This document shows, in pieces, positions 1-64,000 of a stretch of DNA of 64,000 nucleotides. A program made the position numbers and the translations under genes. Within the stretch, counting starts at the first letter, position 1; each line of letters begins with the position of its first letter. The stretch comes from Bradyrhizobium sp. 195 (lineage in GTDB: Bacteria > Pseudomonadota > Alphaproteobacteria > Rhizobiales > Xanthobacteraceae): assembly GCF_023101665.1 (NCBI RefSeq), contig NZ_CP082161.1, positions 4,526,001 through 4,590,000 on the forward strand. The letters run 5' to 3'. Under the pieces are notes generated by a model that did no database searches, was not told where the DNA came from, and saw nothing but the letters and a program-made list of their open reading frames with translations.

Positions 1-1236
1 AAATGGAGCTTTCGCGTCGGCTTCACGCCTCGCGAGGGCCTCGTGCTGCATCAGCTCGCCTACCAGGACGGCGCACGCAAGCGCTCGCTGATTCATCGCG
101 CCAGCGTCACCGAGATGGTGGTGCCTTACGCCGACCCGACCGCCAATCATTTCTGGAAGTCGGCGTTCGATGCCGGCGAATACGGCCTCGGCATGCTCGC
201 CAACGCGCTCGAACTCGGCTGCGACTGCCTCGGCAACATCCACTATTTCGATGTGCCGGCTGCCGACAGCAGGGGCGAGCCCTTCGTCATGCAGAACGCC
301 ATCTGCATGCATGAAGAAGACTACGGAATTGCCTGGAAGCACTATGAATTCCGCAACGGCCTGTTCGAGGTTCGCCGGTCCCGGCGGCTCGTGATCTCGT
401 TTTTCGCAACCGTCGGCAATTACGACTACGGCTTCTACTGGTATCTCTACCAGGACGGCACGATCCAGCTCGAGACCAAGCTCACCGGCATCATCCAGAC
501 CGCCGCCGTGCAGCCGGGCCAGACATACAAATGGGGCGGCATGGTCGACGACAATCTGGGCGGACCGACGCATCAGCACTTCTTCAACGCGCGCCTGCAC
601 ATGGACCTCGACGGCGGCGGCAATACCGTCACCGAGCACGACTTCGTGCCGCGGCCTTGGGGCCACGACAATCCGCACGGCAACGTGTTCGACACCACCA
701 CGCGCGTTCTGTCGCGCGAGCGCGATGCAGCGGCGATCGCCAACGGCGAGACCGGCCGGTTCTGGAAGATCAGCAATCCCAACGAGACCAGTTCGGTCGG
801 CAATGCTCCCGCCTACAAGCTTGTCGTCAATCCGAGCCCGCTGATGCTGGCGCAGGAGGGCAGCTATGTGCGCAGGCGCGGCGGCTTTGCCACGAAGCAC
901 GTCTGGGTGACCGCGTTCGACCCGAGCGAAAAATACGCCAGCGGCGATTATCCCAACGTCCATGCGGGCGGCGACGGCCTGCCGCGCTATGCCGCGCTGA
1001 ACCGAAACATCGAGAATGCCGACATCGTGGTGTGGCACTCGTTCGGCCACACCCATGTCTGCAAGCCCGAGGACTTTCCGGTCATGCCGGTCGAATATAC
1101 CGGCTTCATGCTGAAGCCAACCGGCTTCTTTGCGGCCAATGCGGCCGGCGATATTCCGCCGGACCGCAACAGCCGCAGCGTGCTGGCAGGCGAAAAGGGC
1201 GCGTCCGCAACTTGTTGTCACGCGAACCCAGGGTAA
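1..1236 (+). CDS. Copper-containing primary amine oxidase, C-terminal part (cut by window start)
   Basis: Open from the first base; 411 codons remain of a family usually about 640-660 residues, so the N-terminal domains lie outside. The enzyme oxidises primary amines to aldehydes with release of ammonia and H2O2. The topaquinone precursor motif T-x-x-N-Y-D is present, with the modified tyrosine at codon 421-423. Two copper ligands form the HQH motif at codons 571-579, and the third is the histidine at 1054-1056 before the conserved EDFPVMP stretch. All catalytic elements of the domain are therefore intact. The last residues include a CCH motif also common at the end of this family. About 237 bases without a convincing gene separate it from the next receptor gene. 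Confidence 0.93.
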   Translation, partial: KWSFRVGFTPREGLVLHQLAYQDGARKRSLIHRASVTEMVVPYADPTANHFWKSAFDAGEYGLGMLANALELGCDCLGNIHYFDVPAADSRGEPFVMQNAICMHEEDYGIAWKHYEFRNGLFEVRRSRRLVISFFATVGNYDYGFYWYLYQDGTIQLETKLTGIIQTAAVQPGQTYKWGGMVDDNLGGPTHQHFFNARLHMDLDGGGNTVTEHDFVPRPWGHDNPHGNVFDTTTRVLSRERDAAAIANGETGRFWKISNPNETSSVGNAPAYKLVVNPSPLMLAQEGSYVRRRGGFATKHVWVTAFDPSEKYASGDYPNVHAGGDGLPRYAALNRNIENADIVVWHSFGHTHVCKPEDFPVMPVEYTGFMLKPTGFFAANAAGDIPPDRNSRSVLAGEKGASATCCHANPG

Positions 1237-1473
1237 CGTCCAACAGCTCGTGCCTTCGGTCTCGGTCGCAACCCTGATAGGCGATGCAGCCATTGCATGC
1301 GGTATCCGGGACAGACCGCCGAACTTCAGTCTGGAAATATTCCAATTCTAAGAAAGCGGCCTCGCAGCACGGATGAGCGCATTCGTCGCACGTGCTGCGC
1401 ACGTGTCTGGAGAGATTCTAACGCTGTTCCTATCGCGCTCCAAAACCGCCTGCGTTAGGGCGGGCCATCAAAA

Positions 1474-3807
1474 ATGATACCGGCAAAGCCGGCAGTGCGC
1501 GGGGCCTCGCAAGACGTGACCGACTTTCAACTTTCTTCGCGTGAGGACACGCCTCGTCGACAGATCCAGATGCTCTTCCTCGGGGCGGTCAGCACATTCG
1601 CCGTCGTTATTCCCTTCGGTTCCGTGGAGGCCCAGACGCAGATTCCCGCTGTCACCGTCGATGCGCCAGCCCAGCGCGCCCGTCCTGCAGCGATCGCTCC
1701 GTCGCGAAGGGCGGCGACACGGACCTCGCGCGCCAATCGTCGCTCTCCCGCGCAGCAGGCCGCATCAGCCCAGTCGGCCGCATCGGACGGCGCCGCGGGC
1801 GAACGCGCCAATGGTCCGGTGCGCGGCTTCGTCGCCACAAGGAGCGGCACCGCGACCAAGACGGATACGCCGCTGATCGAAACGCCGCAGTCGGTGTCCG
1901 TCGTCACCACCGACCAGGTCAGGAACCAGGGTGCGGTCTCGATCGGCGAGGCACTGCGCTACACCGCCGGGGTCAGCGGTGACGTCAATGGCGGTTCTGA
2001 CACCCGGTTCGGCGCGCTGCAGATCCGCGGCTTCGACACAACCATGTCGGGCCTCTACGTCGACGGCCTGCGGATTCCCTCCAGCAACTACGTACATTTC
2101 AACGGTCTCGATCCCTACGGCGCCGAGCGCCTCGAGGTTCTCAAGGGACCGTCCTCGGCGATGTATGGCGGCAGCGGCACGGGCGGCATCCTCAACTACG
2201 TGACCAAGCTGCCGACTGCGCAGCAGTTCGGCGAAGTCTCGATCTCCGGCGGCAGCTTCAACCGCTATCAGGGCCAGTTCGACATGGGCGGCCCCGCCAA
2301 CAAGGAAGGCACCGTGCTGTGGCGCCTGACCGGCGTTGTCCGCGATGGCGAAACCCAGGTCGACTTCACCAAGGACAACCGCGTTTTCATCGCGCCCGCC
2401 GTCACCTTCAAGCCGAACGAGGACACCACCATCACGATCCTGGCCAACTACCAGCGGGATCGGGCAGGGTGGGGCCTGCAATTCCTGCCGGCCTCGGGCA
2501 CGGTGTGGCCGAACAACGGCCGCACCATCCCGGTCTCGTTCTTCGCGGGCGTGCCAAGCTTCAACGCCTTCAACACCGAGATCGCGACCGCCGGCTACCA
2601 GCTCTCGCACAATTTCACCGACAACATTACGTTCCGGCAGAACCTGCGTTACGCCTATCAGCACAACGAGGAAAAGACCTTCTACGGCACCGGATACACC
2701 GACGAAGCGCCAGGGCAGCTGGGGCGTTTCGGCAGCTACAGCAACTCGTACATCAACTCCTTCGCGGTGGACAACCAGCTCCAGGGCAAGTTCACCACCG
2801 GCATCCTCAGCCATACCACCCTGGTCGGGATCGACTATCGCAACACCACGTTTCGCGACACCGCCTTTGCCGTCACGACGTCGACGCCGGAGATCAACGT
2901 CTTCAATCCGGTCTACAGCTACGACTGGGCCATCGGGGGTCTGTACGACAACACCGGCGTCAAGCAGTCGCAGGTCGGGCTGTATGCACAGGATCAGATC
3001 AAGCTCGGCCGGCTCTCGTTCCAGCTCGCCGGTCGCCAGGACTTCGTGACGACACAGCTCGACAGCGGTATGACGAATACGTCGAGCTCGAAGGACGCCT
3101 CGGCGTTCACCGGCCGCGCTGGCGTCATGTACAATTTCGACAACGGCATCGCCCCCTATTTCAGCTACTCGGAATCGTTCCTGCCGGTGCTTGCGACCAG
3201 TGCGTCCGGACAGATGCTCAATCCCGAGACCGGCGTGCAATACGAGGTCGGTGTCAAATACCAGCCTCTCGGATGGAACGCGCTGTTCACAATCGCCGCG
3301 TTCGACCTGACCCGTGACAACGTCGTCGTCTATGTGCCTGCAAGCACCTTTGCCGAGCAGACCGGGCAAGTGAAGTCGCGCGGCATCGAGCTCGAAGGCA
3401 CGATGTCGCTGGCCGACGGCTGGAACCTGCGTGCCGCCTACGCCTATGTCGATGCCATGGTCACCCAGGATCCGGTCAATGTCGGCAAGGCCCCGGTCAC
3501 CGTGCCGCTCAACCGTGCTTCGCTGTGGAGCGACTACACGCTCCAAAACGGGCCGGCCGCCGGACTTCAATTCGGCGGCGGCATTCGCTATGTCGGCGCG
3601 ACCTGGGGCGATGATGCCAATACGTTCAAGGTGGGATCGGCGACCGTGCTGGATGCGCTTGTCGCCTATACCAGGGACAATTGGCGCTTGTCGCTGAACG
3701 TCACCAATCTCGCCGACACGCGCTACGTCGCCGCCTGCTACAGCCTGTCGGGCTGCATGTATGCCGAGGGACGGAAAGCCATCGGCAAGCTGACGTACCG
3801 CTGGTGA
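1474..3807 (+). CDS. TonB-dependent siderophore receptor
   Basis: A 777-residue outer-membrane receptor for a ferric siderophore or similar chelate. A hydrophobic signal segment (LFLGAVSTFAVVIPF) ends in SVEA before a long Ala/Pro/Arg-rich linker. The plug domain starts near residue 125 (TPLIETPQSVSVVT) and continues through the VLKGPSSAMYGG segment typical of plug domains. The rest is repeated beta-strand sequence of a 22-strand barrel, ending in an aromatic residue (KLTYRW) as expected for BAM recognition. The true start may be the ATG at 1570, but the RR just before it suits the n-region of a signal peptide and favours the upstream ATG. The PepSY gene 62 bases downstream supports an iron-uptake role. 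No Fur or Irr box was recognised. Confidence 0.9.
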   Translation: MIPAKPAVRGASQDVTDFQLSSREDTPRRQIQMLFLGAVSTFAVVIPFGSVEAQTQIPAVTVDAPAQRARPAAIAPSRRAATRTSRANRRSPAQQAASAQSAASDGAAGERANGPVRGFVATRSGTATKTDTPLIETPQSVSVVTTDQVRNQGAVSIGEALRYTAGVSGDVNGGSDTRFGALQIRGFDTTMSGLYVDGLRIPSSNYVHFNGLDPYGAERLEVLKGPSSAMYGGSGTGGILNYVTKLPTAQQFGEVSISGGSFNRYQGQFDMGGPANKEGTVLWRLTGVVRDGETQVDFTKDNRVFIAPAVTFKPNEDTTITILANYQRDRAGWGLQFLPASGTVWPNNGRTIPVSFFAGVPSFNAFNTEIATAGYQLSHNFTDNITFRQNLRYAYQHNEEKTFYGTGYTDEAPGQLGRFGSYSNSYINSFAVDNQLQGKFTTGILSHTTLVGIDYRNTTFRDTAFAVTTSTPEINVFNPVYSYDWAIGGLYDNTGVKQSQVGLYAQDQIKLGRLSFQLAGRQDFVTTQLDSGMTNTSSSKDASAFTGRAGVMYNFDNGIAPYFSYSESFLPVLATSASGQMLNPETGVQYEVGVKYQPLGWNALFTIAAFDLTRDNVVVYVPASTFAEQTGQVKSRGIELEGTMSLADGWNLRAAYAYVDAMVTQDPVNVGKAPVTVPLNRASLWSDYTLQNGPAAGLQFGGGIRYVGATWGDDANTFKVGSATVLDALVAYTRDNWRLSLNVTNLADTRYVAACYSLSGCMYAEGRKAIGKLTYRW

Positions 3808-3869
3808 GTTCAATCTGAGGACGGTTGACGGCGAATGCGAGCCGGACCGCTTGATGAGAGTAGACGACC

Positions 3870-5162
3870 ATGAGGGCGATATTCGGCAAGCTGCATCGCT
3901 GGGCGGGACTGCTCACGGCCGGATTCCTGTTCTTCTCCGGCATCACTGGCGCGATCATCTCGTGGGATCACGAGATCGATGACGTCCTGAACAGCCATTT
4001 GTTCGACGTCACCAGCAAGGGACCGGCGATCCCCTCGATCGAGCTTGCCAAGATGATCGAGCAGCGCGATCCCCGCGCGCGCGTCGTCTACCTCTTCATG
4101 ACGCCGGAGGAGGGCCATTCGCTGTGGTTCTTCGTCATGCCGCGGATCGATACCGCGACCGGCAAGCGTTACTCGCTCGACTACAATCAGGTCTTCCTCG
4201 ACCCCAACACTGGCGCGGAGCTGGGCCGGCGCTATTGGGGTGCGGTGTGGCCGGTGACGCGGGAAAACTTCGTCTCGTTTCTCTACAAGCTGCACTACAC
4301 GATGCATATCCCCGAGTTCTGGGGCAGCGATCGCTGGGGCATGCGCGTGCTCGGCGTGATTGCGATCATCTGGACCATCGATTGCTTCGTCGGCTTCTAT
4401 CTGACGCTGCCCTCCCGCCGGCGCGCCAGGGCGGCGCGGGCGCCTGCCGTCACGCGCCAGCTCGAGCGCGGCTTCTGGGCTCGCTGGGCACCGGCCTGGA
4501 CCATCAAGACCTCCGGCAGCGCCTACCGGATCAATTTCGACATCCATCGCGCCTTCAGCCTGTGGACCTGGGGCCTGTTGTTCGTCATCGCCTTCACCGC
4601 GTTCTCGCTGAATCTCTATTTCGAGGTGTTCTCGCCGCTGATGAAGATGGTGTCGAATTACACGCCGACGCCCTATGAGCAGCGGCCTTATCGCGATCTC
4701 GACAATCCCATCGAGCCCAAGGTCAGCTTCGCCGACATCGCCGCCCGCGCGGCGGCCGACGGTAAGGCGCGAGGGTGGACGATCCCGGTCGGCTCGATCA
4801 ATTACGGCCCGGCCCATGGCGTCTATGCCGCCGCCTTCTTCCATCCCGGCGACGATCACGGCGCCGGCGGCGTCGGCCCGGCCCAGCTTTATTATGATAG
4901 CGAGGATGGCCGCCCGATCGGTGAACGGCTGCCATGGGTCGGCACCGCCGCCGACATCTTCGTGCAGGCGCAGTTTCCGTTGCATTCGGGACGCATCGTC
5001 GGCCTGTTCGGCCGCATCCTGATCTCGATCATGGGTCTCGTGGTGGCCGCGCTCTCGGTCACCGGCGTCGTGATCTGGTGGCGCAAGCGCCGCGCCCGGG
5101 TCCGCGTGCGCGAGACCGCTGCAATGCGCTTGAATGAGCGGCAACTGACTCCGGCGGAGTAG
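3870..5162 (+). CDS. PepSY-associated TM domain protein (PiuB-like)
   Basis: A 430-residue inner-membrane protein. The N-terminus (FGKLHRWAGLLTAGFLFFSG) is the classic opening of PepSY-TM proteins. Further membrane spans are visible around IIWTIDCFVGFYLTL, WGLLFVIAFTAFSLNLYF and LISIMGLVVAALSVTGVVIWW, followed by a basic cytoplasmic tail. Conserved histidines in or near helices (HR, HYTMH, HSGR) fit the haem or metal-binding role inferred for this family, often described as ferric-reductase-like. It lies directly behind the TonB receptor on the same strand, so it probably helps release or reduce the imported iron. The stop is only 2 bases from the stop of the convergent lactonase gene. Confidence 0.85.
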   Translation: MRAIFGKLHRWAGLLTAGFLFFSGITGAIISWDHEIDDVLNSHLFDVTSKGPAIPSIELAKMIEQRDPRARVVYLFMTPEEGHSLWFFVMPRIDTATGKRYSLDYNQVFLDPNTGAELGRRYWGAVWPVTRENFVSFLYKLHYTMHIPEFWGSDRWGMRVLGVIAIIWTIDCFVGFYLTLPSRRRARAARAPAVTRQLERGFWARWAPAWTIKTSGSAYRINFDIHRAFSLWTWGLLFVIAFTAFSLNLYFEVFSPLMKMVSNYTPTPYEQRPYRDLDNPIEPKVSFADIAARAAADGKARGWTIPVGSINYGPAHGVYAAAFFHPGDDHGAGGVGPAQLYYDSEDGRPIGERLPWVGTAADIFVQAQFPLHSGRIVGLFGRILISIMGLVVAALSVTGVVIWWRKRRARVRVRETAAMRLNERQLTPAE

Positions 5163-5164
5163 GG

Positions 5165-6055
5165 CTAGACGAAGCGATGTTCCGGCAGGCCCTGCGCGAC
5201 GCCGTGAATGGCAAGCACATGACCGGCCTGAGGCTCGATGCTCAACTGGCGCTGATCCAGGAACTTTCTCGTCGTCGTGACATACAGCGTTTTGAGATCG
5301 CTCCCTCCGAAGCACAGGCACGTCGGATTGGTCACGGGCATCGGGATAATGGTATCGATCTGCCCGTCCGGCCGGTACCGCACGACCCGGCCGCCGGAAA
5401 AGAAGGCGGTCCATAGCCCGCCGGCAGCATCGACGCACGCGCCGTCAGGTCTTTCCTGAGAAGCGCTATAGTCTGCAAACAAGCGCTTGTTTCGGATCAC
5501 GCCGTCATCGACATCGAAGTCGAACATCCAGGTGCAGTAGCGTCGCGTGTCCGTGAAATAGAACGTGCGATTGTCAGGCGAGAACGCAATTCCGTTCGTG
5601 ACGATGACGTCGCCAAAGATGCGCGACATCTCACCGTCGCCCGTCACGCGATACAGCGAGCCGTTCGGACGATGCAACTGATTGTCCATGGTGCCGATCC
5701 ACAGGCGGCCGCGGGCGTCCACGCGGCCGTCGTTGAGGCGGTTGTCCAGGCCGCGTTCGACCTCGCAGAACTCGGCGGGAGGAGCTTTGTCCGGAACGCG
5801 ACGAGAGAGGCGCAGATCCTGCGCAAGCAGGTGCGAGCCGTCCGCCGTCAGGGCCTGGCTGCCGAGGAATTGGCCATCATGGGAGGCGACGTGATGGGCG
5901 CCCGTCGCCGGATCGAAGGATTGATGAAGCCGGCCGTCGATGTCGATCCACCACAGCTTGCGGGACCGGTCGCACCACAATGGCGTTTCGCCGAGAATAT
6001 CCGCGCTGGCGACCGCGGTCTCAACCCGATGCGCGGGGATCGTAGCCGGGGTCAT
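5165..6055 (-). CDS. SMP-30/gluconolactonase/LRE family protein
   Basis: A 296-residue six-bladed beta-propeller lactonase. Expected metal ligands can be seen: the glutamate in LGETPLWCD near residue 21, the asparagine in LDNRLNDGRVD, the asparagine of VTNGIAFSPDN and the aspartate that follows it. Members hydrolyse aldonolactones to sugar acids; some are general calcium-dependent lactonases. It follows the GntR regulator on the same strand after 56 bases, so the two are probably one operon facing away from a TRAP transporter. That arrangement suggests sugar-acid or lactone metabolism, though the exact substrate cannot be read from sequence. The start is an ATG. Confidence 0.88.
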   Translation of the reverse strand: MTPATIPAHRVETAVASADILGETPLWCDRSRKLWWIDIDGRLHQSFDPATGAHHVASHDGQFLGSQALTADGSHLLAQDLRLSRRVPDKAPPAEFCEVERGLDNRLNDGRVDARGRLWIGTMDNQLHRPNGSLYRVTGDGEMSRIFGDVIVTNGIAFSPDNRTFYFTDTRRYCTWMFDFDVDDGVIRNKRLFADYSASQERPDGACVDAAGGLWTAFFSGGRVVRYRPDGQIDTIIPMPVTNPTCLCFGGSDLKTLYVTTTRKFLDQRQLSIEPQAGHVLAIHGVAQGLPEHRFV

Positions 6056-6111
6056 CCAGGAATCCTATTCCAGCCGTCGACAACTTGAGTTTTCCTGGCG
6101 GGAGCGGGCGG

Positions 6112-6771
6112 TCAGCCGCTCTTCCAGGAGGACAGCGCATGCGCGACGCAGCCATTGATATGGTCGGTGAGGACGGCCCTCGCCGTCTTGATGTCCCGCT
6201 TCAGGGCGCAGTCCAGCAAGGCCTTGTGCTGGTTGATCGTCTCGGCGCCGCGATAGAGCAGCGCATAGCGGAAGTATTTGTCGAACACGACCGAATGGGT
6301 GTGCATCAACTCGCGCGAGCCGCAAGCAGAGATCAGCGCCTGGTGAAATTCGCCGTCATAGCGCTTGCGGAGTTCGGGATCGTCGCCCTCGGCGAGGACG
6401 GTGCGTTCGGTGGCCGCCAGCTTGTGGTGGGCGGAAACCACGCGGCCCTCCCACTCGACGTCGCCAGCGCGGAACGACTCAGCCATCGCATGGTGCTCCA
6501 GCAGGATTCGCAGCTCGGCGAGCTCCCGCAGATTCTGGATCGAGACAGGCGCCACCTCGAATCCACGTTGGCCTTCGGCAACCACAAAACCTTCGGAGGT
6601 CAGACGATTGAGGATCTCACGCAATGTGCTGATGCTGACGCCGTAATCTTCCTTCATGGCGTCGAGCCTGAGACGCCCGGATGGCGTGAGCACCCCGAAA
6701 ATGATGTCGGACCGAATGCGCTGATAGCCGCTGTCGCCCGCCGACAGGGGCCGTTCCTCAACTGCCGTCAT
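6112..6771 (-). CDS. GntR family transcriptional regulator, FCD-type
   Basis: 219 residues. The N-terminal winged helix covers about residues 15-80, with GVSISTLREILNRLTSEGFV as the recognition region. The C-terminal all-helical FCD ligand domain carries the usual metal-site pattern: an acidic residue plus histidines in EFHQALISA, LMHTHS and DHINGCVAHA. FCD regulators normally repress uptake and catabolic genes for sugar acids or organic acids and release DNA when ligand binds. It is divergent from the TRAP genes starting at 6996 and leads the operon with the SMP-30 lactonase, so both are likely targets. Confidence 0.9.
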   Translation of the reverse strand: MTAVEERPLSAGDSGYQRIRSDIIFGVLTPSGRLRLDAMKEDYGVSISTLREILNRLTSEGFVVAEGQRGFEVAPVSIQNLRELAELRILLEHHAMAESFRAGDVEWEGRVVSAHHKLAATERTVLAEGDDPELRKRYDGEFHQALISACGSRELMHTHSVVFDKYFRYALLYRGAETINQHKALLDCALKRDIKTARAVLTDHINGCVAHALSSWKSG

Positions 6772-6819
6772 GCTTTCCCGATCCCACTTCCCGATCGCTG
6801 CCGCTCGTGCGGAGGGTCG

Positions 6820-6918
6820 AACATCAATGTTGACAGCAATATAGCAGACCTAAGATGCCTGACGTCTACCAAAATATCATATGAAGCCATGATCATCATT
6901 TGACATGTAGATTCATGT
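6820..6918. promoter_or_regulatory. Divergent promoter region with candidate GntR operators
   Basis: The AT-rich gap between the GntR gene and the TRAP operon holds three short palindromes: AACAT-CA-ATGTT at 6820-6831, ATGATCAT at 6889-6896 and ACATG-N6-CATGT at 6903-6918. FCD-type GntR proteins bind short palindromes, so these are candidate operators. Their assignment is inference. Confidence 0.4.
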
Positions 6919-6995
6919 ATGTTCTCTAAATGGCCAGAGGGCGCGAAAGACGGCTTAAGCCGCGGTTCGTGCTCGCTCGCATAGGGGAGGAAGCG

Positions 6996-8012
6996 ATGAG
7001 CTTGTTGGTACGGGCGCTGTCTGCGACGGCGATCTGCGTGGCGCTGACGGTCGGCGCATCTGCCGAGGATATTCAGGAGCGCACCATCAGGTGGGGCCAC
7101 CTGAACAATACCGATCACCCCGTGAGCCAGGGCGTGCAGAAGTTTGCCGAGATCCTGCTCTCCAAGAGCGGAGGCAAGATGAAGGTCCGCGAGTTCGCGG
7201 CCTCGCAGCTTGGCAACGAGTTGCAGCAGCAATCCGCGCTACGCGGCGGCACCCAGGAGATGCTGTCGGCCTCGACGACCTCGCTCGCAACCGTCATTCC
7301 CGAGTTCGGCCTCATCGATTTCCCGTTCCTGTTCAACTCGACCGAGCAGGCCGATGCTCTCGGCACCGGCAAATTCGGCAAGGCGATGCTCGACACGCTG
7401 CCGGCGAAGGGGCTGGCGGGCCTCGGTTATTGGGGCCTCGGCTTCCGCAACGTCACCAACAGCACCCGCCCGATCACCAAGATCGAGGACTTCGCGGGGC
7501 TCAAGCTTCGCGTCATTCCGAATCCGGTTTATCTCGAAAGCTTCAGCGCCTTTAAGGCGAACCCCGTCCCGATGGCGTTCGGCGAGCTGTATTCGGCGCT
7601 GGAGACCCGCACCGTCGACGGTCAGGAGAATCCCTACACGGTCATTCTCTCGAACAAATTCTACGAAGTGCAGAAGTACGTTTCCGCCACAAATCACACC
7701 TTCACCCTGAACATCATTTTGGTGAGCAAGGCATTCTGGGACAAGCTGTCGCCGACCGAGCAGCGCCTGATGCGCGAGGCTTATGAAGAAAGCCGCGGTT
7801 ACCAGAAGGAGCAGACGCGTCTTCAGACCGAAAAGGCTTTGGCGGAGCTGCAGGCCAAGGGCATGCAGTACAATGCGATCGCTCCCGAAGAGACCGACCG
7901 CATGCGGAAGGCGGTTCAACCCGTCGTCGAAAAGATCTCGGCCAACCTTCGTGCCGAGACGGTGAAGCTCTTCAACGAAGAGGTCGAGCGCATCCGCAAG
8001 GACGTGAAGTAG
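6996..8012 (+). CDS. dctP: TRAP transporter substrate-binding protein DctP (system 1)
   Basis: A periplasmic solute-binding protein of 338 residues. The ATG at 6996 is chosen because GGGGAGGAA lies 5 bases upstream and the protein then opens with a Sec signal peptide (LSATAICVALTVGASAED). The DctP core is clear, with RWGH near the mature N-terminus, the conserved arginine region around LKLRVIPNP, and the signature AFGELYSALETRTVDGQENP. Substrates of this family are organic acids bound through a conserved arginine. It heads an operon with DctQ, DctM and a dehydroquinase-like gene and is divergent from a GntR/lactonase pair, so a sugar acid or hydroaromatic acid is the likely ligand. Confidence 0.9.
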   Translation: MSLLVRALSATAICVALTVGASAEDIQERTIRWGHLNNTDHPVSQGVQKFAEILLSKSGGKMKVREFAASQLGNELQQQSALRGGTQEMLSASTTSLATVIPEFGLIDFPFLFNSTEQADALGTGKFGKAMLDTLPAKGLAGLGYWGLGFRNVTNSTRPITKIEDFAGLKLRVIPNPVYLESFSAFKANPVPMAFGELYSALETRTVDGQENPYTVILSNKFYEVQKYVSATNHTFTLNIILVSKAFWDKLSPTEQRLMREAYEESRGYQKEQTRLQTEKALAELQAKGMQYNAIAPEETDRMRKAVQPVVEKISANLRAETVKLFNEEVERIRKDVK

Positions 8013-8035
8013 CCGCCTTCCTCGTCACGCAGGCG

Positions 8036-8062
8036 CTGGAGCCGGCGAGTGGCCGGCTCCAG
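8036..8062 (+). promoter_or_regulatory. Intercistronic hairpin between dctP and dctQ
   Basis: A perfect 11-bp stem (CTGGAGCCGGC pairing with GCCGGCTCCAG) with a 5-base loop lies 24 bases after the dctP stop. No T-run follows, so it is more likely an mRNA-stabilising or attenuating hairpin that raises binding-protein levels over permease levels than a full terminator. Confidence 0.6.
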
Positions 8063-8087
8063 CCCTTGATTTGCCCGGACGTCACGC

Positions 8088-8597
8088 ATGGCGCGAGCTC
8101 TCGACCTCTATTGCACGTTCCTGAAGGCCGTCATTGCCGCGTGTCTTGCCGTCATGGTGGTGCTGGTGTTCGGCAACGTCGTCCTGCGCTACGGCTTCAA
8201 CTCCGGCATCACGATCTCCGAAGAGCTTTCGCGGTGGCTGCTGGTCTGGTTGACCTTCCTCGGCGCAATCGTCGCGATGCGCGAGCACGCGCATCTGGGC
8301 GTCGATAGTCTGGTCCGGATGCTGCCGGCTTACGGCAAGCGCATCTGCTTCGTCATCAATTATTGCCTGATGCTGTTTGCCGATTGGCTGCTGCTCTCGG
8401 GCAGCTGGCGCCAGACCATCATCAACATCGACGATCGGGCGCCGGCCACGGGTCTTTCGATGGGCATCTTCTATGCGGTCGGCGTAATCTTCGGTGTCTC
8501 GACTGCAATCATCCTTCTCTACGACCTGTACCGGGTGATCAGCGGGCAGGCGAGCGAGGAGGACATGGTCGCCGTCAGGGAATCGGAGGAGCAGTGA
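8088..8597 (+). CDS. dctQ: TRAP transporter small permease DctQ (system 1)
   Basis: 169 residues with four predicted membrane helices, the layout of DctQ subunits. The family signature WSEELSRW-like motif appears as TISEELSRWLLVWLTFLGA, followed by AMREHAHLGVD. It forms the membrane complex with the large subunit DctM encoded 55 bases downstream. Start is an ATG in the sequence ACGCATGGC. Confidence 0.88.
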   Translation: MARALDLYCTFLKAVIAACLAVMVVLVFGNVVLRYGFNSGITISEELSRWLLVWLTFLGAIVAMREHAHLGVDSLVRMLPAYGKRICFVINYCLMLFADWLLLSGSWRQTIINIDDRAPATGLSMGIFYAVGVIFGVSTAIILLYDLYRVISGQASEEDMVAVRESEEQ

Positions 8598-8652
8598 TGC
8601 CGTCCGTCGCCATCGCGCCTGCTCATCCGCTTCGCGCCACCCGGATCATGCC

Positions 8653-9933
8653 ATGACGATCGCCGTGTTCACCTTCTCGCTGCTCGGCGCCATGGCGCTG
8701 GGCATGCCGATCGCCTTTGCGCTCCTCATCTGCGGCGTCGCGCTGATGAGCACAATCGACATGTTCGACGCCCAGATCGTGGCGCAGAACGTCATCAACG
8801 GCGCGGACAGCTTTCCGCTGATGGCGATTCCCTTCTTCATGCTCGCCGGCGAGATCATGAACAAGGGAGGGCTGGCCAAGCGCATCGTCAATGTCGCCCT
8901 CGTTGCGGTCGGGCACTTCAGAGGCGGCCTCGGCTACGTGACCATCCTGGCGGCCTGTATCCTCTCGTCGCTTTCGGGATCTGCTGCGGCTGACGCTGCC
9001 GCGCTCGCGGCGTTGCTGGTGCCGATGATGGTGGCCGCGGGACACAAGAAGACCTATGCGGCAGGTCTCGTGGCTGCCGGCGGCGTGATCGGCCCGGTCA
9101 TCCCGCCCAGCATCGGCTTCGTGATCTTCGGCGTCGCCGCCAACGTGTCGATCTCCAAGCTGTTTCTCGCCGGCATCGTCCCCGGCCTGCTGCTTGGGTT
9201 GGGCCTTTGCGCCGCCTGGTATTGGGTCGTGCGCAAGGAAGACCTGACGCCGCCGCCGCGGGCCTCGCTGCGTGAAATCCTGCACGCCATCATCGACGGC
9301 TTCTGGGCGCTCATGCTCCCCGGGATCATCATCGTCGGCTTGCGCTTCGGCATCTTCACGCCGACCGAGGCCGGCGTCGTGGTCGCGGTCTATTCGTTGT
9401 TCGTCGCGACCTGCGTCTACCGCGAGCTGAAATGGTCGCAGGTTTATGCGGTTCTGGTGTCGTCGGCGGTGACGACCAGCGTCGTCATGTTCCTCGTCGC
9501 CGCGGCGCTGGTGTCGTCCTGGCTGATCACGGTGTCCGAAATCTCCGCGCAGGTCGTCGATCTCCTCAAGCCTTTCATGGGCAACAACACGATCCTGATG
9601 CTCGCGATCATGGTCGTGGTGGTGGTCGTGGGCACGGCGCTCGACATGACGCCGACCATCCTGATCCTGACGCCGATCCTGATGCCAATCATCAAGGCCG
9701 CGCACATCGACCCTGTCTATTTCGGCGTGCTCTTCATCATCAACAATTCCATCGGCCTGATCACGCCGCCTGTCGGCATCGTGCTCAACGTCGTCTGCGG
9801 CGTCTCCAAGATCAGCATGGAGGACATCATCAAGGGTGTCTGGCCCTTTATGATCGCGCAATTGATCGTCCTGTTCGCGATGGTGCTATTCCCCGGACTG
9901 GTGACGATCCCGGCGAAGTGGTTTGGTGGTTAG
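8653..9933 (+). CDS. dctM: TRAP transporter large permease DctM (system 1)
   Basis: 426 residues with about 12 membrane segments. Typical DctM motifs are the N-terminal MALGMPIAFALL, SGSAAADAAAL with a helix break, IPPSIGFVIFG, and the second half LTPILMPI, NNSIGLITPPVG. This subunit translocates the substrate using a sodium gradient. The aroQ-like gene begins 32 bases after its stop, so they are probably cotranscribed. Confidence 0.9.
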   Translation: MTIAVFTFSLLGAMALGMPIAFALLICGVALMSTIDMFDAQIVAQNVINGADSFPLMAIPFFMLAGEIMNKGGLAKRIVNVALVAVGHFRGGLGYVTILAACILSSLSGSAAADAAALAALLVPMMVAAGHKKTYAAGLVAAGGVIGPVIPPSIGFVIFGVAANVSISKLFLAGIVPGLLLGLGLCAAWYWVVRKEDLTPPPRASLREILHAIIDGFWALMLPGIIIVGLRFGIFTPTEAGVVVAVYSLFVATCVYRELKWSQVYAVLVSSAVTTSVVMFLVAAALVSSWLITVSEISAQVVDLLKPFMGNNTILMLAIMVVVVVVGTALDMTPTILILTPILMPIIKAAHIDPVYFGVLFIINNSIGLITPPVGIVLNVVCGVSKISMEDIIKGVWPFMIAQLIVLFAMVLFPGLVTIPAKWFGG

Positions 9934-9965
9934 TCGCGCATTGGCAAAGGACACGAGGAACGAAA

Positions 9966-10460
9966 ATGACCGCACGGATCATGATCCTCAATGGACCCAA
10001 TCTCAACTTTCTCGGCATCCGCGAGCCTCACATCTATGGCTCGACGACGCTGAAGGAGATTGAAGCCAGCTGTCAGGCCTTGGCCGATCAGCTTGGTGTC
10101 TCGATCTCGTTCCACCAGTCCAACATGGAAGGCGAGCTCGTCAGCCTCATCCAATCCGCCCATGGGAAAGCGGATGCGATCATCATGAACCCGGCGGCTT
10201 ATTCCTTCACCTCGATCGCGCTGATCGATGCGCTGAAGATCTTCGAAGGACCGAAGATCGAGGTGCATATCTCGAACATCCATACACGTGACGAGCTTCA
10301 CCGCCACTCGATCACGTCGAGCGCCTGCACGGCGGTCATTTGCGGTCTGGGCCCATACGGCTATCTCGCCGCGATGCTCGCAGCTGTCCAGCGGATCGGA
10401 CAATTGCCCGACACGATCCCGGCCGCTCTTCACGGACTCGCGGCCGCCGGCAAGTCCTGA
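9966..10460 (+). CDS. Type II 3-dehydroquinate dehydratase-like protein
   Basis: 164 residues, the normal size of the flavodoxin-like type II enzyme that converts 3-dehydroquinate to 3-dehydroshikimate. The catalytic Arg and Tyr are in the IREPHIYG motif, the Asp of SIALID is present, and VHISNIH carries the catalytic His. Two positions that hold the substrate carboxylate in known enzymes differ: the His of the usual THTS motif is Phe here (AYSFTS), and the second Arg of the usual RxxxRRHS motif is His (RDELHRHS). It may therefore be a catabolic paralogue with another substrate rather than the biosynthetic enzyme. The TRAP operon context supports that. AGGAACGAAA precedes the ATG. Confidence 0.8.
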   Translation: MTARIMILNGPNLNFLGIREPHIYGSTTLKEIEASCQALADQLGVSISFHQSNMEGELVSLIQSAHGKADAIIMNPAAYSFTSIALIDALKIFEGPKIEVHISNIHTRDELHRHSITSSACTAVICGLGPYGYLAAMLAAVQRIGQLPDTIPAALHGLAAAGKS

Positions 10461-10475
10461 GCAGGGGAGAGTGGA

Positions 10476-11132
10476 ATGCGCGGAGCGGGATTTCTCGCCA
10501 TCTGGAGCGACGTCGAGGCGCACGATCTGACTGATTACCGGCACTGGCTGACGCGCGAGCACACCACCGAGCGCGTGACGACCAGGGGCTTCCTGGCCGC
10601 CCGTGTCTATCGCGCTGCAAGGGCCGACATCAACCGCTTCTTCATCCTGTACGAGCTGGAAGCGCCCGAGGTTCTCGATGGCGAAGCCTATCTGGCGCGC
10701 CTCAACGCGCCGACGCCGTGGTCGCAGCGCATCATGCCGAAGCTCGGCAATTTCATGCGGGGCGGGGGCGTTATGGTCACGCGCGCGGGGAGGGGCGAGG
10801 GGGCAACAATCATGGCCCTGCGGATCGAGAAGCTGCCTGGAGATCCGCAAGGAATGGCTCAGGCGCTCGTCGCCTGCGACGGGGTCGCCGCCGTGCAGAT
10901 CGGCGCGACCGATCAGGCGCGGACCTCGGTGCCGACAGCGGAGAAGGGCATGCGGAAGAACGAGGGATTTTTCGCAGGGCTTTTGCTGATCGAGGCGCTG
11001 GACGTGACGTCTTTGCAAGCCGCTCTTCAAAAGGCCGGGGAGATTGCGCCTGACGTCATGGACCACGCGAGCGAGCCGGAGATTTATCAGAGCATGTTCG
11101 CGCTCGACGCCCGCATCGCGGACTTCGTTTGA
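10476..11132 (+). CDS. Hypothetical protein, probable dimeric alpha/beta-barrel fold
   Basis: 218 residues, no signal peptide or membrane span. The first half (WSDVEAHDLTDYRHWLTREH, then an ILYELEAPEVLD strand) resembles small ferredoxin-like stress/EthD-type domains, and the second half may repeat the fold. No catalytic motif is recognised. GGGGAGA precedes the ATG at a good distance and the gene starts 15 bases after the dehydroquinase-like gene, so it is probably the last gene of the TRAP operon and may act on the imported compound. The fold assignment is inference. Confidence 0.6.
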   Translation: MRGAGFLAIWSDVEAHDLTDYRHWLTREHTTERVTTRGFLAARVYRAARADINRFFILYELEAPEVLDGEAYLARLNAPTPWSQRIMPKLGNFMRGGGVMVTRAGRGEGATIMALRIEKLPGDPQGMAQALVACDGVAAVQIGATDQARTSVPTAEKGMRKNEGFFAGLLLIEALDVTSLQAALQKAGEIAPDVMDHASEPEIYQSMFALDARIADFV

Positions 11133-11261
11133 GGGCAATTTCTCGCTAAGGGGAGCACGGCTCTATCAGCCAAGCGGTGCAAACCCGTGCGGGCCGATGA
11201 ACCTTCCCGCTCCACACTTGCACCAAAGACTGGAAATGGCTTCCCAGCCCGCGGACATCGA

Positions 11262-12089
11262 ATGAAATCGCTTGCCTTGCTCAGCCTGCTCGTCCTGGCG
11301 ACGCCCGTCCATGCAGCCACGCCCGAGCAGCACTATCTCGACCTGCGCGATCGCTACATCGAGAAATTCTCCAAAGCCAAGGAGAGCGACGAGATCTACA
11401 AGCAACATGAGGCCGCGCTGAAGGAGCTGAAAGGCGTGCTGCGCGGCGTGGTGGGACCGGTCGCGATCAAGGGGCTTCCGGCCGAGGGCAAGTCGAGCGT
11501 CGATACGCTCTTTCGGAGTGACATCGGCTTCGGCCACCTCGACGGGCTCAGTTTCGCTTCGGAAGGCTACAAGACCCAAGCCGTAGTGACCACGATGACG
11601 CTGCTCAAGCACTGGCTGCGCGAGCATCGCGAGGACGGCATGCCGCAGGAGAGCGGCGCAGCGTTCAAGTCCGACCGCTTCTATTATCATGCGATCCAGG
11701 ACGCCGCCTTCGCCAAATATGCCGAGCTGCCGATCACCAAGCCCGCGGGCACGAGTGCAGCGGTCGCCGTGCTCGGCGTGCGCGGCAATGGTGGGCTCAA
11801 GGGAGCGCCGGACGAAATCGACGTCGTGGCGATCAAGGGCGACAAGGTCTTCTTTATCGCCACAAGCGACGCCGTGAAGACAGCCGAAATCCCGGCCTGC
11901 GAGCGCGTGTGGAAGCAAATGATGGCGAAGCCCGTCAACAAGAAGGACCCGCGCGGCGACATGGCCAGGGAAGACCAGGCGATGGACGCCTACACAAAAT
12001 GCTTCGCCAGGGAAGCGCCGGGCCAGAGCTGGTTCGCGGCCGCCGTCAAGAAGGCGCAGAGCCAGCTGGATCTGCTGCCGCTACGCTAG
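11262..12089 (+). CDS. Hypothetical secreted protein
   Basis: 275 residues. The ATG at 11262 gives a clean Sec signal peptide (KSLALLSLLVLATPVHA followed by ATPEQ). The mature protein is charged and helical at the N-terminus and ends with two cysteines at ACERVW and TKCFAR. No known domain is recognised. An upstream in-frame start at 11187 would bury the signal peptide. Its stop overlaps the stop of the minus-strand M24 pseudogene by 4 bases. Confidence 0.6.
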   Translation: MKSLALLSLLVLATPVHAATPEQHYLDLRDRYIEKFSKAKESDEIYKQHEAALKELKGVLRGVVGPVAIKGLPAEGKSSVDTLFRSDIGFGHLDGLSFASEGYKTQAVVTTMTLLKHWLREHREDGMPQESGAAFKSDRFYYHAIQDAAFAKYAELPITKPAGTSAAVAVLGVRGNGGLKGAPDEIDVVAIKGDKVFFIATSDAVKTAEIPACERVWKQMMAKPVNKKDPRGDMAREDQAMDAYTKCFAREAPGQSWFAAAVKKAQSQLDLLPLR

Positions 12090-13276
12090 CGCGCGCTCCC
12101 GCCCAAATTCCATCCGCGTCCACCTTCGCCAAAGATCTCATAGCCAGTCGGCGTTACCGCGACGGTGTCCTCGAGCTTGATGAAGCCGCGCTTCGGATGC
12201 TTCATCGTGGTCTCGATCGACACCACCATGCCGGCTTCGAGCGGCAGGCGGGCGTCGGTGTCCTCGTAGGGAACCGGACCCGTGGCGGTCAGGCGAGGGG
12301 CCTCGTGGCTGACGAGACCCATGCCGTGGGCGAGGAAATCGGTGCAGTCGCGCTGGCTGATCTGGGCGAGCTGCCGCTCGGCGGCGACGTAGATGTCGCC
12401 GCCCATGGCGCCGGGGCGGACCGCGGCGAAGGCGGCGCGCTGCACCACCTCGATCTCGGCCAGGCAGTCCTTGAGTTCGGCATCTGGCTCGCCCAACACG
12501 GCCATGCGCGCGAGATCGCCGATATAGCCATGATAGTTGCCGCCGGAATCCAGCGACAGCACGTCGCCTTGCTCCCAGCGCTGCGACGACGGCGCCCGGT
12601 TGTGGCTGTTGCCGCAGGCCAGCAGGCAGTATTCGAAGGTCAGACCGCGGCCTCGGCGATGCGTAATGCGTCCGACAATTGCTGCTTGGTCGTGCCCGGC
12701 CCGTGCCCGGCGATCACCTCCAGCATGGAGGCGATGACCAGCTCGGACGCAGTCTTGAGTTTCGCAAGCTCCTCCGCCGACTTCACGGCCCGCAAGCGTT
12801 CCAGGATCAGGAGGGCGTCCTTGAGCTCGGCGCCGGGCAGGGCGTCGGCCAGCGCCCGGCCCGCATCCATCGGCAGGAAAGCCAGCTCGACCCCGACCCG
12901 CTTCAAGGGCACGCCGGCATCGCGCATCAGGTCAATAGCCCGCGTGACGGCGTCGACAGAGCCGTTGGACTCGGTCCGGACCTGCGGCACCCAGGGCGGC
13001 GCCACCGTGCGCTGATGGGTTTCCAGCCGGTGGCCGACGTAGACGGCTTTTTCGGGCGCCCTTGGGATAGACCAGGACCGGCAGATAGCGGCTGACGCCG
13101 AGTGCGTCCATGTAATCGAAGAAGATCGCGCGCTCGGCGCCCAACAGGTACTGCACATTGTGCTTGGAGGTCGCGACCAGCACATCGAGGCCGGCCGCGT
13201 CCATCAGACGGTCAAGCTTGGCGGCATCGAATGGAATGGCGCGCAAGCGGGCTGCGCAGCCGGCGTTCTCTTGCAT
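12086..13276 (-). pseudogene. M24 family Xaa-Pro aminopeptidase, frameshifted twice
   Basis: Three minus-strand reading-frame pieces join into one M24 metallopeptidase. The N-terminal creatinase-like part (LVATSKHNVQYLLGAERAIF) is in one frame until about 13055. It continues in a second frame (PEKAVYVGHRLETH ... VKSAEELAKLK) to a stop at about 12640, and the catalytic part follows in a third frame. The first break needs one base removed or two added near GGGCGCCC. The second needs one base added in GCCGCGGTC, after which the residues LTFEYC read through. The metal ligands are all present in the last piece: D and D in LDSGGNYHGYIGD, H in AHGMGLVSHE, E in IETT and E in KLED. This is either a very young pseudogene or a pair of sequence errors. 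Confidence 0.8.
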
Positions 13277-13424
13277 GATGGACTCCTTTCAGCGGCGGTT
13301 GAGACCGCCTTGTATCGTTGGCCTCTTCAAGACTGCGGCGTCCAGGCTAGCACTAACTCCACCCGCGCGCGTCCCAACTGGACGGCTGGATGAAAAATGG
13401 AACCTGGACCGAGAACGTCTTCAG

Positions 13425-14402
13425 CTAGCGTCCGCGCCTGAGGTCCTCGGTCGCGCGCCGGAGGATGTCGTGAAGCCAGTCATGCGACGGTTCACCCTCG
13501 ATACGCTCGTGCCACAACAAGCGGACCTCAACCGGCGTCGTGGCATAAGGCAGTTCGTACGTCGTGACGGCATGCGCGCGTTCGAACGCCCGCGCTAACG
13601 GACGCGGAACGATAGCCGCCAATTCGGAGTCCGCGAGCAGGGCGGGCAGAGTAAGAAAATGCGGCAGCGAAACGGCTATCCGCGGCGGCCGGTCGCTTTC
13701 GGACAGTGCCCGTTCGAGCGCGGCGCGGTCATACATCTCCGATCGCCTCGCAAGACCACGCTCGGAGATGAAGCCTCCGATTGCTCCCTCCTGCTCGCCG
13801 CCAAAAGAGACAACGACGAGCGGCAGGCGCGCCAGAGCAGCGTTGTCGATCCGGCCGAGCTTGTGCTTTCCCCCCACGATCAGCACGTCGTCATACTCGA
13901 ACAATAGCGACGTCCGGAAGCGGCTCGGCGGATCCGAGAAGACGCCGATCGCAACGTCGATCCGGCCAAGGTCGATCTGCTCGGCGAGGTCGATCCGTGT
14001 CACCGGCTTGATGATGAGGTCGATCGCCGGCGCTTCACGGCCGAGTATCTTCAGGAGTGGCGAGGCCAGCACCATCGTGGTGAAGTCGTTCGCGGCCAGG
14101 GTGAACCGCCTCGTGGAATCTGCCGGCACGAATCTCGGCTGCTCGACCGCGGCTTCGAGAGATCGCAGGGCTTCGCGAACCTGTGGCGCCATCGTCAATG
14201 CGCGTGCCGTCGGCTGCATGCCCGTCGCCGTGCGCACGAACAAATCGTCTTCGAGCATCTCGCGCAGACGGGCGAGCGAATGGCTCACGGCGGATTGACT
14301 GAGGGCAACCCGGTGGCTTGCCCGCAGCACGCTGCGCTCCTCCATGACGGCGTCGAAGACCTTGAGCAGGTTCAGGTCCAGGGTCTTGAAGGAAACAGCC
14401 AC
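13425..14402 (-). CDS. LysR family transcriptional regulator (PnbR-like by context)
   Basis: 325 residues from a GTG at 14402; an ATG at 14471 would add 23 residues. The N-terminal winged helix begins at LDLNLLKVFDAVMEERSV and contains QSAVSHSLARLREMLEDDLF, the usual LysR DNA-binding signature. The C-terminal half is the effector-binding domain with the FTLAANDFTTMV strand. LysR proteins usually activate a divergent catabolic operon when an aromatic effector binds. The divergent genes here are an ABC binding protein, a nitroreductase and a DUF4863 protein, matching the position of pnbR near pnbAB in Pseudomonas. The role is inference from context. Confidence 0.88.
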   Translation of the reverse strand: MAVSFKTLDLNLLKVFDAVMEERSVLRASHRVALSQSAVSHSLARLREMLEDDLFVRTATGMQPTARALTMAPQVREALRSLEAAVEQPRFVPADSTRRFTLAANDFTTMVLASPLLKILGREAPAIDLIIKPVTRIDLAEQIDLGRIDVAIGVFSDPPSRFRTSLLFEYDDVLIVGGKHKLGRIDNAALARLPLVVVSFGGEQEGAIGGFISERGLARRSEMYDRAALERALSESDRPPRIAVSLPHFLTLPALLADSELAAIVPRPLARAFERAHAVTTYELPYATTPVEVRLLWHERIEGEPSHDWLHDILRRATEDLRRGR

Positions 14403-14520
14403 GAGCAGGACACCATCGCAGGCGGATCGCGCGCCCGTTGCGATATTGCGATCAGCCGCAGTTAAGGCCATACGCGCAGCCGGCGCAACCGAGCAGGGGC
14501 TCGAATGCCGCATCACCAAT

Positions 14521-14535
14521 CTGAAGCCGGTTCAG
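14521..14535. promoter_or_regulatory. Candidate LysR box
   Basis: A perfect 15-bp interrupted palindrome, CTGAA-GCCGG-TTCAG, containing the T-N11-A core of LysR operators. It lies between the divergent LysR gene and the binding-protein gene, 80 bases before the latter's ATG. Confidence 0.5.
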
Positions 14536-14614
14536 GATCACTCTGCAAGAGTTTCACTTCCGCAATCTCGCGATCTCGTCATGATCCCGGCGCCGGATTT
14601 GGAGGAGACGCGCA

Positions 14615-15823
14615 ATGAAATCCCGCGGGATGTCGATCGGAGCTCTCGGACTAGCGCTGGCGCTGTTCACGGCGCCGGTCGTAGCGCAGGAGCGGCCGGT
14701 GAAACTCGGCGTCCTGACCGACATGTCCTCGCTCTACGCCGATAATGGCGGCCAGGGCTCGGTGGTCGCGGCGCAAATGGCCGTCGACGACTTCGGCGGT
14801 CAGGTGCTCGGACGCGGCATCCAGATCGTCGCGGGAGATCACCAGAACAAGGCCGATGTGGGAGGTACGATCGCCCGACGCTGGATCGAAAACGAAAACG
14901 TCGAGGCCATTCTCGACGTGCCGAATTCGGCGGTCGCGCTGGCGGTGCAGGGCATCACGCGCGACAAGAAGAAGCTATTCCTCGCCACTGGCGCCGCCAC
15001 GTCCCGCCTCACCGGAGACGAATGTTCGCCGACCGGGATTCACTGGACCTACGATACCTATGCCCTCTCGCAGGGAACGACGAGGGCGATGTCGCGTCTC
15101 GGCGCAAAGTCCTGGTTCTTCATTTCGGTCGACTATTCCCTCGGCGCGCAACTCGAAGCCGACAGCCGTAAGGTTATCGAGGCCACGGGCGGCAAGGTGC
15201 TCGGTGCCGCGAAACATCCGATCAACACGCCCGATTTCTCCTCCTTTTTGCTCCAGGCGCAGTCCACGAAGGCCGACGTGATCGCGCTGGCCGACTCCGG
15301 CGGCGATTTCATCAACGCCGTCAAGCAGGCCGGCGAATTCGGCATCACCCAGCGGCAGAAGCTGGTCGGTCTGCTCGTCTTCATCGCCGACATTCACAGC
15401 CTCGGACTCCAGAGCGCCCAAGGCCTGATGCTGAGCTCGGCATTCTACTGGGACCTGAACGAAGACACGCGCGCGTGGTCGAAGCGTTTTATCGCAAAGA
15501 CCAGCAAAGTCCCGACCATGATTCACGCCGGCACATATGGCGCCGTGATGCACTACCTCAAGGCGGTCCAGGCAGCCGGCACGCTGGATGGGCCGGCCGT
15601 CGCCGCGAAGATGCGCGAGATGCCCGTGAACGATTTCATGACGCGAAACGGCCGGATCCGCGAGGATGGCCGGCTGGTCCGCGACATGTATCTGTTCCGC
15701 GTCAAGTCATCCGAGCAGTCCAGGTACAAGTTCGACTATTACGAGCTGCTGGCGACGATTCCGGGCGAGGAAGCCTTCCGGCCGATGGAGCAAGGCGGAT
15801 GTCCGCTCCTGAACAAGCCATGA
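14615..15823 (+). CDS. ABC transporter substrate-binding protein (branched-chain/aromatic acid type)
   Basis: 402 residues with a signal peptide (GALGLALALFTAPVVAQE) and the type I periplasmic-binding fold used by LivJ/urea/aromatic-acid receptors. The opening VKLGVLTDMSSLYADNGGQG is the standard first strand and ligand loop. GGAGGAGACG precedes the ATG. No permease or ATPase genes of the transporter are next to it, so the protein either serves a distant Liv-type transporter or works as a sensor. Its stop overlaps the start of the nitroreductase gene (ATGA), which indicates translational coupling with the aromatic degradation genes. Confidence 0.88.
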   Translation: MKSRGMSIGALGLALALFTAPVVAQERPVKLGVLTDMSSLYADNGGQGSVVAAQMAVDDFGGQVLGRGIQIVAGDHQNKADVGGTIARRWIENENVEAILDVPNSAVALAVQGITRDKKKLFLATGAATSRLTGDECSPTGIHWTYDTYALSQGTTRAMSRLGAKSWFFISVDYSLGAQLEADSRKVIEATGGKVLGAAKHPINTPDFSSFLLQAQSTKADVIALADSGGDFINAVKQAGEFGITQRQKLVGLLVFIADIHSLGLQSAQGLMLSSAFYWDLNEDTRAWSKRFIAKTSKVPTMIHAGTYGAVMHYLKAVQAAGTLDGPAVAAKMREMPVNDFMTRNGRIREDGRLVRDMYLFRVKSSEQSRYKFDYYELLATIPGEEAFRPMEQGGCPLLNKP

Positions 15824-16530
15824 TCAGCGAGGGCGCGGCTGCGCCGAGCTGCGTCGACGAGATCATCGCTGGCCGTTTCGCATGCCGCGATTTCTCTGGC
15901 GAACCGGTTGGGCGAGGGACCATCGAGCAGATATTGCGCGTGGCGCGGTTTGCGCCAAGCGGTGCCAACATCCAGCCCTGGCACGTCTACGTGCTGGCAG
16001 GCGAAGCTAGGGGCAGGGTGTCAACGGCGCTGCGTGAGGCGCACGAAACCGCCCGTGACCAGCACAAGTCGGAATACAGCTACTACGCCAGCGACCTGCC
16101 CGAACCCTACTTGCAGCGACGCCAGGAGTTCGGCCGCTTGTTCTATGGCTCGCTTGGCATCGCTCAAACCGACATCGAAGCCAGGAGCAGACAAACCGCC
16201 AGGAACTATGCGTTCTTCGGCGCGTCCGTCGGCCTGATCGTCACGATCGACCGGCGCCTGCAGGCCGGAAGCTGGCTCGACCTCGGCATGTTCGTCCAGA
16301 GCGTGCTGCTGGCTGCTGCGGGCCATGGGCTTCAGTCCTGTCCCCAAGAGACATTCTCGAAATATCACCGGATCCTGCGCCCGCTGCTGTCGATCCCACC
16401 GGAGCAGATGGTGGTGTGCGGCATCTCGATTGGCCGTGCCAGGGAAGCAACCAGGAGCAGGCTGATGCCACGCGCCGACCTCGCGGAGTTCGCGTCTTTC
16501 GCGGGCTTCGAAGAACAAAGCGAAACCTAA
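15820..16530 (+). CDS. Nitroreductase family protein (PnbA-like by context)
   Basis: 236 residues from the ATG that overlaps the previous stop as ATGA. The FMN-binding hallmarks are present: the RFACRDFSGEPV opening, the phosphate/FMN loop RFAPSGANIQPWHVYV, and the C-terminal VCGISIGRA. Family members reduce nitro groups with NAD(P)H. The next gene is a DUF4863 protein, the family that as far as I recall contains 4-hydroxylaminobenzoate lyase (PnbB). The pair could therefore turn a nitrobenzoate into a dihydroxybenzoate: reduction to the hydroxylamine here, then lyase release of ammonium. The substrate is inference. Confidence 0.85.
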   Translation: MISEGAAAPSCVDEIIAGRFACRDFSGEPVGRGTIEQILRVARFAPSGANIQPWHVYVLAGEARGRVSTALREAHETARDQHKSEYSYYASDLPEPYLQRRQEFGRLFYGSLGIAQTDIEARSRQTARNYAFFGASVGLIVTIDRRLQAGSWLDLGMFVQSVLLAAAGHGLQSCPQETFSKYHRILRPLLSIPPEQMVVCGISIGRAREATRSRLMPRADLAEFASFAGFEEQSET

Positions 16531-16547
16531 GAAGAAAGGACCAGGCC

Positions 16548-17087
16548 ATGAGAAGCCGAGACGAGCTGATTCAATGCAGTATTCCGTTTCTGCTCGAGGT
16601 CAAGGACATGACACCCGGCGCGGAGATGGAGCGGTGGCTCAATGAGAAATACGGCGAGGGCAGCCAGCTCTACCAGGACCTGGCGCGGCTGATCAAGCGC
16701 GGGGTCGCGGAAGGCTGGGCAGCCAACCAGGAGGTCGAAGGCCCGAACTACCGGCGCAGCCGCGTCCTGGAGCCGGTGCCTGAAACGTTCCAGTTCAGCA
16801 TCACGGCTGTCTACATGAACAGCACCGATCCACGTCGCTTCAAGGATGAAGACGACCACGACGTGCTGCGCGGACAGTATCATGGCCATCCATACGGGGA
16901 ACTGAACCTGGTCGTCCCGCTGGACAAGGGCGCCGAGCTGAAGGGGCTGCAGGGCTGGCAGGGACCCGGCTGGACCGCGCCAGATCCCGGCAGCCGTCAC
17001 TATCCCGAGGTCCGCGGCGGCGCCGTCATCGCGCTGTTCTATCTGCCCGCCGGACGCATCTCTTACGACTTCGCGGCGCCGTCGTGA
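16548..17087 (+). CDS. DUF4863 protein, probable 4-hydroxylaminobenzoate lyase-like
   Basis: 179 residues, cytoplasmic. The helical N-terminus (GAEMERWLNEKYGEGSQLYQ) is followed by a cupin-like half with the motif HGHPYGELNLVVPLD, whose His and Glu could bind a metal, and a final VIALFYLPAGRISYDF strand. DUF4863 is, to my knowledge, the family of PnbB, which converts 4-hydroxylaminobenzoate to protocatechuate and ammonium. The gene follows the nitroreductase after 17 bases with GAAAGGA as ribosome binding site, as expected for a pnbA-pnbB pair. Confidence 0.7.
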   Translation: MRSRDELIQCSIPFLLEVKDMTPGAEMERWLNEKYGEGSQLYQDLARLIKRGVAEGWAANQEVEGPNYRRSRVLEPVPETFQFSITAVYMNSTDPRRFKDEDDHDVLRGQYHGHPYGELNLVVPLDKGAELKGLQGWQGPGWTAPDPGSRHYPEVRGGAVIALFYLPAGRISYDFAAPS

Positions 17088-17538
17088 TTGGCAACCGGAT
17101 CTTCCGGTGGCGCCCGTCTGAACGCAGCCCGTCGTGGAGAAGGGCTGCTGCGGCGACGCCTCGCAGAACGTCGAGGAGGGATTTTGGCTTGCCTTACATC
17201 ACAGCCGACTGGTCGGACTGCCATATCTGTAATTCGCATAAGGTATATTATGGAATATATTTATATACAATCAGATCAGTTATTTAGACGGAATTCCTTC
17301 CATGACGCCTTCGCTTGCGACGCTCTTCGGCCAAGGCATCGAGCCTCGTCCTCGCTACTGTGCATGGGGTTGTTTTTCAGATTTCGAATCCGGCCGATGT
17401 CTCCGAAAGCCGATATTGCCGTGACCTTGTCCGGCTGCAATAAGCGAGGACTCGCGAGATCGCAGATGACCTTCTGACCTTCCGTCCGTATAGGTTTGCA
17501 TCTCAGAACAACAACAAACCTTCCGAGGAAGCAGACCC
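17088..17538. other. Intergenic region of about 450 bases
   Basis: No supported gene. A clearly AT-rich patch at about 17215-17285 (with TATATTATGG and ATATTTATATAC) interrupts otherwise GC-rich sequence and probably holds the promoter of the second TRAP operon. No terminator hairpin with a T-run was seen. Confidence 0.4.
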
Positions 17539-18570
17539 ATGGTCTTTTCGACGCGCTTTTCCCGACGCACGCTTCTCAAGGCCTCCGCCGCGACCGCGGT
17601 CCTGGGCGGCATCGGTGCGCCCCATGTGGCCCGCGCGCAGAGCGCCGAGTTCACCTACAAATACGCCAACAACCTGCCCGACACCCATCCGCTGAACGTC
17701 CGCGCCAAGGAGATGGCCGCGGCGATCAAGACCGAGACCAACGGCAAGTTCGACCTCCAGATCTTCCCGAATAACCAGCTCGGGTCCGACACCGACATGC
17801 TGAGCCAGATCCGCTCCGGCGGCGTCGAGTTCTTCACGCTGTCCGGCCTGATCCTGTCGACCCTGGTGCCGGCGGCGTCCATCAACGGCATCGGCTTCGC
17901 ATTTCCGGACTACGACACGGTCTGGAAGGCCATGGACGGCGATCTCGGCGCCCATGTCCGCGGCGAGATCAAGAAGGCCGGCCTCGAGGTCATGGACAAG
18001 ATCTGGGACAACGGCTTCCGCCAGACCACGTCGTCGTCCAAGCCGATCACCGGTCCTGACGACCTCAAGGGCTTCAAGATCCGCGTGCCGGTGTCGCCGC
18101 TGTGGACCTCGATGTTCAAGGCGTTCGACGCCGCGCCCGCCTCGATCAATTTCAGCGAGGTCTATTCGGCGCTGCAGACCAAGATCGTCGAAGGCCAGGA
18201 GAACCCGCTGGCGATCATCTCGACCGCCAAGCTCTACGAAGTGCAGAAGTACTGCTCGCTGACCAACCACATGTGGGACGGCTTCTGGTTCCTGGCCAAC
18301 CGCAGAGCCTGGGAAAAGCTGCCGCAGGACGTGCGCACCATTGTCGCCAAGAACATCAACGCCGCCGCGGTCAACGAGCGCGCCGATACCGCCAAGCTCA
18401 ATGCCAACCTGCAGCAGGAGCTCGCGACCAAGGGCCTGACCTTCAATCAACCGGCCGTGGCGCCGTTCCGCGACAAGCTGAGGTCTGCCGGCTTCTATGC
18501 GGAGTGGAAGGGCAAATATGGCGACCAGGCCTGGGATCTCCTGGAAAAGGCCGTCGGCAAGCTGTCGTAA
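17539..18570 (+). CDS. dctP: TRAP transporter substrate-binding protein DctP (system 2), Tat signal
   Basis: 343 residues. The N-terminus has a twin-arginine signal (FSRRTLLKASAATAVLGGIG) ending at ARAQS, so this binding protein is probably exported folded, unlike the DctP of system 1. The core matches the family, including FKIRVPVSPLW and the signature FSEVYSALQTKIVEGQENP. It heads an operon with a fused DctQM permease and an acyl-CoA synthetase, which suggests that the imported organic acid is activated to its CoA ester. AGGAAGC lies upstream of the ATG. Confidence 0.9.
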   Translation: MVFSTRFSRRTLLKASAATAVLGGIGAPHVARAQSAEFTYKYANNLPDTHPLNVRAKEMAAAIKTETNGKFDLQIFPNNQLGSDTDMLSQIRSGGVEFFTLSGLILSTLVPAASINGIGFAFPDYDTVWKAMDGDLGAHVRGEIKKAGLEVMDKIWDNGFRQTTSSSKPITGPDDLKGFKIRVPVSPLWTSMFKAFDAAPASINFSEVYSALQTKIVEGQENPLAIISTAKLYEVQKYCSLTNHMWDGFWFLANRRAWEKLPQDVRTIVAKNINAAAVNERADTAKLNANLQQELATKGLTFNQPAVAPFRDKLRSAGFYAEWKGKYGDQAWDLLEKAVGKLS

Positions 18571-18600
18571 CGCGTCGGGGCCGTCGAGGTTCGTATCAGG

Positions 18601-20490
18601 ATGGCTCATGTCGAGATCGAGGTGATCGAGGTGGCGGGCGAGGCGGCTATGCAGTCCCCTCGCCGACCTTCGCTGCTGAATTCAATCGAGCGCGTGCTTG
18701 GTCTCGCCGTCGAAATCCCGGCGGCGATCCTTGTCGTCGCCGAGATCGTGATCCTGTTTGCGGGCGTGGTCGCGCGCTATGGCCTGCACCGGCCGCTGAT
18801 CTGGTCGGACGAGCTCGCCTCGATCCTGTTCCTGTGGCTTGCCATGCTGGGCGCGGCGGTTGCGTTCCGTCGCTCCGAGCACATGCGCATGACCGCGATC
18901 GTCGCGAGCGCCGGTCCGGCGATGCGGGCCTATCTCGATCTGGTCGCGACCGCTGCGGCGCTGGCGTTCCTGGCGCTGATCATCTGGCCGTCCGGCGATT
19001 ATGCCTATGAGGAAAGCTACATCACCACGCCGGCGCTCCAGATCTCGAATATGTGGCGCGCTGCCGCGCTGCCGGCCGGTATTGCCTTGATGGCCGCCTT
19101 CGCCTTGCTGCGGCTGCTGCGCGCGGCCGATTACCGGATGGTTGCATCCGCGGTGCTTTCGGTTGCCGTCCTGGTCGGCCTGTTCTGGCTGGCGGAGCCG
19201 CTGCTGCGGCCGCTCGGCAATCTCAACCTCGTCATCTTCTTTGTCGGCGTCGCCGGCTTCTGCGTCTTTGCCGGCGTTCCCATTGCGTTCGGCTTTGGCC
19301 TTGCGATCTTCGGCTATCTCGCGCTGACCACGCGGACGCCCGTCATGGTGCTGGTCGGACGGATGGACGAGGGCATGAGCCACCTCATCCTGCTCTCGGT
19401 GCCGCTGTTCGTGTTCCTGGGGCTGCTGATCGAGATGACCGGCATGGCGCGGGCCATGGTGGCGTTCCTGGCGAGCCTGCTCGGCCATGTCCGCGGCGGC
19501 CTGCATTACGTGCTGGTCGGCGCGATGTACCTGGTCTCCGGCATATCAGGCGCCAAGGCCGCCGACATGGCGGCCGTCGCGCCCGTGCTGTTTCCGGAGA
19601 TGAAACAACGCGGCGCCAAGCCCGGCGATCTCGTCGCGCTGCTGGCGGCCACGGGCGCCCAAACCGAGACCATTCCGCCGAGCCTGGTGCTGATCACGAT
19701 CGGCTCGGTGACGGGCGTCTCGATTGCCGCGCTGTTCACCGGCGGCCTCCTGCCCGGCGTCGTGCTCGCGATCACGCTGTGCATGCTGGTGTGGTGGCGC
19801 TACCGCCACGAGGACATGAGCCACGTCCGCCGCGCCACGGGTGGTGAGATCGGCAAGACCTTCGTCGTCGCCCTGCCCGCGCTCGCTCTGCCCTTCGTGA
19901 TCCGGTACGCCGTCGTCGAGGGCATCGCGACCGCGACCGAGGTCTCCACCATCGGCATCGTCTACGGCGCCCTTGTCGGCCTCCTCGTCTACCGCCGGTT
20001 CGACTGGCAGCGGCTGTTTCCGATGCTGGTCGAGACCGCGGCGCTGTCGGGCGCGATCCTCCTGATCATCGGCACTGCGACCGGCATGGCCTGGGGCCTG
20101 ACGCAATCAGGCTTCTCGCGCTCGCTGGCTGCGGCCATGACTGGACTACCCGGGGGAGCTGCGACCTTCATCGCCGTCTCGATCCTGGCCTTCACCATCC
20201 TCGGCAGCGTGCTGGAGGGCATCCCGGCGATCGTGCTGTTCGGGCCGCTGCTGTTTCCGATCGCCCGGGCCGTCGGCGTGCACGAGGTGCACTACGCCAT
20301 GGTGATCATTCTGGCCATGGGCATCGGATTATTCGCCCCGCCCTTCGGCGTCGGCTATTATGCCGCCTGCGCCATCGGACGCGTCGATCCGGCCGAGGGC
20401 ATTCGGCCGATCTGGGGCTATCTGCTGGCACTGCTGGTGGGATTGATCATCGTCGCGATCTTCCCCTGGATCTCGATCGGATTCCTTTGA
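18601..20490 (+). CDS. TRAP transporter fused permease DctQM (system 2)
   Basis: 629 residues. The first ~190 residues are a DctQ domain with four helices, recognisable by LIWSDELASILFLWLAMLGA and FRRSEHMRM. The rest is a full DctM domain (GVPIAFGFGLAIFGYLAL, VSGISGAKAADMAAVAP, IPPSLVLITIGS, FAPPFGVGYYAACAIG). Natural QM fusions are well known in this family. The first ATG has a weak ribosome binding site, and an in-frame ATG at 18649 is an alternative start. The acyl-CoA ligase begins 24 bases after the stop. Confidence 0.9.
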   Translation: MAHVEIEVIEVAGEAAMQSPRRPSLLNSIERVLGLAVEIPAAILVVAEIVILFAGVVARYGLHRPLIWSDELASILFLWLAMLGAAVAFRRSEHMRMTAIVASAGPAMRAYLDLVATAAALAFLALIIWPSGDYAYEESYITTPALQISNMWRAAALPAGIALMAAFALLRLLRAADYRMVASAVLSVAVLVGLFWLAEPLLRPLGNLNLVIFFVGVAGFCVFAGVPIAFGFGLAIFGYLALTTRTPVMVLVGRMDEGMSHLILLSVPLFVFLGLLIEMTGMARAMVAFLASLLGHVRGGLHYVLVGAMYLVSGISGAKAADMAAVAPVLFPEMKQRGAKPGDLVALLAATGAQTETIPPSLVLITIGSVTGVSIAALFTGGLLPGVVLAITLCMLVWWRYRHEDMSHVRRATGGEIGKTFVVALPALALPFVIRYAVVEGIATATEVSTIGIVYGALVGLLVYRRFDWQRLFPMLVETAALSGAILLIIGTATGMAWGLTQSGFSRSLAAAMTGLPGGAATFIAVSILAFTILGSVLEGIPAIVLFGPLLFPIARAVGVHEVHYAMVIILAMGIGLFAPPFGVGYYAACAIGRVDPAEGIRPIWGYLLALLVGLIIVAIFPWISIGFL

Positions 20491-20514
20491 GGCGCGGTTT
20501 TAAGGAGGGCGTCG

Positions 20515-22164
20515 ATGAGTGAGCAGCAGAACCAGTACAATATCGGCCTCGACAAGACGCCCGCCAACTACGTGCCGCTGAGCCCGCTGAGCTTCCTCGC
20601 GCGCAGCGCCGCCGTCTATCCCGATCATGTCAGCACGGTCTACGAGGGGCGCAGCTTCACCTGGGCTGAGACCCATGAGCGCTGCAAGCGTTTTGCGTCC
20701 TGGCTCGCGCGCAAGGGCATCGGCGTCGGCGACACCGTGGCGGCGATGCTGCCGAACATCCCGGCGATGAACGAGGCGCATTTCGCCGTCCCCATGACGG
20801 GCGCCGTGCTCAACGCGTTGAACATCCGTCTCGATGCGCCCTCGATCGCGTTCCAGTTCGACCATGGCGGCGCCAGCATCATCCTGGTCGACCCCGAGTT
20901 TTCAGGCGTGATCACCGACGCGCTGGCGCAGATGAAGGGGCCCAAGCCGCTCGTGGTCGACGTCGACGACGTCTCGTTCAAGGGCGGCGAGCGCATCGGC
21001 GAGATCGAATATGAAGCGGCCGTCGCGGAAGGCGATCCGAACTTCGCGGCGATCGCGCCGAGCGATGAATGGGACGCCATCGCGCTGAGCTACACCTCGG
21101 GCACCACAGGCAATCCCAAGGGCGTCGTCACCCATCATCGCGGCGCCTATCTCAACGCCGTCAGCAATATCCTCGCCGGCAATCTCGGCCAGCATCCGGT
21201 CTATCTCTGGACGCTGCCGATGTTCCACTGCAACGGCTGGTGCTTTCCCTGGACCATTGCGGCCTCAGCCGGCATCAACGTCTGCCTGCGCAAGGTCGAG
21301 CCGACCAGAATCTTCGAGCTGATCAAGCAGCACGGCGTCACCCACATGTGCGGCGCGCCGATCGTCTACAACACGCTGATTAACGCTCCCGACGCGCCCA
21401 AAGGCAACACCGCCCGCCGCGTCGTCGGCCTGATCGCGGGCGCAGCGCCCCCGGTCGCGGTGCTCGAAGGCGCCGAGAGCATCGGCATCAAGCTGACGCA
21501 TGTCTACGGCCTGACCGAGGTCTACGGCCCCGCTTCCGTCTGTGCGGAGCAGCCCGGTTGGGACGAGCTTCCCGCTCCCGAACGCGCGCGCATGAAGCGC
21601 CGGCAGGGCGTGCCCTACCCGCTCGAGGAAGCCGTCACCGTCATCAATCCGAAGACCATGCAAGAGGTGCCGCGCGACGGCGAGACCATCGGCGAGGTCA
21701 TGTTCCGCGGCAACATCGTGATGAAGGGTTATCTCAAGAACGAGAAGGCCACCAAGGAAGCGTTCGAAGGCGGCTGGTTTCACACCGGCGACCTCGGCGT
21801 GCTCGACGAGCACGGCTACGTCATCATCAAGGATCGATCCAAGGACATCATCATTTCCGGCGGCGAGAACATCTCCTCCGTCGAGGTCGAGGACATTCTC
21901 TACAAGCACCCGGCCGTGCTGTTCGCCGCCGTGGTCGCAAAGCCCGATCCGAAATGGGGCGAAGTGCCCTGCGCCTTCGTCGAACTGAAGGACGGCGCCA
22001 GCGCCAGCGAAGCCGACATCATCGCGTTCTGCCGCAGCCACATGTCGGGCTTCAAGACGCCGAAGGCCGTCGTGTTCGGGCCCATCCCGAAGACCTCGAC
22101 CGGCAAGATCCAGAAATTCCTGCTGCGCAACGAGGTGGGTTCGGCGAAGGCGATTACGGCCTAG
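20515..22164 (+). CDS. Acyl-CoA synthetase (AMP-binding protein)
   Basis: 549 residues of the ANL superfamily. The ATP-binding loop SYTSGTTGNPKGVV, the A5 motif VYGLTEVYGP, the hinge region KDRSKDIIISGGENISS and the catalytic lysine in PKTSTGKIQKFL are all intact. It adenylates a carboxylic acid and transfers it to CoA. Overall it resembles medium-chain or methylmercaptopropionate-type ligases. TTAAGGAGG gives it a strong ribosome binding site. Its place behind a TRAP binding protein and permease suggests that the transported acid is its substrate. Confidence 0.9.
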   Translation: MSEQQNQYNIGLDKTPANYVPLSPLSFLARSAAVYPDHVSTVYEGRSFTWAETHERCKRFASWLARKGIGVGDTVAAMLPNIPAMNEAHFAVPMTGAVLNALNIRLDAPSIAFQFDHGGASIILVDPEFSGVITDALAQMKGPKPLVVDVDDVSFKGGERIGEIEYEAAVAEGDPNFAAIAPSDEWDAIALSYTSGTTGNPKGVVTHHRGAYLNAVSNILAGNLGQHPVYLWTLPMFHCNGWCFPWTIAASAGINVCLRKVEPTRIFELIKQHGVTHMCGAPIVYNTLINAPDAPKGNTARRVVGLIAGAAPPVAVLEGAESIGIKLTHVYGLTEVYGPASVCAEQPGWDELPAPERARMKRRQGVPYPLEEAVTVINPKTMQEVPRDGETIGEVMFRGNIVMKGYLKNEKATKEAFEGGWFHTGDLGVLDEHGYVIIKDRSKDIIISGGENISSVEVEDILYKHPAVLFAAVVAKPDPKWGEVPCAFVELKDGASASEADIIAFCRSHMSGFKTPKAVVFGPIPKTSTGKIQKFLLRNEVGSAKAITA

Positions 22165-22207
22165 AGTGGCGGCGCATGGTGGCCTTGCCCCACGATCGAG
22201 GAAGAGA

Positions 22208-22242
22208 CTTCCGCCCACACGCCGCAAGGCGGTGGGCGGAAG
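22208..22242. terminator. Bidirectional terminator hairpin
   Basis: A near-perfect 15-bp stem (CTTCCGCCCAC ... GTGGGCGGAAG outside, CGCC/GGCG inside, one A bulge) closes on a GCAA tetraloop. It lies in the 90-base gap between the convergent acyl-CoA synthetase gene and the minus-strand dctP, so it can serve both directions. Confidence 0.75.
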
Positions 22243-22254
22243 GCCTCGCCGGTC

Positions 22255-23232
22255 TCACATCTTCTTGTAGGCGTCGACCACCGCCTGGCCGTCGGCCCCT
22301 GCCTTCTTCAGCCAGTCGGCCGTGAGCTGTTCGCCGATCTTCTGGAATCCGGCTTTGAGCGCCGGGCTTGGCGGCTCGACGGCCATGCCTTTCGCCTTGA
22401 GCTGATCGATGTACCAGGTGCTCTTGTCCTGCCAGGCCTTCCAGCCGCGGGTCTCCGCCGTTGCCGCCGCCTTGAGGATGGCCTCCTGGGTCGGCTTGTC
22501 GAGCGCATCGAACGCGGCCTTGTTGACGAAGGTGTAGTCCTTGGGAATCCAGGCCTGCACGTCGTAGAAGTACTTCAGCGACTCCCAGGCCTTGGCGTCG
22601 TAGCCCGTCCCGCCCGACGACATGAAGGAATTCACCACGCCGGTCGCCAGCGCCTGCGGCAGCTCCGCGGCCTGGATCGTGACCGACTGCGCGCCGACCA
22701 GCTCGCCAATGCGCGCGGTCCCGACATTGTAGGCGCGCCACTTCAAGCCCTTCATGTCTTCGATCGAGGCGAGCGGCTTGTTGACGTAGACGCCCTGCGG
22801 GGCCCACGGCACGACGAACAGCAGCTTGAGACCCTGCGCGTCGAGCTTCTTGGCGATCGCCGGCTTGGAGGCCTGATACAGCTTCATCGCATCCGGGAAG
22901 CTGGTCGCGAGGAACGGCACGACGTCGATGCCGAACAGCGGATCCTCATTCTCGTGGATCGAGAGCAGCACCTCGCCCATCTGCGCCTGCCCGGTCATCA
23001 CCGCGCGCTTGATGTCCGGCGCCTTGAACAGCGAGGCGCCCGGATGAACCGTGATCAGGAGCTTTCCGGACGTGGCGGCTTCGACGTCCTTGGCGAAGGC
23101 GACGAGGTTTTCGGAGTGCGGATTATCCGCTGGATAGGCTGCCGGCAGATTCCATTTGGTCTGGGCCAAAGCGGGTGTCGCAGCCGCCACGACGCCGGCG
23201 ATCAAGGATGCGCAGAATAAACGAGACATCAT
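22255..23232 (-). CDS. dctP: TRAP transporter substrate-binding protein DctP (system 3)
   Basis: 325 residues from the ATG at 23232, which follows GAGGAGAAG. A Sec signal peptide (RLFCASLIAGVVAAATPALAQ) precedes the mature protein. The binding-protein core is present (WNLPAAYPADNPHSENL, LKWRAYNVGTARIGELVGAQ), but the signature region differs from systems 1 and 2, so the ligand probably differs too. It is the last gene of a dctQ-dctM-dctP operon, 38 bases behind dctM. Confidence 0.88.
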   Translation of the reverse strand: MMSRLFCASLIAGVVAAATPALAQTKWNLPAAYPADNPHSENLVAFAKDVEAATSGKLLITVHPGASLFKAPDIKRAVMTGQAQMGEVLLSIHENEDPLFGIDVVPFLATSFPDAMKLYQASKPAIAKKLDAQGLKLLFVVPWAPQGVYVNKPLASIEDMKGLKWRAYNVGTARIGELVGAQSVTIQAAELPQALATGVVNSFMSSGGTGYDAKAWESLKYFYDVQAWIPKDYTFVNKAAFDALDKPTQEAILKAAATAETRGWKAWQDKSTWYIDQLKAKGMAVEPPSPALKAGFQKIGEQLTADWLKKAGADGQAVVDAYKKM

Positions 23233-23270
23233 CGGACTTCTCCTCACTGTATTCTGAAAACCAGGTGCGA

Positions 23271-24584
23271 TCAGTCTGGGAAAGCGAGCTTGGGCAGAAA
23301 CATCACGATTTGCGGATACTCAGTGATGATAAACACGGCGGCCAGCAGCAGGACGAAGAACGGGAACGCCGCTCGCGCCACGGTGAAAGTATCGCGCCCG
23401 CTCATGTTCTGCAGCACGAACAGATTGAAGCCGACCGGCGGCGTGATCTGCGCCATCTCGACATGGATGATGAGGTAGACGCCGAACCAAACCAGGTCGA
23501 GACCGGCCTGCTTGACCATCGGCAGCACGATGACGGCAGTCAGGACGATCATCGAGATGCCGTCGATCAGACAACCGAGAATGATGTACATGATGCTGAG
23601 ATACAGCGCGAGCATGCCCGGCGTGAGCTGCTGCCCCTGGACCCAGGTCGCGAGCGCGGCCGGAATGCCGGTATAGGCCATTGCGGCCGTAGTGTAGGCC
23701 GCGCCCGCCAGGATCAGCATGATCATGCAGGTCAGGCGCGTCGCGCTCATGATGCTCTCGAGGAAGTTCTTGCGCGTCAGCGTGCCGCTCCACCACGCCA
23801 GCAGGAGCGCGCCTGAGACGCCCCATGCTGCGCATTCAGTGGCGGTCGCGAAACCCAGCACGAGCGAGAGGAAGACTGCCAGGATCAGCAGCAGACAGGG
23901 CGCAAGCTTGGCCGACTCGCGGAGCTTCTGCCGGAATGGCATCGGGGGATCGCGCGGCGGAATCTTCGTCGGATTGAGCAGCGACCAGATGATGATGTAG
24001 CCGGAATAGAGCACGATCACGAGCAGTCCCGGCAGGAAGCCGCCGAGAAACACTTGAAGCACGGAGACGTTCGCCGTAACCGCGTAAACCACCATCGGGA
24101 TCGAGGGCGGAATCAACAGGCCGAGCGTGCCGGAGCCCGCGAGTGATCCGAGGCTCAGGCCCTTGTCGTAGCCGCGCTTGTCGAGCTCCGGCAGTGCGAT
24201 CTTGCCGATCGTTGCACAGGTCGCCGCCGACGAGCCCGACACCGCCGCAAAGATTCCGCAGCCGATGACGTTGACATGCGTGAGCCGTCCCGGCAGCCAC
24301 TGCACCCAGGGTGACAGTCCCCGGAACATCTCCTCCGACAATTTGGTGCGGAACAGAATCTCTCCCATCCAGATGAACAGCGGCAGCGCCGCCAGCGTCC
24401 AGGACGAGCTCGCGCTCCAGGTGGTGGTGGCGAGCACAGCGCCAAGCGGCAGGCTTGTGGTCAGCGCCATCGCCACGAACCCGACGAGCCCGAGCGAAAC
24501 CGCGATCCAGACGCCGCTTCCCAGCAGCAGGATCATGACGACGAGCAGGACGAATGACAGCTCGATCATGCCGAGATTGGCCAT
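23271..24584 (-). CDS. dctM: TRAP transporter large permease DctM (system 3)
   Basis: 437 residues with about 12 membrane helices and the DctM motifs SGSSAATCATIGKIALPEL, LIPPSIPMVVYAV and, in the second half, DGISMIVLTAVIVLPMV and ITPPVGFNLFVLQN. The ATG at 24584 lies 2 bases behind the dctQ stop, so the two are translationally linked. Confidence 0.9.
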   Translation of the reverse strand: MANLGMIELSFVLLVVMILLLGSGVWIAVSLGLVGFVAMALTTSLPLGAVLATTTWSASSSWTLAALPLFIWMGEILFRTKLSEEMFRGLSPWVQWLPGRLTHVNVIGCGIFAAVSGSSAATCATIGKIALPELDKRGYDKGLSLGSLAGSGTLGLLIPPSIPMVVYAVTANVSVLQVFLGGFLPGLLVIVLYSGYIIIWSLLNPTKIPPRDPPMPFRQKLRESAKLAPCLLLILAVFLSLVLGFATATECAAWGVSGALLLAWWSGTLTRKNFLESIMSATRLTCMIMLILAGAAYTTAAMAYTGIPAALATWVQGQQLTPGMLALYLSIMYIILGCLIDGISMIVLTAVIVLPMVKQAGLDLVWFGVYLIIHVEMAQITPPVGFNLFVLQNMSGRDTFTVARAAFPFFVLLLAAVFIITEYPQIVMFLPKLAFPD

Positions 24585-24586
24585 GG

Positions 24587-25168
24587 TCAACCCCCGCCGC
24601 CCTGCGAGATGCGCTCGATGAACTCGTCCGGCGTCTCATCCGGCGAGCCCTTCTCGTAGCTCGGCCGGTTGCCACTGATGACGCTAATCATTTCGTCGAC
24701 GAGCGCGATCGACAGGATCGCAAGTCCGCCGGCGAAACCGAGCTGCGGAATCCAGAGCGGAAGCGCGACGACGCCCTGCGCCACATCGTTGAAGCGCCAG
24801 GAATCGTAGGTCATCTGCACGGCATACCAAGTGAAATACAGGATGAAGGCGGTGGCGATACCGAGTGCCACGATCTCCGCGATCTGCTTGGTTCGCCCGT
24901 GCAGCTGTTCCAGCAGCAGGCCGACACGGATCATCTCTCCGCGCTTGAAGGTATGCGCAAGGCCGAGGAACGCCATCGCGGCCATGCACCAGGACGCGAA
25001 ATCATCGCCGGCGGGAATGTTGATCGCAAATTGGCGCCCGACCGACATGGCCATCATGATTGCAAAGATCGCAACCAGGAAGACGCCAGCGGCGTAGCCT
25101 GCTCCGAGATAGAGGAGATCCAGAGCGCGGCGCACCAGTCCCCCTGCCGTTACGTCGTTCCCTGTCAC
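24587..25168 (-). CDS. dctQ: TRAP transporter small permease DctQ (system 3)
   Basis: 193 residues from a GTG at 25168 preceded by GAGGATGGGGA; a longer frame opens at a GTG at 25207. Four membrane helices are visible, and the DctQ pattern is DDFASWCMAAMAFLGLAHTFKRGEMIR. It is the first gene of the third TRAP operon. No regulator gene is attached to this operon. Confidence 0.85.
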   Translation of the reverse strand: MTGNDVTAGGLVRRALDLLYLGAGYAAGVFLVAIFAIMMAMSVGRQFAINIPAGDDFASWCMAAMAFLGLAHTFKRGEMIRVGLLLEQLHGRTKQIAEIVALGIATAFILYFTWYAVQMTYDSWRFNDVAQGVVALPLWIPQLGFAGGLAILSIALVDEMISVISGNRPSYEKGSPDETPDEFIERISQGGGG

Positions 25169-25338
25169 GCGATCCCCATCCTCAACACGAGGCGCTCCGG
25201 CGGTCACAAATCGCTCGCCGCCTGTCCTGCATCAATATCGCCCTTGCCCAACGCCTGTCTTTCAGACGTTAGATCAACATGATGCAGCCGATGCAGGCAA
25301 GGAGTATGCCTGCGGGCAGCGGAATTTCCACCGCACGT

Positions 25339-26136
25339 TCAGTGCGTCTCCAGCCGCAGCCCGTCAAAAGCGGGCACGACGCCGGCGGGCAGCGATTGCC
25401 GGATCACCTCGTAATCCACGTCGGCCGTCATATTGGTGATGACCGCGCGCTTCGGCTTGAACCGTTCGATCCAGGACAGCGCGTCGTTGATGCTGAAATG
25501 ACTGACGTGGCTGTTGTAGCGCAAGCCGTCGACGATCCAGAGGTCCAGATTTTCCAGGGCCCCCCAGCTCTCGCGCGGGATGTCGTTGAGGTCGGGTGTG
25601 TAGGCTGCATCCCCGATGCGATAGCCGAGTGCGGGAATGTTGCCATGCTGGACCAGAAAGGCCGTCAGCGTCACAGCGCCGCCCTTCCCCAGAATGGTCT
25701 GGCTTCCGCCCGCTTCGATCGAATGCCGCGTCAGGATCGGCGGATAGTCGCTGCCCTCCGGCGAGATGAAGCAATAGGAGAACCGCGACAGGATGTCCTT
25801 GGCGGTCGACTGGTTGAAGTAGGTCGGGATACGACGGCGCATGTGCATCACCACCGAACGCAGATCGTCCATGCCGTGGGTCTGATCGGCGTGCTCATGC
25901 GTCAAGAACACCGCGTCGATGTGATCGACATTGGTTGAGAGCAATTGCTCGCGCAGGTCCGGCGAGGTGTCGATCACGATACGCGTGGTGCCGTGCTCGG
26001 AGGTCCGCTCGACCAGCAGCGAGCAACGGCGACGGCGGTTCTTGGGATTGTTGGGATCGCAGGCGCCCCAGCCGAGCGCCGGGCGCGGCACGCCGGCGGA
26101 GGAGCCGCAGCCCAGGATCGTCAGCGTCAGCGTCAT
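25339..26136 (-). CDS. MBL-fold metallo-hydrolase (PhnP-like)
   Basis: 265 residues with the metallo-beta-lactamase fold. LTILGCGSSAGVP is the typical PhnP/RNase Z-like opening, and the metal-binding motif is HEHADQTHG, followed by further histidines near MHMRRRIPTYF, HGNIPALGYRIGD and SHVSHFSIND. Relatives act as cyclic-phosphodiesterases; the substrate here is unknown. It is the last gene of the conserved minus-strand row dacC-tmk-holB-metG-tatD, 13 bases behind tatD. Confidence 0.88.
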   Translation of the reverse strand: MTLTLTILGCGSSAGVPRPALGWGACDPNNPKNRRRRCSLLVERTSEHGTTRIVIDTSPDLREQLLSTNVDHIDAVFLTHEHADQTHGMDDLRSVVMHMRRRIPTYFNQSTAKDILSRFSYCFISPEGSDYPPILTRHSIEAGGSQTILGKGGAVTLTAFLVQHGNIPALGYRIGDAAYTPDLNDIPRESWGALENLDLWIVDGLRYNSHVSHFSINDALSWIERFKPKRAVITNMTADVDYEVIRQSLPAGVVPAFDGLRLETH

Positions 26137-26149
26137 GCGGCTCCCAGTT

Positions 26150-26926
26150 TCAAGCTTTCACCTTCGAGAACAGACGGAAGAAGTTTTCGCTGGTCTGGCG
26201 CGAAATCTCGTCAAACGAAACGCCGCGAGTCTCGGCCAGCACCTTTGCGACCTCGACCACATAAGCCGGTTCGTTCCGTTTACCCCGGAACTTGCCCGGC
26301 GCAAGATAGGGCGAGTCCGTTTCGACCAGGATCCGATCGGACGGCAGCTCGGCCGCGAGCGCGCGCAAGGTCTCCGACTTCTTGAAGGTCAGGATTCCCG
26401 TGAAACCGATATAGAGCCCGAGCGACACCGCCTTCAGCGCCAGCTCACGTCCGCCCGTGTAACAATGCAGCACGGCGCGAAACGGTCCCTTGGCCGCCTC
26501 GTCTTCCAGGATGCGGGCGCAGTCCTCGTCGGCTTCGCGGGTGTGGATCACCAGCGGCAGGCCGGTGGTGCGGGCGGCGGCGATGTGGGCGCGAAACCCC
26601 CTCGCCTGCGCCTCCGGCGCGCCATTGTCGTAGAAATAGTCGAGCCCGGCCTCGCCGAGCGCGACGACCTTGGGATGCCCCGTCAACGCCACCAATTCGT
26701 CCGGTGCGATTCCGTCTTCTTCATCCGCGTTGTGTGGATGGGTGCCGACCGAGCAATAGACGTCGTCATAGCGTTCGGCGATGGCGAGAAGCTGATTCAG
26801 CTTTCGCACCCGCGTGGAGATCGTCACCATCCGGCCGATGCCGGCCGCACGGGCCCGCGACACGATCCCGTCGAGATCTTCCGCAAAGTCCGGAAAGTCC
26901 AGATGGCAGTGGCTGTCGACCAGCAT
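26150..26926 (-). CDS. tatD: TatD family hydrolase
   Basis: 258 residues. The metal-dependent amidohydrolase fold is shown by VDSHCHLDF at the N-terminus, the GEAGLDYFY glutamate, IHTREADED, LHCYTGG and VETDSPYLAP. TatD-type enzymes are 3'-5' DNA exonucleases or deoxyribonucleases. The ATG at 26926 puts the HCH motif at residues 6-8, where the family expects it. It sits 13 bases behind metG, the usual alphaproteobacterial order. Confidence 0.93.
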   Translation of the reverse strand: MLVDSHCHLDFPDFAEDLDGIVSRARAAGIGRMVTISTRVRKLNQLLAIAERYDDVYCSVGTHPHNADEEDGIAPDELVALTGHPKVVALGEAGLDYFYDNGAPEAQARGFRAHIAAARTTGLPLVIHTREADEDCARILEDEAAKGPFRAVLHCYTGGRELALKAVSLGLYIGFTGILTFKKSETLRALAAELPSDRILVETDSPYLAPGKFRGKRNEPAYVVEVAKVLAETRGVSFDEISRQTSENFFRLFSKVKA

Positions 26927-26939
26927 CGGGCGAACGCCT

Positions 26940-28964
26940 TCAGGCCGCCGGCTCGACGTAGCGCGGGAACGCCGGGGTCGGCGCCGGCAGCGTCGAACCG
27001 GGCGCGATCCGCCTGGCGCCGCCGAGCATCGCGAAGCTGCGCTCGGATTCGGGGATACCAAGGCTGTCGAGCAGCAAGCCCGAGGCGGCCGGCATCGCGG
27101 GCTGAGCCAGGATCGCGATCTGGCGCACGACTTCGGCGGTGACGTAGAGCACCGTCTTCTGCCTGGCCGGATCGGTCTTGGCGAGCGCCCACGGCGCCTC
27201 GCCGGCGAAATAGCGGTTGGCCTCCGCGACCACGGCCCAGACGGCGTTGAGCCAGTGATGGATCTGCTGCGTCGCCATGGCTTCGCGTGACGCCGTGATC
27301 ATGCCGTCGGCCATCGCCAGGATTGTCTTGTCGTTGTCGCTGAACTCGCCGGGCTCGGGCAATACGCCGCCGAGCTGTTTGGCGATCATCGACAGTGAAC
27401 GCTGCGCCAGGTTGCCGAGATCGTTGGCGAGGTCGGCGTTGATGCGCGCGACGATGGCTTCGTGGTTGTAGTTGCCGTCCTGTCCGAACGGCACCTCGCG
27501 CAGAAAGAAATAGCGCATCTGGTCGACACCATATTGGTCGGCGAGGTTGAAGGGATCGACGACATTGCCGACCGACTTCGACATCTTCTCACCCCTGTTG
27601 AACAGGAAGCCATGGGCATAGACCCGCTTCGGCAGCGGGATCCCGGCCGACAGCAGGAACGCCGGCCAATACACCGCATGGAAACGGATGATGTCCTTGC
27701 CGATGATGTGGACGTCGGCCGGCCAATAACGCCAGTTTCCGTCGCCTTCGTCGGGAAAGCCGACGCCGGTGATGTAGTTGGTCAGCGCGTCGACCCAGAC
27801 ATACATCACGTGCTCTTCGTCGCCGGGCACCTTGACGCCCCAGTCGAACGTCGTGCGCGAGATCGAGAGATCGCGCAGGCCTCCCCTGACGAAGCTCACC
27901 ACCTCGTTCTTGCGGGAGTCGGGCCCGATGAAATCGGGATGATCCGCGTAGAGCTTCAGCAGCTTGTCCTGGTACGCCGACAGGCGGAAGAAATAGCTCT
28001 TCTCCTCGACCCATTCGACCGGCGTGCCCTGCGGCCCGAGCCGTACGCCGTCATCGTTCAGGCGCGTCTCGTCCTCGGCGTAATAGGCTTCATCGCGCAC
28101 CGAGTACCAGCCGGCATAGGTGTCGGCATAGATGTCCCCGTTCGCCTCCATGCGTCGCCAGATCTCCTGGCTGGAGCGATGATGCTGCTCTTCGGTGGTG
28201 CGGATGAAGCGGTCGAACGACACGTTCAGGCGCTCGTCCATCTCCTTGAAGCGGCCGGCATTGCGCGTGGCGAGCGAGGAGACGGACATGTTCTCACCGG
28301 CGGCCGTCTGAACCATTTTCTGGCCGTGCTCGTCGGTGCCGGTCAGGAAGAACACGTCCTTGCCGTCAAGCCGTGCAAAACGTGCGAGCACGTCGGTCGC
28401 GATCGCCTCATAAGCGTGGCCGATATGCGGGCTGCCGTTGGGATAGGCGATCGCGGTCGTGATGTAGAAGACGTTGTCGCGCGCCGGGGCGGCAATCGGC
28501 GCTGCGGCTTGCGGAGCTGCGACGGGCTTCGGCGCAGGCGGTGCCTTGGGTTTAGAGATCTTGGGTTCAGAGATCTTGGGTTTTGATATCTCGGATTTTG
28601 AAATCTCGGATTTCGAGACCTTGGGCTTCACGGCTTTCGGGGGCACGGCAACAGGCGCCGGCGCAGCGGCAACGGCAGGCGCACTCACCTTCGCCTTCTT
28701 GGCCACTTTCTTCGCCGGAGCCTTGGCTGGCTTTTTGGCCGCCTTCTTTACCGTCTTCTTGGCGACGGCCTGCTTCTTTGCGACTTTCTTCCCGGCCTTC
28801 TTCGCCGTCTTCGCGACGCTCTTCTTCACGCCCTTCTTGGCGGCGACCTTCTTGGTCTTCTTGACGGCCTTGCTGGCGCGCGCCTTCACAGCCTTCTTCG
28901 TGGCTTTTTTCGCAGCTTTCTTGCTGCCCTTGGCTTTGACGGTTTTCTTAGCTCGCGTTGCCAC
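26940..28964 (-). CDS. metG: Methionyl-tRNA synthetase with lysine-rich N-terminal tail
   Basis: 674 residues that charge tRNA-Met. The catalytic part begins near residue 163 ([20 protein letters not shown], with the HIGH motif) and contains KMSKS ([11 protein letters not shown]), the anticodon-binding helices and no obvious zinc knuckle. Before it come about 160 extra residues: an Ala/Lys-rich stretch of histone-H1 type ([16 protein letters not shown] and many similar units), then five copies of a five-residue unit ([25 protein letters not shown]) and a Pro/Ala linker. Frame and ribosome binding site (AAAGGA before a GTG start) support one continuous protein. A later internal start is possible but no good ribosome binding site was seen at one. 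Confidence 0.93.
28547..28620 (-). repeat. 15-bp tandem repeat inside metG
   Basis: Five imperfect copies of a 15-base unit (consensus GAGATCTTGGGTTTA on the plus strand) encode the five-residue SK(S/P)(E/K)I units of the MetG tail. Slippage could change the copy number without breaking the frame. Confidence 0.75.
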
Positions 28965-29025
28965 GACGAATTCCTTTTACCGGCTTCTCGAAATTTGGAA
29001 ACAAACCTGCGTTCGGTTATTGTTT

Positions 29026-29074
29026 GAGCATGATCCTCTCGGAAAACCGCTGCACACTTTTCCGGATCATGCTC
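29026..29074. repeat. Palindromic Bradyrhizobium-type repeat
   Basis: GAGCATGATC and GATCATGCTC form the ends of a 49-base imperfect palindrome with GGAAAA and TTTTCC inside. This is a repeat I know as common in Bradyrhizobium and Rhodopseudomonas intergenic regions. It overlaps the first base of the holB stop codon and sits between holB and metG, where its RNA hairpin may end or stabilise the transcript. Confidence 0.75.
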
Positions 29075-30120
29075 TAGCGCGTTGCGTCCGCCAGCCAGCC
29101 GAACACCGAGAAAACCAAGGGCTTTCGCTCCAGATTGTAGGTTTCGGTGTCGCGCGCGGCGCGGACGATCTTTTCCCATACCTCGGCTAGGCGCGCAAGG
29201 CGCGGCAGGTTCTGGTTGGCATTGGCCTCGTCCGCATGCAGGCGTTCCGCGATCCAGCGATCGATGCCGTCGATGAAGGCGGCAAGTGCGACACGATCGC
29301 TGGTGCCGAGCGAATCGCCGAGCGTGTGCAATTCGCGCGGATCGACCTGCGGCAGGCGCGCGAGCAGCGCCGCCGTGCGCTGCTGAAGTTTCAGGGCATC
29401 GCCGCCGAGCAGTGTCAGGGCCCTTGCAACGCTGCCCTCGGAGGCCTCCGCCACCTCGCGCAGCGCAGGATCGCTCGGATCGAGCTCTGCCGCCGAAGCC
29501 GCCGCGCCGATCACGTCATCCGTGGCGAGCGGCCGCAGACGCAGCTTGCGGCAGCGCGACTGGATCGTGGCGAGCACGCGCGCGGGCGCGTGGCTCACCA
29601 GAAGAAACAACGATCGCTGCGGCGGCTCCTCGAGAATCTTAAGAAGCGCGTTGGCCGCGTTTGGATTGAGTTCGTCGACGGTGTCCACGATGCAGACACG
29701 CCAGCCTTCGGCGGCGGCCGTCGAGCCGAAGAAGCTGATGGTCTCGCGCGTCTCGTCTACAGTGATCACGGTGCGCATCACGCCGCGGTCGTTGGCGGTG
29801 CGCTCCAGCGTCAAGAGGCCGCCATGCGAGCCGGCCGCAACCTGCCGCGCCACGGCGTCATCGGCATTGATCGCAAGGTTCTCGGCGCGCTGCACGGACT
29901 CCGCCAGCGGCTGGCCGTGGGCGAGCACGAAGCGCGCCATACGATAGGCCAGCGTCGCCTTGCCGATCCCTTGCGGGCCACCGATCAGCCAGGCATGCGG
30001 GATGCGTCCGCTGCGATAGGCCGCGAGCAGCGCCGTCTCGGCCTCGCGATGGCCGAACAGACGGCTCGTCTCGCGCGGATGTGGACTGGCGCTTTCGCGC
30101 TCGGTCTGACGTGGGCTCAT
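29074..30120 (-). CDS. holB: DNA polymerase III subunit delta'
   Basis: 348 residues, a clamp-loader AAA+ subunit. The opening RLFGHREAETALLAAYRSGR and HAWLIGGPQGIGKATLAYRM with a Walker A (GPQGIGKAT) are typical, as are ANALLKILEEPPQRSLFLLVSH and the sensor ATIQSRCRKL. No cysteine zinc module is visible, as in many alphaproteobacterial proteins. Its ATG overlaps the tmk stop (ATGA), so it is translated with tmk. Confidence 0.93.
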   Translation of the reverse strand: MSPRQTERESASPHPRETSRLFGHREAETALLAAYRSGRIPHAWLIGGPQGIGKATLAYRMARFVLAHGQPLAESVQRAENLAINADDAVARQVAAGSHGGLLTLERTANDRGVMRTVITVDETRETISFFGSTAAAEGWRVCIVDTVDELNPNAANALLKILEEPPQRSLFLLVSHAPARVLATIQSRCRKLRLRPLATDDVIGAAASAAELDPSDPALREVAEASEGSVARALTLLGGDALKLQQRTAALLARLPQVDPRELHTLGDSLGTSDRVALAAFIDGIDRWIAERLHADEANANQNLPRLARLAEVWEKIVRAARDTETYNLERKPLVFSVFGWLADATR

Positions 30121-30803
30121 GCGGAAATCACCGAGGCCGGCGTGGGCAGCAGACGATCGCGCAGCGCCGTCCAGACTCGTGCCGCAACCGTATCCGGGTC
30201 GGAATTGGCGTCGATCAGCACGCAGCGCGCGGGTTCGTCCGCAGCGATCTTGCGATAGGCCTCGCGCAGACCCTGATGAAAACTGAGCTTCTCGCCCTCG
30301 AACCTGTCGGGCGCGCCGTTGCCGCGGCGCGCAGCGGCGCGCTGGAGGCCGATCTCAACCGGCAGGTCGAGGATGAGGGTGAGGTCCGGCTTGAGATCGC
30401 CGATCGTGACCCGCTGCATCGCGTTGATGAGGCCGATTGGAACCTTGCCGAGGCTGCCCTGATAGGCGCGTGTCGAGTCGGCAAAACGGTCGCACAGCAC
30501 CCAGGTGCCCTGGTTGAGCGCAGGCAGGATCACGGTGCGGACATGGTCATCACGTGCGGCGGCAAACAGCAGCGTCTCGGCTTCGGGTCCGAGCAGCTTG
30601 CCCATGCCGGACAGCACCAGATGACGCATGATCTCGGCACCCGGCGAGCCGCCCGGCTCGCGCGTGACCCGGATGCGGAGCTTTGCCGCCTTGAGGCGGT
30701 CGGCGAGCTTCTTGATCTGGGTCGATTTGCCGGTGCCCTCGCCGCCTTCAAAGGTGATGAAGCGTCCGCGTCCGGACGGCCGCTGTGGCGCGCTCTCACT
30801 CAT
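30117..30803 (-). CDS. tmk: Thymidylate kinase
   Basis: 228 residues that phosphorylate dTMP to dTDP. The P-loop FEGGEGTGKSTQ, the DR motif VLCDRFADSTRAYQG and the LID region (ARRGNGAPDRFEGEKLSFH) are present. It begins 2 bases behind the dacC stop and overlaps holB, forming a tight operon. Confidence 0.95.
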   Translation of the reverse strand: MSESAPQRPSGRGRFITFEGGEGTGKSTQIKKLADRLKAAKLRIRVTREPGGSPGAEIMRHLVLSGMGKLLGPEAETLLFAAARDDHVRTVILPALNQGTWVLCDRFADSTRAYQGSLGKVPIGLINAMQRVTIGDLKPDLTLILDLPVEIGLQRAAARRGNGAPDRFEGEKLSFHQGLREAYRKIAADEPARCVLIDANSDPDTVAARVWTALRDRLLPTPASVISA

Positions 30804-30805
30804 GG

Positions 30806-32068
30806 TCAGAGCTTCTCGGCGCCTGCACGGAACATGCCGATCACGAGCTCGCTGGCGCCGTCGATCGCACGTCGCACGGTCGAGCCGGTACCGATCGCTT
30901 CGGCCGCATAGACCGGCGTCTCCACCGCGATGTTGCCGCTCCGCCAGACCTTGACCACGCCGACCCGCTGGCCGGCCTCGACCGGCGCCCGCACCGGGCC
31001 GCTATAGACGACGCGCGCAATCAGCTTGTCGCTGCCGTTCTTGTGCACCATCACCTTCACCGGGTTCTTGGCGACGAGCTTGACCGAGCGGCTCTCGCCG
31101 CCGAACACCTTGGCGTAGCCGACGGGCTGCTCGGCCGCGATCAGCGTGCGGGTTTCGAAATTGCGAAAACCCCATTCCAGCATCTTCTTGGCTTCCGTAG
31201 CACGATCCTCGGGATCTTCGAGCCCGTTGACGACGACGATCAGCCGCGTGCCGTTCTGCACCGCCGAGCCGACCATGCCGTAGCCGCCTTCCTTGGTGTA
31301 GCCGGTCTTGAGGCCGTCGGCGCCTTCCATCGAATTGAGCAGCGGATTGCGGTTGGGCTGGCGGATCTTGTTCCAGGTGTACTCCTTCTCGCCGAACAAT
31401 TTGTAGAATTCGGGGAAGTCCAGGATGATGTGCCGGGCGAGGATGCCGAGTTCGCGCACCGTCATCTTGTTGCCGGAGTCGGGCAGGCCGTTGGAATTGC
31501 CGAAGGTCGACCTGGTCATGCCGAGCTCGCGGGCCCGCTTGGTCATGAAGTCGGCCGCGAAGATCCGCTCGTTGCCCGCCATGGCTTCGGCGAGCGCGAT
31601 GCAGGCGTCGTTGCCGCTCTGGACGATCGCGCCGTGCAGGAGATCGTCGACCGAGACCTTGCTGTTGATGGCGGCGAACATGGTCGAGCCGCCCGAGGGC
31701 GCGCCGCCCCGGCGCCAGGCGTTCTCGCTGATCCGGTACTCGTCGGTCAGCTTGATGTCGCCCTTCTTGATGGCATTGAAGACCACCTCCGCCGTCATCA
31801 GCTTCATCATGCTGGAGGGCGCGCGCAGCTCGTCGGCGTTCTTCTCGAACAGCACGCTGCCGCTGGAGGCTTCGATCAGGATCGCGGTCGGGGCATCGCC
31901 GTCGAAGCCGGTATCGTCCGCCTTCTTGGCGCCCTGGACGCTCTGGTTGGCGGCCAGAAGCGCCCCACTCCAGCCGATACCCACAACCAGAACCGTCGCC
32001 ATCAGCCCGCGCAACAGCGCTCCGGCGGTGAAGCGGGTGCGACGAAGCGAAGAAGGACGAAATGCCAT
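30806..32068 (-). CDS. dacC: D-alanyl-D-alanine carboxypeptidase (PBP5/6 type)
   Basis: 420 residues; trims the terminal D-Ala of peptidoglycan pentapeptides in the periplasm. An N-terminal hydrophobic segment (LLRGLMATVLVVGIGWSGALLAA) is a signal peptide or anchor. The three penicillin-binding motifs are APSSMMKLM (SxxK), SGNDAC (SxN) and DGLKTGYT (KTG). A C-terminal beta-rich PBP5 domain follows. The ATG at 32068 gives the normal signal peptide, while the frame itself opens further upstream. Confidence 0.93.
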   Translation of the reverse strand: MAFRPSSLRRTRFTAGALLRGLMATVLVVGIGWSGALLAANQSVQGAKKADDTGFDGDAPTAILIEASSGSVLFEKNADELRAPSSMMKLMTAEVVFNAIKKGDIKLTDEYRISENAWRRGGAPSGGSTMFAAINSKVSVDDLLHGAIVQSGNDACIALAEAMAGNERIFAADFMTKRARELGMTRSTFGNSNGLPDSGNKMTVRELGILARHIILDFPEFYKLFGEKEYTWNKIRQPNRNPLLNSMEGADGLKTGYTKEGGYGMVGSAVQNGTRLIVVVNGLEDPEDRATEAKKMLEWGFRNFETRTLIAAEQPVGYAKVFGGESRSVKLVAKNPVKVMVHKNGSDKLIARVVYSGPVRAPVEAGQRVGVVKVWRSGNIAVETPVYAAEAIGTGSTVRRAIDGASELVIGMFRAGAEKL

Positions 32069-32220
32069 GGCCAAGCCCTGAGAGCGGCGTTCTAACAGCT
32101 GGAACCGGTGCGAACAACACGAGGTTGGACGCCTGCCACGAGATTGCACGATTCTCGCCGCGCCCCTATCGTGGCGCCTCATGTTTCTCGACCAAACCCC
32201 TGAAACAAGGCGGAAAAGCG

Positions 32221-33174
32221 ATGTCCTCCACCCGCGTGATCAAGACCAACGGCATCGATCTCTTCATCCGCGAAGCCGGCCAGGGTCCGCTGGTGGTGCT
32301 GTGCCATGGCTGGCCGGAGCTGTCCTATTCCTGGCGCCACCAGATCCCCGTGCTCGCCGAGGCCGGGTTTCACGTCGTTGCCCCCGACATGCGCGGCTAC
32401 GGCCAAAGCGCCGCGCCCCCTGACGTTGCCGCCTACTCGATCTTCGACACGGTCGGCGATGTGGTCGGCCTCGTGCAGGCGCTGGGCGAGACCAAGGCGA
32501 TGGTGGTCGGCCATGACTGGGGCGCGCCGGTGGCCTGGCACGCGGCGCTGTTCCGGCCCGACATCTTCACGGCCGTCGCGGGTCTGAGCGTGCCGCCGCC
32601 GTTCCGCGGCCGCGGCAAGCCGCTCGACCTGCTCCGCCAGGGCGGCGTCACCAATTTCTACTGGCAGTACTTCCAGGCGCCCGGCGTCGCCGAGGCCGAG
32701 TTGGAGCGCGACGTTGCCCGCACCATGCGCATCGTGCTTGGGGGACGGGGCCTCGCCGATCCCACCGCCGCCATGTTCGTGCAGGAGGGCAAGGGCTTTC
32801 TCAGCCACGCGACCACGGAGGAGCCCCTGCCCGGCTGGCTCAACGAGACTGATCTGGCCTATTTCACCGAAAGCTTCCGCAAGTCCGGCTTTCGCGGCGG
32901 GCTGAACTGGTACCGCAACATCGACCGCAATTGGGAGCTGACGGCGCCCTGGCAGGACGCGCAGATCCTTCAGCCCTCGCTGTTCATTGCTGGCTCGAGA
33001 GACGCCGTCATCACCGGCCTGATCGGCGGCAAGCGCGTCAACGAGCTCCAGCGCGTGCTGCCCAATCTGAAGCAAAAGCTGATCATCGAGGGCGCCGGCC
33101 ATTGGGTGCAGCAGGAACGGCCCGACGAGGTGAACGCGGCGCTCGTGAGGTTCTTGAGGGAGAACGCAACCTAG
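32221..33174 (+). CDS. Alpha/beta hydrolase, epoxide hydrolase-like
   Basis: 317 residues. The oxyanion motif HGWPELSYSWRHQ, the nucleophile elbow VVGHDWGAPVAWH (Asp nucleophile), the acid in AGSRDAVIT and the final GHWVQQERP histidine match soluble epoxide hydrolases, which open epoxides to diols. The cap domain contains tyrosines (NWYRN) that could polarise the epoxide. AAGGCGGAAAAGCG precedes the ATG. The gene stands alone on the plus strand between dacC and rlpA, and its stop overlaps the rlpA stop by 4 bases. Confidence 0.87.
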   Translation: MSSTRVIKTNGIDLFIREAGQGPLVVLCHGWPELSYSWRHQIPVLAEAGFHVVAPDMRGYGQSAAPPDVAAYSIFDTVGDVVGLVQALGETKAMVVGHDWGAPVAWHAALFRPDIFTAVAGLSVPPPFRGRGKPLDLLRQGGVTNFYWQYFQAPGVAEAELERDVARTMRIVLGGRGLADPTAAMFVQEGKGFLSHATTEEPLPGWLNETDLAYFTESFRKSGFRGGLNWYRNIDRNWELTAPWQDAQILQPSLFIAGSRDAVITGLIGGKRVNELQRVLPNLKQKLIIEGAGHWVQQERPDEVNAALVRFLRENAT

Positions 33175-34127
33175 TAGAGGCCGCGGCCGCTCAGGATGTT
33201 GCGAGCCTCGGCGGCGCCGTCAGCCGATGAGGGCGCGTTCTCGGCGGTGTAGCGGCCGTCCCCGTCGTAGGACACCGCGCGGGCGTTCTGGACGGCCCGG
33301 CCCCGGCTGCGGCTCGAGGCCGACATTTCCGAGGTCGCATTGAGCGAGGCCATATCGGCGGAGGTGTTGCCGAGATTATAGGGCCGCCCCTCCGGCATTG
33401 GCACGTCGCCACGAATGGCGCCGCGGCTCGATCCCGGCAATTCCGGCACGAAGGGCCTTGCGGAGGCGACCCGAACCATCGAGGGCGATGGCGCCGGAAC
33501 GCCAGTGCGCAGGGTTGCAAGAAGCTGGCGGTCGTCGGAGCCTTCAAGCGGCGCCCGGCCGACATATTCGACGCGGACCTTGGCGACGCCATTGCCTTTG
33601 AACTCAAGGAGTTCGGCGGCCTTGTTCGAGACATCGATGAGGCGGTTGCCATGATAGGGACCGCGGTCATTGACCCGGACGATCAGCGACTTGCCGTTCG
33701 ACACGTTGGTCACCCGCGCATAGGACGGCATCGGCAGGGTCGGATGCGCCGCGGTCAGCGAGGTCATGTCGAACACTTCGCCATTGGCGGTCAGGCGGCC
33801 ATGGAAGTCATCGCCGTACCAGGACGCCATGCCCTCGGCACGGTAGTTGACGTCCTCTTCGGGCACGTAGGTCCGGCCGGCCACCACATAGGGCTTGCCG
33901 ACGCGGTAGGTGCCGCCGCCCTTCGGGACCGGATCACCCAAAGCCACGACCCGGGGGCTCGAGGACACGCCGTATTTCGGGTCGACGCGGCTGGCGAATT
34001 TGTTGGAGGAGGCGCAATTGGCAAGCGCAAGGCAGGTCGCGACCGCCGCAACACCGCGCGCGGCCCGCAAAACCGAATCTGACCGTCGGATCCCCATGCG
34101 CCCCAAATACCACTTCGCCGGAAGCAT
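33171..34127 (-). CDS. rlpA: RlpA-like septal ring lytic transglycosylase/lipoprotein
   Basis: 318 residues. The lipobox ALANC follows a hydrophobic stretch, so the protein is probably anchored to the outer membrane. The double-psi beta-barrel domain is clear: GMASWYGDDFHGRLTANGEVFDM, then VNDRGPYHGNRLIDVSN with the catalytic Asp and the DRGP motif. A disordered C-terminal part lacks a recognisable SPOR domain. Alternative ATG at 34097. RlpA acts on glycan strands at the division septum and commonly sits next to dacC and tmk, as here. Confidence 0.9.
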   Translation of the reverse strand: MLPAKWYLGRMGIRRSDSVLRAARGVAAVATCLALANCASSNKFASRVDPKYGVSSSPRVVALGDPVPKGGGTYRVGKPYVVAGRTYVPEEDVNYRAEGMASWYGDDFHGRLTANGEVFDMTSLTAAHPTLPMPSYARVTNVSNGKSLIVRVNDRGPYHGNRLIDVSNKAAELLEFKGNGVAKVRVEYVGRAPLEGSDDRQLLATLRTGVPAPSPSMVRVASARPFVPELPGSSRGAIRGDVPMPEGRPYNLGNTSADMASLNATSEMSASSRSRGRAVQNARAVSYDGDGRYTAENAPSSADGAAEARNILSGRGLY

Positions 34128-34453
34128 GCCTAACCCGCTATGGCTACGGGGAGCGCTGTCCGGTCCTTTGATCCGAAGCGGCCCACCACCGCGTCAGAAG
34201 CAGTAACGATAACGCAACCCGAACACGGCGGAAATGGGGAGCCCACAGCGATCCCGCCGGGATGGTAAACGGGACGTTCGCATTTTTCCGTTGTTCTACG
34301 GAGCGATGGCGCCTGCGCTGTGCCATGGCTGGACATTCTGTTGCGCCAAATCCTCACTCCAACCCCATTGTCGCCCTGCTCACCGAAATTCTTTTGACTG
34401 TGCAAGGCCGCACGCGTTTTCTCGGATGCAAGGGCGGGATTTGGAATTTAACG
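34128..34453. other. Intergenic region of about 325 bases
   Basis: Upstream region of rlpA and of a small plus-strand gene. No gene with support, no RNA gene and no clear terminator were seen. Confidence 0.4.
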
Positions 34454-34543
34454 ATGATCGAGACGGTTTCGGCACTGATGGGTCTGGTAAGCGCGGGGAT
34501 CTTCCTGGCCCATGCGTTTGAAGGTTACCGCACGAGGGCCTGA
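34454..34543 (+). CDS. Small single-span membrane protein (29 aa)
   Basis: A 29-residue frame starting MIETVSALMGL with one hydrophobic helix (VSALMGLVSAGIFLAHAF) and a basic tail (EGYRTRA). Very similar tiny proteins with the GIFLAHA motif are familiar from Bradyrhizobium annotations, which supports a real gene. Function unknown. Confidence 0.6.
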   Translation: MIETVSALMGLVSAGIFLAHAFEGYRTRA

Positions 34544-34644
34544 GGCACTCGCGCGAACGGCAAGCATCACCTCTTTCCAGACGGCGCGTTCGGCGAATTT
34601 GATCGATCCGACCGAGCAACGAAGACGAGAGCGGCAGGTGTCCC

Positions 34645-34743
34645 ATGCGCAACCATGACCTGGTATCTGACAGCTTCCTGGCATTGACCGCCGGCGGCTT
34701 GGTCCTGCTCTGCTCGAGCCTCGTGGCACTGGTCTTCGCCTGA
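34645..34743 (+). CDS. Small single-span membrane protein (32 aa)
   Basis: A 32-residue frame from ATG at 34645 with the hydrophobic segment FLALTAGGLVLLCSSLVALVFA reaching the C-terminus after a short polar start. GGCAGGTG upstream may serve as ribosome binding site. Function unknown; support is only the clean signal-anchor-like composition and the neighbouring similar gene. Confidence 0.45.
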   Translation: MRNHDLVSDSFLALTAGGLVLLCSSLVALVFA

Positions 34744-34899
34744 ACACCGCCAGCGCCTTTCCCGTTTTCTAACCACAACTACACCGCGATGCAGCACCGC
34801 AATCCCTTAGGATTGCCCCGCTCCCGTTTAGTTGATTGAATTTCTGCATTCGACGCCTCGACTCATTTCAAGAGGCCATCACCAACGAAGGTGACGCAA

Positions 34900-35028
34900 A
34901 TGCTTGCCGAGAAATTTTTCCTGGTTCTGGAATCCCTGATCCGCGGTGACCGCACCTATCCGGACGGAAGCCCCCGCGTCATCAGCACTTCCCCGCACAT
35001 ACCGGTGAAGCTGGCTGGTCAGAAATAG
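34900..35028 (+). CDS. Small conserved hypothetical protein (42 aa)
   Basis: 42 residues starting MLAEKFFLVLESLI and continuing with YPDGSPRVIS and PHIPVKLAGQK. The GSPRV..SPHIPVKL pattern is one I associate with short conserved Bradyrhizobium proteins. GAAGGTGACG precedes the ATG. The amphipathic N-terminal helix followed by a Pro-rich basic tail suggests a partner-binding peptide. Function unknown. Confidence 0.6.
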   Translation: MLAEKFFLVLESLIRGDRTYPDGSPRVISTSPHIPVKLAGQK

Positions 35029-35054
35029 CCGCACCGTCAGGGCGCACGCGCCGC

Positions 35055-35345
35055 TCAGCGCAGGCCCAGCAGGGAGCGGCGATAGAAGCTGTCGCGGGCC
35101 TCGTTCTGGCAGACGAAGCTGCCGTCGAACCCCTGGCCATACCGCTTCTGACCCTTGCGGTAGTAGACCCCTTTCGTGAAATCGAGCCAGACCACCTTGT
35201 CGTGCGGACAATGACGCTGCGCCTGCGCCTCGTAGCGAAACGGCGTCAGCGGTGTCGCCGAGACCTCCGCGGAGCCGGCACCAATCATAATCGCGCCGGC
35301 GAGCGCGATTCCGCTGCCCCATCTTCCGAAGCCGCCCCTGCTCAC
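35055..35345 (-). CDS. Hypothetical secreted protein with cysteine pair
   Basis: 96 residues from a GTG at 35345 preceded by GGAGGCGGGGA. A signal peptide (WGSGIALAGAIMIGAGSAEVSA) is followed by a small domain with RHCPHDKVVWLDFTKGVYY and FVCQNEARDSFYRR; the two cysteines could form one disulfide. This layout, a CPxDxVVW motif plus a later C, recurs in small secreted rhizobial proteins. Function unknown. Confidence 0.65.
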   Translation of the reverse strand: MSRGGFGRWGSGIALAGAIMIGAGSAEVSATPLTPFRYEAQAQRHCPHDKVVWLDFTKGVYYRKGQKRYGQGFDGSFVCQNEARDSFYRRSLLGLR

Positions 35346-35505
35346 TCCCCGCCTCCCGATCCCAGCCGTCGCACGATGGCCGCAAGGCACGCTAGCACGA
35401 AATGGCGCGATCCGCCGAAGGCGAGACGCGGGCCGCGTCTTCCGCCGGCCATCTTGTCGGGTTAAATGAAAGCGAGATCGTTTCGATTGCGAGGATGCGG
35501 CCTGA

Positions 35506-36084
35506 ATGTCGGTTGAGCCTGAGACCCGCACCGAGCCCCGCCCGCCCTCGCCGCGCCTGGGCCTGCTGCCGATGATCATCTTCGGCTCGCGCTGGCTGCA
35601 ACTGCCGCTCTATCTCGGACTGATCGCGGCGCAATGCGTCTATATCGTGCTGTTCCTGAAAGAGCTCTGGCACCTCTCCTGGCACGCGATCGATCTCACC
35701 GAGCAACAGATCATGATGAGCGTGCTCGCGCTGATCGACGTCGTGATGATCTCCAACCTGCTCGTAATGGTGATCGTCGGCGGCTACGAGACGTTCGTCT
35801 CGCGGCTCGACCTCCAGGGCCATCCCGACGAGCCGGAATGGCTCGGCCATGTCAATGCGAGCGTGCTGAAGATCAAGCTCGCCATGGCCATCATCGGCAT
35901 CTCCTCGATCGCGCTGCTGCGCACCTTCATCGAGGCCGGCAATCTCGGCTCGGACCGCGCCGGCTTCACCGAGACCGGCGTGATGTGGCAGGTCCTGATT
36001 CACATCACCTTCATTCTCTCGGCGATCGGCATCGCCTATGTCGACAAGCTCAGCGAGTCCGGAATGCGCAAGCACGCCGAGTGA
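35506..36084 (+). CDS. YqhA/UPF0114 family membrane protein
   Basis: 192 residues with four predicted helices. Characteristic parts are FGSRWLQLPLYLGLIAAQ, SVLALIDVVMISNLLVMVIVGGYE and LKIKLAMAIIGISSIALLR. Family members are inner-membrane proteins of unknown biochemical role. The start is an ATG in GAATGTCGG. It converges on the zeta-inhibitor gene with a 15-base gap. Confidence 0.88.
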   Translation: MSVEPETRTEPRPPSPRLGLLPMIIFGSRWLQLPLYLGLIAAQCVYIVLFLKELWHLSWHAIDLTEQQIMMSVLALIDVVMISNLLVMVIVGGYETFVSRLDLQGHPDEPEWLGHVNASVLKIKLAMAIIGISSIALLRTFIEAGNLGSDRAGFTETGVMWQVLIHITFILSAIGIAYVDKLSESGMRKHAE

Positions 36085-36099
36085 GGCCTCGCGGCCGCT

Positions 36100-36417
36100 T
36101 TACCTGTCGGTCTCGAGCTGCTGCATGACCTGATGCAGGCATTCCTGAAGCTTGGCCGCGACCTGCTCGCGCGCAAGGCCCGTGTCGGCAAGATCCTCCG
36201 ACACCTTGTCCAGCACCTCGTCCATCGTCCGGTTTTCCAGATGGTCCGTCACCAGCGTCGTTGCATAGCTTGCCGCGGCATCGCCGCTCAGGCCGAGCCG
36301 GCTTGCGGCCCATAGACCGAGCAGCTTGTTGGACCGGGCGGTGACCTTGAACATGAGTTCCTTGTCGTGGACGAATTTGGCCTCGAAGCCCTGCTCGCGC
36401 TTGTCGAACGTGGTCAT
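36100..36417 (-). CDS. DUF1476 protein, F1-ATPase zeta inhibitor family
   Basis: 105 residues, start at ATG 36417 after GGAGCTGACC. The N-terminus MTTFDKREQGFEAKFVHDKE is the inhibitory segment of the alphaproteobacterial ATP synthase zeta subunit, and the following four-helix part (LGLWAASRLGLSGDAAASYA) matches the family. It blocks ATP hydrolysis by F1F0. It is encoded away from the atp operon, as usual. Confidence 0.9.
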   Translation of the reverse strand: MTTFDKREQGFEAKFVHDKELMFKVTARSNKLLGLWAASRLGLSGDAAASYATTLVTDHLENRTMDEVLDKVSEDLADTGLAREQVAAKLQECLHQVMQQLETDR

Positions 36418-36666
36418 GGTCAGCTCCATTGCGCTTTCGCTGATGAGGTCGGCTGGTGCAAAAGTCTCCGCGGTTCACGCTGGTGTAAGACGATTTGAAG
36501 CTTCCGGCGGAAGCCAAACGCCGTCAAGCCTGCCGTGTCCCCCGGCCCGGTCGCGTGCATCGCTCGCACAAGCCCGGCGCCAGCCAACTCGGCTAGATGG
36601 AGATCGTTTACCACTCGTTAAGCAGACTCAGCGCCGCATGGCTTGGGGCACACCGAGAGCTGACGC

Positions 36667-36891
36667 ATGAACAAAGAGCTGCGGGAGTTTCGACGGCTTG
36701 AACGGGTCTGCCTGGAGCAGGCCGCCCTCTCCACCATGGACCTGACGCGAAGCGGGCTGCTCAAGGTCGCCGAGGACTGTCGCATCGCAGCCGAAGCGAT
36801 CGAGGCGCGATCGCCCCGCGGGCCCTTCGTAGGGGCCGTCCAGGCGCTCGTCCTGGCCTTGAGCGCAACGCGGATGTCTAACCGGCACTAG
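36667..36891 (+). CDS. Small hypothetical protein (74 aa)
   Basis: 74 residues, mostly helical with alternating charge (ELREFRRLERVCLEQAALST, then DLTRSGLLKVAEDCRIAAEA). No domain recognised. The composition resembles short cytoplasmic proteins common in Bradyrhizobium. Weak ribosome binding site (GAGAGC). Confidence 0.55.
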   Translation: MNKELREFRRLERVCLEQAALSTMDLTRSGLLKVAEDCRIAAEAIEARSPRGPFVGAVQALVLALSATRMSNRH

Positions 36892-36946
36892 CCGTCAGCA
36901 TCGGTCGGAGATCACCACAGAAGATTTGCTGACGGGAGCCGCAAGA

Positions 36947-37138
36947 TCAGTCTTTTGCCGCCGCCGCTTCGCGCGCGAGCCGCTCGGCTCTCAGCCGCTC
37001 CTTGTTGGCGTAAAACGCCTTCTGCGCCACTTCATGGTCGCGCATGGCCTTTTCGGCCTCGATCCGGCGTGCCGCATCGCGCGCCTGGCGCTGTTCGGGG
37101 GTCAGGGGTTTGCGTCGGAAGGAAAGGTCTTCAGTCAT
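36947..37138 (-). CDS. Small charged helical protein (63 aa)
   Basis: 63 residues starting MTEDLSFRRKPLTPEQRQA and continuing as one highly charged helix (RRIEAEKAMRDHEVAQKA) with an Ala-rich end. The PLTPEQRxARDAAR pattern is shared by small rhizobial proteins of unknown function. The ATG at 37138 follows CTTGGC; the longer upstream frame lacks support. Confidence 0.6.
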   Translation of the reverse strand: MTEDLSFRRKPLTPEQRQARDAARRIEAEKAMRDHEVAQKAFYANKERLRAERLAREAAAAKD

Positions 37139-37327
37139 GCCAAGAGAACGCGGCGGCGAGGAAAAAGTTCCGCCTGCCCTCCGAGGGGCACACCGGGCCG
37201 GCCCCATAATTTGCGAAAACAACCCCATGCACAGTAGCCAAGCCATTCTACGGCAAGGACTTTTCCATCATGCGCTCGAGGCGATTGACCCGTCGGGCAA
37301 GACAGTGGCGGGAGGCCCGCGAGGAGA

Positions 37328-38017
37328 TCATCTTCCGTCGGCGGAGATCTCGATGTCCGCAATCACCGGCAAATGGTCTGAATAGGCCCTCGCCTCATCG
37401 TCGGTCCAGACTTTCCGGATCCGGCTGTCGGACGTTGCATAGATCCGGTCAAGTCGCATGAGAGGCAAGCGCGACGGGAAAGTTCGCAGCCGCGTCCGGT
37501 TTGGGCAGACCTGCGCGAGCACGCGCCGCACCGATTTGACCCAAAACCAATCGTTGAAATCGCCGAGGACGACGGTCCTTCCAGGTTTCACCAGGCTCGC
37601 CAGGGCCTGAGCTTGGGCATAGCGCTCGTGGATACTCAGGCCGAGATGCGTGGCGACCACACGTACATCGCCGGCGGGCGTCAGCAGATCCGTGGCAATC
37701 GCTCTGCGCGGCTCGCGCTCGCGATACGACACGTCCACGATCTCCGGCACGCTGGAGAACGGAAAGCGGCTGAGCAGCATCTGACCGTAATCGCCATCCG
37801 CTGTGACGATCGACTTGGCGTGAACACGGTGATCGCCGACAACGCTCGCCAGCTTCGCAAACGGATCATCCGATCGCGATCGCGAATCCACCTCTTGAAG
37901 CGCGACGACATCGGGAGCCCATTTGTGAACGATGGAACAGATGCCCTCCAGATCGAACTTCGGATTGAGATTGAACGTGCCATGCACATTCCACGTCATG
38001 AAGCGCATCGGCGCCAT
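37328..38017 (-). CDS. Endonuclease/exonuclease/phosphatase family protein
   Basis: 229 residues of the EEP fold. Motifs are FMTWNVHG at the N-terminus, VVALQEVD, VVATHLGL, VVLGDFNDW and SDHLPVIADI at the end, so the catalytic Asn, Glu, His and Asp residues are intact. The start is the ATG at 38017 that shares a base with the stop of the phospholipase D gene (TGATG), so both are translated together. Such pairs probably act on phospholipids or other phosphodiesters. Confidence 0.88.
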   Translation of the reverse strand: MAPMRFMTWNVHGTFNLNPKFDLEGICSIVHKWAPDVVALQEVDSRSRSDDPFAKLASVVGDHRVHAKSIVTADGDYGQMLLSRFPFSSVPEIVDVSYREREPRRAIATDLLTPAGDVRVVATHLGLSIHERYAQAQALASLVKPGRTVVLGDFNDWFWVKSVRRVLAQVCPNRTRLRTFPSRLPLMRLDRIYATSDSRIRKVWTDDEARAYSDHLPVIADIEISADGR

Positions 38018-40173
38018 CAGCGCCTCCCGGCGAGCCACGTCGCGACGAATTGCGCGCCTGCGCAGATCGCGAGCCAGCCCAGGAACGCCAGTGCGAGCAG
38101 CAATACGTTGGTCCAGGATGCATTCCTGGCCAGATCTGCGATCTGAGCGCCCAGAATTGCCATGGCGAGAATCCCGGGCGTCATGCCCAGCAGAGTTCCG
38201 GCCAGGAAATCGCGCAGAGGCAGCGTGCTCGCACCAGCCACGACGTTCACCACCGAGAACGGCGCGATGGGAATCATCCGGATGACGACGACAGCCAGAA
38301 TGCCCTTACCGACAACGCGTTCCTGGATGCGCGCGGCACGCCGCCCCAGCAAACGCTGAAGGCGTTCCCGGCCGAGCACCCGACCGATCGCAAAAAGAAT
38401 GAGAGCGCTGAGCAAGACGCCCGCCATGGCGCTGACGAAGCCCAGCCATGGCCCGAGTGCGGCAGCGGTTGCCGCAATGAGCACGAGAACCGGAAACACG
38501 ACCAACCCGCCGACGACAAAGGCTGCGATCGCAAATGGCGGTCCCCAGACCGACTGCGCGTAGGCAGACAGGAGCGTCGAAAGACGGCCCGCATTGGCGA
38601 AATCGCTCAAGGACGTGTACGACCAGGCCATCGCCAGTCCAAGAAGCGCCACGGCTATCGAAACGATCCCGATGATCGTCTTCGTGTTCCACATGCGAGA
38701 TGCCGCCCGCTCCAGATGAAGAGGCCGTTCAGGGTCCGCAACCGGCTGAACCATCGTGGCCAGTGTGCTGGTCAGGACCGAGGACTCGACTTGTCGCAGC
38801 GTCTTCGCCCCATTGGCGTCCGACACCTCCTCCAGCAACGTAAAGAGACGATCCTCGTTTTGTGCGACGGCCCGTTCGTCGACACCGCAGAAATGGGCGA
38901 TCAGGCGATGGCGGACCGACGCGATGAAAGCCCGGTGCTCGTCGGACGAGGCTTCAAAGATGAGGTCACATTCGCTGTCGGCGCCCATCGAGCGATTGTT
39001 CAGGTTCGCCGAGCCAATTCTCAGGATCCCGTCATCGACGATCATGAGCTTGCTGTGCACCATCACGGCAGCTTCGGTGTCCCCGCTACGTGAGACCGGG
39101 TAGACGAAGCGGATACGATCCGCGATGTCGGCCGCGCTGAAGCAGTCGATGAAGGCGCCACGACCGTTCTGCATCGCCTGGGATTCCACCCACGAGGAAT
39201 GCAGCTTAGGCGTGACAACGAGTACCCGAAGCATGGGCACGCGACGCATCTGCTCCGCCAATTCACGTGCGAACTTGGTTGCGCTGGTAAACTGATTTTC
39301 GATGTAGACGAAGCGCGTCGCGCACCGGATCGCTGCGATCAACGAGCGTTCGACCTCCCTGATCGTCGAACCTGCAGGACAGACCACCTCGGTCCTGGCG
39401 ATACCCACCGGCAAGTGCTCGGCCTCGACCGGCACGTTCGCCGGCCACCGGATGCTCTTCTGGGCGCGCCGATCATGAACCTGTTGGCCCGCCGCGCGCC
39501 AGCGCTCCTCCGCGAGATCGAACAGCCGCGCCGCAGTGTCTCCGTCGACCATGCATTGAACATCATGAAACGGCGGATAAGGCTTGCCCCCGGGGTCGCA
39601 ACGCAATGCGTGATCGGCGCGATGGTCACTCGTGTCCCAGCGCCTAATGGTCAGATCGAGCCCGCCGACGAACGCCAGTGAACCGTCGACACAGACGATC
39701 TTCTGGTGTTGGGCCGAGCCAAACGGAAGCGTGGCATCCAGATGAAATCGGACGCGACCATCTGTGTCGGTCGTGAATTTGGCCGCGGAATTCCATTCCC
39801 TTTCGGAGGCGTAAAACGAGACGAAGTCCCAGACGAGGATGTTAATCTGCAGGGCGGGACGCCGTTGAACCAGCGCGCGCAGGAATGGGCCAAGCTGTTC
39901 CGGCAAGCCGTCATCCGCATGTCCGGAAGCTCCGACCAGCCTGGTCTCGCTATGGATATCCCATCCGATGATGTAGACGAGATCCTGCGCCTGCAGCAGC
40001 GCGTCCCGCAGGGCCGAGAAATAAGCGGCAGCATCGTTCAGAACCGCCACGCGCCGCGTCTTGCACCGTCGCCAGACGGTGTCGCCGGGGATCAGGGTCG
40101 ATGAACTCTGAAGCAGGTGAACCTCGCATTTCGCATTCGCGTCTAAACGCACTGAACGCTCAAGGGGTTCCAC
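38017..40173 (-). CDS. Phospholipase D-type protein fused to a VTT membrane domain
   Basis: 718 residues from a GTG. Two HKD motifs mark a cardiolipin-synthase-like phosphatidyltransferase or phospholipase: H156-x-K158 in HQKIVCVDGSLAFVGGLD, and HSKLMIVDDGILRIGSANL near residue 375. From about residue 510 the protein becomes a VTT (DedA/TVP38-like) domain: VFPVLVLIAATAAALGPWLG, then RMIPIAPFSVVNVVAGAS and MTPGILAMAILG. The protein thus joins a phosphodiester enzyme to a lipid scramblase-like membrane part. The EEP nuclease gene overlaps its stop. Confidence 0.9.
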   Translation of the reverse strand: MEPLERSVRLDANAKCEVHLLQSSSTLIPGDTVWRRCKTRRVAVLNDAAAYFSALRDALLQAQDLVYIIGWDIHSETRLVGASGHADDGLPEQLGPFLRALVQRRPALQINILVWDFVSFYASEREWNSAAKFTTDTDGRVRFHLDATLPFGSAQHQKIVCVDGSLAFVGGLDLTIRRWDTSDHRADHALRCDPGGKPYPPFHDVQCMVDGDTAARLFDLAEERWRAAGQQVHDRRAQKSIRWPANVPVEAEHLPVGIARTEVVCPAGSTIREVERSLIAAIRCATRFVYIENQFTSATKFARELAEQMRRVPMLRVLVVTPKLHSSWVESQAMQNGRGAFIDCFSAADIADRIRFVYPVSRSGDTEAAVMVHSKLMIVDDGILRIGSANLNNRSMGADSECDLIFEASSDEHRAFIASVRHRLIAHFCGVDERAVAQNEDRLFTLLEEVSDANGAKTLRQVESSVLTSTLATMVQPVADPERPLHLERAASRMWNTKTIIGIVSIAVALLGLAMAWSYTSLSDFANAGRLSTLLSAYAQSVWGPPFAIAAFVVGGLVVFPVLVLIAATAAALGPWLGFVSAMAGVLLSALILFAIGRVLGRERLQRLLGRRAARIQERVVGKGILAVVVIRMIPIAPFSVVNVVAGASTLPLRDFLAGTLLGMTPGILAMAILGAQIADLARNASWTNVLLLALAFLGWLAICAGAQFVATWLAGRR

Positions 40174-40250
40174 GACTTCAGGACCGGGCGGCCGTTCAGC
40201 GGGTGGATGCCGGCGCCATGGCGCCCGCTCGGCACGGTCGCCGATTGCCG

Positions 40251-40547
40251 CTATTTGGTTCGGACAGTCTTTGCGCCAGCGCCCCTCAAGACGTCTGCGA
40301 TCTTCTCAGGGGCGTTGCCGTGAAAGTCCACGGAGACCTCGATCGGACCTTCCAACTTCTGCCGGCCCTCCGGCGCCGGCGCCGCTTTGGCGTCGCTGCC
40401 TGCCGGCCGTGTCCCCGCGCTGTTCGCGCCGCCGGCGGGCTGAACGAAGACATCGCTTCGCGGCACGCCGCATTCCTGCACAACGTGCTCAACCGCAAGC
40501 TCGGCGCCGCGGCGCGTGTCGAATTCTCCGATGATCGTACTTTCCAA
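40251..40547 (-). CDS. Hypothetical protein, YflT-like small domain
   Basis: 98 residues from a TTG preceded by GGAG. The first part (IIGEFDTRRGAELAVEHVVQ) looks like a ferredoxin-like strand-helix unit as in general stress YflT-type proteins, followed by a Gly/Ala/Pro-rich linker and an EVSVDFHGNAPEKIADVLR strand-helix. A sigma-EcfG-like promoter lies 32 bases upstream, which fits a stress protein. Function unknown. Confidence 0.6.
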   Translation of the reverse strand: MESTIIGEFDTRRGAELAVEHVVQECGVPRSDVFVQPAGGANSAGTRPAGSDAKAAPAPEGRQKLEGPIEVSVDFHGNAPEKIADVLRGAGAKTVRTK

Positions 40548-40578
40548 GGGCGCACTCCGTGGGTGGATGAGAGTGCGA

Positions 40579-40603
40579 ACAACAGGCGAGCGAGGGCCTG
40601 GTT
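40579..40603 (-). promoter_or_regulatory. Sigma-EcfG-type promoter
   Basis: On the minus strand GGAAC is followed after 16 bases by TGTT, one mismatch from the GGAAC-N16/17-CGTT consensus of the rhizobial general stress sigma factor. It points to the 98-residue gene at 40547. Confidence 0.45.
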
Positions 40604-40655
40604 CCTGGGGCTTGCTGACCCGCAGCTCAGCTCGAACGGCTGTCCGCGCTCGACG

Positions 40656-40760
40656 TCAGAACCTGATCACCCCGAACAGGAACAGCAGCGCGACTGTGAT
40701 CAAGCCGGAGATCAGCAGCGAGCCGAGACACCCGAGCCGGTTCGAGAAGAAGAAGAACAT
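40656..40760 (-). CDS. Tiny membrane protein (34 aa)
   Basis: 34 residues beginning MFFFFSNRLGCLGSLL with a hydrophobic helix through ITVALLFLFGVIRF. Short proteins with this FFFxSNRxGCLGS start are familiar in Bradyrhizobium, so the frame is probably a gene although very short. It lies upstream of the 98-residue gene on the same strand. Function unknown. Confidence 0.55.
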   Translation of the reverse strand: MFFFFSNRLGCLGSLLISGLITVALLFLFGVIRF

Positions 40761-40895
40761 GCGTTGCCCGCTGTGAACGTCCTGCGGGGCAATTTTTCAG
40801 GTTCGACACCGTTCCTGGTCTGCGATCTTGTTTGGACCGGGGTTTCCCAAATCCACGGCTAAGAACCAATCCCTGAGCGCGACGTTGAACTCCCG

Positions 40896-41102
40896 ATGTC
40901 CGACGCTTTTGACTACTTCCGAGCGCACGCGGTCCGAGCCCTTTGCAAGGCCCGGGCGATGCCGCGCGGACGAATGAAGCATCTCCAAACCGTGGTGGCC
41001 CGGATCTACCATCTGCTCACCAAGGAGTCGGCCTACGGGCCGAACCTGCAGCACATGGATGACTTCCGGGCAGCCCGGAAGCTCGAGAAGTCGATCGACT
41101 GA
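40896..41102 (+). CDS. Small hypothetical protein (68 aa)
   Basis: 68 residues, basic and helical (FDYFRAHAVRALCKARAMPR, MKHLQTVVARIYHLL, then DDFRAARKLEKSID). No domain is recognised. An EcfG-like element (AGAAC-N16-CGTT, one mismatch, 40862-40886) lies only 10 bases before the ATG, so its transcript would be almost leaderless if that is the promoter. Confidence 0.55.
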   Translation: MSDAFDYFRAHAVRALCKARAMPRGRMKHLQTVVARIYHLLTKESAYGPNLQHMDDFRAARKLEKSID

Positions 41103-41297
41103 ACTGACGTTGGAGCAGCTTCAGCAAGGCTGCTGGCGGTTCGCGCTGGCAGGCCGCCGTGGCTAAAGAGGCCCGTTTTAGCGCTGTCGGTTAGAATCGG
41201 GAGCAGCTGTAAAAAACCTTCCACTCAACCCACGTCTCGTTGCCGTCCTCGTCTACTAACTCCAAGCTTTCAACCCATCTGTGAGTCGGGGGAATTC

Positions 41298-41453
41298 ATG
41301 GAAGGGAAGCCGTTTGAGAGCATGTCTCTCGAAGAACTGTGGCAACTTCACACTATCGTCAATGAGGTTCTCGCCGCGAGGCTCGCGGCGAAGAAGGAAG
41401 AGCTGGAAAGGCGGCTGGAGCTGCTTAAACGAGAAGACAAGGCTATCCATTAA
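41298..41453 (+). CDS. H-NS/HvrA-type oligomerisation domain without DNA-binding half
   Basis: 51 residues from an ATG after GGGGGAATTC. FESMSLEELWQLHTIVNEVL followed by a charged helix (AAKKEELERRLELLK) is the N-terminal dimerisation region of rhizobial H-NS family proteins, normally about 100-115 residues long. The frame stops right after the coiled coil, before any AWxGRGKxPxW DNA-binding motif. It may be a truncated remnant or a natural antagonist that makes mixed, non-binding oligomers. Confidence 0.6.
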   Translation: MEGKPFESMSLEELWQLHTIVNEVLAARLAAKKEELERRLELLKREDKAIH

Positions 41454-41576
41454 GCCGCATCAGCGGCCCGCCGGTTCACGCTGGCAGGCCTTCCCTTTCA
41501 ATTGCCTGCTGGTAGCTCTCAGCCATTTCGAGGAGAACCGCGCCTGATGCTGCGTCGGCATCTTCAGTCGACTTTT

Positions 41577-41593
41577 TGGCGGAAGGGGTGGGA
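41577..41593 (+). repeat. 17-bp direct repeat, candidate att site (left)
   Basis: TGGCGGAAGGGGTGGGA, identical to 53479-53495. On the minus strand it reads like the 3' end of a tRNA (T-stem end, acceptor strand, CCA), but no complete tRNA adjoins it here. Confidence 0.6.
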
Positions 41594-41853
41594 CCGCCTA
41601 CCCGGCATCAGAAGACGCTGATCTAAAAGCACTTTTCTTTGTGCGATCGGGTTTCACCGTAGCAGATTTCTGTAGCAGCGTCACGGATGTTGTTTTGCTG
41701 AACGTGTCGTCGGATCAGGTGACCTTGGGGGCAAGGTACAGCTTGCCCTGTCCTGCCTCAAAACAGATAGGTCGTTCTCATGGAGGCAACTGCCATGATG
41801 AACGCCGTGCTGAAGAGCAAGAATTTGGCCAAGCGAATGATGTTGCGTATTCG

Positions 41854-42084
41854 ATGTCAGCGTGTCCCTCGTTTGATCGCGCCCAAGAAGAACGAGAACT
41901 GCGACGTGAAATCTACTCGCTGTTTGAAGCCTACTCGGCGAAGGAAGGCGAACGGCGGCTCGCTGAGGTAATGGTCCTCGGATACGGCACGAAGACCGCC
42001 GCAAGAGACCAAGTTCAACTAACTGGGTCTCGACGCAGTCGCCCTAATTCAGCGATCTTTTTCGCTATGGCGTGCACGTCGTAA
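41854..42084 (+). CDS. Doubtful small hypothetical protein (76 aa)
   Basis: A plus-strand frame with a plausible helical stretch (FDRAQEERELRREIYSLFEA, then EGERRLAEVMVLGYGTKTA) but no good ribosome binding site. Its last third overlaps the 3' end of the minus-strand response regulator. The first 50 residues look protein-like and the end does not, so this may be a truncated gene. No other gene is supported in 41454-42014. Confidence 0.3.
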   Translation: MSACPSFDRAQEERELRREIYSLFEAYSAKEGERRLAEVMVLGYGTKTAARDQVQLTGSRRSRPNSAIFFAMACTS

Positions 42085-42407
42085 GGCTTCTCAAATCTCT
42101 CTACCTCTGAAAAGCGATCGGGAAGAACCTCCGCGCTATAGCCCGTGGCAAAAACAAACGGGACGCCGTGCTCGACCAGCTTGTCGGCAATGGAATAGGC
42201 GTGCTCATCGTGTAGGTTGATGTCGAGCACCGCCGCGTCAAACCCGTCCCGATCCACTTGCGCAAGCGCTGCGGAGAGGTCAGCTATCGGACCAACGACC
42301 TGTGCACCTTCCTCGCGGAGCGCCAATTCCAGATCAGCAGCAAGGAAGTATTCGTCCTCAACAATCAGGACGCGACAGGCTCGCCGGTCATGATCCTGAC
42401 AGGCCAC
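42015..42407 (-). CDS. Single-domain response regulator (CheY-like)
   Basis: 130 residues made of one receiver domain: acidic pair in VLIVEDEYFLA, phosphorylation Asp in AAVLDINLHDEHAYS, Thr in VFATGYS and Lys in FEKPYD. No output domain follows. GTG start with GGAGA upstream, inside the 3' end of the preceding 63-residue gene, so the two are translationally coupled. Such stand-alone receivers in rhizobia act as phosphate relays or sinks. No histidine kinase is nearby. Confidence 0.85.
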   Translation of the reverse strand: MACQDHDRRACRVLIVEDEYFLAADLELALREEGAQVVGPIADLSAALAQVDRDGFDAAVLDINLHDEHAYSIADKLVEHGVPFVFATGYSAEVLPDRFSEVERFEKPYDVHAIAKKIAELGRLRRDPVS

Positions 42408-42579
42408 TGCGCTCTCCGATCAAAGGACCATCTGTTCGTCGCGTCGTTTCGAGTTTCAAGAGACGGCCCCTCGTCTCAGCCCTGATCAGCGTCCGCGCTG
42501 CCTTCAACTGTGTCGAATGCTCAATCGCTCTATCGGCGCGGTCAATTAGTTCCTGAGTTTCGAGGCTGAGTGAAACCAT
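42388..42579 (-). CDS. Small hypothetical protein behind structured leader 1 (63 aa)
   Basis: 63 residues, MVSLSLETQELIDRADRAIE followed by a helical, Arg-rich segment (STQLKAARTLIRAETRGRLL). No domain recognised. The ribosome binding site GGGAGG lies inside a hairpin of the upstream conserved leader. The gene overlaps the response regulator start by 20 bases, so it controls or couples the regulator's translation. Confidence 0.65.
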   Translation of the reverse strand: MVSLSLETQELIDRADRAIEHSTQLKAARTLIRAETRGRLLKLETTRRTDGPLIGERSGLSGS

Positions 42580-42660
42580 CGCGTTCCTCCCTTGCACAAG
42601 GCGGGAGCGCGGTCTGTCTCTCAGCCACCGACGCCTACGGACGAGCCTTGGCCGGTGATG
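42580..42660 (-). promoter_or_regulatory. Structured 5' leader, copy 1
   Basis: On the minus strand two helices can be drawn: CACCGGC (42657-42651) with GTCGGTG (42632-42626), and CTCCC with GGGAG inside 42610-42581, which buries the ribosome binding site of the 63-residue gene. A close copy lies at 48374-48460. The copies share an exact 24-base core (GTCGGTGGCTGAGAGAC is part of it) and the GCGCTCCCGCCT arm. This is probably a cis-acting RNA such as a thermometer, a riboswitch-like element or an sRNA target. Confidence 0.65.
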
Positions 42661-42697
42661 AGCGCAAGGTGGGCGCGTTGCGTAGCCTTTGCAAGCG

Positions 42698-42949
42698 CTA
42701 TTTATTTGGAATTTCTGAGGCTTCCGGCGGTCCCGTCGCATCAGGTGTGTAAGGCTCACCGAACGATGGCGACGGCCGGCCGTAGTATCGGCTGTCCGGG
42801 GAGGCCGCAAGCTGTCGGCTCTCGTTGAGAATGCGATACGACCGCTGTATGGCCTCGCGAGCATCAGCGATCATCTCGAAGTCCGCCGGCGTCGTCCTAT
42901 AGATCCGGGAGATTTGGGGGATCGGAGGTTGGGGCGGTGTGTTGGGCAT
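42698..42949 (-). CDS. Small hypothetical protein (83 aa)
   Basis: 83 residues from ATG 42949. A Pro-rich start (NTPPQPPIPQI) is followed by a helix (DFEMIADAREAIQRSYRILN) and a disordered end. No domain recognised. It lies upstream of leader copy 1 on the same strand. Confidence 0.5.
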   Translation of the reverse strand: MPNTPPQPPIPQISRIYRTTPADFEMIADAREAIQRSYRILNESRQLAASPDSRYYGRPSPSFGEPYTPDATGPPEASEIPNK

Positions 42950-43158
42950 GGGTCTCAATCCGTGCACAAAATCGCAAACGCTAAAAACTATAGGGGAGCG
43001 GAACCACAATTCAAGAGTTCGATTTTCATGTGCAATTCCCGTGTAAAACCTCGTTGCTCGGCTCGCGGCCGCTGCGACGAGCTTTCCGCCAACTACCTTG
43101 TAGTGAGCAGATGCAAAAACACTGATCGTGCCAGAAAGATGTACTAAGAGTTGCGAGC

Positions 43159-43797
43159 CTAAGCAGCCCAGCTCCTCAGCGCCGCTTCGGCTCCTGCCTG
43201 GTCTTCCTTGATGCGATAGATCGTTTGTCGGCTCAGCCCCGTTGCAGCGGCAATCTGCGCGACGCCGGCCGACTGCTCCAGCATGTCGCGCACCGTTTCG
43301 AGCTGATCCTTGTCGAACGTCGGCTTTCGTCCTCGATACTTCGTCTCACCCGCTGTCGCCTTAGCGAGAGCGATGCCGCCTCGCTGAGCTTCCTTGATGG
43401 CCTCGGCGTTGGCCTGTGCGGTGGCGGCCATGAAGGCAATGAGCGCGTCCCTGACAGCCTGCTGCATGGGGTCCGTCGTTGCACCGTCGAAGGTGAGCCC
43501 GTTGATGACGGTGCGGATGACGACGCCTCGTCGCATGAACTCCCTGATGGTATCGCACACGTCTCCGTAATTGCGCCCGAGGCGGTCGATCCAGCGAACG
43601 ACGAGGGTATCCCCGGTGCGGAGAATGTCAAAGAGGCGCTTGCCCTCGGGACGTTCCGCGAGGCGAGTGCTGACGCCCGAGACGCCATGATCCGCGAGGA
43701 CGCGGTCGATCTTGAAGCCTGCCGCCTCCGCCCCTATCCGTTGGTGCTCGACGGTTTGATCGATGGTGGAAACTCGCGCGTAGAAGATCGTGGCCAT
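43159..43797 (-). CDS. Serine recombinase/resolvase
   Basis: 212 residues, ATG start. The catalytic domain opens IFYARVST with the nucleophile serine at position 10, followed by QRIGAEAAGF, the LVVRWIDRLGRN motif with conserved arginines and the long E-helix (DALIAFMAATAQANAEAIKE). The C-terminal helix-turn-helix is GVAQIAAATGLSRQTIYRIK. Small resolvase/invertases of this type recombine short sites, often next to their own gene. Repeated TGTCCGTT elements lie directly upstream. Confidence 0.92.
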   Translation of the reverse strand: MATIFYARVSTIDQTVEHQRIGAEAAGFKIDRVLADHGVSGVSTRLAERPEGKRLFDILRTGDTLVVRWIDRLGRNYGDVCDTIREFMRRGVVIRTVINGLTFDGATTDPMQQAVRDALIAFMAATAQANAEAIKEAQRGGIALAKATAGETKYRGRKPTFDKDQLETVRDMLEQSAGVAQIAAATGLSRQTIYRIKEDQAGAEAALRSWAA

Positions 43798-43810
43798 GAA
43801 TGCTCCCGCT

Positions 43811-43925
43811 TGTCCGTTAGGATAATGTCCGTTGTGTATGCTGTCCCTTGGGCGAAGTCAACCCTAACGGACGCGGCTTTCGGTGCCTCTTTGTTTGTCC
43901 GCACGGGCATACCCTAAAGGACACG
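43811..43925. repeat. Repeated TGTCCGTTAGG elements, candidate recombinase sites
   Basis: Within 115 bases upstream of the recombinase gene are TGTCCGTTAGG at 43811, TGTCCGTT at 43827, the inverse CCTAACGGACG at 43863, TGTCCG at 43897 and the inverse CCTAAAGGACA at 43913. Direct and inverted copies around the promoter of a resolvase gene are what a res-type site looks like. Binding is not shown. Confidence 0.5.
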
Positions 43926-43974
43926 CCGAGCCCACCCTTCCGAATGTTCTCCCGCCGCGAACAGAAACGCAGGT

Positions 43975-44068
43975 TGCGGATTCCGACGAAGTCGCCCAGG
44001 CGTACCGATATGAAGTCGCCCGTGGATTCCGAGACGATGTCGCCCACCTTTCCGATTTGATCTCGCCC
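43975..44068 (+). repeat. IS21 left-end repeat array
   Basis: Four diverged copies of the TTCCGA-N-TGTCGCCCA unit, the first forming the terminal inverted repeat. Probable IstA binding sites. Confidence 0.8.
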
Positions 44069-44234
44069 AGCGGCGAGGCGTTCTGGCCGGCTGGTTCTCT
44101 GGCATCGGTCAAGCCGCGTGGTCAATCTGGAATCGCGACTTCGACCTGTTTTTCTTCTTCTGCAGTTGCTGTGGGCATGTGGGCAACGCGATTGCGTTGT
44201 CCAAGCGCAGCGGCATGTCCACAGCGCCACGGGC

Positions 44235-44978
44235 TCAGGTCTTTCGGGCGGATTGCCGGGTTCGGCGCAGGCTCTCACCGGTGAGGTCGAGCCGATGGGC
44301 ATTGTGGACGAGGCGATCGAGCACGGCGTCGGCATAGGTGGGATCTCCAATGAGCAGATGCCACTGGTCCACGGGGAGCTGGCTGGTGACGATGGTGGAG
44401 CGATGACCGTAGCGATCTTCGAGGATTTCCAGGAGGTCGTGACGGGCACCGGCGTCGAGCGGCTCGAGTCCCCAATCATCGAGGATCAGCAGATCGACAC
44501 GGCCAAGGCCGCGCAACAGGCGTGGATGGCGGCCGTCGCCGCGGGCGAGCGCCAGATCGTCGAACAGTCGCGGGACGCGCTGATAGAGCACGGAGCGATT
44601 GTCGCGACAGGCCTTGTGGCCGAGCGCCGAGGCGAGCCAACTCTTGCCAACGCCGGCCGGGCCGCAGATCAGGAGATTGACGTGGTCGTCGATCCAGCGG
44701 CCCTCGACAAGCTTAGCGAACAGCGGGCGGTCGAGACCGCGCGGGGTGCGGTAGTCGATGTCCTCGACGCACGCCTGCTGGCGCAGCTTGGCGTAGCGCA
44801 GGCGAGTGGCGAGCCGTTTGTCGTGCCGCAGCGAGGCTTCACGTTCGAGCAGCAGCGCAAGCCATTCGGTGTGACCGAGGCTTGCGGCCTCACCGGTGGC
44901 TTCGATGTCGGCGAAGGCCTTGGCCATGCCGTGGAGGCCGAGGGCGTTGAGGCGGTCGAGGGTCGGATGGGTGAGCAA
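44235..44978 (-). CDS. istB: IS21-family helper ATPase IstB
   Basis: 247 residues from a TTG at 44978. The DnaC/DnaA-like AAA+ domain carries Walker A ICGPAGVGKSWLASAL and Walker B LLILDDWG, with the sensor region IVTSQLPVDQWH. IstB directs IstA to target DNA. TAGGAGA, overlapping the istA stop, serves as ribosome binding site, which couples its translation to istA. Full length for the family. Confidence 0.93.
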   Translation of the reverse strand: MLTHPTLDRLNALGLHGMAKAFADIEATGEAASLGHTEWLALLLEREASLRHDKRLATRLRYAKLRQQACVEDIDYRTPRGLDRPLFAKLVEGRWIDDHVNLLICGPAGVGKSWLASALGHKACRDNRSVLYQRVPRLFDDLALARGDGRHPRLLRGLGRVDLLILDDWGLEPLDAGARHDLLEILEDRYGHRSTIVTSQLPVDQWHLLIGDPTYADAVLDRLVHNAHRLDLTGESLRRTRQSARKT

Positions 44979-44989
44979 GGGATGATCTC

Positions 44990-46543
44990 CTAATTGTAGT
45001 AGCGCGGTCCGCGGATGTTGGCATGCAGGATCGGCGCATCGTCCGCGGAACGCTGGTGAGCAGAACGCCGATCGAGATTGTTGGCGAGGATCGACTTGAC
45101 CGAGCCATAGGTGCGCGCGCCGATGTCGATTGCCCGCGCAGCCGCGGCGTCCAGCCGTTCGCGCCCATAGGAGGCGGCGAGCCTGAGGATGCCGAGGCAG
45201 GCGCGGAAGCCTTGCTCGGGGTGCGAGCGCTCGTCGAGAATGAGGTCGCACAACGCGCTGGTCGCCGGCCCGATCGCGGCGGCGTCCTGGCGGATACGCG
45301 CGATGGTCCAGCCGGCGTAGCGCCGATGGCTGGAGGCCATGTGCTCCGGCACGGTGGTGTGTTTGTGATTGCCGCTCATGCGCTGATGCGCGGCGATCCG
45401 CTCGCCCTTGTGGAAGATCTCGACGGTACGGGCCGTGAACCGCACCTCGACCTCGGCGCGGGCGAAGCGATGCGGAACGCTGTAGTAATGCTTCTCCACC
45501 TCGACGTGGTAATCGAGACTGACGCGGCGGATCCGCCACTCGGCGAGGACATAGGGGGACGCCGGCAATGGCTTGAGCGCCGGCCGGTCGACCTCCTCGA
45601 GCAACCGGCGGCGTGTCACGCCGAGCCGCCGGATCGGCCGTTCCTCATTCAGCCTCGTGAGCAGTTCGCCGATCGCCGCATTGACCTCGGCCAGGCTGTA
45701 GAAGGTGCGATGGCGCAGGCGGCCGAGCAGCCAGCGCTCGACGATGAGGACGGCCTGCTCGACCTTGGCCTTGTCGCGCGGCTTGCGCGGCCGCGCCGGC
45801 AAGATGGCGGTGCCGTAATGCGCCGCCATCTCCGCGTAGGTACGATTGATCTGCGGGTCGTACAGGCTCGCCTTAATGACCGCGACCTTGGTGTTGTCGG
45901 GCACCACCAGCGCCGGTATGCCGCCGATCGCCGCGAAGGCGCCAACATGGGCGCTGATCCAGTCGGCGAGCCCCTGCGTCCACGTCGCCTGCGCGTAGGT
46001 GAAGCTCGATGCGCCGAGCACGGCGACGAAGATCTGCGCCGTTCTGCGCTCACCGGTCAGGCGGTCGACCACCACCGGCACGCCATCGCCGGCATAGTCG
46101 ACGAACAACTTGTCGCCGGCCGCATGGGCCTGGCGCATCGTCACCGACAGGCGGCCCTCCCAGGCGCGGTAGAGCTCACAGAAGCGCGAGTACCGGTATC
46201 CGCCGGGCTCGGTGGCGATATATTCCTCCCACAGGATCGACAGCGTCACGTGCTTGCGTTTGAGCTCGCGGTGCACGGTCGCCCAGTCGGGCTCGGCGAT
46301 GCGGCGGTGACCCTGACGGTTGCCATTGCCGGTCTTCGCGAACAGGCGAAGTTCCAGAACCGTGTCGGTGACGTCGTCTGGCAACGGCCAGCTCAAGCCC
46401 GCGGCCTCGAACCGCCGGAGCGCCAGGCGCACCGTCGAGGGCGCCGCGCCCACCCGTCGCGCAATCTCGCGGCTCGGCAGCCCGGCCGCCTTCATTCTGA
46501 TCACATCGCGCACACGGCGCATCGCAAGCCTCTCCGTCGGCAT
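44990..46543 (-). CDS. istA: IS21-family transposase IstA
   Basis: 517 residues from ATG 46543. An N-terminal helix-turn-helix (RVRDVIRMKAAGLPSREIAR) is followed by the DDE integrase core: first Asp in LFVDYAGDGVPV, second in VPDNTKVAV, Glu in KAKVEQAV. The C-terminal beta domain includes KHYYSVPHRFARAEVEVRF. All features of an active transposase are present. A long plus-strand frame opposite it is a coding shadow. Confidence 0.94.
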   Translation of the reverse strand: MPTERLAMRRVRDVIRMKAAGLPSREIARRVGAAPSTVRLALRRFEAAGLSWPLPDDVTDTVLELRLFAKTGNGNRQGHRRIAEPDWATVHRELKRKHVTLSILWEEYIATEPGGYRYSRFCELYRAWEGRLSVTMRQAHAAGDKLFVDYAGDGVPVVVDRLTGERRTAQIFVAVLGASSFTYAQATWTQGLADWISAHVGAFAAIGGIPALVVPDNTKVAVIKASLYDPQINRTYAEMAAHYGTAILPARPRKPRDKAKVEQAVLIVERWLLGRLRHRTFYSLAEVNAAIGELLTRLNEERPIRRLGVTRRRLLEEVDRPALKPLPASPYVLAEWRIRRVSLDYHVEVEKHYYSVPHRFARAEVEVRFTARTVEIFHKGERIAAHQRMSGNHKHTTVPEHMASSHRRYAGWTIARIRQDAAAIGPATSALCDLILDERSHPEQGFRACLGILRLAASYGRERLDAAAARAIDIGARTYGSVKSILANNLDRRSAHQRSADDAPILHANIRGPRYYN

Positions 46544-46608
46544 CCAGGGTCCCCTTCGCAAAGCCGAAAGAGTTGACCCTATGGGAGCCAGAAGAGGCCT
46601 CGTCACCC

Positions 46609-46725
46609 GGGCGACATCATCCCGGAATGGTGGGCGACATCATTTCGGAACGGGTGGGCGACTTCAAATCGGAATGGTGGGCGAGATCATCTCGGAATCC
46701 TGGGCGACATCGATCGGAATCCGCA
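46609..46725 (-). repeat. IS21 right-end repeat array
   Basis: Five copies of the same unit as at the left end, in inverted orientation, reaching to the terminal TCGGAATCCGCA. Confidence 0.8.
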
Positions 46726-46732
46726 CGCAGGT

Positions 46733-47150
46733 AAGCGGAGCGGCCATCAACCGAGGTCAAGCGTGGCCTCTCAATGCCTGACGTGGGCCGGGAAGGCATC
46801 GGGGGGCAGAGAGCTGCGAGGCAACGCCCCCACCTCTCAATGCGCTGGGTAGACCAGCGACCGGCCACGGCTGGGGCCGCCCGCGAGGTGCTGGCCGATA
46901 CGCGCTCCCTTGCGCGAAGTGCCGTCGGCGGAGGCCTCATGGCTGGCGTCCCCCCGGCAGGGGGAAACTGGCGCAAGGGCTACCCTCGAATTGCCCTTTT
47001 AGATTTCGGCACTGACTATCCGGGAGCCGATGTCACTGTCTAAGCGCGGGTTGCCGCCCTGGCCCTTCAGTACCTTGACAATGCGGTGTTGGGCGCTTGG
47101 GTCTTGGCCGCTGCGAAGCGTGGAGCCTTGGCACACAACAGCGCCGAGCA
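46733..47150. other. Region of about 420 bases without a supported gene
   Basis: A plus-strand frame at 46774-47043 and a minus-strand frame both stay open but show Arg/Ala-rich shadow-like composition. If the IS21 element and one copy of its target duplication are removed, the minus frame continues across the junction to about 43817, so the IS may have split an open frame, though nothing recognisable is encoded. Confidence 0.35.
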
Positions 47151-47507
47151 TCAGTGAGGCTGTAGAGCGAAGGTCGTGTCGATAGCCTTGCCGAGTTGTT
47201 CGATCATGAACGGCTTTCGCAGCATCGGGCGGGAGCGGAAAGGTTCGGGCAGTCCGGACGCTGCGTAACCGCTGGCCAACAAAAACGGCAGTTTCCGCTC
47301 CTCAAGAGCGCGGACGATGGGCAGAATGAGGTGTCCTCCGACGTTGATATCGAGAATGGCAAAATCGAACTGCGACGCCTCGGCTATCGGCTGAGCGTCT
47401 TCGATGCTCCCGGCTTCGGCGACGACGCGATGGCCAAGCTCTGCGATCATGTCAGCGATCATCATTCGGATGAGCGCTTCGTCTTCGACCAAGAATACAT
47501 CCAGCAC
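47151..47507 (-). CDS. Single-domain response regulator (CheY-like)
   Basis: 118 residues from a GTG at 47507: VFLVEDEALIR acidic patch, phosphorylation Asp in FAILDINVGGH, FLLASGYA in place of the usual Thr/Ser turn, and Lys in LRKPF. No output domain. It resembles the receiver at 42015-42407 in size and layout. A minus-strand GGAAC-N16-CGTT promoter lies 107 bases upstream, which places it in the general stress response. Confidence 0.82.
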   Translation of the reverse strand: MLDVFLVEDEALIRMMIADMIAELGHRVVAEAGSIEDAQPIAEASQFDFAILDINVGGHLILPIVRALEERKLPFLLASGYAASGLPEPFRSRPMLRKPFMIEQLGKAIDTTFALQPH

Positions 47508-47613
47508 TGGTGCACTCGCCCTGTATCTCACGGGCACGGAGAAAAATAAATCGTACGAGTTGCGAGGTGGGCACTCAGCACATCGTTGTACCCAGCACAC
47601 GCTCGGTCGGCCA

Positions 47614-47638
47614 AACGCGGGAGCGGTCACTTTGTTCC
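47614..47638 (-). promoter_or_regulatory. Sigma-EcfG promoter of the response regulator
   Basis: GGAAC, 16 bases, CGTT on the minus strand: a perfect match to the known EcfG consensus, upstream of the receiver gene at 47507. Confidence 0.6.
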
Positions 47639-47661
47639 ACGAATTTTCGTGTAGCCAACAA

Positions 47662-47686
47662 GGCACTCCAGCGCAGACGTCGCGTT
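47662..47686 (+). promoter_or_regulatory. Sigma-EcfG-like promoter, divergent
   Basis: GGCAC, 16 bases, CGTT on the plus strand, one mismatch from consensus, 31 bases before the ATG of the 67-residue gene at 47718. With the promoter at 47614-47638 it makes a divergent pair separated by an inverted repeat (CACGAA-TT-TTCGTG). Confidence 0.45.
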
Positions 47687-47717
47687 TATTCGTGCACTTC
47701 ACAGATGGAGTGGACAA

Positions 47718-47921
47718 ATGAACGCCAAGCGACGGCGCGTGAAGCAGTCCCTGTCACTGTCCGAGAGGTTACACAGAGCTGCCGATGAACTGTTGGAAGC
47801 TGCGCAGCAAATGCCGGACGGCGATGCCAAAGACCAGCTTATTAAGAGGGCTCGCCAGCACGAAGAGGCGGCACGACTGGAGGGATGGCTCTCGTCGCCG
47901 GGCTTGCAGCAACCTGCCTGA
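47718..47921 (+). CDS. Small hypothetical helical protein (67 aa)
   Basis: 67 residues: a basic start (NAKRRRVKQSLSLSERLHRA) and helices (ADELLEAAQQMPDGDAKDQL, then IKRARQHEEAARLEGWLSS). The SLSERLxxAADxLxxxAxxxP pattern is shared by short rhizobial proteins of unknown function. Predicted to be stress-induced from its promoter. TGGAGTGGAC serves as ribosome binding site. Confidence 0.65.
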   Translation: MNAKRRRVKQSLSLSERLHRAADELLEAAQQMPDGDAKDQLIKRARQHEEAARLEGWLSSPGLQQPA

Positions 47922-47965
47922 TTTGCGCTGCCGAGGAAAGCAAACGGGTTCTCTGCTCAACGAGA

Positions 47966-48157
47966 CTATAGGGCGGGCCCTACGTCTGTCCCTTTGGAGG
48001 CCGCCTGATCTTCTGACAGAGGCCGACGCTCAAGCCGATCAGCGAGGACTTTGTACTCCCGCTCCATTTCCTTTAGCGCTTTGCGGGTCTCCTCGTGGCC
48101 CGTCAAAGCCGCCTGAAGGTGACACTCTTGCTGTAACGCTCGATACTTGCGGTGCAT
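47966..48157 (-). CDS. Small hypothetical protein (63 aa)
   Basis: 63 residues, one long charged helix (YRALQQECHLQAALTGHEET, KALKEMEREYKVLADRLERR) with a polar tail. GGGGGAAG precedes the ATG. It begins 18 bases behind the 59-residue gene, probably in one operon under structured leader 2. No function recognised. Confidence 0.6.
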   Translation of the reverse strand: MHRKYRALQQECHLQAALTGHEETRKALKEMEREYKVLADRLERRPLSEDQAASKGTDVGPAL

Positions 48158-48175
48158 GGTAAAACTTCCCCCGGC

Positions 48176-48355
48176 TCAACGGCGCTCGGTGTCGCGGGAA
48201 AATGGTACTTTCGGAAATGGTTCTTGAGTTTTCCGGCCCAAGAATGTGTCCACTGTGGAGCGGTCCAGTATGTCCTTCAAACTGTCCAAGAGTTTGCGAG
48301 TGTCTTCGACCTGCTTGGTAACCGCAGCTCTCCTATCGAATAATATTGGTAGCAC
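48176..48355 (-). CDS. Small hypothetical protein behind structured leader 2 (59 aa)
   Basis: 59 residues from a GTG with GGAAG upstream. The middle is a clear helix (AVTKQVEDTRKLLDSLKDIL, then DRSTVDTFLG). The leader's own hairpin-masked ribosome binding site serves an ATG at 48372 in another frame (31 codons, overlapping), so either that short frame is a regulatory peptide or the main gene has shifted frame. Too short for most gene finders. Confidence 0.45.
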   Translation of the reverse strand: MLPILFDRRAAVTKQVEDTRKLLDSLKDILDRSTVDTFLGRKTQEPFPKVPFSRDTERR

Positions 48356-48373
48356 CGATTGCTTCCGCCCATG

Positions 48374-48460
48374 GCGTTCGCTCCCTGATGATGCAGGCGG
48401 GAGCGCAAATCGGGTCTCTCAGCCACCGACGCCTACGGGCATAGCCGTTGCCGGTGATGC
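48374..48460 (-). promoter_or_regulatory. Structured 5' leader, copy 2
   Basis: Same architecture as 42580-42660: CACCGGC (48456-48450) pairs with GTCGGTG (48430-48424), and CGCTCCC pairs with GGGAGCG within 48406-48374, hiding the ribosome binding site. Loop bases differ between the copies while both helices are kept, which supports a conserved RNA structure. Confidence 0.65.
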
Positions 48461-48544
48461 CGACAGTGTAGCTGACGGTTCCACGATCCGAATTAAACTA
48501 TGATACTTCCAAATCTGAATTAGAACCGTGAGCGGTCAATTAGA

Positions 48545-49330
48545 TCACACGCTGCGGGCAACTCGGCGGCGCACCTTCAGCTTCCTCGGGGCGGCACGTA
48601 GAGTGCCACCGTAACGAGCCACTGCAGGATCACCGGTAGGCTGTTTCGCATACCGCTCCGCGACCATCTCTGCGGCGCGTTCGATGTCTTCGCCAAGATG
48701 ACGCAAGACGTTGCCTCTGGAGGCCGGGTAGACGTGCAGCTCAGTGGTCTTGCCGCCGCCTTGCTGCCAGCTCTTGTGGCTTCCCGAGGCGAGCCGGTGA
48801 ACGATCTTCGCGGCCTGCACTTGCTTGAACTCGCTCTTGGTCTCAGCACGTGGATCGGCGGCGGTCTTCGCTTCGACAGCGAGCCATGCCGCGACCACCA
48901 TGCGAGGGTCTACCTCGTGCTGCCGGAGACGCGCCCACGCAGCCTTCGCTCGCTCACCAGAGGACATGCCACGGAGCCGAAACGCCTCGACGTGCGGCCC
49001 CGCCCGGTCGTAGAGACCGCGCACACGCTGGAGCGCGTTCGCCACCACTCGGTCGCCCTCATTATCCACGAGCCACTCGACTGCCGCCCGACGATACGGG
49101 TTGATCTCGCTGGCCTTGAAGCTCGCGTGGTAAGGACTGCCGTGCCGCGCGTAGTGGTCTGCGTGCGATCTGCAGAAGCGCGTGTCGAGACCGTCGCCGG
49201 TTCCCGCTCGGGGTGTGTTCTTGCAGCCGACCACCCGGCACATCTTGAACATGTGGCTGGGTTCTTGGGCGCGGCCCTTAACCTCGGACTTGCGAGCGGC
49301 GCGACGCTTCCACCGGGCGATGTCAGTCAT
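48545..49330 (-). CDS. Hypothetical protein with small Cys/His cluster, island operon gene 4
   Basis: 261 residues. Near the N-terminus CRVVGCKNTPR followed by RFCRSHADHYARHG gives a C-x4-C ... C-x2-H-x3-H cluster that could bind zinc, as in HNH-like or zinc-ribbon proteins. The rest is helical (YRRAAVEWLVDNEGDRVVAN, ERAKAAWARLRQHEV) with a basic C-terminus suited to nucleic acid binding. Its ATG overlaps the helicase-like gene by 8 bases. No family recognised. Confidence 0.65.
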   Translation of the reverse strand: MTDIARWKRRAARKSEVKGRAQEPSHMFKMCRVVGCKNTPRAGTGDGLDTRFCRSHADHYARHGSPYHASFKASEINPYRRAAVEWLVDNEGDRVVANALQRVRGLYDRAGPHVEAFRLRGMSSGERAKAAWARLRQHEVDPRMVVAAWLAVEAKTAADPRAETKSEFKQVQAAKIVHRLASGSHKSWQQGGGKTTELHVYPASRGNVLRHLGEDIERAAEMVAERYAKQPTGDPAVARYGGTLRAAPRKLKVRRRVARSV

Positions 49331-51176
49331 CGTCGTCTCCGAAGTAGTAGCGGCATGGGTGCCAGAAGCCCGGTGGCTGATCGTCTCCATCCGTGGTTTC
49401 GGTGATGCCGTAGGCCGCTAAAGCCGCACGAAAGGCCTTGTGGCGACGAATGTCCTTGAAGTTGTCCTTCGCTACATCGAGGTGTTTGTAGACCTCGGCT
49501 GGCGCAATTACCGCTGACGGATCAGCCTCAATCCGGCCAACGATGTAGTCGAAGGCGGTTTCGGTGTGCCCTCTGAGAACCTTCGGTATCGGAAGCCATT
49601 CGCCGATGGATGCACCGGGGAATATCTTCTCCAACAGCGCGGGGATGCCTGAGCCCTTGTGCGCGATGATGAATGCTCGGCTGACAGGACAGCAACCATT
49701 CTGGAGGTGTCGTACTGAGCCCCTACAGAGGGCCTGCAGAATGCCATGCGCGTGTTCGCCGCGTCGGACCTCGTCAGTCCACTCAAACGCACCAGAGGCG
49801 GACGGCAGCGCCGCAGAGGCCCTTCCAGTGGCCTCGTAGGTCGTCTCAGGCTTGAACAGCACACCCGCCAAGATGACGTTCGGGATGCGGGCGAAGTCGT
49901 TAGTTGCGTCGTGCCGCCCCCACGTCACGAACTTCACGTTGTCCGCACCGGTGGAGAGCCGCTTCTTGACCAACTTCTCGAAGTCGAAGTCCGCTGTGGC
50001 CTTGTGGTGGACGACAAGCCAATCCTCATCGGGCCTCGTCTTGATCGTCTTGGCTACGCCTTCCGCTATGGTCGCGGCGTCGTAGAAGAAGGCGTCCTTA
50101 CCACCCCCTCGATCCCACACGTCGATGGTCAGCCCTGCGTAGCTCTTCGTCGCGGAAGGCAACCGCTGCATGCCGCCTCTGTGCCGCTCCCAGAGATCGT
50201 AAGTGGCACGGACACGGGCCGATGCGTCCAGCACCATGACCGGCTGCAAATCCGCAGGGAGGCTCTCTCTGTAGTCGAGGATCGAGACCCGGTAGCGACG
50301 CCTCACGGTGACGGTGCGCCCGAACAGCGGCCAGATCAGCTCGACGGCCTTCGCAGCCTGCCCTGTGGTCATCCTTCGAGCTTCCCGCTCGGTGAACTCA
50401 TGAATGCGAGGTAGGTTTGGCAGCTCGATACGATCCCCCTCGTCCGCCTGGACGATCTGATCGAACATCTTGTCGAGGTCTGCCGTGAACCGGGGACGAC
50501 GCCCACGCAGCTCGGCCGGGATCGTGTGGAGTTCGTCCAGCGTGACCGTCATTGGCTCCCCCGGCAGCATCGCTTCGTCCCAGATGCGAACCATCCTCGG
50601 ACGGCCATCGTAGTGGAACGCGGACACGGCCTCGAAGCTGTTCGAGTTTCGGCAGCGAGCCTCGACCATCTGGTGGGTGGTGAACAGGATGCGGGCTTCG
50701 TTCGGATCGGCGGTGGCGATTGCGTTGAGATCGTCGTCACCTGTCAGCACAGCGAACTGATCAAGACCAGCTTCCGTCGCAATGGCCCGGATTTGGTCCT
50801 TTCGATTGGCGCAGATGACTGCCGACGCTCCTCGATGGTCGGGGGACCGCAGCAACTCTCGCAGGAAGTGAACAAGGAGCTGGGTCTTGCCGACACCGGG
50901 ATCGAGACTGGAGACATACACCGACTTCGGGCAGGTGCCGTTCGCCATCGTTTCCAAGACGCCAGCAACAGCAGCGAGCCCGTCCCACATCTCCCTTGTG
51001 AGTGAGTGCCCGAAGCCAGCGAAGGAACCCTGCAGTGCCTTCAGGGTGGCACCGGCAAGACCGTCTTCGGCGAGCCCCAAGGGGGTGAAAACCTCACTAA
51101 GGGAAGTGGAATTATCACCCCCTCCATGAGCCATAGGATGGGCGTCGGCGGGGCCGAAGGTCTCGCGGATCAGCAT
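49323..51176 (-). CDS. Helicase-like P-loop ATPase, island operon gene 3
   Basis: 617 residues from ATG 51176. Walker A is SSLDPGVGKTQLLVHFL, followed by SF2-like elements: SAVICANRKDQIRAI (Ia-like), ILFTTHQMVEA (Ib-like), Walker B RIWDEAMLPG, a QPVMVLDASARVR strand in the motif III position, and a second RecA-like half with DWLVVHHKATADF and FVTWGRHDATNDFARIPNVI. A winged-helix-like tail follows. This fits an SF2-type translocase of mobile-element or defence type, but I recognise no named family. It starts 10 bases behind gene 2. Confidence 0.7.
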   Translation of the reverse strand: MLIRETFGPADAHPMAHGGGDNSTSLSEVFTPLGLAEDGLAGATLKALQGSFAGFGHSLTREMWDGLAAVAGVLETMANGTCPKSVYVSSLDPGVGKTQLLVHFLRELLRSPDHRGASAVICANRKDQIRAIATEAGLDQFAVLTGDDDLNAIATADPNEARILFTTHQMVEARCRNSNSFEAVSAFHYDGRPRMVRIWDEAMLPGEPMTVTLDELHTIPAELRGRRPRFTADLDKMFDQIVQADEGDRIELPNLPRIHEFTEREARRMTTGQAAKAVELIWPLFGRTVTVRRRYRVSILDYRESLPADLQPVMVLDASARVRATYDLWERHRGGMQRLPSATKSYAGLTIDVWDRGGGKDAFFYDAATIAEGVAKTIKTRPDEDWLVVHHKATADFDFEKLVKKRLSTGADNVKFVTWGRHDATNDFARIPNVILAGVLFKPETTYEATGRASAALPSASGAFEWTDEVRRGEHAHGILQALCRGSVRHLQNGCCPVSRAFIIAHKGSGIPALLEKIFPGASIGEWLPIPKVLRGHTETAFDYIVGRIEADPSAVIAPAEVYKHLDVAKDNFKDIRRHKAFRAALAAYGITETTDGDDQPPGFWHPCRYYFGDDDD

Positions 51177-51186
51177 GTTCGATGGT

Positions 51187-51705
51187 CTATTCGTGAGTTT
51201 CGTTGGTCTCGGGAGCTGCCGATGTTGCGGCAGGCTGCACATTCTCGACACCCCGCGTCTGCAGACGGCGAAGGATGGAGAACTTCAAGGTGGGGTAGAT
51301 CGCGAGGATGAACAGGACGTTCCCCTTCTCGACCAGATCGGCCTCGATGTCGGTCAGCGGGAGGTGTGAGAAACCGAAGCCGAAGTGTGCCGCCCTCATG
51401 TCGCGGATTGCTCGGTCGGAGTCGGTCCAATCCCAGAGCCGGGCGGAACTGACGAGGGCCTTCAGATGGTGCTCGCCGGTATCGGCGGCCTTCCTGATGC
51501 GACGCCTACCATTCTTGACCTCGACTTCCACATCGGCGGGATCGAAGGTCTCTCCAAGCTGTTCGGCGATTTGCCTTCGAGCTGCGATCAAGGCGTGGCG
51601 AGCGGACTTCACCTTGCCCAGTCGGTCCTGTTCGCGAGCATAGCTGATCAGCCGATAGATAGGCTCGGCTTGCTTCTTGAGAGCTTTGGGCAACTGCTCT
51701 GTCAT
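51187..51705 (-). CDS. Hypothetical protein, island operon gene 2
   Basis: 172 residues. N-terminal half is a charged helical region (LPKALKKQAEPIYRLISYAR, SARHALIAARRQIAEQLG); the centre contains a beta hairpin (DVEVEVKNGRRRIRK); the C-terminus has a hydrophobic stretch (VLFILAIYPTLKFSIL) that is too polar at its edges for a sure membrane span. The ATG shares one base with the integrase stop (TGATG), so it is coupled to the integrase. Unknown function. Confidence 0.6.
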   Translation of the reverse strand: MTEQLPKALKKQAEPIYRLISYAREQDRLGKVKSARHALIAARRQIAEQLGETFDPADVEVEVKNGRRRIRKAADTGEHHLKALVSSARLWDWTDSDRAIRDMRAAHFGFGFSHLPLTDIEADLVEKGNVLFILAIYPTLKFSILRRLQTRGVENVQPAATSAAPETNETHE

Positions 51706-53387
51706 CACGCCACCGCTCTGGCCAGAGGGGTCGAAACGTGAAGGTGCGACAGGTTCAAGTCCTCGTAGGACACCTTCGCGACGGCGTCGGCCAACACCGA
51801 GACGAACGCTTCCAGATCGCCGCCATAGTCATCGTCCACGCCATCGCTGGCCCATCCACCTAAAGCTCGGATAACGTCACGAGACAGCCTCGCGCGGCTC
51901 AGGGCGTCACGATAGTTGTGTCGGAGCGAATGGAAGGTCACGCGGGGCTGCTTGACACCAGCCTTGGCCAAGAACCGCCCGAACCACTTCGACATTGTCG
52001 AGAAGTAGCCGTAGCTGTCGCGTTCCAGCTCCGGGAACAGACGAACGCCATTGCAGCTCCGAACGAAGTCAAGGAACCCCATCGCGATCAACTCCGCGTG
52101 GAGTGGCACGAACCGCTCACCGGCTTCGGTCTTGATCCGCTTCCTATCTTCGACTTCCATCTCGGCGGGGTCCCCTTCGGAGAGCATGAGACACCAGACG
52201 TTTCCGACCCGCCGAACGTCCGTCTTGTGGAGCTGACATGCTTCGCCTTGCCGTAGCCCGTGAAAGAGCGCCAGTAGTGGCACCCAGAAGCGGCCTCGTC
52301 TTGGGTGGTTCGGGCCACGCTTCGCGTAACCGTTCTCGTCGTCCACACAGCCCGTATAGAGCGGCATCTGGAACAGCTTCGGCAGATCGCCCAATGGCAC
52401 CGGCTTGCGCTTATTCTTGTCCTTGACCGGGTCGGCCAACTGCAGATCCGCGGCGGGGTTGCGATCTGCATGTTCCTCTTTGACTGCCCAGTTGAAGAGC
52501 GACGACAGATTGATCAGATACGAGTTGATCGTTCCGACAGACATGAGCGGCTTGCCGTCGATCTTAGCCAGTCGAGCGGCTTCCTGCAGAGACTTGCCTG
52601 GATACACCTTCCGGGCGTTCTTGGGGATCGTCTGCAGCAGAGACCGAACTCGCTTGCAGTCCGCTCGGTTCACATCTCGGACCAGCTTGTCCGGTCCCAT
52701 GAGTTCCTCGATGGCGTCGAACACGATGCGGTAACTGAGCAGCGTCTTCTCGCCGCGCGTAACGCTGGGATCAGCCAAGTAGTCGTCCATAAGTTGCCGC
52801 AAGCTGACACCTCCGGCGGGCTTCTTGAGCGCCTCTCCAAACCTCTGCACGAGATCGTCGGAGCCATAGTCGTTGTTGGCTCGACGCAGGAGTGTAGTGG
52901 CGGCGTCCCGGATGGTGTCGCGCAAGGCAGGCAGGAACCGAGCCCTTGTATCCTCGTCGATCTTCCCGACGGTCGAGGAGCGACTGAGCAGTTCGGCAAG
53001 GTGAGGACCGATCTCAGCTTCCAGCTCAGTCGGGCTCTCCGTCCGCACCATCTTGTCGATGAACTTCTCGTAGATGACGGGACCGCCGGGCCGGGCTCCC
53101 CATTGCCGAATGGCGAACTCGTAAGCCTTGCCGCACAGCCGGACGATCTCTTGCTGAGATAGGTTCGCTGGTGGACCTACGTCGGTCGCCCGGAGGCGGT
53201 CCATCTCGGCATCGAAAGCCGAACTCGCGGCGCGGACCCTCCGAACAGCTTCGCGATAGTCAGAGGTCGCAAGGGACTTCCACCGTTCCTTGCCCTTGAA
53301 CAGATGCAGCAGATCGGCGGGGTACGACGCTCGGAGGTAGTAGGTGTTTTTGCGTTTGTGTAGTCGAGGATGAGGCACGTCTTCCAT
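51705..53387 (-). CDS. Tyrosine recombinase (island integrase)
   Basis: 560 residues from ATG 53387. The N-terminal part (RLHKRKNTYYLRASYPADLL) is the arm-binding domain common in alphaproteobacterial island integrases, with a core-binding domain near residues 200-330. The catalytic domain has Arg in HGLRQGEACQLH, HSLRHNYRDAL (HxxR) and Tyr in DDDYGG near the C-terminus. It sits at the right border of the candidate island next to the 17-bp repeat and is the first gene of a coupled four-gene row. Confidence 0.92.
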   Translation of the reverse strand: MEDVPHPRLHKRKNTYYLRASYPADLLHLFKGKERWKSLATSDYREAVRRVRAASSAFDAEMDRLRATDVGPPANLSQQEIVRLCGKAYEFAIRQWGARPGGPVIYEKFIDKMVRTESPTELEAEIGPHLAELLSRSSTVGKIDEDTRARFLPALRDTIRDAATTLLRRANNDYGSDDLVQRFGEALKKPAGGVSLRQLMDDYLADPSVTRGEKTLLSYRIVFDAIEELMGPDKLVRDVNRADCKRVRSLLQTIPKNARKVYPGKSLQEAARLAKIDGKPLMSVGTINSYLINLSSLFNWAVKEEHADRNPAADLQLADPVKDKNKRKPVPLGDLPKLFQMPLYTGCVDDENGYAKRGPNHPRRGRFWVPLLALFHGLRQGEACQLHKTDVRRVGNVWCLMLSEGDPAEMEVEDRKRIKTEAGERFVPLHAELIAMGFLDFVRSCNGVRLFPELERDSYGYFSTMSKWFGRFLAKAGVKQPRVTFHSLRHNYRDALSRARLSRDVIRALGGWASDGVDDDYGGDLEAFVSVLADAVAKVSYEDLNLSHLHVSTPLARAVA

Positions 53388-53478
53388 GGGCTCGCTGTAG
53401 CAGCTCACCGTAGCACCCATCAACTGGAAGCCATTGGAACTGCAGAGTTTTTGGAAGATCAACGACTTGAAGGGGAAC

Positions 53479-53495
53479 TGGCGGAAGGGGTGGGA
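53479..53495 (+). repeat. 17-bp direct repeat, candidate att site (right)
   Basis: TGGCGGAAGGGGTGGGA, identical to 41577-41593, 92 bases upstream of the island integrase start. Confidence 0.6.
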
Positions 53496-53510
53496 TCATC
53501 TTTCTGGTCT

Positions 53511-53595
53511 CCAGAAGTCTACCAACGACCATCATACCCCTTATTTTGCAGCGATTCCGCACATTTTTGGGCTATACAGGATTCCAGAAGTCCAC
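53511..53595 (+). repeat. Pair of CCAGAAGTCYAC direct repeats
   Basis: CCAGAAGTCTAC at 53511-53522 and CCAGAAGTCCAC at 53584-53595 lie in the gap between the two divergent integrase genes. They may be integrase arm sites or part of the left att of the second element. Confidence 0.4.
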
Positions 53596-53643
53596 TAGCT
53601 TCCACGTCTGATTTGTACGTAGCTTAATACGTAGGAGCGGGCT

Positions 53644-54927
53644 ATGGGGCGAGCAGTCAACCAACTCTCGGACAAGTGGATCAAGAAAACCGACATCCAG
53701 CCCGGTCTCTACGGCGACGGGAACGGACTCTATTTGCAGGTGAGCCCCTCATACACTGAGGGCGAGAAGCCCACGAAGAGCTGGATCTTCCGATTCATGA
53801 TCCGCGGCCGAGCTCGGAAGATGGGGCTCGGTGATATCGATCAAGTCAGCCTTAAGGGGGCTCGCAAGCTGGCGCAGGCACAGCGGCTAATCGTGGTGGA
53901 AGGGCGCGACCCGATCGAGGAGCGGAACACCCGTAAGCTGGCTTTGGTGGCTGAGCACGAGATACAGAAGGCCAAGACGACGACCTTCCGGCAGTGTGCC
54001 GAAGCCTACATCAAGGCCAACCAAGCTGGCTGGAAAAGCGCCAAGCACGCCAGCCAATGGGAGGCGACGCTGGAAACCTACGCCTATCCGACCATCGGCA
54101 ACCTGCCCGTTGCCTTGGTCGATCGCAATCACGTCATGAAGATCCTTGAGCCGATCTGGACGACCAAGACCGAGACCGCCAGCCGCGTCCGCGGGCGGAT
54201 CGAGAAGGTGCTGGACCGGGCCAAGGCCCTGGGTCTTAGGGAAGGTGAAAACCCGGCTCGGTGGATTGGGCACCTCGACCAGCTCTTACCGCGCAAGTCG
54301 CAGGTCGCTCCTGTGGAGCACTTCGCCGCCCTGCCCTACAAGCAGTTGCCGGCCTTCATGGCGAAGCTTCGCAAGCGCGACGGCATCAGCGCCCGAGCGC
54401 TCGAGTTCACCGTCCTCAACGTCACCCGCACCGCCAACACTATCGGCGCGAAGTGGGATCAGATCGACGAAAAGGGAAAGACGTGGACTATCCCCGGCGA
54501 GTTGATGAAGGGCAAGAAAGGCAAGCGTCGGCCCAATCACGTCATCCCGCTGTCGGACCGTGCCCTTGCCATTCTGGCGGACCTACCCCGCGACGGCGAG
54601 TACGTGTTCTCGGGCGCAAAGGAAGGGACTGGCCTCAGCAATATGGCGATGGCCGAAACCCTGAAGGAGATGGGCTATGACGGTGATAAGGCAACCGTTC
54701 ACGGATTCCGCTCAACCTTCAAGGATTGGGCTTCCGAGCAGACGGCCTATGCCAACGAGCTCACCGAAATGGCGATGGCTCACATTGTGAGCGACAAGAC
54801 CGAGCGGGCGTACCGCCGAGGCGACCAGCGCGAGAAGCGCGTCCGCCTGATGCAGGATTGGGCGAGCTATTGCGAGGCCAAAGCGCCTGCCGGTGACAAC
54901 GTGGTGGCAATCGGGGCGCATCGATGA
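53644..54927 (+). CDS. Tyrosine recombinase with DUF4102 arm domain (element integrase)
   Basis: 427 residues. The N-terminus (LSDKWIKKTDIQPGLYGDGN, GLYLQVS) is the DUF4102 arm-binding domain of P4-type integrases. The catalytic residues are Arg in VTRTANTIGAKW, HGFRSTFKDWASE (HxxR), His in MAMAHIVSD and Tyr in TERAYRRGD. P4-type enzymes usually integrate at tRNA genes. Reads rightward, away from the island integrase. Its stop overlaps the next start (ATGA). Confidence 0.94.
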   Translation: MGRAVNQLSDKWIKKTDIQPGLYGDGNGLYLQVSPSYTEGEKPTKSWIFRFMIRGRARKMGLGDIDQVSLKGARKLAQAQRLIVVEGRDPIEERNTRKLALVAEHEIQKAKTTTFRQCAEAYIKANQAGWKSAKHASQWEATLETYAYPTIGNLPVALVDRNHVMKILEPIWTTKTETASRVRGRIEKVLDRAKALGLREGENPARWIGHLDQLLPRKSQVAPVEHFAALPYKQLPAFMAKLRKRDGISARALEFTVLNVTRTANTIGAKWDQIDEKGKTWTIPGELMKGKKGKRRPNHVIPLSDRALAILADLPRDGEYVFSGAKEGTGLSNMAMAETLKEMGYDGDKATVHGFRSTFKDWASEQTAYANELTEMAMAHIVSDKTERAYRRGDQREKRVRLMQDWASYCEAKAPAGDNVVAIGAHR

Positions 54928-55379
54928 GCCGCGGAGGCAAGCGAGAGGGCGCGGGTCGTCCGTCCACGATATCCCCGCTGCTCGAGTTTCAAATTCTCGA
55001 GGATTGCAGGCGTCTTGCTTGGCAGAAGCGGCTAGAGCAAGCTGGCGAGCGCGCCAACAAAGCCGCTGGGGTGTCGTGGCAAGAGGAAGGCGAAGCTGAT
55101 CCTCTCGATCTTCCGCAACGTCATCGCGCGATCGTCTCTTACTATGGCTCACTCCATCCGGACGAGAAGATCCCGGGAGACGCTCCAGAGGAAGTGCGCT
55201 ACGCGATCGAGATCATTCGTGACAACAAACGGAAGTTGGAGGGTAAGCCCAGGCTTTACTCCATGCCGCTCCCTGGTCTTTATCGCGCGCGGGAAGCTAT
55301 CATCAAGCAGGTCGCCAAAGATCGCGGCGTGTCTCGCCGCATGGTGAGAAGCATCTGGGACGCCAAGCCGGACGTTTGA
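54924..55379 (+). CDS. Hypothetical phage protein
   Basis: 151 residues, overlapping the integrase by 4 bases. RGGKREGAGRPS at the N-terminus is the Gly/Arg motif found at the start of many phage and plasmid DNA-associated proteins. The C-terminus (REAIIKQVAKDRGVSRRMVR) looks like a helix-turn-helix. It could be a small DNA-binding regulator. No family recognised. Confidence 0.6.
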   Translation: MSRGGKREGAGRPSTISPLLEFQILEDCRRLAWQKRLEQAGERANKAAGVSWQEEGEADPLDLPQRHRAIVSYYGSLHPDEKIPGDAPEEVRYAIEIIRDNKRKLEGKPRLYSMPLPGLYRAREAIIKQVAKDRGVSRRMVRSIWDAKPDV

Positions 55380-55444
55380 TTATTGGAGTAGTCTGGTTCG
55401 CGAACGCCCGCAGATTCCATCATGGTCTCAATCGTCATCCACAT

Positions 55445-55464
55445 GGATAGCCATACAGCTATCC
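55445..55464. promoter_or_regulatory. Inverted repeat upstream of alpA
   Basis: GGATAGC-CATACA-GCTATCC, a perfect 7-bp inverted repeat 21 bases before the AlpA start; a candidate operator. Confidence 0.4.
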
Positions 55465-55485
55465 CCGAGACGAAAGGGACCATAG

Positions 55486-55683
55486 ATGCAGAAGGCGTTG
55501 CGGCTTCCGGCTGTGATGGAAGCAACCGGACTGGCGAGAGCCACGATCTACAAGCACATTGGCACGGGCAAATTCCCGCCTGGCACCAGCCGCACTGACA
55601 TCCGCCTCCACACGTGGGACGTGGACGAGATCGAGCGCTGGAAGCGCGGCGAGTGGAAGCCGGCCGCGGAGGTTGCCGCCTGA
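55486..55683 (+). CDS. AlpA-family regulator/excisionase-like protein
   Basis: 65 residues: RLPAVMEATGLARATIYKHI is the MerR-like helix-turn-helix of AlpA, followed by GTGKFPPGTSR and the wing around WDVDEIERWKRGEW. AlpA proteins switch on excision genes in prophages and are a hallmark of Gram-negative phage-inducible islands. Its stop is shared with the next start (TGATG). CGAAAGGGA upstream. Confidence 0.88.
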   Translation: MQKALRLPAVMEATGLARATIYKHIGTGKFPPGTSRTDIRLHTWDVDEIERWKRGEWKPAAEVAA

Positions 55684-55913
55684 TGCAGCCCCCCAAAGGA
55701 AACCCCGCAACGCTGGCGGCGTGCGGGGCTCCGAAATGTGATCTGGCTGGCGCTTCGATCTGTTCGGATAATATCGCCTCCCTGCCCCCAATTCAAGCCG
55801 ATCCGATGGCGGAGCGCGCGTTTGCGCACCAGCTCGCCGCGATCGTGTTCGGCAAGCCCCTGCCCGTAGTTGAACGGAAAAGGCGCCGGATCGTGCGGAG
55901 GGCGTCAGCATGA
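55683..55913 (+). CDS. Small hypothetical phage protein (76 aa)
   Basis: 76 residues from the ATG overlapping the alpA stop. A low-complexity start with two cysteines (LAACGAPKCDLAGASICSDN) is followed by a helix and a basic tail (VVERKRRRIVRRASA) suited to nucleic acid contact. Unknown function; overlaps the next gene by 4 bases. Confidence 0.55.
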   Translation: MQPPKGNPATLAACGAPKCDLAGASICSDNIASLPPIQADPMAERAFAHQLAAIVFGKPLPVVERKRRRIVRRASA

Positions 55914-56167
55914 TGCACGAACGAATTTCATTTCAGGTTGAAACGAAAGTCAGCCCTCTCGCCGTCAACGATCCAAAGATCCGCAAGCTTCTGCAGCTTG
56001 CAGGACTGCGGTTCATGTGCAGCCGCGCGCGATGGCTCGACAGCGAGGCTACCAAGCTCGGTATCGCCCTGAAGGCCGGCAACATGACCTCAGATGAGGT
56101 TGACGCCAAGCTAGAGGAAATGGGCGCGCTCGACTTGGTGTACCCGGAATTAATGGGTGCCGAATGA
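55910..56167 (+). CDS. Small hypothetical phage protein (85 aa)
   Basis: 85 residues, ATGA overlap at both ends of the gene. Helical, with LQLAGLRFMCSRARWLDSEA and MTSDEVDAKLEEMGALDLVY. No domain recognised; its place right before the helicase gene suggests a replication accessory role. Confidence 0.55.
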   Translation: MMHERISFQVETKVSPLAVNDPKIRKLLQLAGLRFMCSRARWLDSEATKLGIALKAGNMTSDEVDAKLEEMGALDLVYPELMGAE

Positions 56168-57393
56168 AGCACGAGAACCAATTCGACTGCGACGTTCCGC
56201 CGATTGATCCGAAAGACCCGTTCCCGGAGACGCATCCGGGATCTGCCGACCTTCGCTATCAGCTTTACAAAGATGGAGTAGAGAAGCGGCAAGCCGAACG
56301 GGCGTGGCAAGTCCTGGAGAATGCACGCCTGGACAGGCTCGCAATCGAGGCAGACCGGAGGGCGGGACGCTTTACCGCCCTCCCCATTTCCAAGCTGACA
56401 TCAACGCCGGTTCGCAAGCGCTGGCTTGTGAAGGGCATCATTGCTGCCGGCGAGACCTCAGCTTGGATTGCTCCGCCTGGCGGGATGAAATCGGCTCTGA
56501 TGGCAGAGTTGGCTTTCTGTATCGCCAATGCCGAACCGTGGCACGGCAGAAAGGTGGATGACCTTCATTGCGTGATCTATTTCGCTTTAGAACGTGGCGA
56601 CTTGGTGAAGCGACGGCTTCGCGCGCATATTGAGAGAGCCAACCTTGATCAAGATGCAATCAACGAGATGCCAATCTTTTTGGTTGCCGAGACAGTTGAC
56701 CTTATGGCGCCCGAGGCTGTCACGAAGGTTCTGCGCACCATCGAGCATATCAGGCAAGAATACTATTCCGCGGCCCCTGGACTTCTGATCTTCGACACGT
56801 TCGCCAAGCTGGTAGCGGCCGGCGGTGGTGACGAGGACAAGGCCAAGGACCAAGGCAAGGTGTTCGCCAACGTCCAGCGCATCAAGGACGCACTTGGGCA
56901 TGGCGGGCCGCATGTCGCGCTTGTCGGTCACACTGGCAAGGACGAAAGCCGCGGCTCGCGCGGATCTAACGCGATCTTGGGCGATGCCGACGTTATGGTG
57001 ACGATCAGCGGCGACACCATCAAGACCGCAACCGTCACCAAAGCCAACGATGCTCCAGAAGGCCCACTGTTTTCCTTCAAATCGGACCTCCATCAATTCG
57101 GCACCGACGAGGACGGCGACCCGATCACGGTCAATATTGTCAGCTCAGAGGAAGTTTCTGCGCAAGTTGCGCAAAAACCCGAACGGCGGCTGAGTGAGAC
57201 GCAGGAGGCCATGTATCGTCTTCTCCGTGACGCTGGACCGGCCGGTCTAAGCACCGAGGACTGGAACGATAAGGCTCGAGAAATCGGAATTGGCGTGAAG
57301 CGCCGGGCCACACTCCACAATGTCAGGTCGCAGCTCTGCGACAAGGGCCTTGTGCGCGAATACGCCGGCATCTGGAGGGCCAACAATGGCTAG
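56164..57393 (+). CDS. RepA-like hexameric helicase/AAA ATPase
   Basis: 409 residues. After a helical N-terminus comes a RecA-like domain with Walker A WIAPPGGMKSALMAEL (GGxKS), a CVIYFALERGD strand with the catalytic Glu, Walker B GLLIFDTFAKLV, and the VALVGHTGKDESRGSRGSNA segment typical of RSF1010-RepA/DnaB-like helicases. A C-terminal winged helix (AGLSTEDWNDKAREIGIG) follows. It probably drives replication of the element. The stop overlaps the terminase small subunit start by 8 bases. Confidence 0.85.
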   Translation: MKHENQFDCDVPPIDPKDPFPETHPGSADLRYQLYKDGVEKRQAERAWQVLENARLDRLAIEADRRAGRFTALPISKLTSTPVRKRWLVKGIIAAGETSAWIAPPGGMKSALMAELAFCIANAEPWHGRKVDDLHCVIYFALERGDLVKRRLRAHIERANLDQDAINEMPIFLVAETVDLMAPEAVTKVLRTIEHIRQEYYSAAPGLLIFDTFAKLVAAGGGDEDKAKDQGKVFANVQRIKDALGHGGPHVALVGHTGKDESRGSRGSNAILGDADVMVTISGDTIKTATVTKANDAPEGPLFSFKSDLHQFGTDEDGDPITVNIVSSEEVSAQVAQKPERRLSETQEAMYRLLRDAGPAGLSTEDWNDKAREIGIGVKRRATLHNVRSQLCDKGLVREYAGIWRANNG

Positions 57394-58297
57394 ACCGTCT
57401 GAATACAGCCCCGAGGTGGTGGACGCGATCTGCGATCGCATGGTGAACGGGCAAGGCCTACTGAAGATCTGCGCCGACGAAGGGATGCCCGGCCGGGTCA
57501 CGGTCTATCGATGGCTCGCCTCCAATCCCGAGTTCCGGAAGCGTTTTGCAGAGGCTCGAGAAGCCCTGATGGACTTCTACGCCGAGCAGATCCTGAATAT
57601 CGCCTTTGACGAGTCCGGCGACGTGATCCTGGACCAGGGCAAGGACGGCAAGACCTCTGCCGTTGCCAACCATGCCAAGGTGCAGCGCGACCGGCTCAAG
57701 GTGGACAGCCTGAAATGGACCGCGAGCCGGCTGTTCCCGAAGCGCTACGGCGACAAGATGGAGTTGTTAGGCCAGAACGTCCAGGAAGGCGAAAGCGTCA
57801 ACAAGATCGAACTGATTGGCGTCCAGGCCGGCAACACCTTCCAATGGAAGGACCCTGTCCGCGTGATCGTCCACCCGATGCTGAGGGAAGACGGCACGCT
57901 CATTCCAAGGGATACGCCGGAATATGACGCCGCGATCGAGAGGGCCGCCCAGGAGGCCCGGGCCAAGGGCGCCAAGAGCGTCCGGATTGGCTTTGACATC
58001 AGGGACGGCGCTGACGCCTCGGTGGCCGATCTGATGCGGGAGGTGGATGGCAGGACGAGGAGCGTTGATGGCCGGGAGCGAACGGAAGCCGCCGACAGAC
58101 ACCCGGCAGGGCCACCCCCGCAACTCACTTACCAACCGGCACAGCCGCCGGCAGACCTTACGCCTGAGGCATGGGCACGCATCACCAGGGTGTCAGAGCT
58201 GATTGAGCAGATCGCACCATCGGACGAGATGCCGGAAGCCGTCTTTGGGATCATCGAGGCGGCGTTGAGGAAACACTATCTAGCGGCCGGCAGTTGA
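57386..58297 (+). CDS. Phage terminase small subunit (Sf6 gp1-like) with long C-terminus
   Basis: 303 residues from the ATG at 57386. The N-terminal half (YSPEVVDAICDRMVNGQGLL, VTVYRWLASNPEFRKRFAEA, LKWTASRLFPKRYGDKMEL) is a standard small terminase with a helix-turn-helix that recognises packaging sites. About 150 further residues with a Pro-rich linker and a C-terminal helix (ARITRVSELIEQIAPSDE) exceed the usual size. No large terminase gene follows. Confidence 0.85.
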   Translation: MARPSEYSPEVVDAICDRMVNGQGLLKICADEGMPGRVTVYRWLASNPEFRKRFAEAREALMDFYAEQILNIAFDESGDVILDQGKDGKTSAVANHAKVQRDRLKVDSLKWTASRLFPKRYGDKMELLGQNVQEGESVNKIELIGVQAGNTFQWKDPVRVIVHPMLREDGTLIPRDTPEYDAAIERAAQEARAKGAKSVRIGFDIRDGADASVADLMREVDGRTRSVDGRERTEAADRHPAGPPPQLTYQPAQPPADLTPEAWARITRVSELIEQIAPSDEMPEAVFGIIEAALRKHYLAAGS

Positions 58298-58448
58298 AGG
58301 CGACGTAATAAGCTCGGTTTGCAAGCAGAACCGCCGGCAGGTGTCGATCTTCAGGATGCTCCCTGAGGAACTTCATTACGATGTCGGACAGTTGGCCGTT
58401 CGTAACGCGCTTAGTGGGCTTCGCACATTCATACTTCTGCGAGGCCAT
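58251..58448 (-). pseudogene. Rap1a/Tai immunity-domain fragment
   Basis: 65 codons on the minus strand ending inside the terminase gene region. The stretch CAKPTKRVTNGQLSDIVMKF, then LREHPEDRHLPAVLL and YYVAFNCRP, closely resembles the C-terminal half of Rap1a/Tai proteins (NGQ ... HPExRHxPA ... AFxC). The signal peptide and first half are absent, with an in-frame stop shortly upstream, so it is probably a remnant. Confidence 0.55.
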
Positions 58449-58489
58449 TCCTCGCCAAGCCAAACGAAACAACTACGCGCGCGTGAGGG

Positions 58490-58620
58490 CGTTACGTGTT
58501 GCGGTTACGTCCACCCCTATAGGGTGGTGGAACGTAACGCAACAGCGCAACGCTAGGCCCTGATCGTTGCGCGCAACGTTGCGGTAACGCAGGCGCAACA
58601 CCCGCAACGGAGATTGGTTA
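58490..58620. repeat. GCAAC/GTTGC repeat cluster, candidate origin or operator
   Basis: The 500-base gap after the terminase gene contains eight copies of GCAAC or GTTGC within about 110 bases. It also has a nested inverted repeat: GTTACGT and ACGTAAC around CCACCC-CTATA-GGGTGG at about 58504-58537. The cluster recalls iterons of RepA-type origins or repressor sites. The remaining part of the gap (58621-58805) shows nothing clear. Confidence 0.5.
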
Positions 58621-58805
58621 CGACCGCGAACCAATCATTCCGGCGGAAACGTCTTCTGCCTGATGGCGCGATATAAAGCAGAAAAGCAAAGATAAATTCC
58701 AGCAGCGTCCATTAGCGTACAATCCTACGTACAAATCTCGTGGCGAGTGTCGGGCGATTGCCCTACGTTCTCGGTGACTGATTTGAACGGAGCGCTGCGC
58801 CGCTG

Positions 58806-59162
58806 ATGCCCGAGTTTCGATATGCCCGTGAGGAGCTTCTGAAGGCCGCTGCCGAGCGCAAGGGCCTGACCGTCTCGGCTTACCTGCGATCGATTGCAGA
58901 CGCTGCGCTGGCCTCTGAGGGCTTCCCTGTTGGCGAGCAGCAATACTGCCTCGTTCGGGGTGGCGAGCTGATCCTGACCAGCTTCAAGCCGGCCAAAGAT
59001 CCAGACGGCGGCGAGTGGCTTCCGATCGAGAACGAGGACACCGAGCCTTTCGACCCGGCTAAGCACTGGCGGATGAAGCCCCTACCCCTTCGCCTCGATG
59101 CGGCGCGCGGCGTGGTGCTTCGCGTCTACCCCGTTATCGCCAAGTGTCAGGAGCACGCATGA
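58806..59162 (+). CDS. Hypothetical phage protein (118 aa)
   Basis: 118 residues. The start YAREELLKAAAERKGLTVSAYLR has the look of a ribbon-helix-helix or mobilisation-type helix pair, followed by beta-rich sequence (GGELILTSFKPAKDPDGGEW). No family recognised. ATGA overlap with the tail-collar gene suggests a structural or chaperone role. Confidence 0.55.
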   Translation: MPEFRYAREELLKAAAERKGLTVSAYLRSIADAALASEGFPVGEQQYCLVRGGELILTSFKPAKDPDGGEWLPIENEDTEPFDPAKHWRMKPLPLRLDAARGVVLRVYPVIAKCQEHA

Positions 59163-60172
59163 GCGGCGTTGCATGGTGGTCCCAGACGGCGGCAGCCAAT
59201 TCCAACGCGGACCCTAGCGTCGGGTGGGCGGAGGGAATGGCGCCCAGCAGCGTCAATGACAGCGCGCGGGCTGAGATGGCCTCCGTCAAGAAGTGGGCGG
59301 ACGACATCGCAGGCGCGACGGTAACGGGTGGAAGTTCGACCGCCTACACCCTCTCTACTTTCCAGAGCTTTGACACCCTTGCCCGGCTCAATGGGCAGGT
59401 CATTGCGTTCACGCCGCACACAACCAGTACGGCCGGCTCTCCGAATATCACGCTCAACGTTGACTCCCTCGGAGCCAAGACGATCCAGCTAAATCCTGGC
59501 GTGGACGTTCCAGCCGGCTATTTGGTCGCAGGCTCGCCCTATGTCGTGATCTACAACGCCGCAAACGGCGTTTTCTATCTACAAAACTCATTCGCTAATC
59601 CGTACCTGATCCCGATCGGCGCCACGATCGATTTCATCGGCTCGACTTCGCCCAATTCGAGCTTTGTGCTGCCATATGGTCAGGCGATCTCGCGTTCGAC
59701 TTATTCGACGCTGTTCTCGCTGATCTCGACCACTTACGGCAGCGGCGATGGTTCGAGCACGTTCAACATTCCCGATCTTCGCGGGCGGGTGGTCGCCGGC
59801 AAGGATGACATGGGGGGCAGCGCCGCGAGCCGGTTGTCTGGCAGCTTTATCACGGGACCCACAACGCTCGGCGGAACGGGCGGTTCCGAGTCCCGCCAGC
59901 TCGCAACGTCTAACTTGCCTCCCTATACCCCGGCTGGCTCGATCGGCGGCTCCATCTCTTCGAACCCGTACAGTATCCAGATCGGGAACGGCACGTCTCA
60001 TGGCTCGCTGGCTACCGGGGCTGACTCCAGCTACCCCAAAACGAACGAGGCTGCCCTATCATTTTCGATGTCAGGCGCGACGTTCACAGGCACAGCGCAA
60101 GGCGGCACGAGCGCTGCGTTCGGCATTCTTCAGCCGACCATGGTTCTGAACAAGCTTCTGAGGATCATCTGA
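59159..60172 (+). CDS. Phage tail collar domain protein
   Basis: 337 residues from the ATG overlapping the previous stop. Beta-rich repeats (LNVDSLGAKTIQLNPGVDVP) lead to a tail-collar domain: PIGATIDFIGSTSPNSSFVL, PYGQAISRSTYSTLFSLI, STFNIPDLRGRVVAGKDDMG. It ends with the G-rich collar tail and LNKLLRII. Such proteins form tail fibres or receptor-binding tips. Its place before scaffold and capsid genes is unusual for a phage. Confidence 0.88.
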   Translation: MSGVAWWSQTAAANSNADPSVGWAEGMAPSSVNDSARAEMASVKKWADDIAGATVTGGSSTAYTLSTFQSFDTLARLNGQVIAFTPHTTSTAGSPNITLNVDSLGAKTIQLNPGVDVPAGYLVAGSPYVVIYNAANGVFYLQNSFANPYLIPIGATIDFIGSTSPNSSFVLPYGQAISRSTYSTLFSLISTTYGSGDGSSTFNIPDLRGRVVAGKDDMGGSAASRLSGSFITGPTTLGGTGGSESRQLATSNLPPYTPAGSIGGSISSNPYSIQIGNGTSHGSLATGADSSYPKTNEAALSFSMSGATFTGTAQGGTSAAFGILQPTMVLNKLLRII

Positions 60173-60176
60173 TCCG

Positions 60177-60503
60177 ATGACCTGGACCGCGAAACTCAAG
60201 GCGCACAGCGCCAGCAAACAGCCAAAGCCGCGCAAGCCGCGGGCTGCCCGCTACACGACACTTGCTCAGACACGACGGCCGAACGAAGAGACCGGGGACC
60301 CCGGCGAGGTGATGGCTGTCAATTATCGCTTCGATGGCAGCACGGTAACGCTGACAGACGCGAAGGGCTCGCCGATTGACGGTGAGAAAGCCAGTTACGT
60401 TTTGCAACCAGGCCAGACCGCGGAGCGCATTGCGACCCGTCTCGCCTTGGTAGGGAGGGAGCGCACGAGCTACACCGCTCCGGATGCAGCATGGGTTGTT
60501 TAG
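60177..60503 (+). CDS. Hypothetical phage protein (108 aa)
   Basis: 108 residues with a basic start (TAKLKAHSASKQPKPRKPRA) and a small beta domain (VNYRFDGSTVTLTDAKGSPI, ATRLALVGRERTSY). The pattern resembles short accessory proteins encoded behind collar-type fibre genes. A terminator follows after 52 bases. Confidence 0.55.
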   Translation: MTWTAKLKAHSASKQPKPRKPRAARYTTLAQTRRPNEETGDPGEVMAVNYRFDGSTVTLTDAKGSPIDGEKASYVLQPGQTAERIATRLALVGRERTSYTAPDAAWVV

Positions 60504-60555
60504 ATTTTCAGAGCTTGGCGTGGGATCTCCGTCCCAGGTCGAGGTCCATGACTAA

Positions 60556-60593
60556 GCGGCGAGAGCTTTCCTTGTGTCTCTCGCCGCCTTTTT
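60556..60593 (+). terminator. Rho-independent terminator before the scaffold gene
   Basis: A perfect 10-bp stem (GCGGCGAGAG / CTCTCGCCGC) with a 12-base loop, followed by CTTTTT. It ends 22 bases before the scaffold start, separating the fibre genes from the capsid genes. Confidence 0.8.
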
Positions 60594-60615
60594 GGACCGT
60601 TTGAAGGATTGGTAA

Positions 60616-61551
60616 ATGCAGGCCGACGCCCGCGCAGATGCGCCCGTCAGTGAATCTACCGAGTTGACCGTCGCCACCGCGGCGGAAGTCTTGTCGTCTG
60701 AACTCCATGACGATGCTGTCCCGGTTGAACGCCGCACGCCAGCCGTTGAGGAGGAGGAAGCGAACCCGCCTACCCTGAACGATGATACTAAGATCACGCT
60801 CAAGGACGGCGCCGAGCTTTCATTGCGAGAATTGAAGCGCGGCTACATTAGCCGCAAGACGTTTACCGCGAAAACCCAGGCCCTCGCTGAAGAGCGAGCT
60901 CGCTTTGAGGAGGTTCGCGCTCAAATCGAACGCCACGCAGGCCTGGTCGCAGAATTGCGCCAAACGCTAGACGTGGTCGCCGCTATCCTACTGCCTCAGC
61001 AACCCGATCCGAGCCTGATCGATGCTGACCCTCAGCTCTGGAAGGACCAACAGGCGGATTACGAGTTCAAGATGGGCATCATTGCGCATGCCCAGCAAAC
61101 CGCTCGGAACGAAATCGAGGCTGCGAAGGCAGCACGCGACGCCGAAGGGCGCGATCTCGTGCATCGGCAGTTGTTGGCGAGGCAACAGCAGCAAGAAAAG
61201 CTGCTCGAGCACATGCCGGAACTGGCGAACACGAAGGAAGCCCGGCGATTTCAGGAAGACGCAATCGACACCATGGCTGAATACGGCTGCTCGGTTGAGG
61301 AGCTCAACACCATGCTCAACGATTGGCGAAATTTCCGGATCGTGCGCGATCTGACCCGCTACCTGAAGGCCAAGAAATCGGTCTCTCAGGTCAAGGACAA
61401 GGTTGCAGGCGCCCCCGTGTTGACGAGCAACAGACGCATGGACAGGGCCGCAAGGTCCGACCGCGTCGCGCGAACGAAATTCGAGCATTTCCAGAACACC
61501 GGGCGACTGGATGACGCAGCAGCGATCCTCGCCCAACGCATGAAAGACTGA
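60616..61551 (+). CDS. Phage scaffolding-type protein
   Basis: 311 residues, acidic and disordered at the start (PAVEEEEANPPTLNDDTKIT), then ITLKDGAELSLRELKRGYIS and a long coiled coil (LAEERARFEEVRAQIERHAG, ARNEIEAAKAARDAEGRDLV). The composition and the place directly before the capsid gene fit an internal scaffold. Basic C-terminus. Stop is 2 bases before the capsid start. Confidence 0.75.
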   Translation: MQADARADAPVSESTELTVATAAEVLSSELHDDAVPVERRTPAVEEEEANPPTLNDDTKITLKDGAELSLRELKRGYISRKTFTAKTQALAEERARFEEVRAQIERHAGLVAELRQTLDVVAAILLPQQPDPSLIDADPQLWKDQQADYEFKMGIIAHAQQTARNEIEAAKAARDAEGRDLVHRQLLARQQQQEKLLEHMPELANTKEARRFQEDAIDTMAEYGCSVEELNTMLNDWRNFRIVRDLTRYLKAKKSVSQVKDKVAGAPVLTSNRRMDRAARSDRVARTKFEHFQNTGRLDDAAAILAQRMKD

Positions 61552-61553
61552 CA

Positions 61554-62558
61554 ATGACTGTCGTTTCCGGAACGTTGCAGACCTACGATCGTGTAGGTAA
61601 CCGCGAAGACCTGGAGGATGTTGTCTACAACATCTCGCCGAAGGACACCCCGTTTGTGTCTCTGATCGGCTCTGTCCCGGTCTCCGCAACTCGTCATGAC
61701 TGGCAGACGGACGCGCTTCGCGCGCCGGCTGCGAACGCCCAGGTCGAAGGCGACGACTATGCCTTCCAGACCAAGAGCCCGACCGTTCGCGTTCAGAACT
61801 TCACCCAGATCGCGAGCGATACCCTGATCGTTTCCAACTCTCAGGAAAAGGCAGACAAGGCCGGCCGAAAGTCTGAGCTTGGCTATCAGCTCGCCAAGAT
61901 GGGCGCGGAGATCAAGAAGGACGTTGAGCTTTCGCTGGTGTCCAATACGGCATCTTCTGCCGGCAGCACGACGACCGGCCGCGTCTCGGCAGGCTTCCCG
62001 GCCTGGATCTCGTCCGCGACGTCCACGAACGGCTTGCGTGGCGCAACCGGCACCTCTGGCGGTTTCAGTTCTGGTACCGGACTGGTGGCCGCTGCCACCA
62101 ACGGCACCCAGCGCGCCTTCACCAAGACCATGCTCGATACCGCCATTTCCACTTGCTACAACGCCGGCGGCAATCCGACCACGGTGATGGTCTCGCCGTA
62201 CAACAAGCGCGTTTTCTCGACCTTCATGTCGGACAGCAACGTTGCGCAGCAGCGCTCCGCTGCGAACGGCAAGAAGACCGCCATTGTTGCGGCGGCGGAT
62301 ATGTACCTGTCGGACTTCGGCGAGCTGGCCGTGGTGCCGAACCGGGTAATGCTCAACGCCTCCGCCTCTCGCAACGTGATGGTCATTGACCCGGACTATG
62401 TCGCGCGCGGCGTTTTCCGTGCGATGCAGACGGAGAAGCTTGCAAAGACCGGCGACGCCGAAAAGCGGGCTGTCGTGACTGAGTTCTGCTTGGTCATGAA
62501 GAACGAGCTCGCTTCCACCGTCATTGCCGACACCTACGGCCTGACCGCCGGCACCTAA
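61554..62558 (+). CDS. Phage major capsid-type protein (DUF5309/SU10-like)
   Basis: 334 residues. TLQTYDRVGNREDLEDVVYN, then ISPKDTPFVSLIGSVPVSAT is the usual start of this capsid family, with HDWQTDAL and the ASDTLIVSNSQEKADKAGR segment. Later VMVSPYNKRVFSTFM and MYLSDFGELAVVPNR belong to the HK97-like core. It should form the icosahedral shell. It is preceded by the scaffold gene and followed by a small decoration-like protein. Confidence 0.88.
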   Translation: MTVVSGTLQTYDRVGNREDLEDVVYNISPKDTPFVSLIGSVPVSATRHDWQTDALRAPAANAQVEGDDYAFQTKSPTVRVQNFTQIASDTLIVSNSQEKADKAGRKSELGYQLAKMGAEIKKDVELSLVSNTASSAGSTTTGRVSAGFPAWISSATSTNGLRGATGTSGGFSSGTGLVAAATNGTQRAFTKTMLDTAISTCYNAGGNPTTVMVSPYNKRVFSTFMSDSNVAQQRSAANGKKTAIVAAADMYLSDFGELAVVPNRVMLNASASRNVMVIDPDYVARGVFRAMQTEKLAKTGDAEKRAVVTEFCLVMKNELASTVIADTYGLTAGT

Positions 62559-62569
62559 GGAAAACGAAC

Positions 62570-63004
62570 ATGCCTGTTACTCACTTTCCGATCTCGGTTG
62601 CTGATGCGGCGACCTACACTGTGGACCCGGACAATTCCGGCCTGGTTCACTACATGCCGGATCTCACGGCGACCTGCACGATTACTCTGCCGACGCCTCA
62701 GACGGGGCTTTGGTTCGAGTTCGCCTATATCGGCGCAGCCGCTGATGCCCAGAACTGGATCATCAGCACCGGCTCGAACACGAATTACTACAAGGGCGGC
62801 GTGATCCACATGGACGCCGACGCAGGCGCCGGCACTGACGAGCTTGTGCCTGTCCGAAGCAACGGCAGTTCCAATGCCAAGTTAACCGTTGTGACGCCTG
62901 ACGTCGGAACGCGCGTGAGGATCGAGTGCGCCGATGGCACGCACTGGAACGTCGTCGGGCATGTTGTCAGCACGACCGTCCCGACCATGGCGGATCTGCC
63001 TTAA
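62570..63004 (+). CDS. Small beta-rich phage protein, possible capsid decoration
   Basis: 144 residues, no signal peptide, beta-strand rich (THFPISVADAATYTVDPDNS, ATCTITLPTPQTGLWFEFAY, RVRIECADGTHWNVVGHV). Size and position 11 bases after the capsid gene suggest a decoration or head-fibre protein. AAGGAAAACGAAC upstream. No family recognised with certainty. Confidence 0.6.
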   Translation: MPVTHFPISVADAATYTVDPDNSGLVHYMPDLTATCTITLPTPQTGLWFEFAYIGAAADAQNWIISTGSNTNYYKGGVIHMDADAGAGTDELVPVRSNGSSNAKLTVVTPDVGTRVRIECADGTHWNVVGHVVSTTVPTMADLP

Positions 63005-63011
63005 CACGGCT

Positions 63012-63035
63012 GGGGCGGCCCTACGGGGCCGCTCC
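63012..63035 (+). terminator. Hairpin with UACG tetraloop (attenuator)
   Basis: A 10-bp GC-rich stem (GCGGCCC / GGGCCGC core) closed by C(TACG)G, a very stable tetraloop type. No T-run, so it is more likely a partial terminator or RNA-end protector after the capsid genes. Confidence 0.55.
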
Positions 63036-63056
63036 TCCTCTACGGAGCAAGCACGA

Positions 63057-63362
63057 ATGGAAGATTGGAAGATCCTCTCGCGCGATGAAGACGGCACCGT
63101 GACCTATTTCATGGACATCGGCAACGCGTGGGTGGTCAAGACGGAGACCCCCGTAGATGATCTGCTCGCGGCGAACAGCGAAGATTTCAACAACTCCCTT
63201 GGACAGCGTTTCGGCGACGGCAAGGTGGTGTCCCGCCTGCCTCTCAATTTGTTCTTTGACAAGCTGGCCGAGCCGATGAAGCAGCGCGATCGGAAATACA
63301 TCAAGCGGTTTCTAAACGACTCCAGCCACGCCGCATTCCGTACCTTCAAGGGAAACATCTAG
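63057..63362 (+). CDS. Hypothetical phage protein (101 aa)
   Basis: 101 residues from the ATG after ACGGAGCAAG. DWKILSRDEDGTVTYFMDIG, then LPLNLFFDKLAEPMKQRDRK. No domain recognised; it belongs to the structural gene block. Its stop touches the next start (TAGATG). Confidence 0.55.
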   Translation: MEDWKILSRDEDGTVTYFMDIGNAWVVKTETPVDDLLAANSEDFNNSLGQRFGDGKVVSRLPLNLFFDKLAEPMKQRDRKYIKRFLNDSSHAAFRTFKGNI

Positions 63363-64000
63363 ATGACGAACGCTCTAACCCTGACGGAGGCGGCAGAACG
63401 CCTCGCTCCCGTCTTTGCTGAAGAGACCGGAACGTCTACGGCCCTGGTATCCAGCCCCAAGGGCAAGTGGTTGTCGCTCGATGACGCCGCGGCGATGCTG
63501 TCCGATCGGGTAATCGGCAAGGTGCCTGCGGAGCGCAAGTCAAAGAAAGCCGAGATCACTGTCACTGAAGCCGCAAAGCAGATCGAGACGCCCTTCGCTG
63601 ATCTGTCCGAGCTGCGGCGGGCTCGAGCTGCCGCTACCCGCAAGCAGCTGGAGCATCACGCGACGCTTACGGATTTCATTGATCGGGCCTTGCCGCTGTT
63701 CGACGGCATGGATGACATGGCGGTTCTTTCTAATCCGGACTTCCAGGCCGTGTACGGCTATGCGATTGGCCTCAGGCAGCCTTATGAAGCCGCCTGCAAG
63801 GAGGAGGATGAGGCGTGGAAAGCGGAGTGTGCGGCTGAAGTCGAAGCCTTCGAGGCGCTTCGGCCAGATTGGTCAGCAGAAGATACCGAGCGGGTTGTCT
63901 CCATGCTGGAAGGTCTTGGCAGCACCAGGGCAGAGCTTCAGCAACTGTGGCTGACACCGACGCCTCTCAAGCTGTCGAGCCCAGTCTGTCAGCAAATCGC
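63363..64000 (+). CDS. Hypothetical phage protein, cut by window end
   Basis: An ATG directly behind the previous stop opens a frame that stays open for 212 codons to the edge. ALTLTEAAERLAPVFAEETG at the start and a helical acidic middle (EEDEAWKAECAAEVEAFEAL) give no clear family. It could be another head-assembly protein. The C-terminus is missing. Confidence 0.6.
   Translation, partial: MTNALTLTEAAERLAPVFAEETGTSTALVSSPKGKWLSLDDAAAMLSDRVIGKVPAERKSKKAEITVTEAAKQIETPFADLSELRRARAAATRKQLEHHATLTDFIDRALPLFDGMDDMAVLSNPDFQAVYGYAIGLRQPYEAACKEEDEAWKAECAAEVEAFEALRPDWSAEDTERVVSMLEGLGSTRAELQQLWLTPTPLKLSSPVCQQI

Follow-up and report, generated by a model that had tools for sequence, protein, structure and literature searches.

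Two minus-strand elements in the window (the whole 64,000-nucleotide stretch of Bradyrhizobium sp. 195 DNA that was analyzed) are members of an RNA family that Rfam 15 fails to recognize. We consider it fairly probable that the members are cis-acting mRNA leaders, in which an anti-Shine-Dalgarno (anti-SD) strand masks the Shine-Dalgarno (SD) sequence of the next gene and a trans-acting factor or ligand serves as the switch, and that together they serve a dispersed, partly stress-driven regulon. Whereas an RNA leader usually belongs to a single pathway, this type is found before unrelated, mostly unannotated small genes, up to about 20 times per genome.

Two leaders in the window and the genes behind them

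The first-pass annotation had described two minus-strand leaders with an exact core of 24 bases in common, a distal helix (CACCGGC with GTCGGTG), and a CTCCC/GGGAG helix covering the SD. Both leaders are present and each contains both helices; the core is indeed exact but spans 25 bases. With covariance model R2, copies 1 and 2 scored 76.1 and 84.1 bits, respectively (Table 1), and the other matches in the window were weak (E of 0.12 and worse). The folding energy of the two leaders is no better than that of shuffled sequence (z of -0.77 and -0.04), and hence the support for a structure rests on comparison.

Table 1. Features of the two leader copies and their genes, in window coordinates
Feature	Position	Strand	Basis and remarks
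Copy 1 leader RNA	42582..42659	-	Model R2 and sequence; predicted transcription start is the first base, A at 42659
Copy 1 helix P1	42625..42658	-	42658-42651 with 42632-42625, UCACCGGC/GUCGGUGG; sequence reading and family P1 covariation
Copy 1 conserved linker CTGAGAG	42618..42624	-	Alignments
Copy 1 anti-SD element GCTCCCGCCT	42599..42608	-	Sequence
Copy 1 Shine-Dalgarno GGGAGG	42586..42591	-	Sequence; masked through 5 pairs with CTCCC; probability of being unpaired predicted as 0.30 at 37 C
Copy 1 promoter-like elements	TTGCAA 42694-42689, CACCTT 42671-42666	-	Sequence reading and family-wide motif phasing
Copy 1 gene, 63-residue protein of unknown function	42388..42579	-	Open reading frame
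Copy 2 leader RNA	48376..48458	-	Model R2 and sequence; first base A at 48458
Copy 2 helix P1	48423..48457	-	48457-48450 with 48430-48423; sequence reading and family covariation
Copy 2 conserved linker CTGAGAG	48416..48422	-	Alignments
Copy 2 anti-SD element GCTCCCGCCT	48395..48404	-	Sequence
Copy 2 Shine-Dalgarno AGGGAG	48381..48386	-	Masked, CGCTCCC/GGGAGCG; probability of being unpaired predicted as 0.16 at 37 C
Copy 2 -10-like TACACT	48465..48470	-	Sequence reading and family-wide motif phasing
Copy 2 31-codon frame at masked site	48277..48372	-	Frame shifted relative to the L042 orthologue
Copy 2 59-residue frame	48176..48355	-	Contains the gene's conserved TFLGRKT body

The protein encoded behind copy 1 matched nothing in Pfam, NCBIfam, or PHROG and is related to leader-borne proteins at two other loci (L153 and L054); the last part of its gene is shared with the first part of a response-regulator frame (42015-42407). 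Across the family, too, the genes are mostly small, in agreement with the earlier description of small genes of unknown function behind the leaders. In the case of copy 2, the reported overlap of the 31-codon and 59-residue frames is real but is best explained as a shifted frame. The orthologue at a related locus (L042) is intact, with a single open 65-residue frame behind its leader, to which the 59-residue frame is 69% identical over 55 residues. Copy 2, its gene being frame-shifted, may thus be decaying.

Frames with a response-regulator domain follow both window copies. A link between leader and response regulators was rejected on the basis of tblastn searches around 151 leaders, which gave 8 matches downstream (including the 2 window copies; 3 are on the opposite strand) versus 10 upstream and, hence, no enrichment. 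The same leader type precedes genes for TFLGRKT-type small proteins, DUF6894, Crp/Fnr regulators, and tiny membrane proteins, which are unrelated to each other, and 57 of the 179 leader products belong to no recognized group.

Size and distribution of the family

The 25-base core common to both window leaders, used as a pattern with at most 2 mismatches, recovered 6 copies in the Bradyrhizobium sp. 195 genome (reversed pattern, 0), while the covariance model recovered 15 (E of 0.03 or less). The leader is present in 57 of 60 Bradyrhizobium genomes, with up to 22 copies per genome, and further copies were found in Microvirga, Methylobacterium, Reyranella, Mesorhizobium, Rhizobium, and Nitrobacter, genera that we take to belong to several alphaproteobacterial orders. 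The covariance-model test proposed at the outset sought many further copies with compensatory changes before small genes, and these were found. In blastn searches, the copy 2 leader matched 2 of 72,556 plasmid records, from Bradyrhizobium and Methylobacterium, and no phage record.

No Rfam 15 family matched at its gathering cutoff within the window. Comparison of 18 of the 120 leader loci with Rfam 15 gave 4 matches (two tRNAs, ROSE, and chrB-b), none of them at a leader; in the window, snoR117, at a below-cutoff E of 7.2 and on the other strand, has a ten-base overlap with the copy 1 leader. No description of this leader was evident among the literature matches listed. The initial suggestion of a leader unlike described RNAs with a masked SD is thus borne out, the masking by predicted pairing.

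Architecture and conserved segments

Members of the family share a fixed order of parts: a start A, hairpin P1 at the 5' terminus, whose loop varies, the conserved CUGAGAG, the near-invariant CUCCCGCC, the SD, and the start codon. In P1, 97.0% of the cells of the alignment are paired and 7 of the 8 pairs show double changes. Over the whole structure, there are 150 double-changed cells versus 32.2 in shuffled alignments (0 of 500 shuffles), and control structures slid along the alignment collapse, with only 22.6 to 52.9% of cells paired. Computationally, P1 thus behaves as an RNA helix conserved through compensatory changes, as judged from the aligned sequences.

Many copies were collected with patterns demanding CTGAGAG and GCTCCCGCC, so that conservation counted on these copies is inflated. 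Among the 52 copies found by the model rather than by pattern, exact CTGAGAG is present in 34, the variants being CAGAGAG, CCGAGAG, and TGAGAAC; the exact anti-SD 10-mer GCTCCCGCCT is present in 41; and CTCCCGCC is present in 49, which indicates that its conservation is not due to the search patterns. Copies in which the GCC is altered were sought with the pattern GCTCCCGC followed by a base other than C, which gave 25 places in 24 of 242 Bradyrhizobium genomes versus 14 for the reversed control; as only 11 of the 25 have a good P1, most of this search is noise. Downstream of the anti-SD, GGAG, AGGA, or GAGG occurs within 22 nt in 140 of 179 leaders (34 when shuffled), and ATG occurs 12 to 26 nt away in 148 of 179 (30 when shuffled).

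Predicted masking of the Shine-Dalgarno sequence

The core pairs of the second helix, P2, show little covariation because the anti-SD side hardly varies. In the 92 of 182 leaders with a scorable GGAGC, one pair flanking this core is Watson-Crick in 59 versus 38.8 expected (0 of 5,000 shuffles), and the same holds outside Bradyrhizobium (22 of 31 versus 12.1 expected; 0 of 5,000 shuffles). The second flanking pair is without covariation (53 of 92 versus 53.0 expected). According to folding predictions for 167 leaders, shuffling the anti-SD leaves the SD more accessible than in the native leader in 110 cases, and shuffling the whole leader does so in 123; in 57 of the 167, the native SD is no less accessible than in its shuffled control, and the difference in the median is modest (0.18 versus 0.30). 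Computationally, then, the SD of these leaders is predicted to be sequestered by pairing within the leader.

Promoter-like motifs and a possible link to stress

The motif TAnnnT lies at -12 to -7 relative to the first base of the leader in 42 of 179 copies, whereas no other offset has more than 10. This phasing predicts that transcription starts at the first base and, together with the start codon position, places the element, as read from sequence, between the transcription start and the start codon. The general stress sigma factor EcfG recognizes the promoter consensus GGAAC-N16/17-GTT. A relaxed EcfG-like form ([GT]GAAC-N16/17-GTT) is found in 21 of 179 leaders, in every case starting at -33 to -31, versus 0.36 in shuffled sequence; the strict form is found in 8, and most copies lack an EcfG motif.

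Proposed mechanism

Taking these findings together, we propose that transcription begins at the first base of the element and that the RNA folds into the 5'-terminal P1 hairpin with its variable loop, followed by single-stranded CUGAGAG and CUCCCGCC. Pairing of CUCCCGCC with the SD of the next gene would keep translation low. A trans factor, be it a ligand, a protein, or a small RNA, might recognize the conserved segments, perhaps including a GGC in the P1 loop, and would move the anti-SD from pairing with the SD to leaving it free, and back. The presence of the same leader on many unrelated, mostly small genes suggests that it marks a dispersed regulon, part of which would be transcribed from promoters resembling those of EcfG.

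A bolder version, which we put forward only as a speculation, holds that the leader is a new class of signal-sensing RNA, possibly with a pseudoknot between the P1 loop and the anti-SD, and forms a shared translational gate of a dispersed alphaproteobacterial general-stress regulon. If this is true, one RNA device would sit on up to about 20 unrelated, mostly small genes per genome, and a single global signal would release them all.

Nature of the proposed switch and alternative readings

One tentative possibility is that the leader responds to a conserved alphaproteobacterial RNA-binding protein, which holds CUGAGAG beside P1, modulates access to the SD, and controls the whole set. That unrelated genes carry a single leader type implies a global factor, and a protein could plausibly bind a conserved unpaired motif next to a hairpin that covaries; however, CUGAGAG varies in 18 of the 52 model-found copies. 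Somewhat more doubtful is a ligand riboswitch with an H-type pseudoknot, in which the GGC of the P1 loop pairs with the GCC of the anti-SD and CUGAGAG lines the pocket. The loop GGC is present in 172 of 182 leaders versus 81 expected, and there are single compensations at three loci (L063, GAGCG/CGCTC; L155, AAGC/GCTT; L059, CGGCG/CGCCG). Nevertheless, a permutation test gave p of 0.03 to 0.05 for 32 noncanonical copies and p of 0.32 to 0.53 for the 16 without GCC, leaving the pseudoknot only suggestive; moreover, the genes show no metabolic theme, and the recognition core is small.

It is less probable that a trans-acting small RNA targets the leader, freeing the SD by pairing with GCUCCCGCC. 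The anti-SD strand is conserved beyond the need of SD pairing, some copies have EcfG-type promoters, and the EcfG-controlled GsrN acts through an mRNA leader (PMC5869019). P1 would be superfluous for such a small RNA, though, and a NepR-bearing locus of 8.5 kb, a putative stress locus, has neither an EcfG motif nor GGCGGGAG; no complementary small RNA was found in this one locus. We regard as similarly improbable a passive 5' stabilizer, in which P1 shields the mRNA at its very 5' end while P2 just holds translation at a low rate, with no switching. P1 does begin at position 2 of the predicted transcript, as this would have it, but the conserved CUGAGAG and CUCCCGCC are left unexplained.

An RNA thermometer like ROSE, one of the readings first suggested, is very unlikely. 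As in ROSE, a hairpin close to the start codon contains the SD, but the median predicted exposure of the SD in 167 leaders is flat (0.18 to 0.19) between 25 and 50 C. Over the range of 20 to 60 C, it is 0.28 to 0.30 in copy 1 and 0.16 to 0.17 in copy 2, whereas a ROSE control in the same prediction opens from 0.30 to 0.57. Identity with ROSE (RF00435) was likewise discarded: the model has no match in the window, and the scans at both leaders list no ROSE, while the search did detect ROSE elsewhere, at locus L089. Finally, a DNA-level repeat (REP, integron site, or transposable unit) would suit the clustering of some copies in Bradyrhizobium genomes and the location of 9 of the 15 Bradyrhizobium sp. 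195 copies on the two smaller contigs (9% of that genome) but is most improbable, given that conservation upstream of the predicted start is limited to promoter-like positions, that the element leads into an ATG as counted above, and that the Br-REP1 and Br-REP2 consensus sequences, as given in PMC5082802, look different when compared by eye.

We retain the switchable, SD-masking leader as the preferred explanation. As such, it would define a regulon of functionally uncharacterized small proteins, partly linked to stress-type promoters, and release of the SD would provide a direct handle for finding the signal. RNA databases would gain a family, and start sites and small genes in rhizobia would be better annotated.

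Comparison with known systems

ROSE, first known from Bradyrhizobium, is likewise a rhizobial 5' leader hairpin with a masked SD; the window leaders differ from it in sequence and architecture and in having no predicted melting. SAM-II and preQ1-II are translational riboswitches of the pseudoknot type that sequester the SD. They resemble the present leader as compact leaders with a hairpin loop that possibly contacts the SD-proximal strand; in contrast, this leader matches no Rfam family at gathering score, its target genes are unrelated, and its pseudoknot is only suggestive. The Cuckoo RNA or CcsR-type small RNAs have CCUCCUCCC loops and are found beside DUF1127 genes.

For the multicopy small RNAs of Bradyrhizobium, positions were compared in genome G429, which we take, partly from its nifH position, to be that of B. 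diazoefficiens USDA 110. Leaders in this genome lie at 6327775+, 6327461+, 5022175+, 4170641+, 3488652-, and 2430992+. BjsR5, BjsR6, and BjsR7 of this strain, as described in PMC5082802, resemble the leader in having several imperfect copies per Bradyrhizobium genome. Identity with them was rejected, as the sequences at the start sites published there differ from the leaders; leader matches come no closer than 605 nt to BjsR5a and no closer than 34 kb to the fourteen other BjsR positions compared.

The EcfG-controlled small RNA GsrN of Caulobacter, according to PMC5869019, activates katG via the katG leader and is thus comparable in joining the general stress response to mRNA-leader control; it differs in being a trans-acting RNA on a G-rich target, with no counterpart here in the single 8.5-kb NepR-bearing locus read. 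The duf1127-1 leader of Sinorhizobium meliloti, which acts through an upstream open reading frame and transcription attenuation (PMC12218461), is likewise a structured Rhizobiales leader in front of a gene for a small protein, whereas in the present family it is the SD of the gene itself that is predicted to be masked.

Architecture and setting of the two leaders

The two minus-strand RNA leaders of the window, copy 1 and copy 2, share one order of elements. ATCACCGGC and GTCGGTGG enclose a loop whose last bases are TAGGC; the linker CTGAGAG follows, then a spacer leading to GCTCCCGCCT, and after a further short loop come GGGAG and, 7 to 8 nt past GGAG, ATG. Their shared core is exact, as the first-pass annotation held, and at 25 bases is longer by sequence than the 24 given there. 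Folding energy alone does not separate the window leaders from shuffled sequence; hence, the case for the leader rests on comparison.

Between the two leaders lie genes for a serine recombinase and an IS21-type IstB, the latter adjoined by a frame that, from its position, is probably istA, which suggests accessory DNA. Frames with a single response-regulator domain are found downstream of both leaders, with no general association across the family. A KRRR-type small gene of the window, by eye like the leader-borne ones, has no leader match upstream.

Coordinates of leaders and neighboring features (G, same-genus genomes; L, stretches with leader matches)
Feature	Location	Strand	Remark
Copy 1 leader	window 42659-42582	-	covariance model match
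Copy 2 leader	window 48458-48376	-	covariance model match
Serine recombinase	window 43159-43797	-	within 43159-46606
IS21-type IstB	within window 43159-46606	-	
Response-regulator-domain frame	window 42015-42407	-	
Response-regulator-domain frame	window 47151-47717	-	
KRRR-type small gene	window 47718-47921	+	
Leader cluster	G036:C1:5792413-5796368		
Leader cluster	G034:C79:22387-26410		
Leader cluster	G010:C1:6950661-6951118		
Head-to-head leader pair	L007 1501-1581	-	
	L007 1752-1829	+	
KRRR subclass leader	L019 1501-1578	+	TGAGAACGCC replaces CTGAGAG
KRRR subclass leader	L262 962-1038	+	as above; L262 is G429 6326500-6328500
KRRR subclass leader	L272 273-353	-	as above
ROSE element	L089 943-1031	-	Aliirhizobium plasmid record

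Distribution of the leader

The own genome, of three contigs and 9.1 Mb, has the window at C1:4526001-4590000. It probably belongs to Bradyrhizobium, the genus named for close relatives of one of its proteins; a further genome of that genus matches USDA 110. In the own genome, a search for a 25-base pattern at no more than 3 mismatches found 6 copies (reversed pattern, 0), all 6 followed by GGAG and then ATG. A covariance model built from these six (R1), with which 150 of 3768 first-look candidates were scored, gave 20 own-genome matches at E<=1, 15 of them at E<=0.03; some of the rows past 0.03 are probably false. The two smaller contigs, C2 and C3 (0.82 of 9.14 Mb), hold 9 of these 15 copies, against 1.35 expected by length (binomial P ~1e-6). 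Within the genus, 57 of 60 genomes match at E<=0.01 (own genome counted), a single genome having as many as 22 matches; in places several leaders are clustered within a few kb (see the table).

Across the order, a further model (R2) found matches at E<=1e-4 in 14 of 249 genomes and 8 of 111 genera, six of the 14 genomes being of the same genus; this count is probably a lower bound because, under strict filters, just 19 candidates were scored per genome. In the class, 12 of 385 genomes (two from the same genus) contain CTGAGAG-N4/10-GCTCCCGCC as an exact pattern, with 28 matches versus 2 for the reversed control (rows counted by hand); outside the genus, 9 of the 12 listed places show a good 5'-terminal hairpin (P1). 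A scan of named genomes returned at least 120 stretches, of which 80 came with titles; among the matches listed, 67 of the 80 titled stretches and 32 of the other 40 have a leader with a good P1, by a test that about 2.3% would pass by chance. The stretches failing it include a record that ends close to the match (L081) and one that repeats another locus (L087). Among the matches listed, eight of the 80 titles fall outside Alphaproteobacteria; one of the eight, L092, is an Armatimonadetes metagenome contig that passes the P1 test and has a full leader, and it is probably a misbinned alphaproteobacterial contig.

Structure, covariation, and conserved segments

The structure was assessed on 120 aligned copies (A6) from 100 loci searched at E<=0.01, with a few doubtful near-limit rows retained; this alignment leans to the stored structure because it was fitted to a model. 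Paired cells amount to 91.7%, versus 83.6% when shuffled, and double-changed cells to 150, versus 32.2, with 0 of 500 shuffles reaching 150. The further copies and compensatory changes that the first-pass annotation proposed seeking are both found, the former in most genomes of the genus. Sliding the partners by 1 to 3 columns lowers pairing to 22.6 to 52.9%, while P1 is 97.0% paired, with double changes in 7 of its 8 pairs. The slid controls, the shuffled controls, and 58 leaders hand-picked as non-Bradyrhizobium all agree with the structure; in that subset, whose P1 arms were chosen by pairing, P1 pairs 2 and 3 of the seven tested are not clearly above shuffles.

In P2, the helix of the Shine-Dalgarno (SD) sequence with its anti-SD strand, the 5' side of the core hardly varies. 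A flanking pair, which played no part in the selection of leaders, forms C-G or T-A in 59 of the 92 leaders that could be scored, versus 38.8 expected (outside Bradyrhizobium, 22 of 31 versus 12.1); a second flanking pair gives no signal (53 of 92 versus 53.0). The GGC in the P1 loop, found in 172 of 182 leaders versus 81 when shuffled, could pair with the GCC of the anti-SD; compensation between them is suggestive in a few copies and not significant in copies without GCC.

Pattern-gathered copies contain CTGAGAG and GCTCCCGCC by construction; conservation was counted on 52 model-found, non-seed copies of a second alignment (A5). CTCCCGCC is present in 49 of these, exact GCTCCCGCCT in 41, and exact CTGAGAG in 34; the anti-SD strand is therefore near-invariant, and the linker is conserved apart from the variants CAGAGAG, CCGAGAG, and, ahead of KRRR-type genes, TGAGAACGCC.

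Predicted promoters and genes served

Aligned at the first A of the leader, the predicted transcription start, upstream regions carry little beyond a -10 signal, a -35 signal, and C at -1. Of 179 regions, 42 have TAnnnT at -12 to -7 (any other offset, at most 10), and 21 contain [GT]GAAC-N16/17-GTT, which we take to resemble the EcfG consensus and which always begins at -33 to -31 (strict GGAAC form, 8 of 179). For TTGnnn-N16/18-TAnnnT as a unit, there is no clear enrichment (8 of 179 versus 4.0 shuffled, maximum 11).

By crude motif, the 179 products comprise TFLGRKT-type small proteins (28), Crp/Fnr-type (27), DUF6894-like (23), small CxxC proteins (20), tiny WLVPP membrane proteins (14), KRRR-type (10), and other or none (57). 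Pfam confirms one example each of DUF6894, the Crp-type helix-turn-helix, and the response regulator, and gives no family for the seven other proteins scanned alongside. The sole database match of the copy 1 protein is its own cluster, and it is resembled by the leader-borne proteins of stretches L153 and L054. The copy 2 gene has an early frame shift; the leader in L042 precedes an open 65-residue orthologue. Head-to-head leader pairs occur in L007, L044, and L048: in L007 and L048, TFLGRKT-type and KRRR-type genes diverge with one leader each, and L044 is arranged likewise but with the first frame cut short. Leader pairs are also held by L027, L030, and L035.

Proposed mechanism and relation to known RNAs

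The predicted unpaired probability of the SD has a median of 0.18; shuffling the anti-SD raises this to 0.30, and shuffling the whole leader to 0.37. The SD is predicted to be less accessible than in the former control in 110 of 167 leaders and than in the latter in 123; hence, it would be mostly paired. The RNA thermometer raised in the first-pass annotation finds no support, since the predicted pairing is not opened by temperature. Taking these predictions together, we favor translational repression by the anti-SD, which would pair with the SD, and release by a factor that might read CUGAGAG and CUCCCGCC. Conservation of the anti-SD strand beyond the needs of SD pairing argues for a trans-acting reader of this strand.

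Rfam 15 gives no family at cut-off in the window or at the leaders of 18 further loci; the scan of those 18 did detect ROSE (which served as a control), tRNA, and chrB-b away from the leaders. Among the papers listed in a literature search, none visibly describes the leader, the BjrC sRNA sequences lying outside the comparison. In the genome taken as B. diazoefficiens USDA 110 (G429), the published BjsR5a start is followed by two leaders, at distances of 605 and 919 nt downstream. The multi-copy sRNAs BjsR5-7 of that genome differ from the leader in sequence. We rate the leader as being of the SD-masking type, unusual for the large dispersed set of unrelated genes that it serves.
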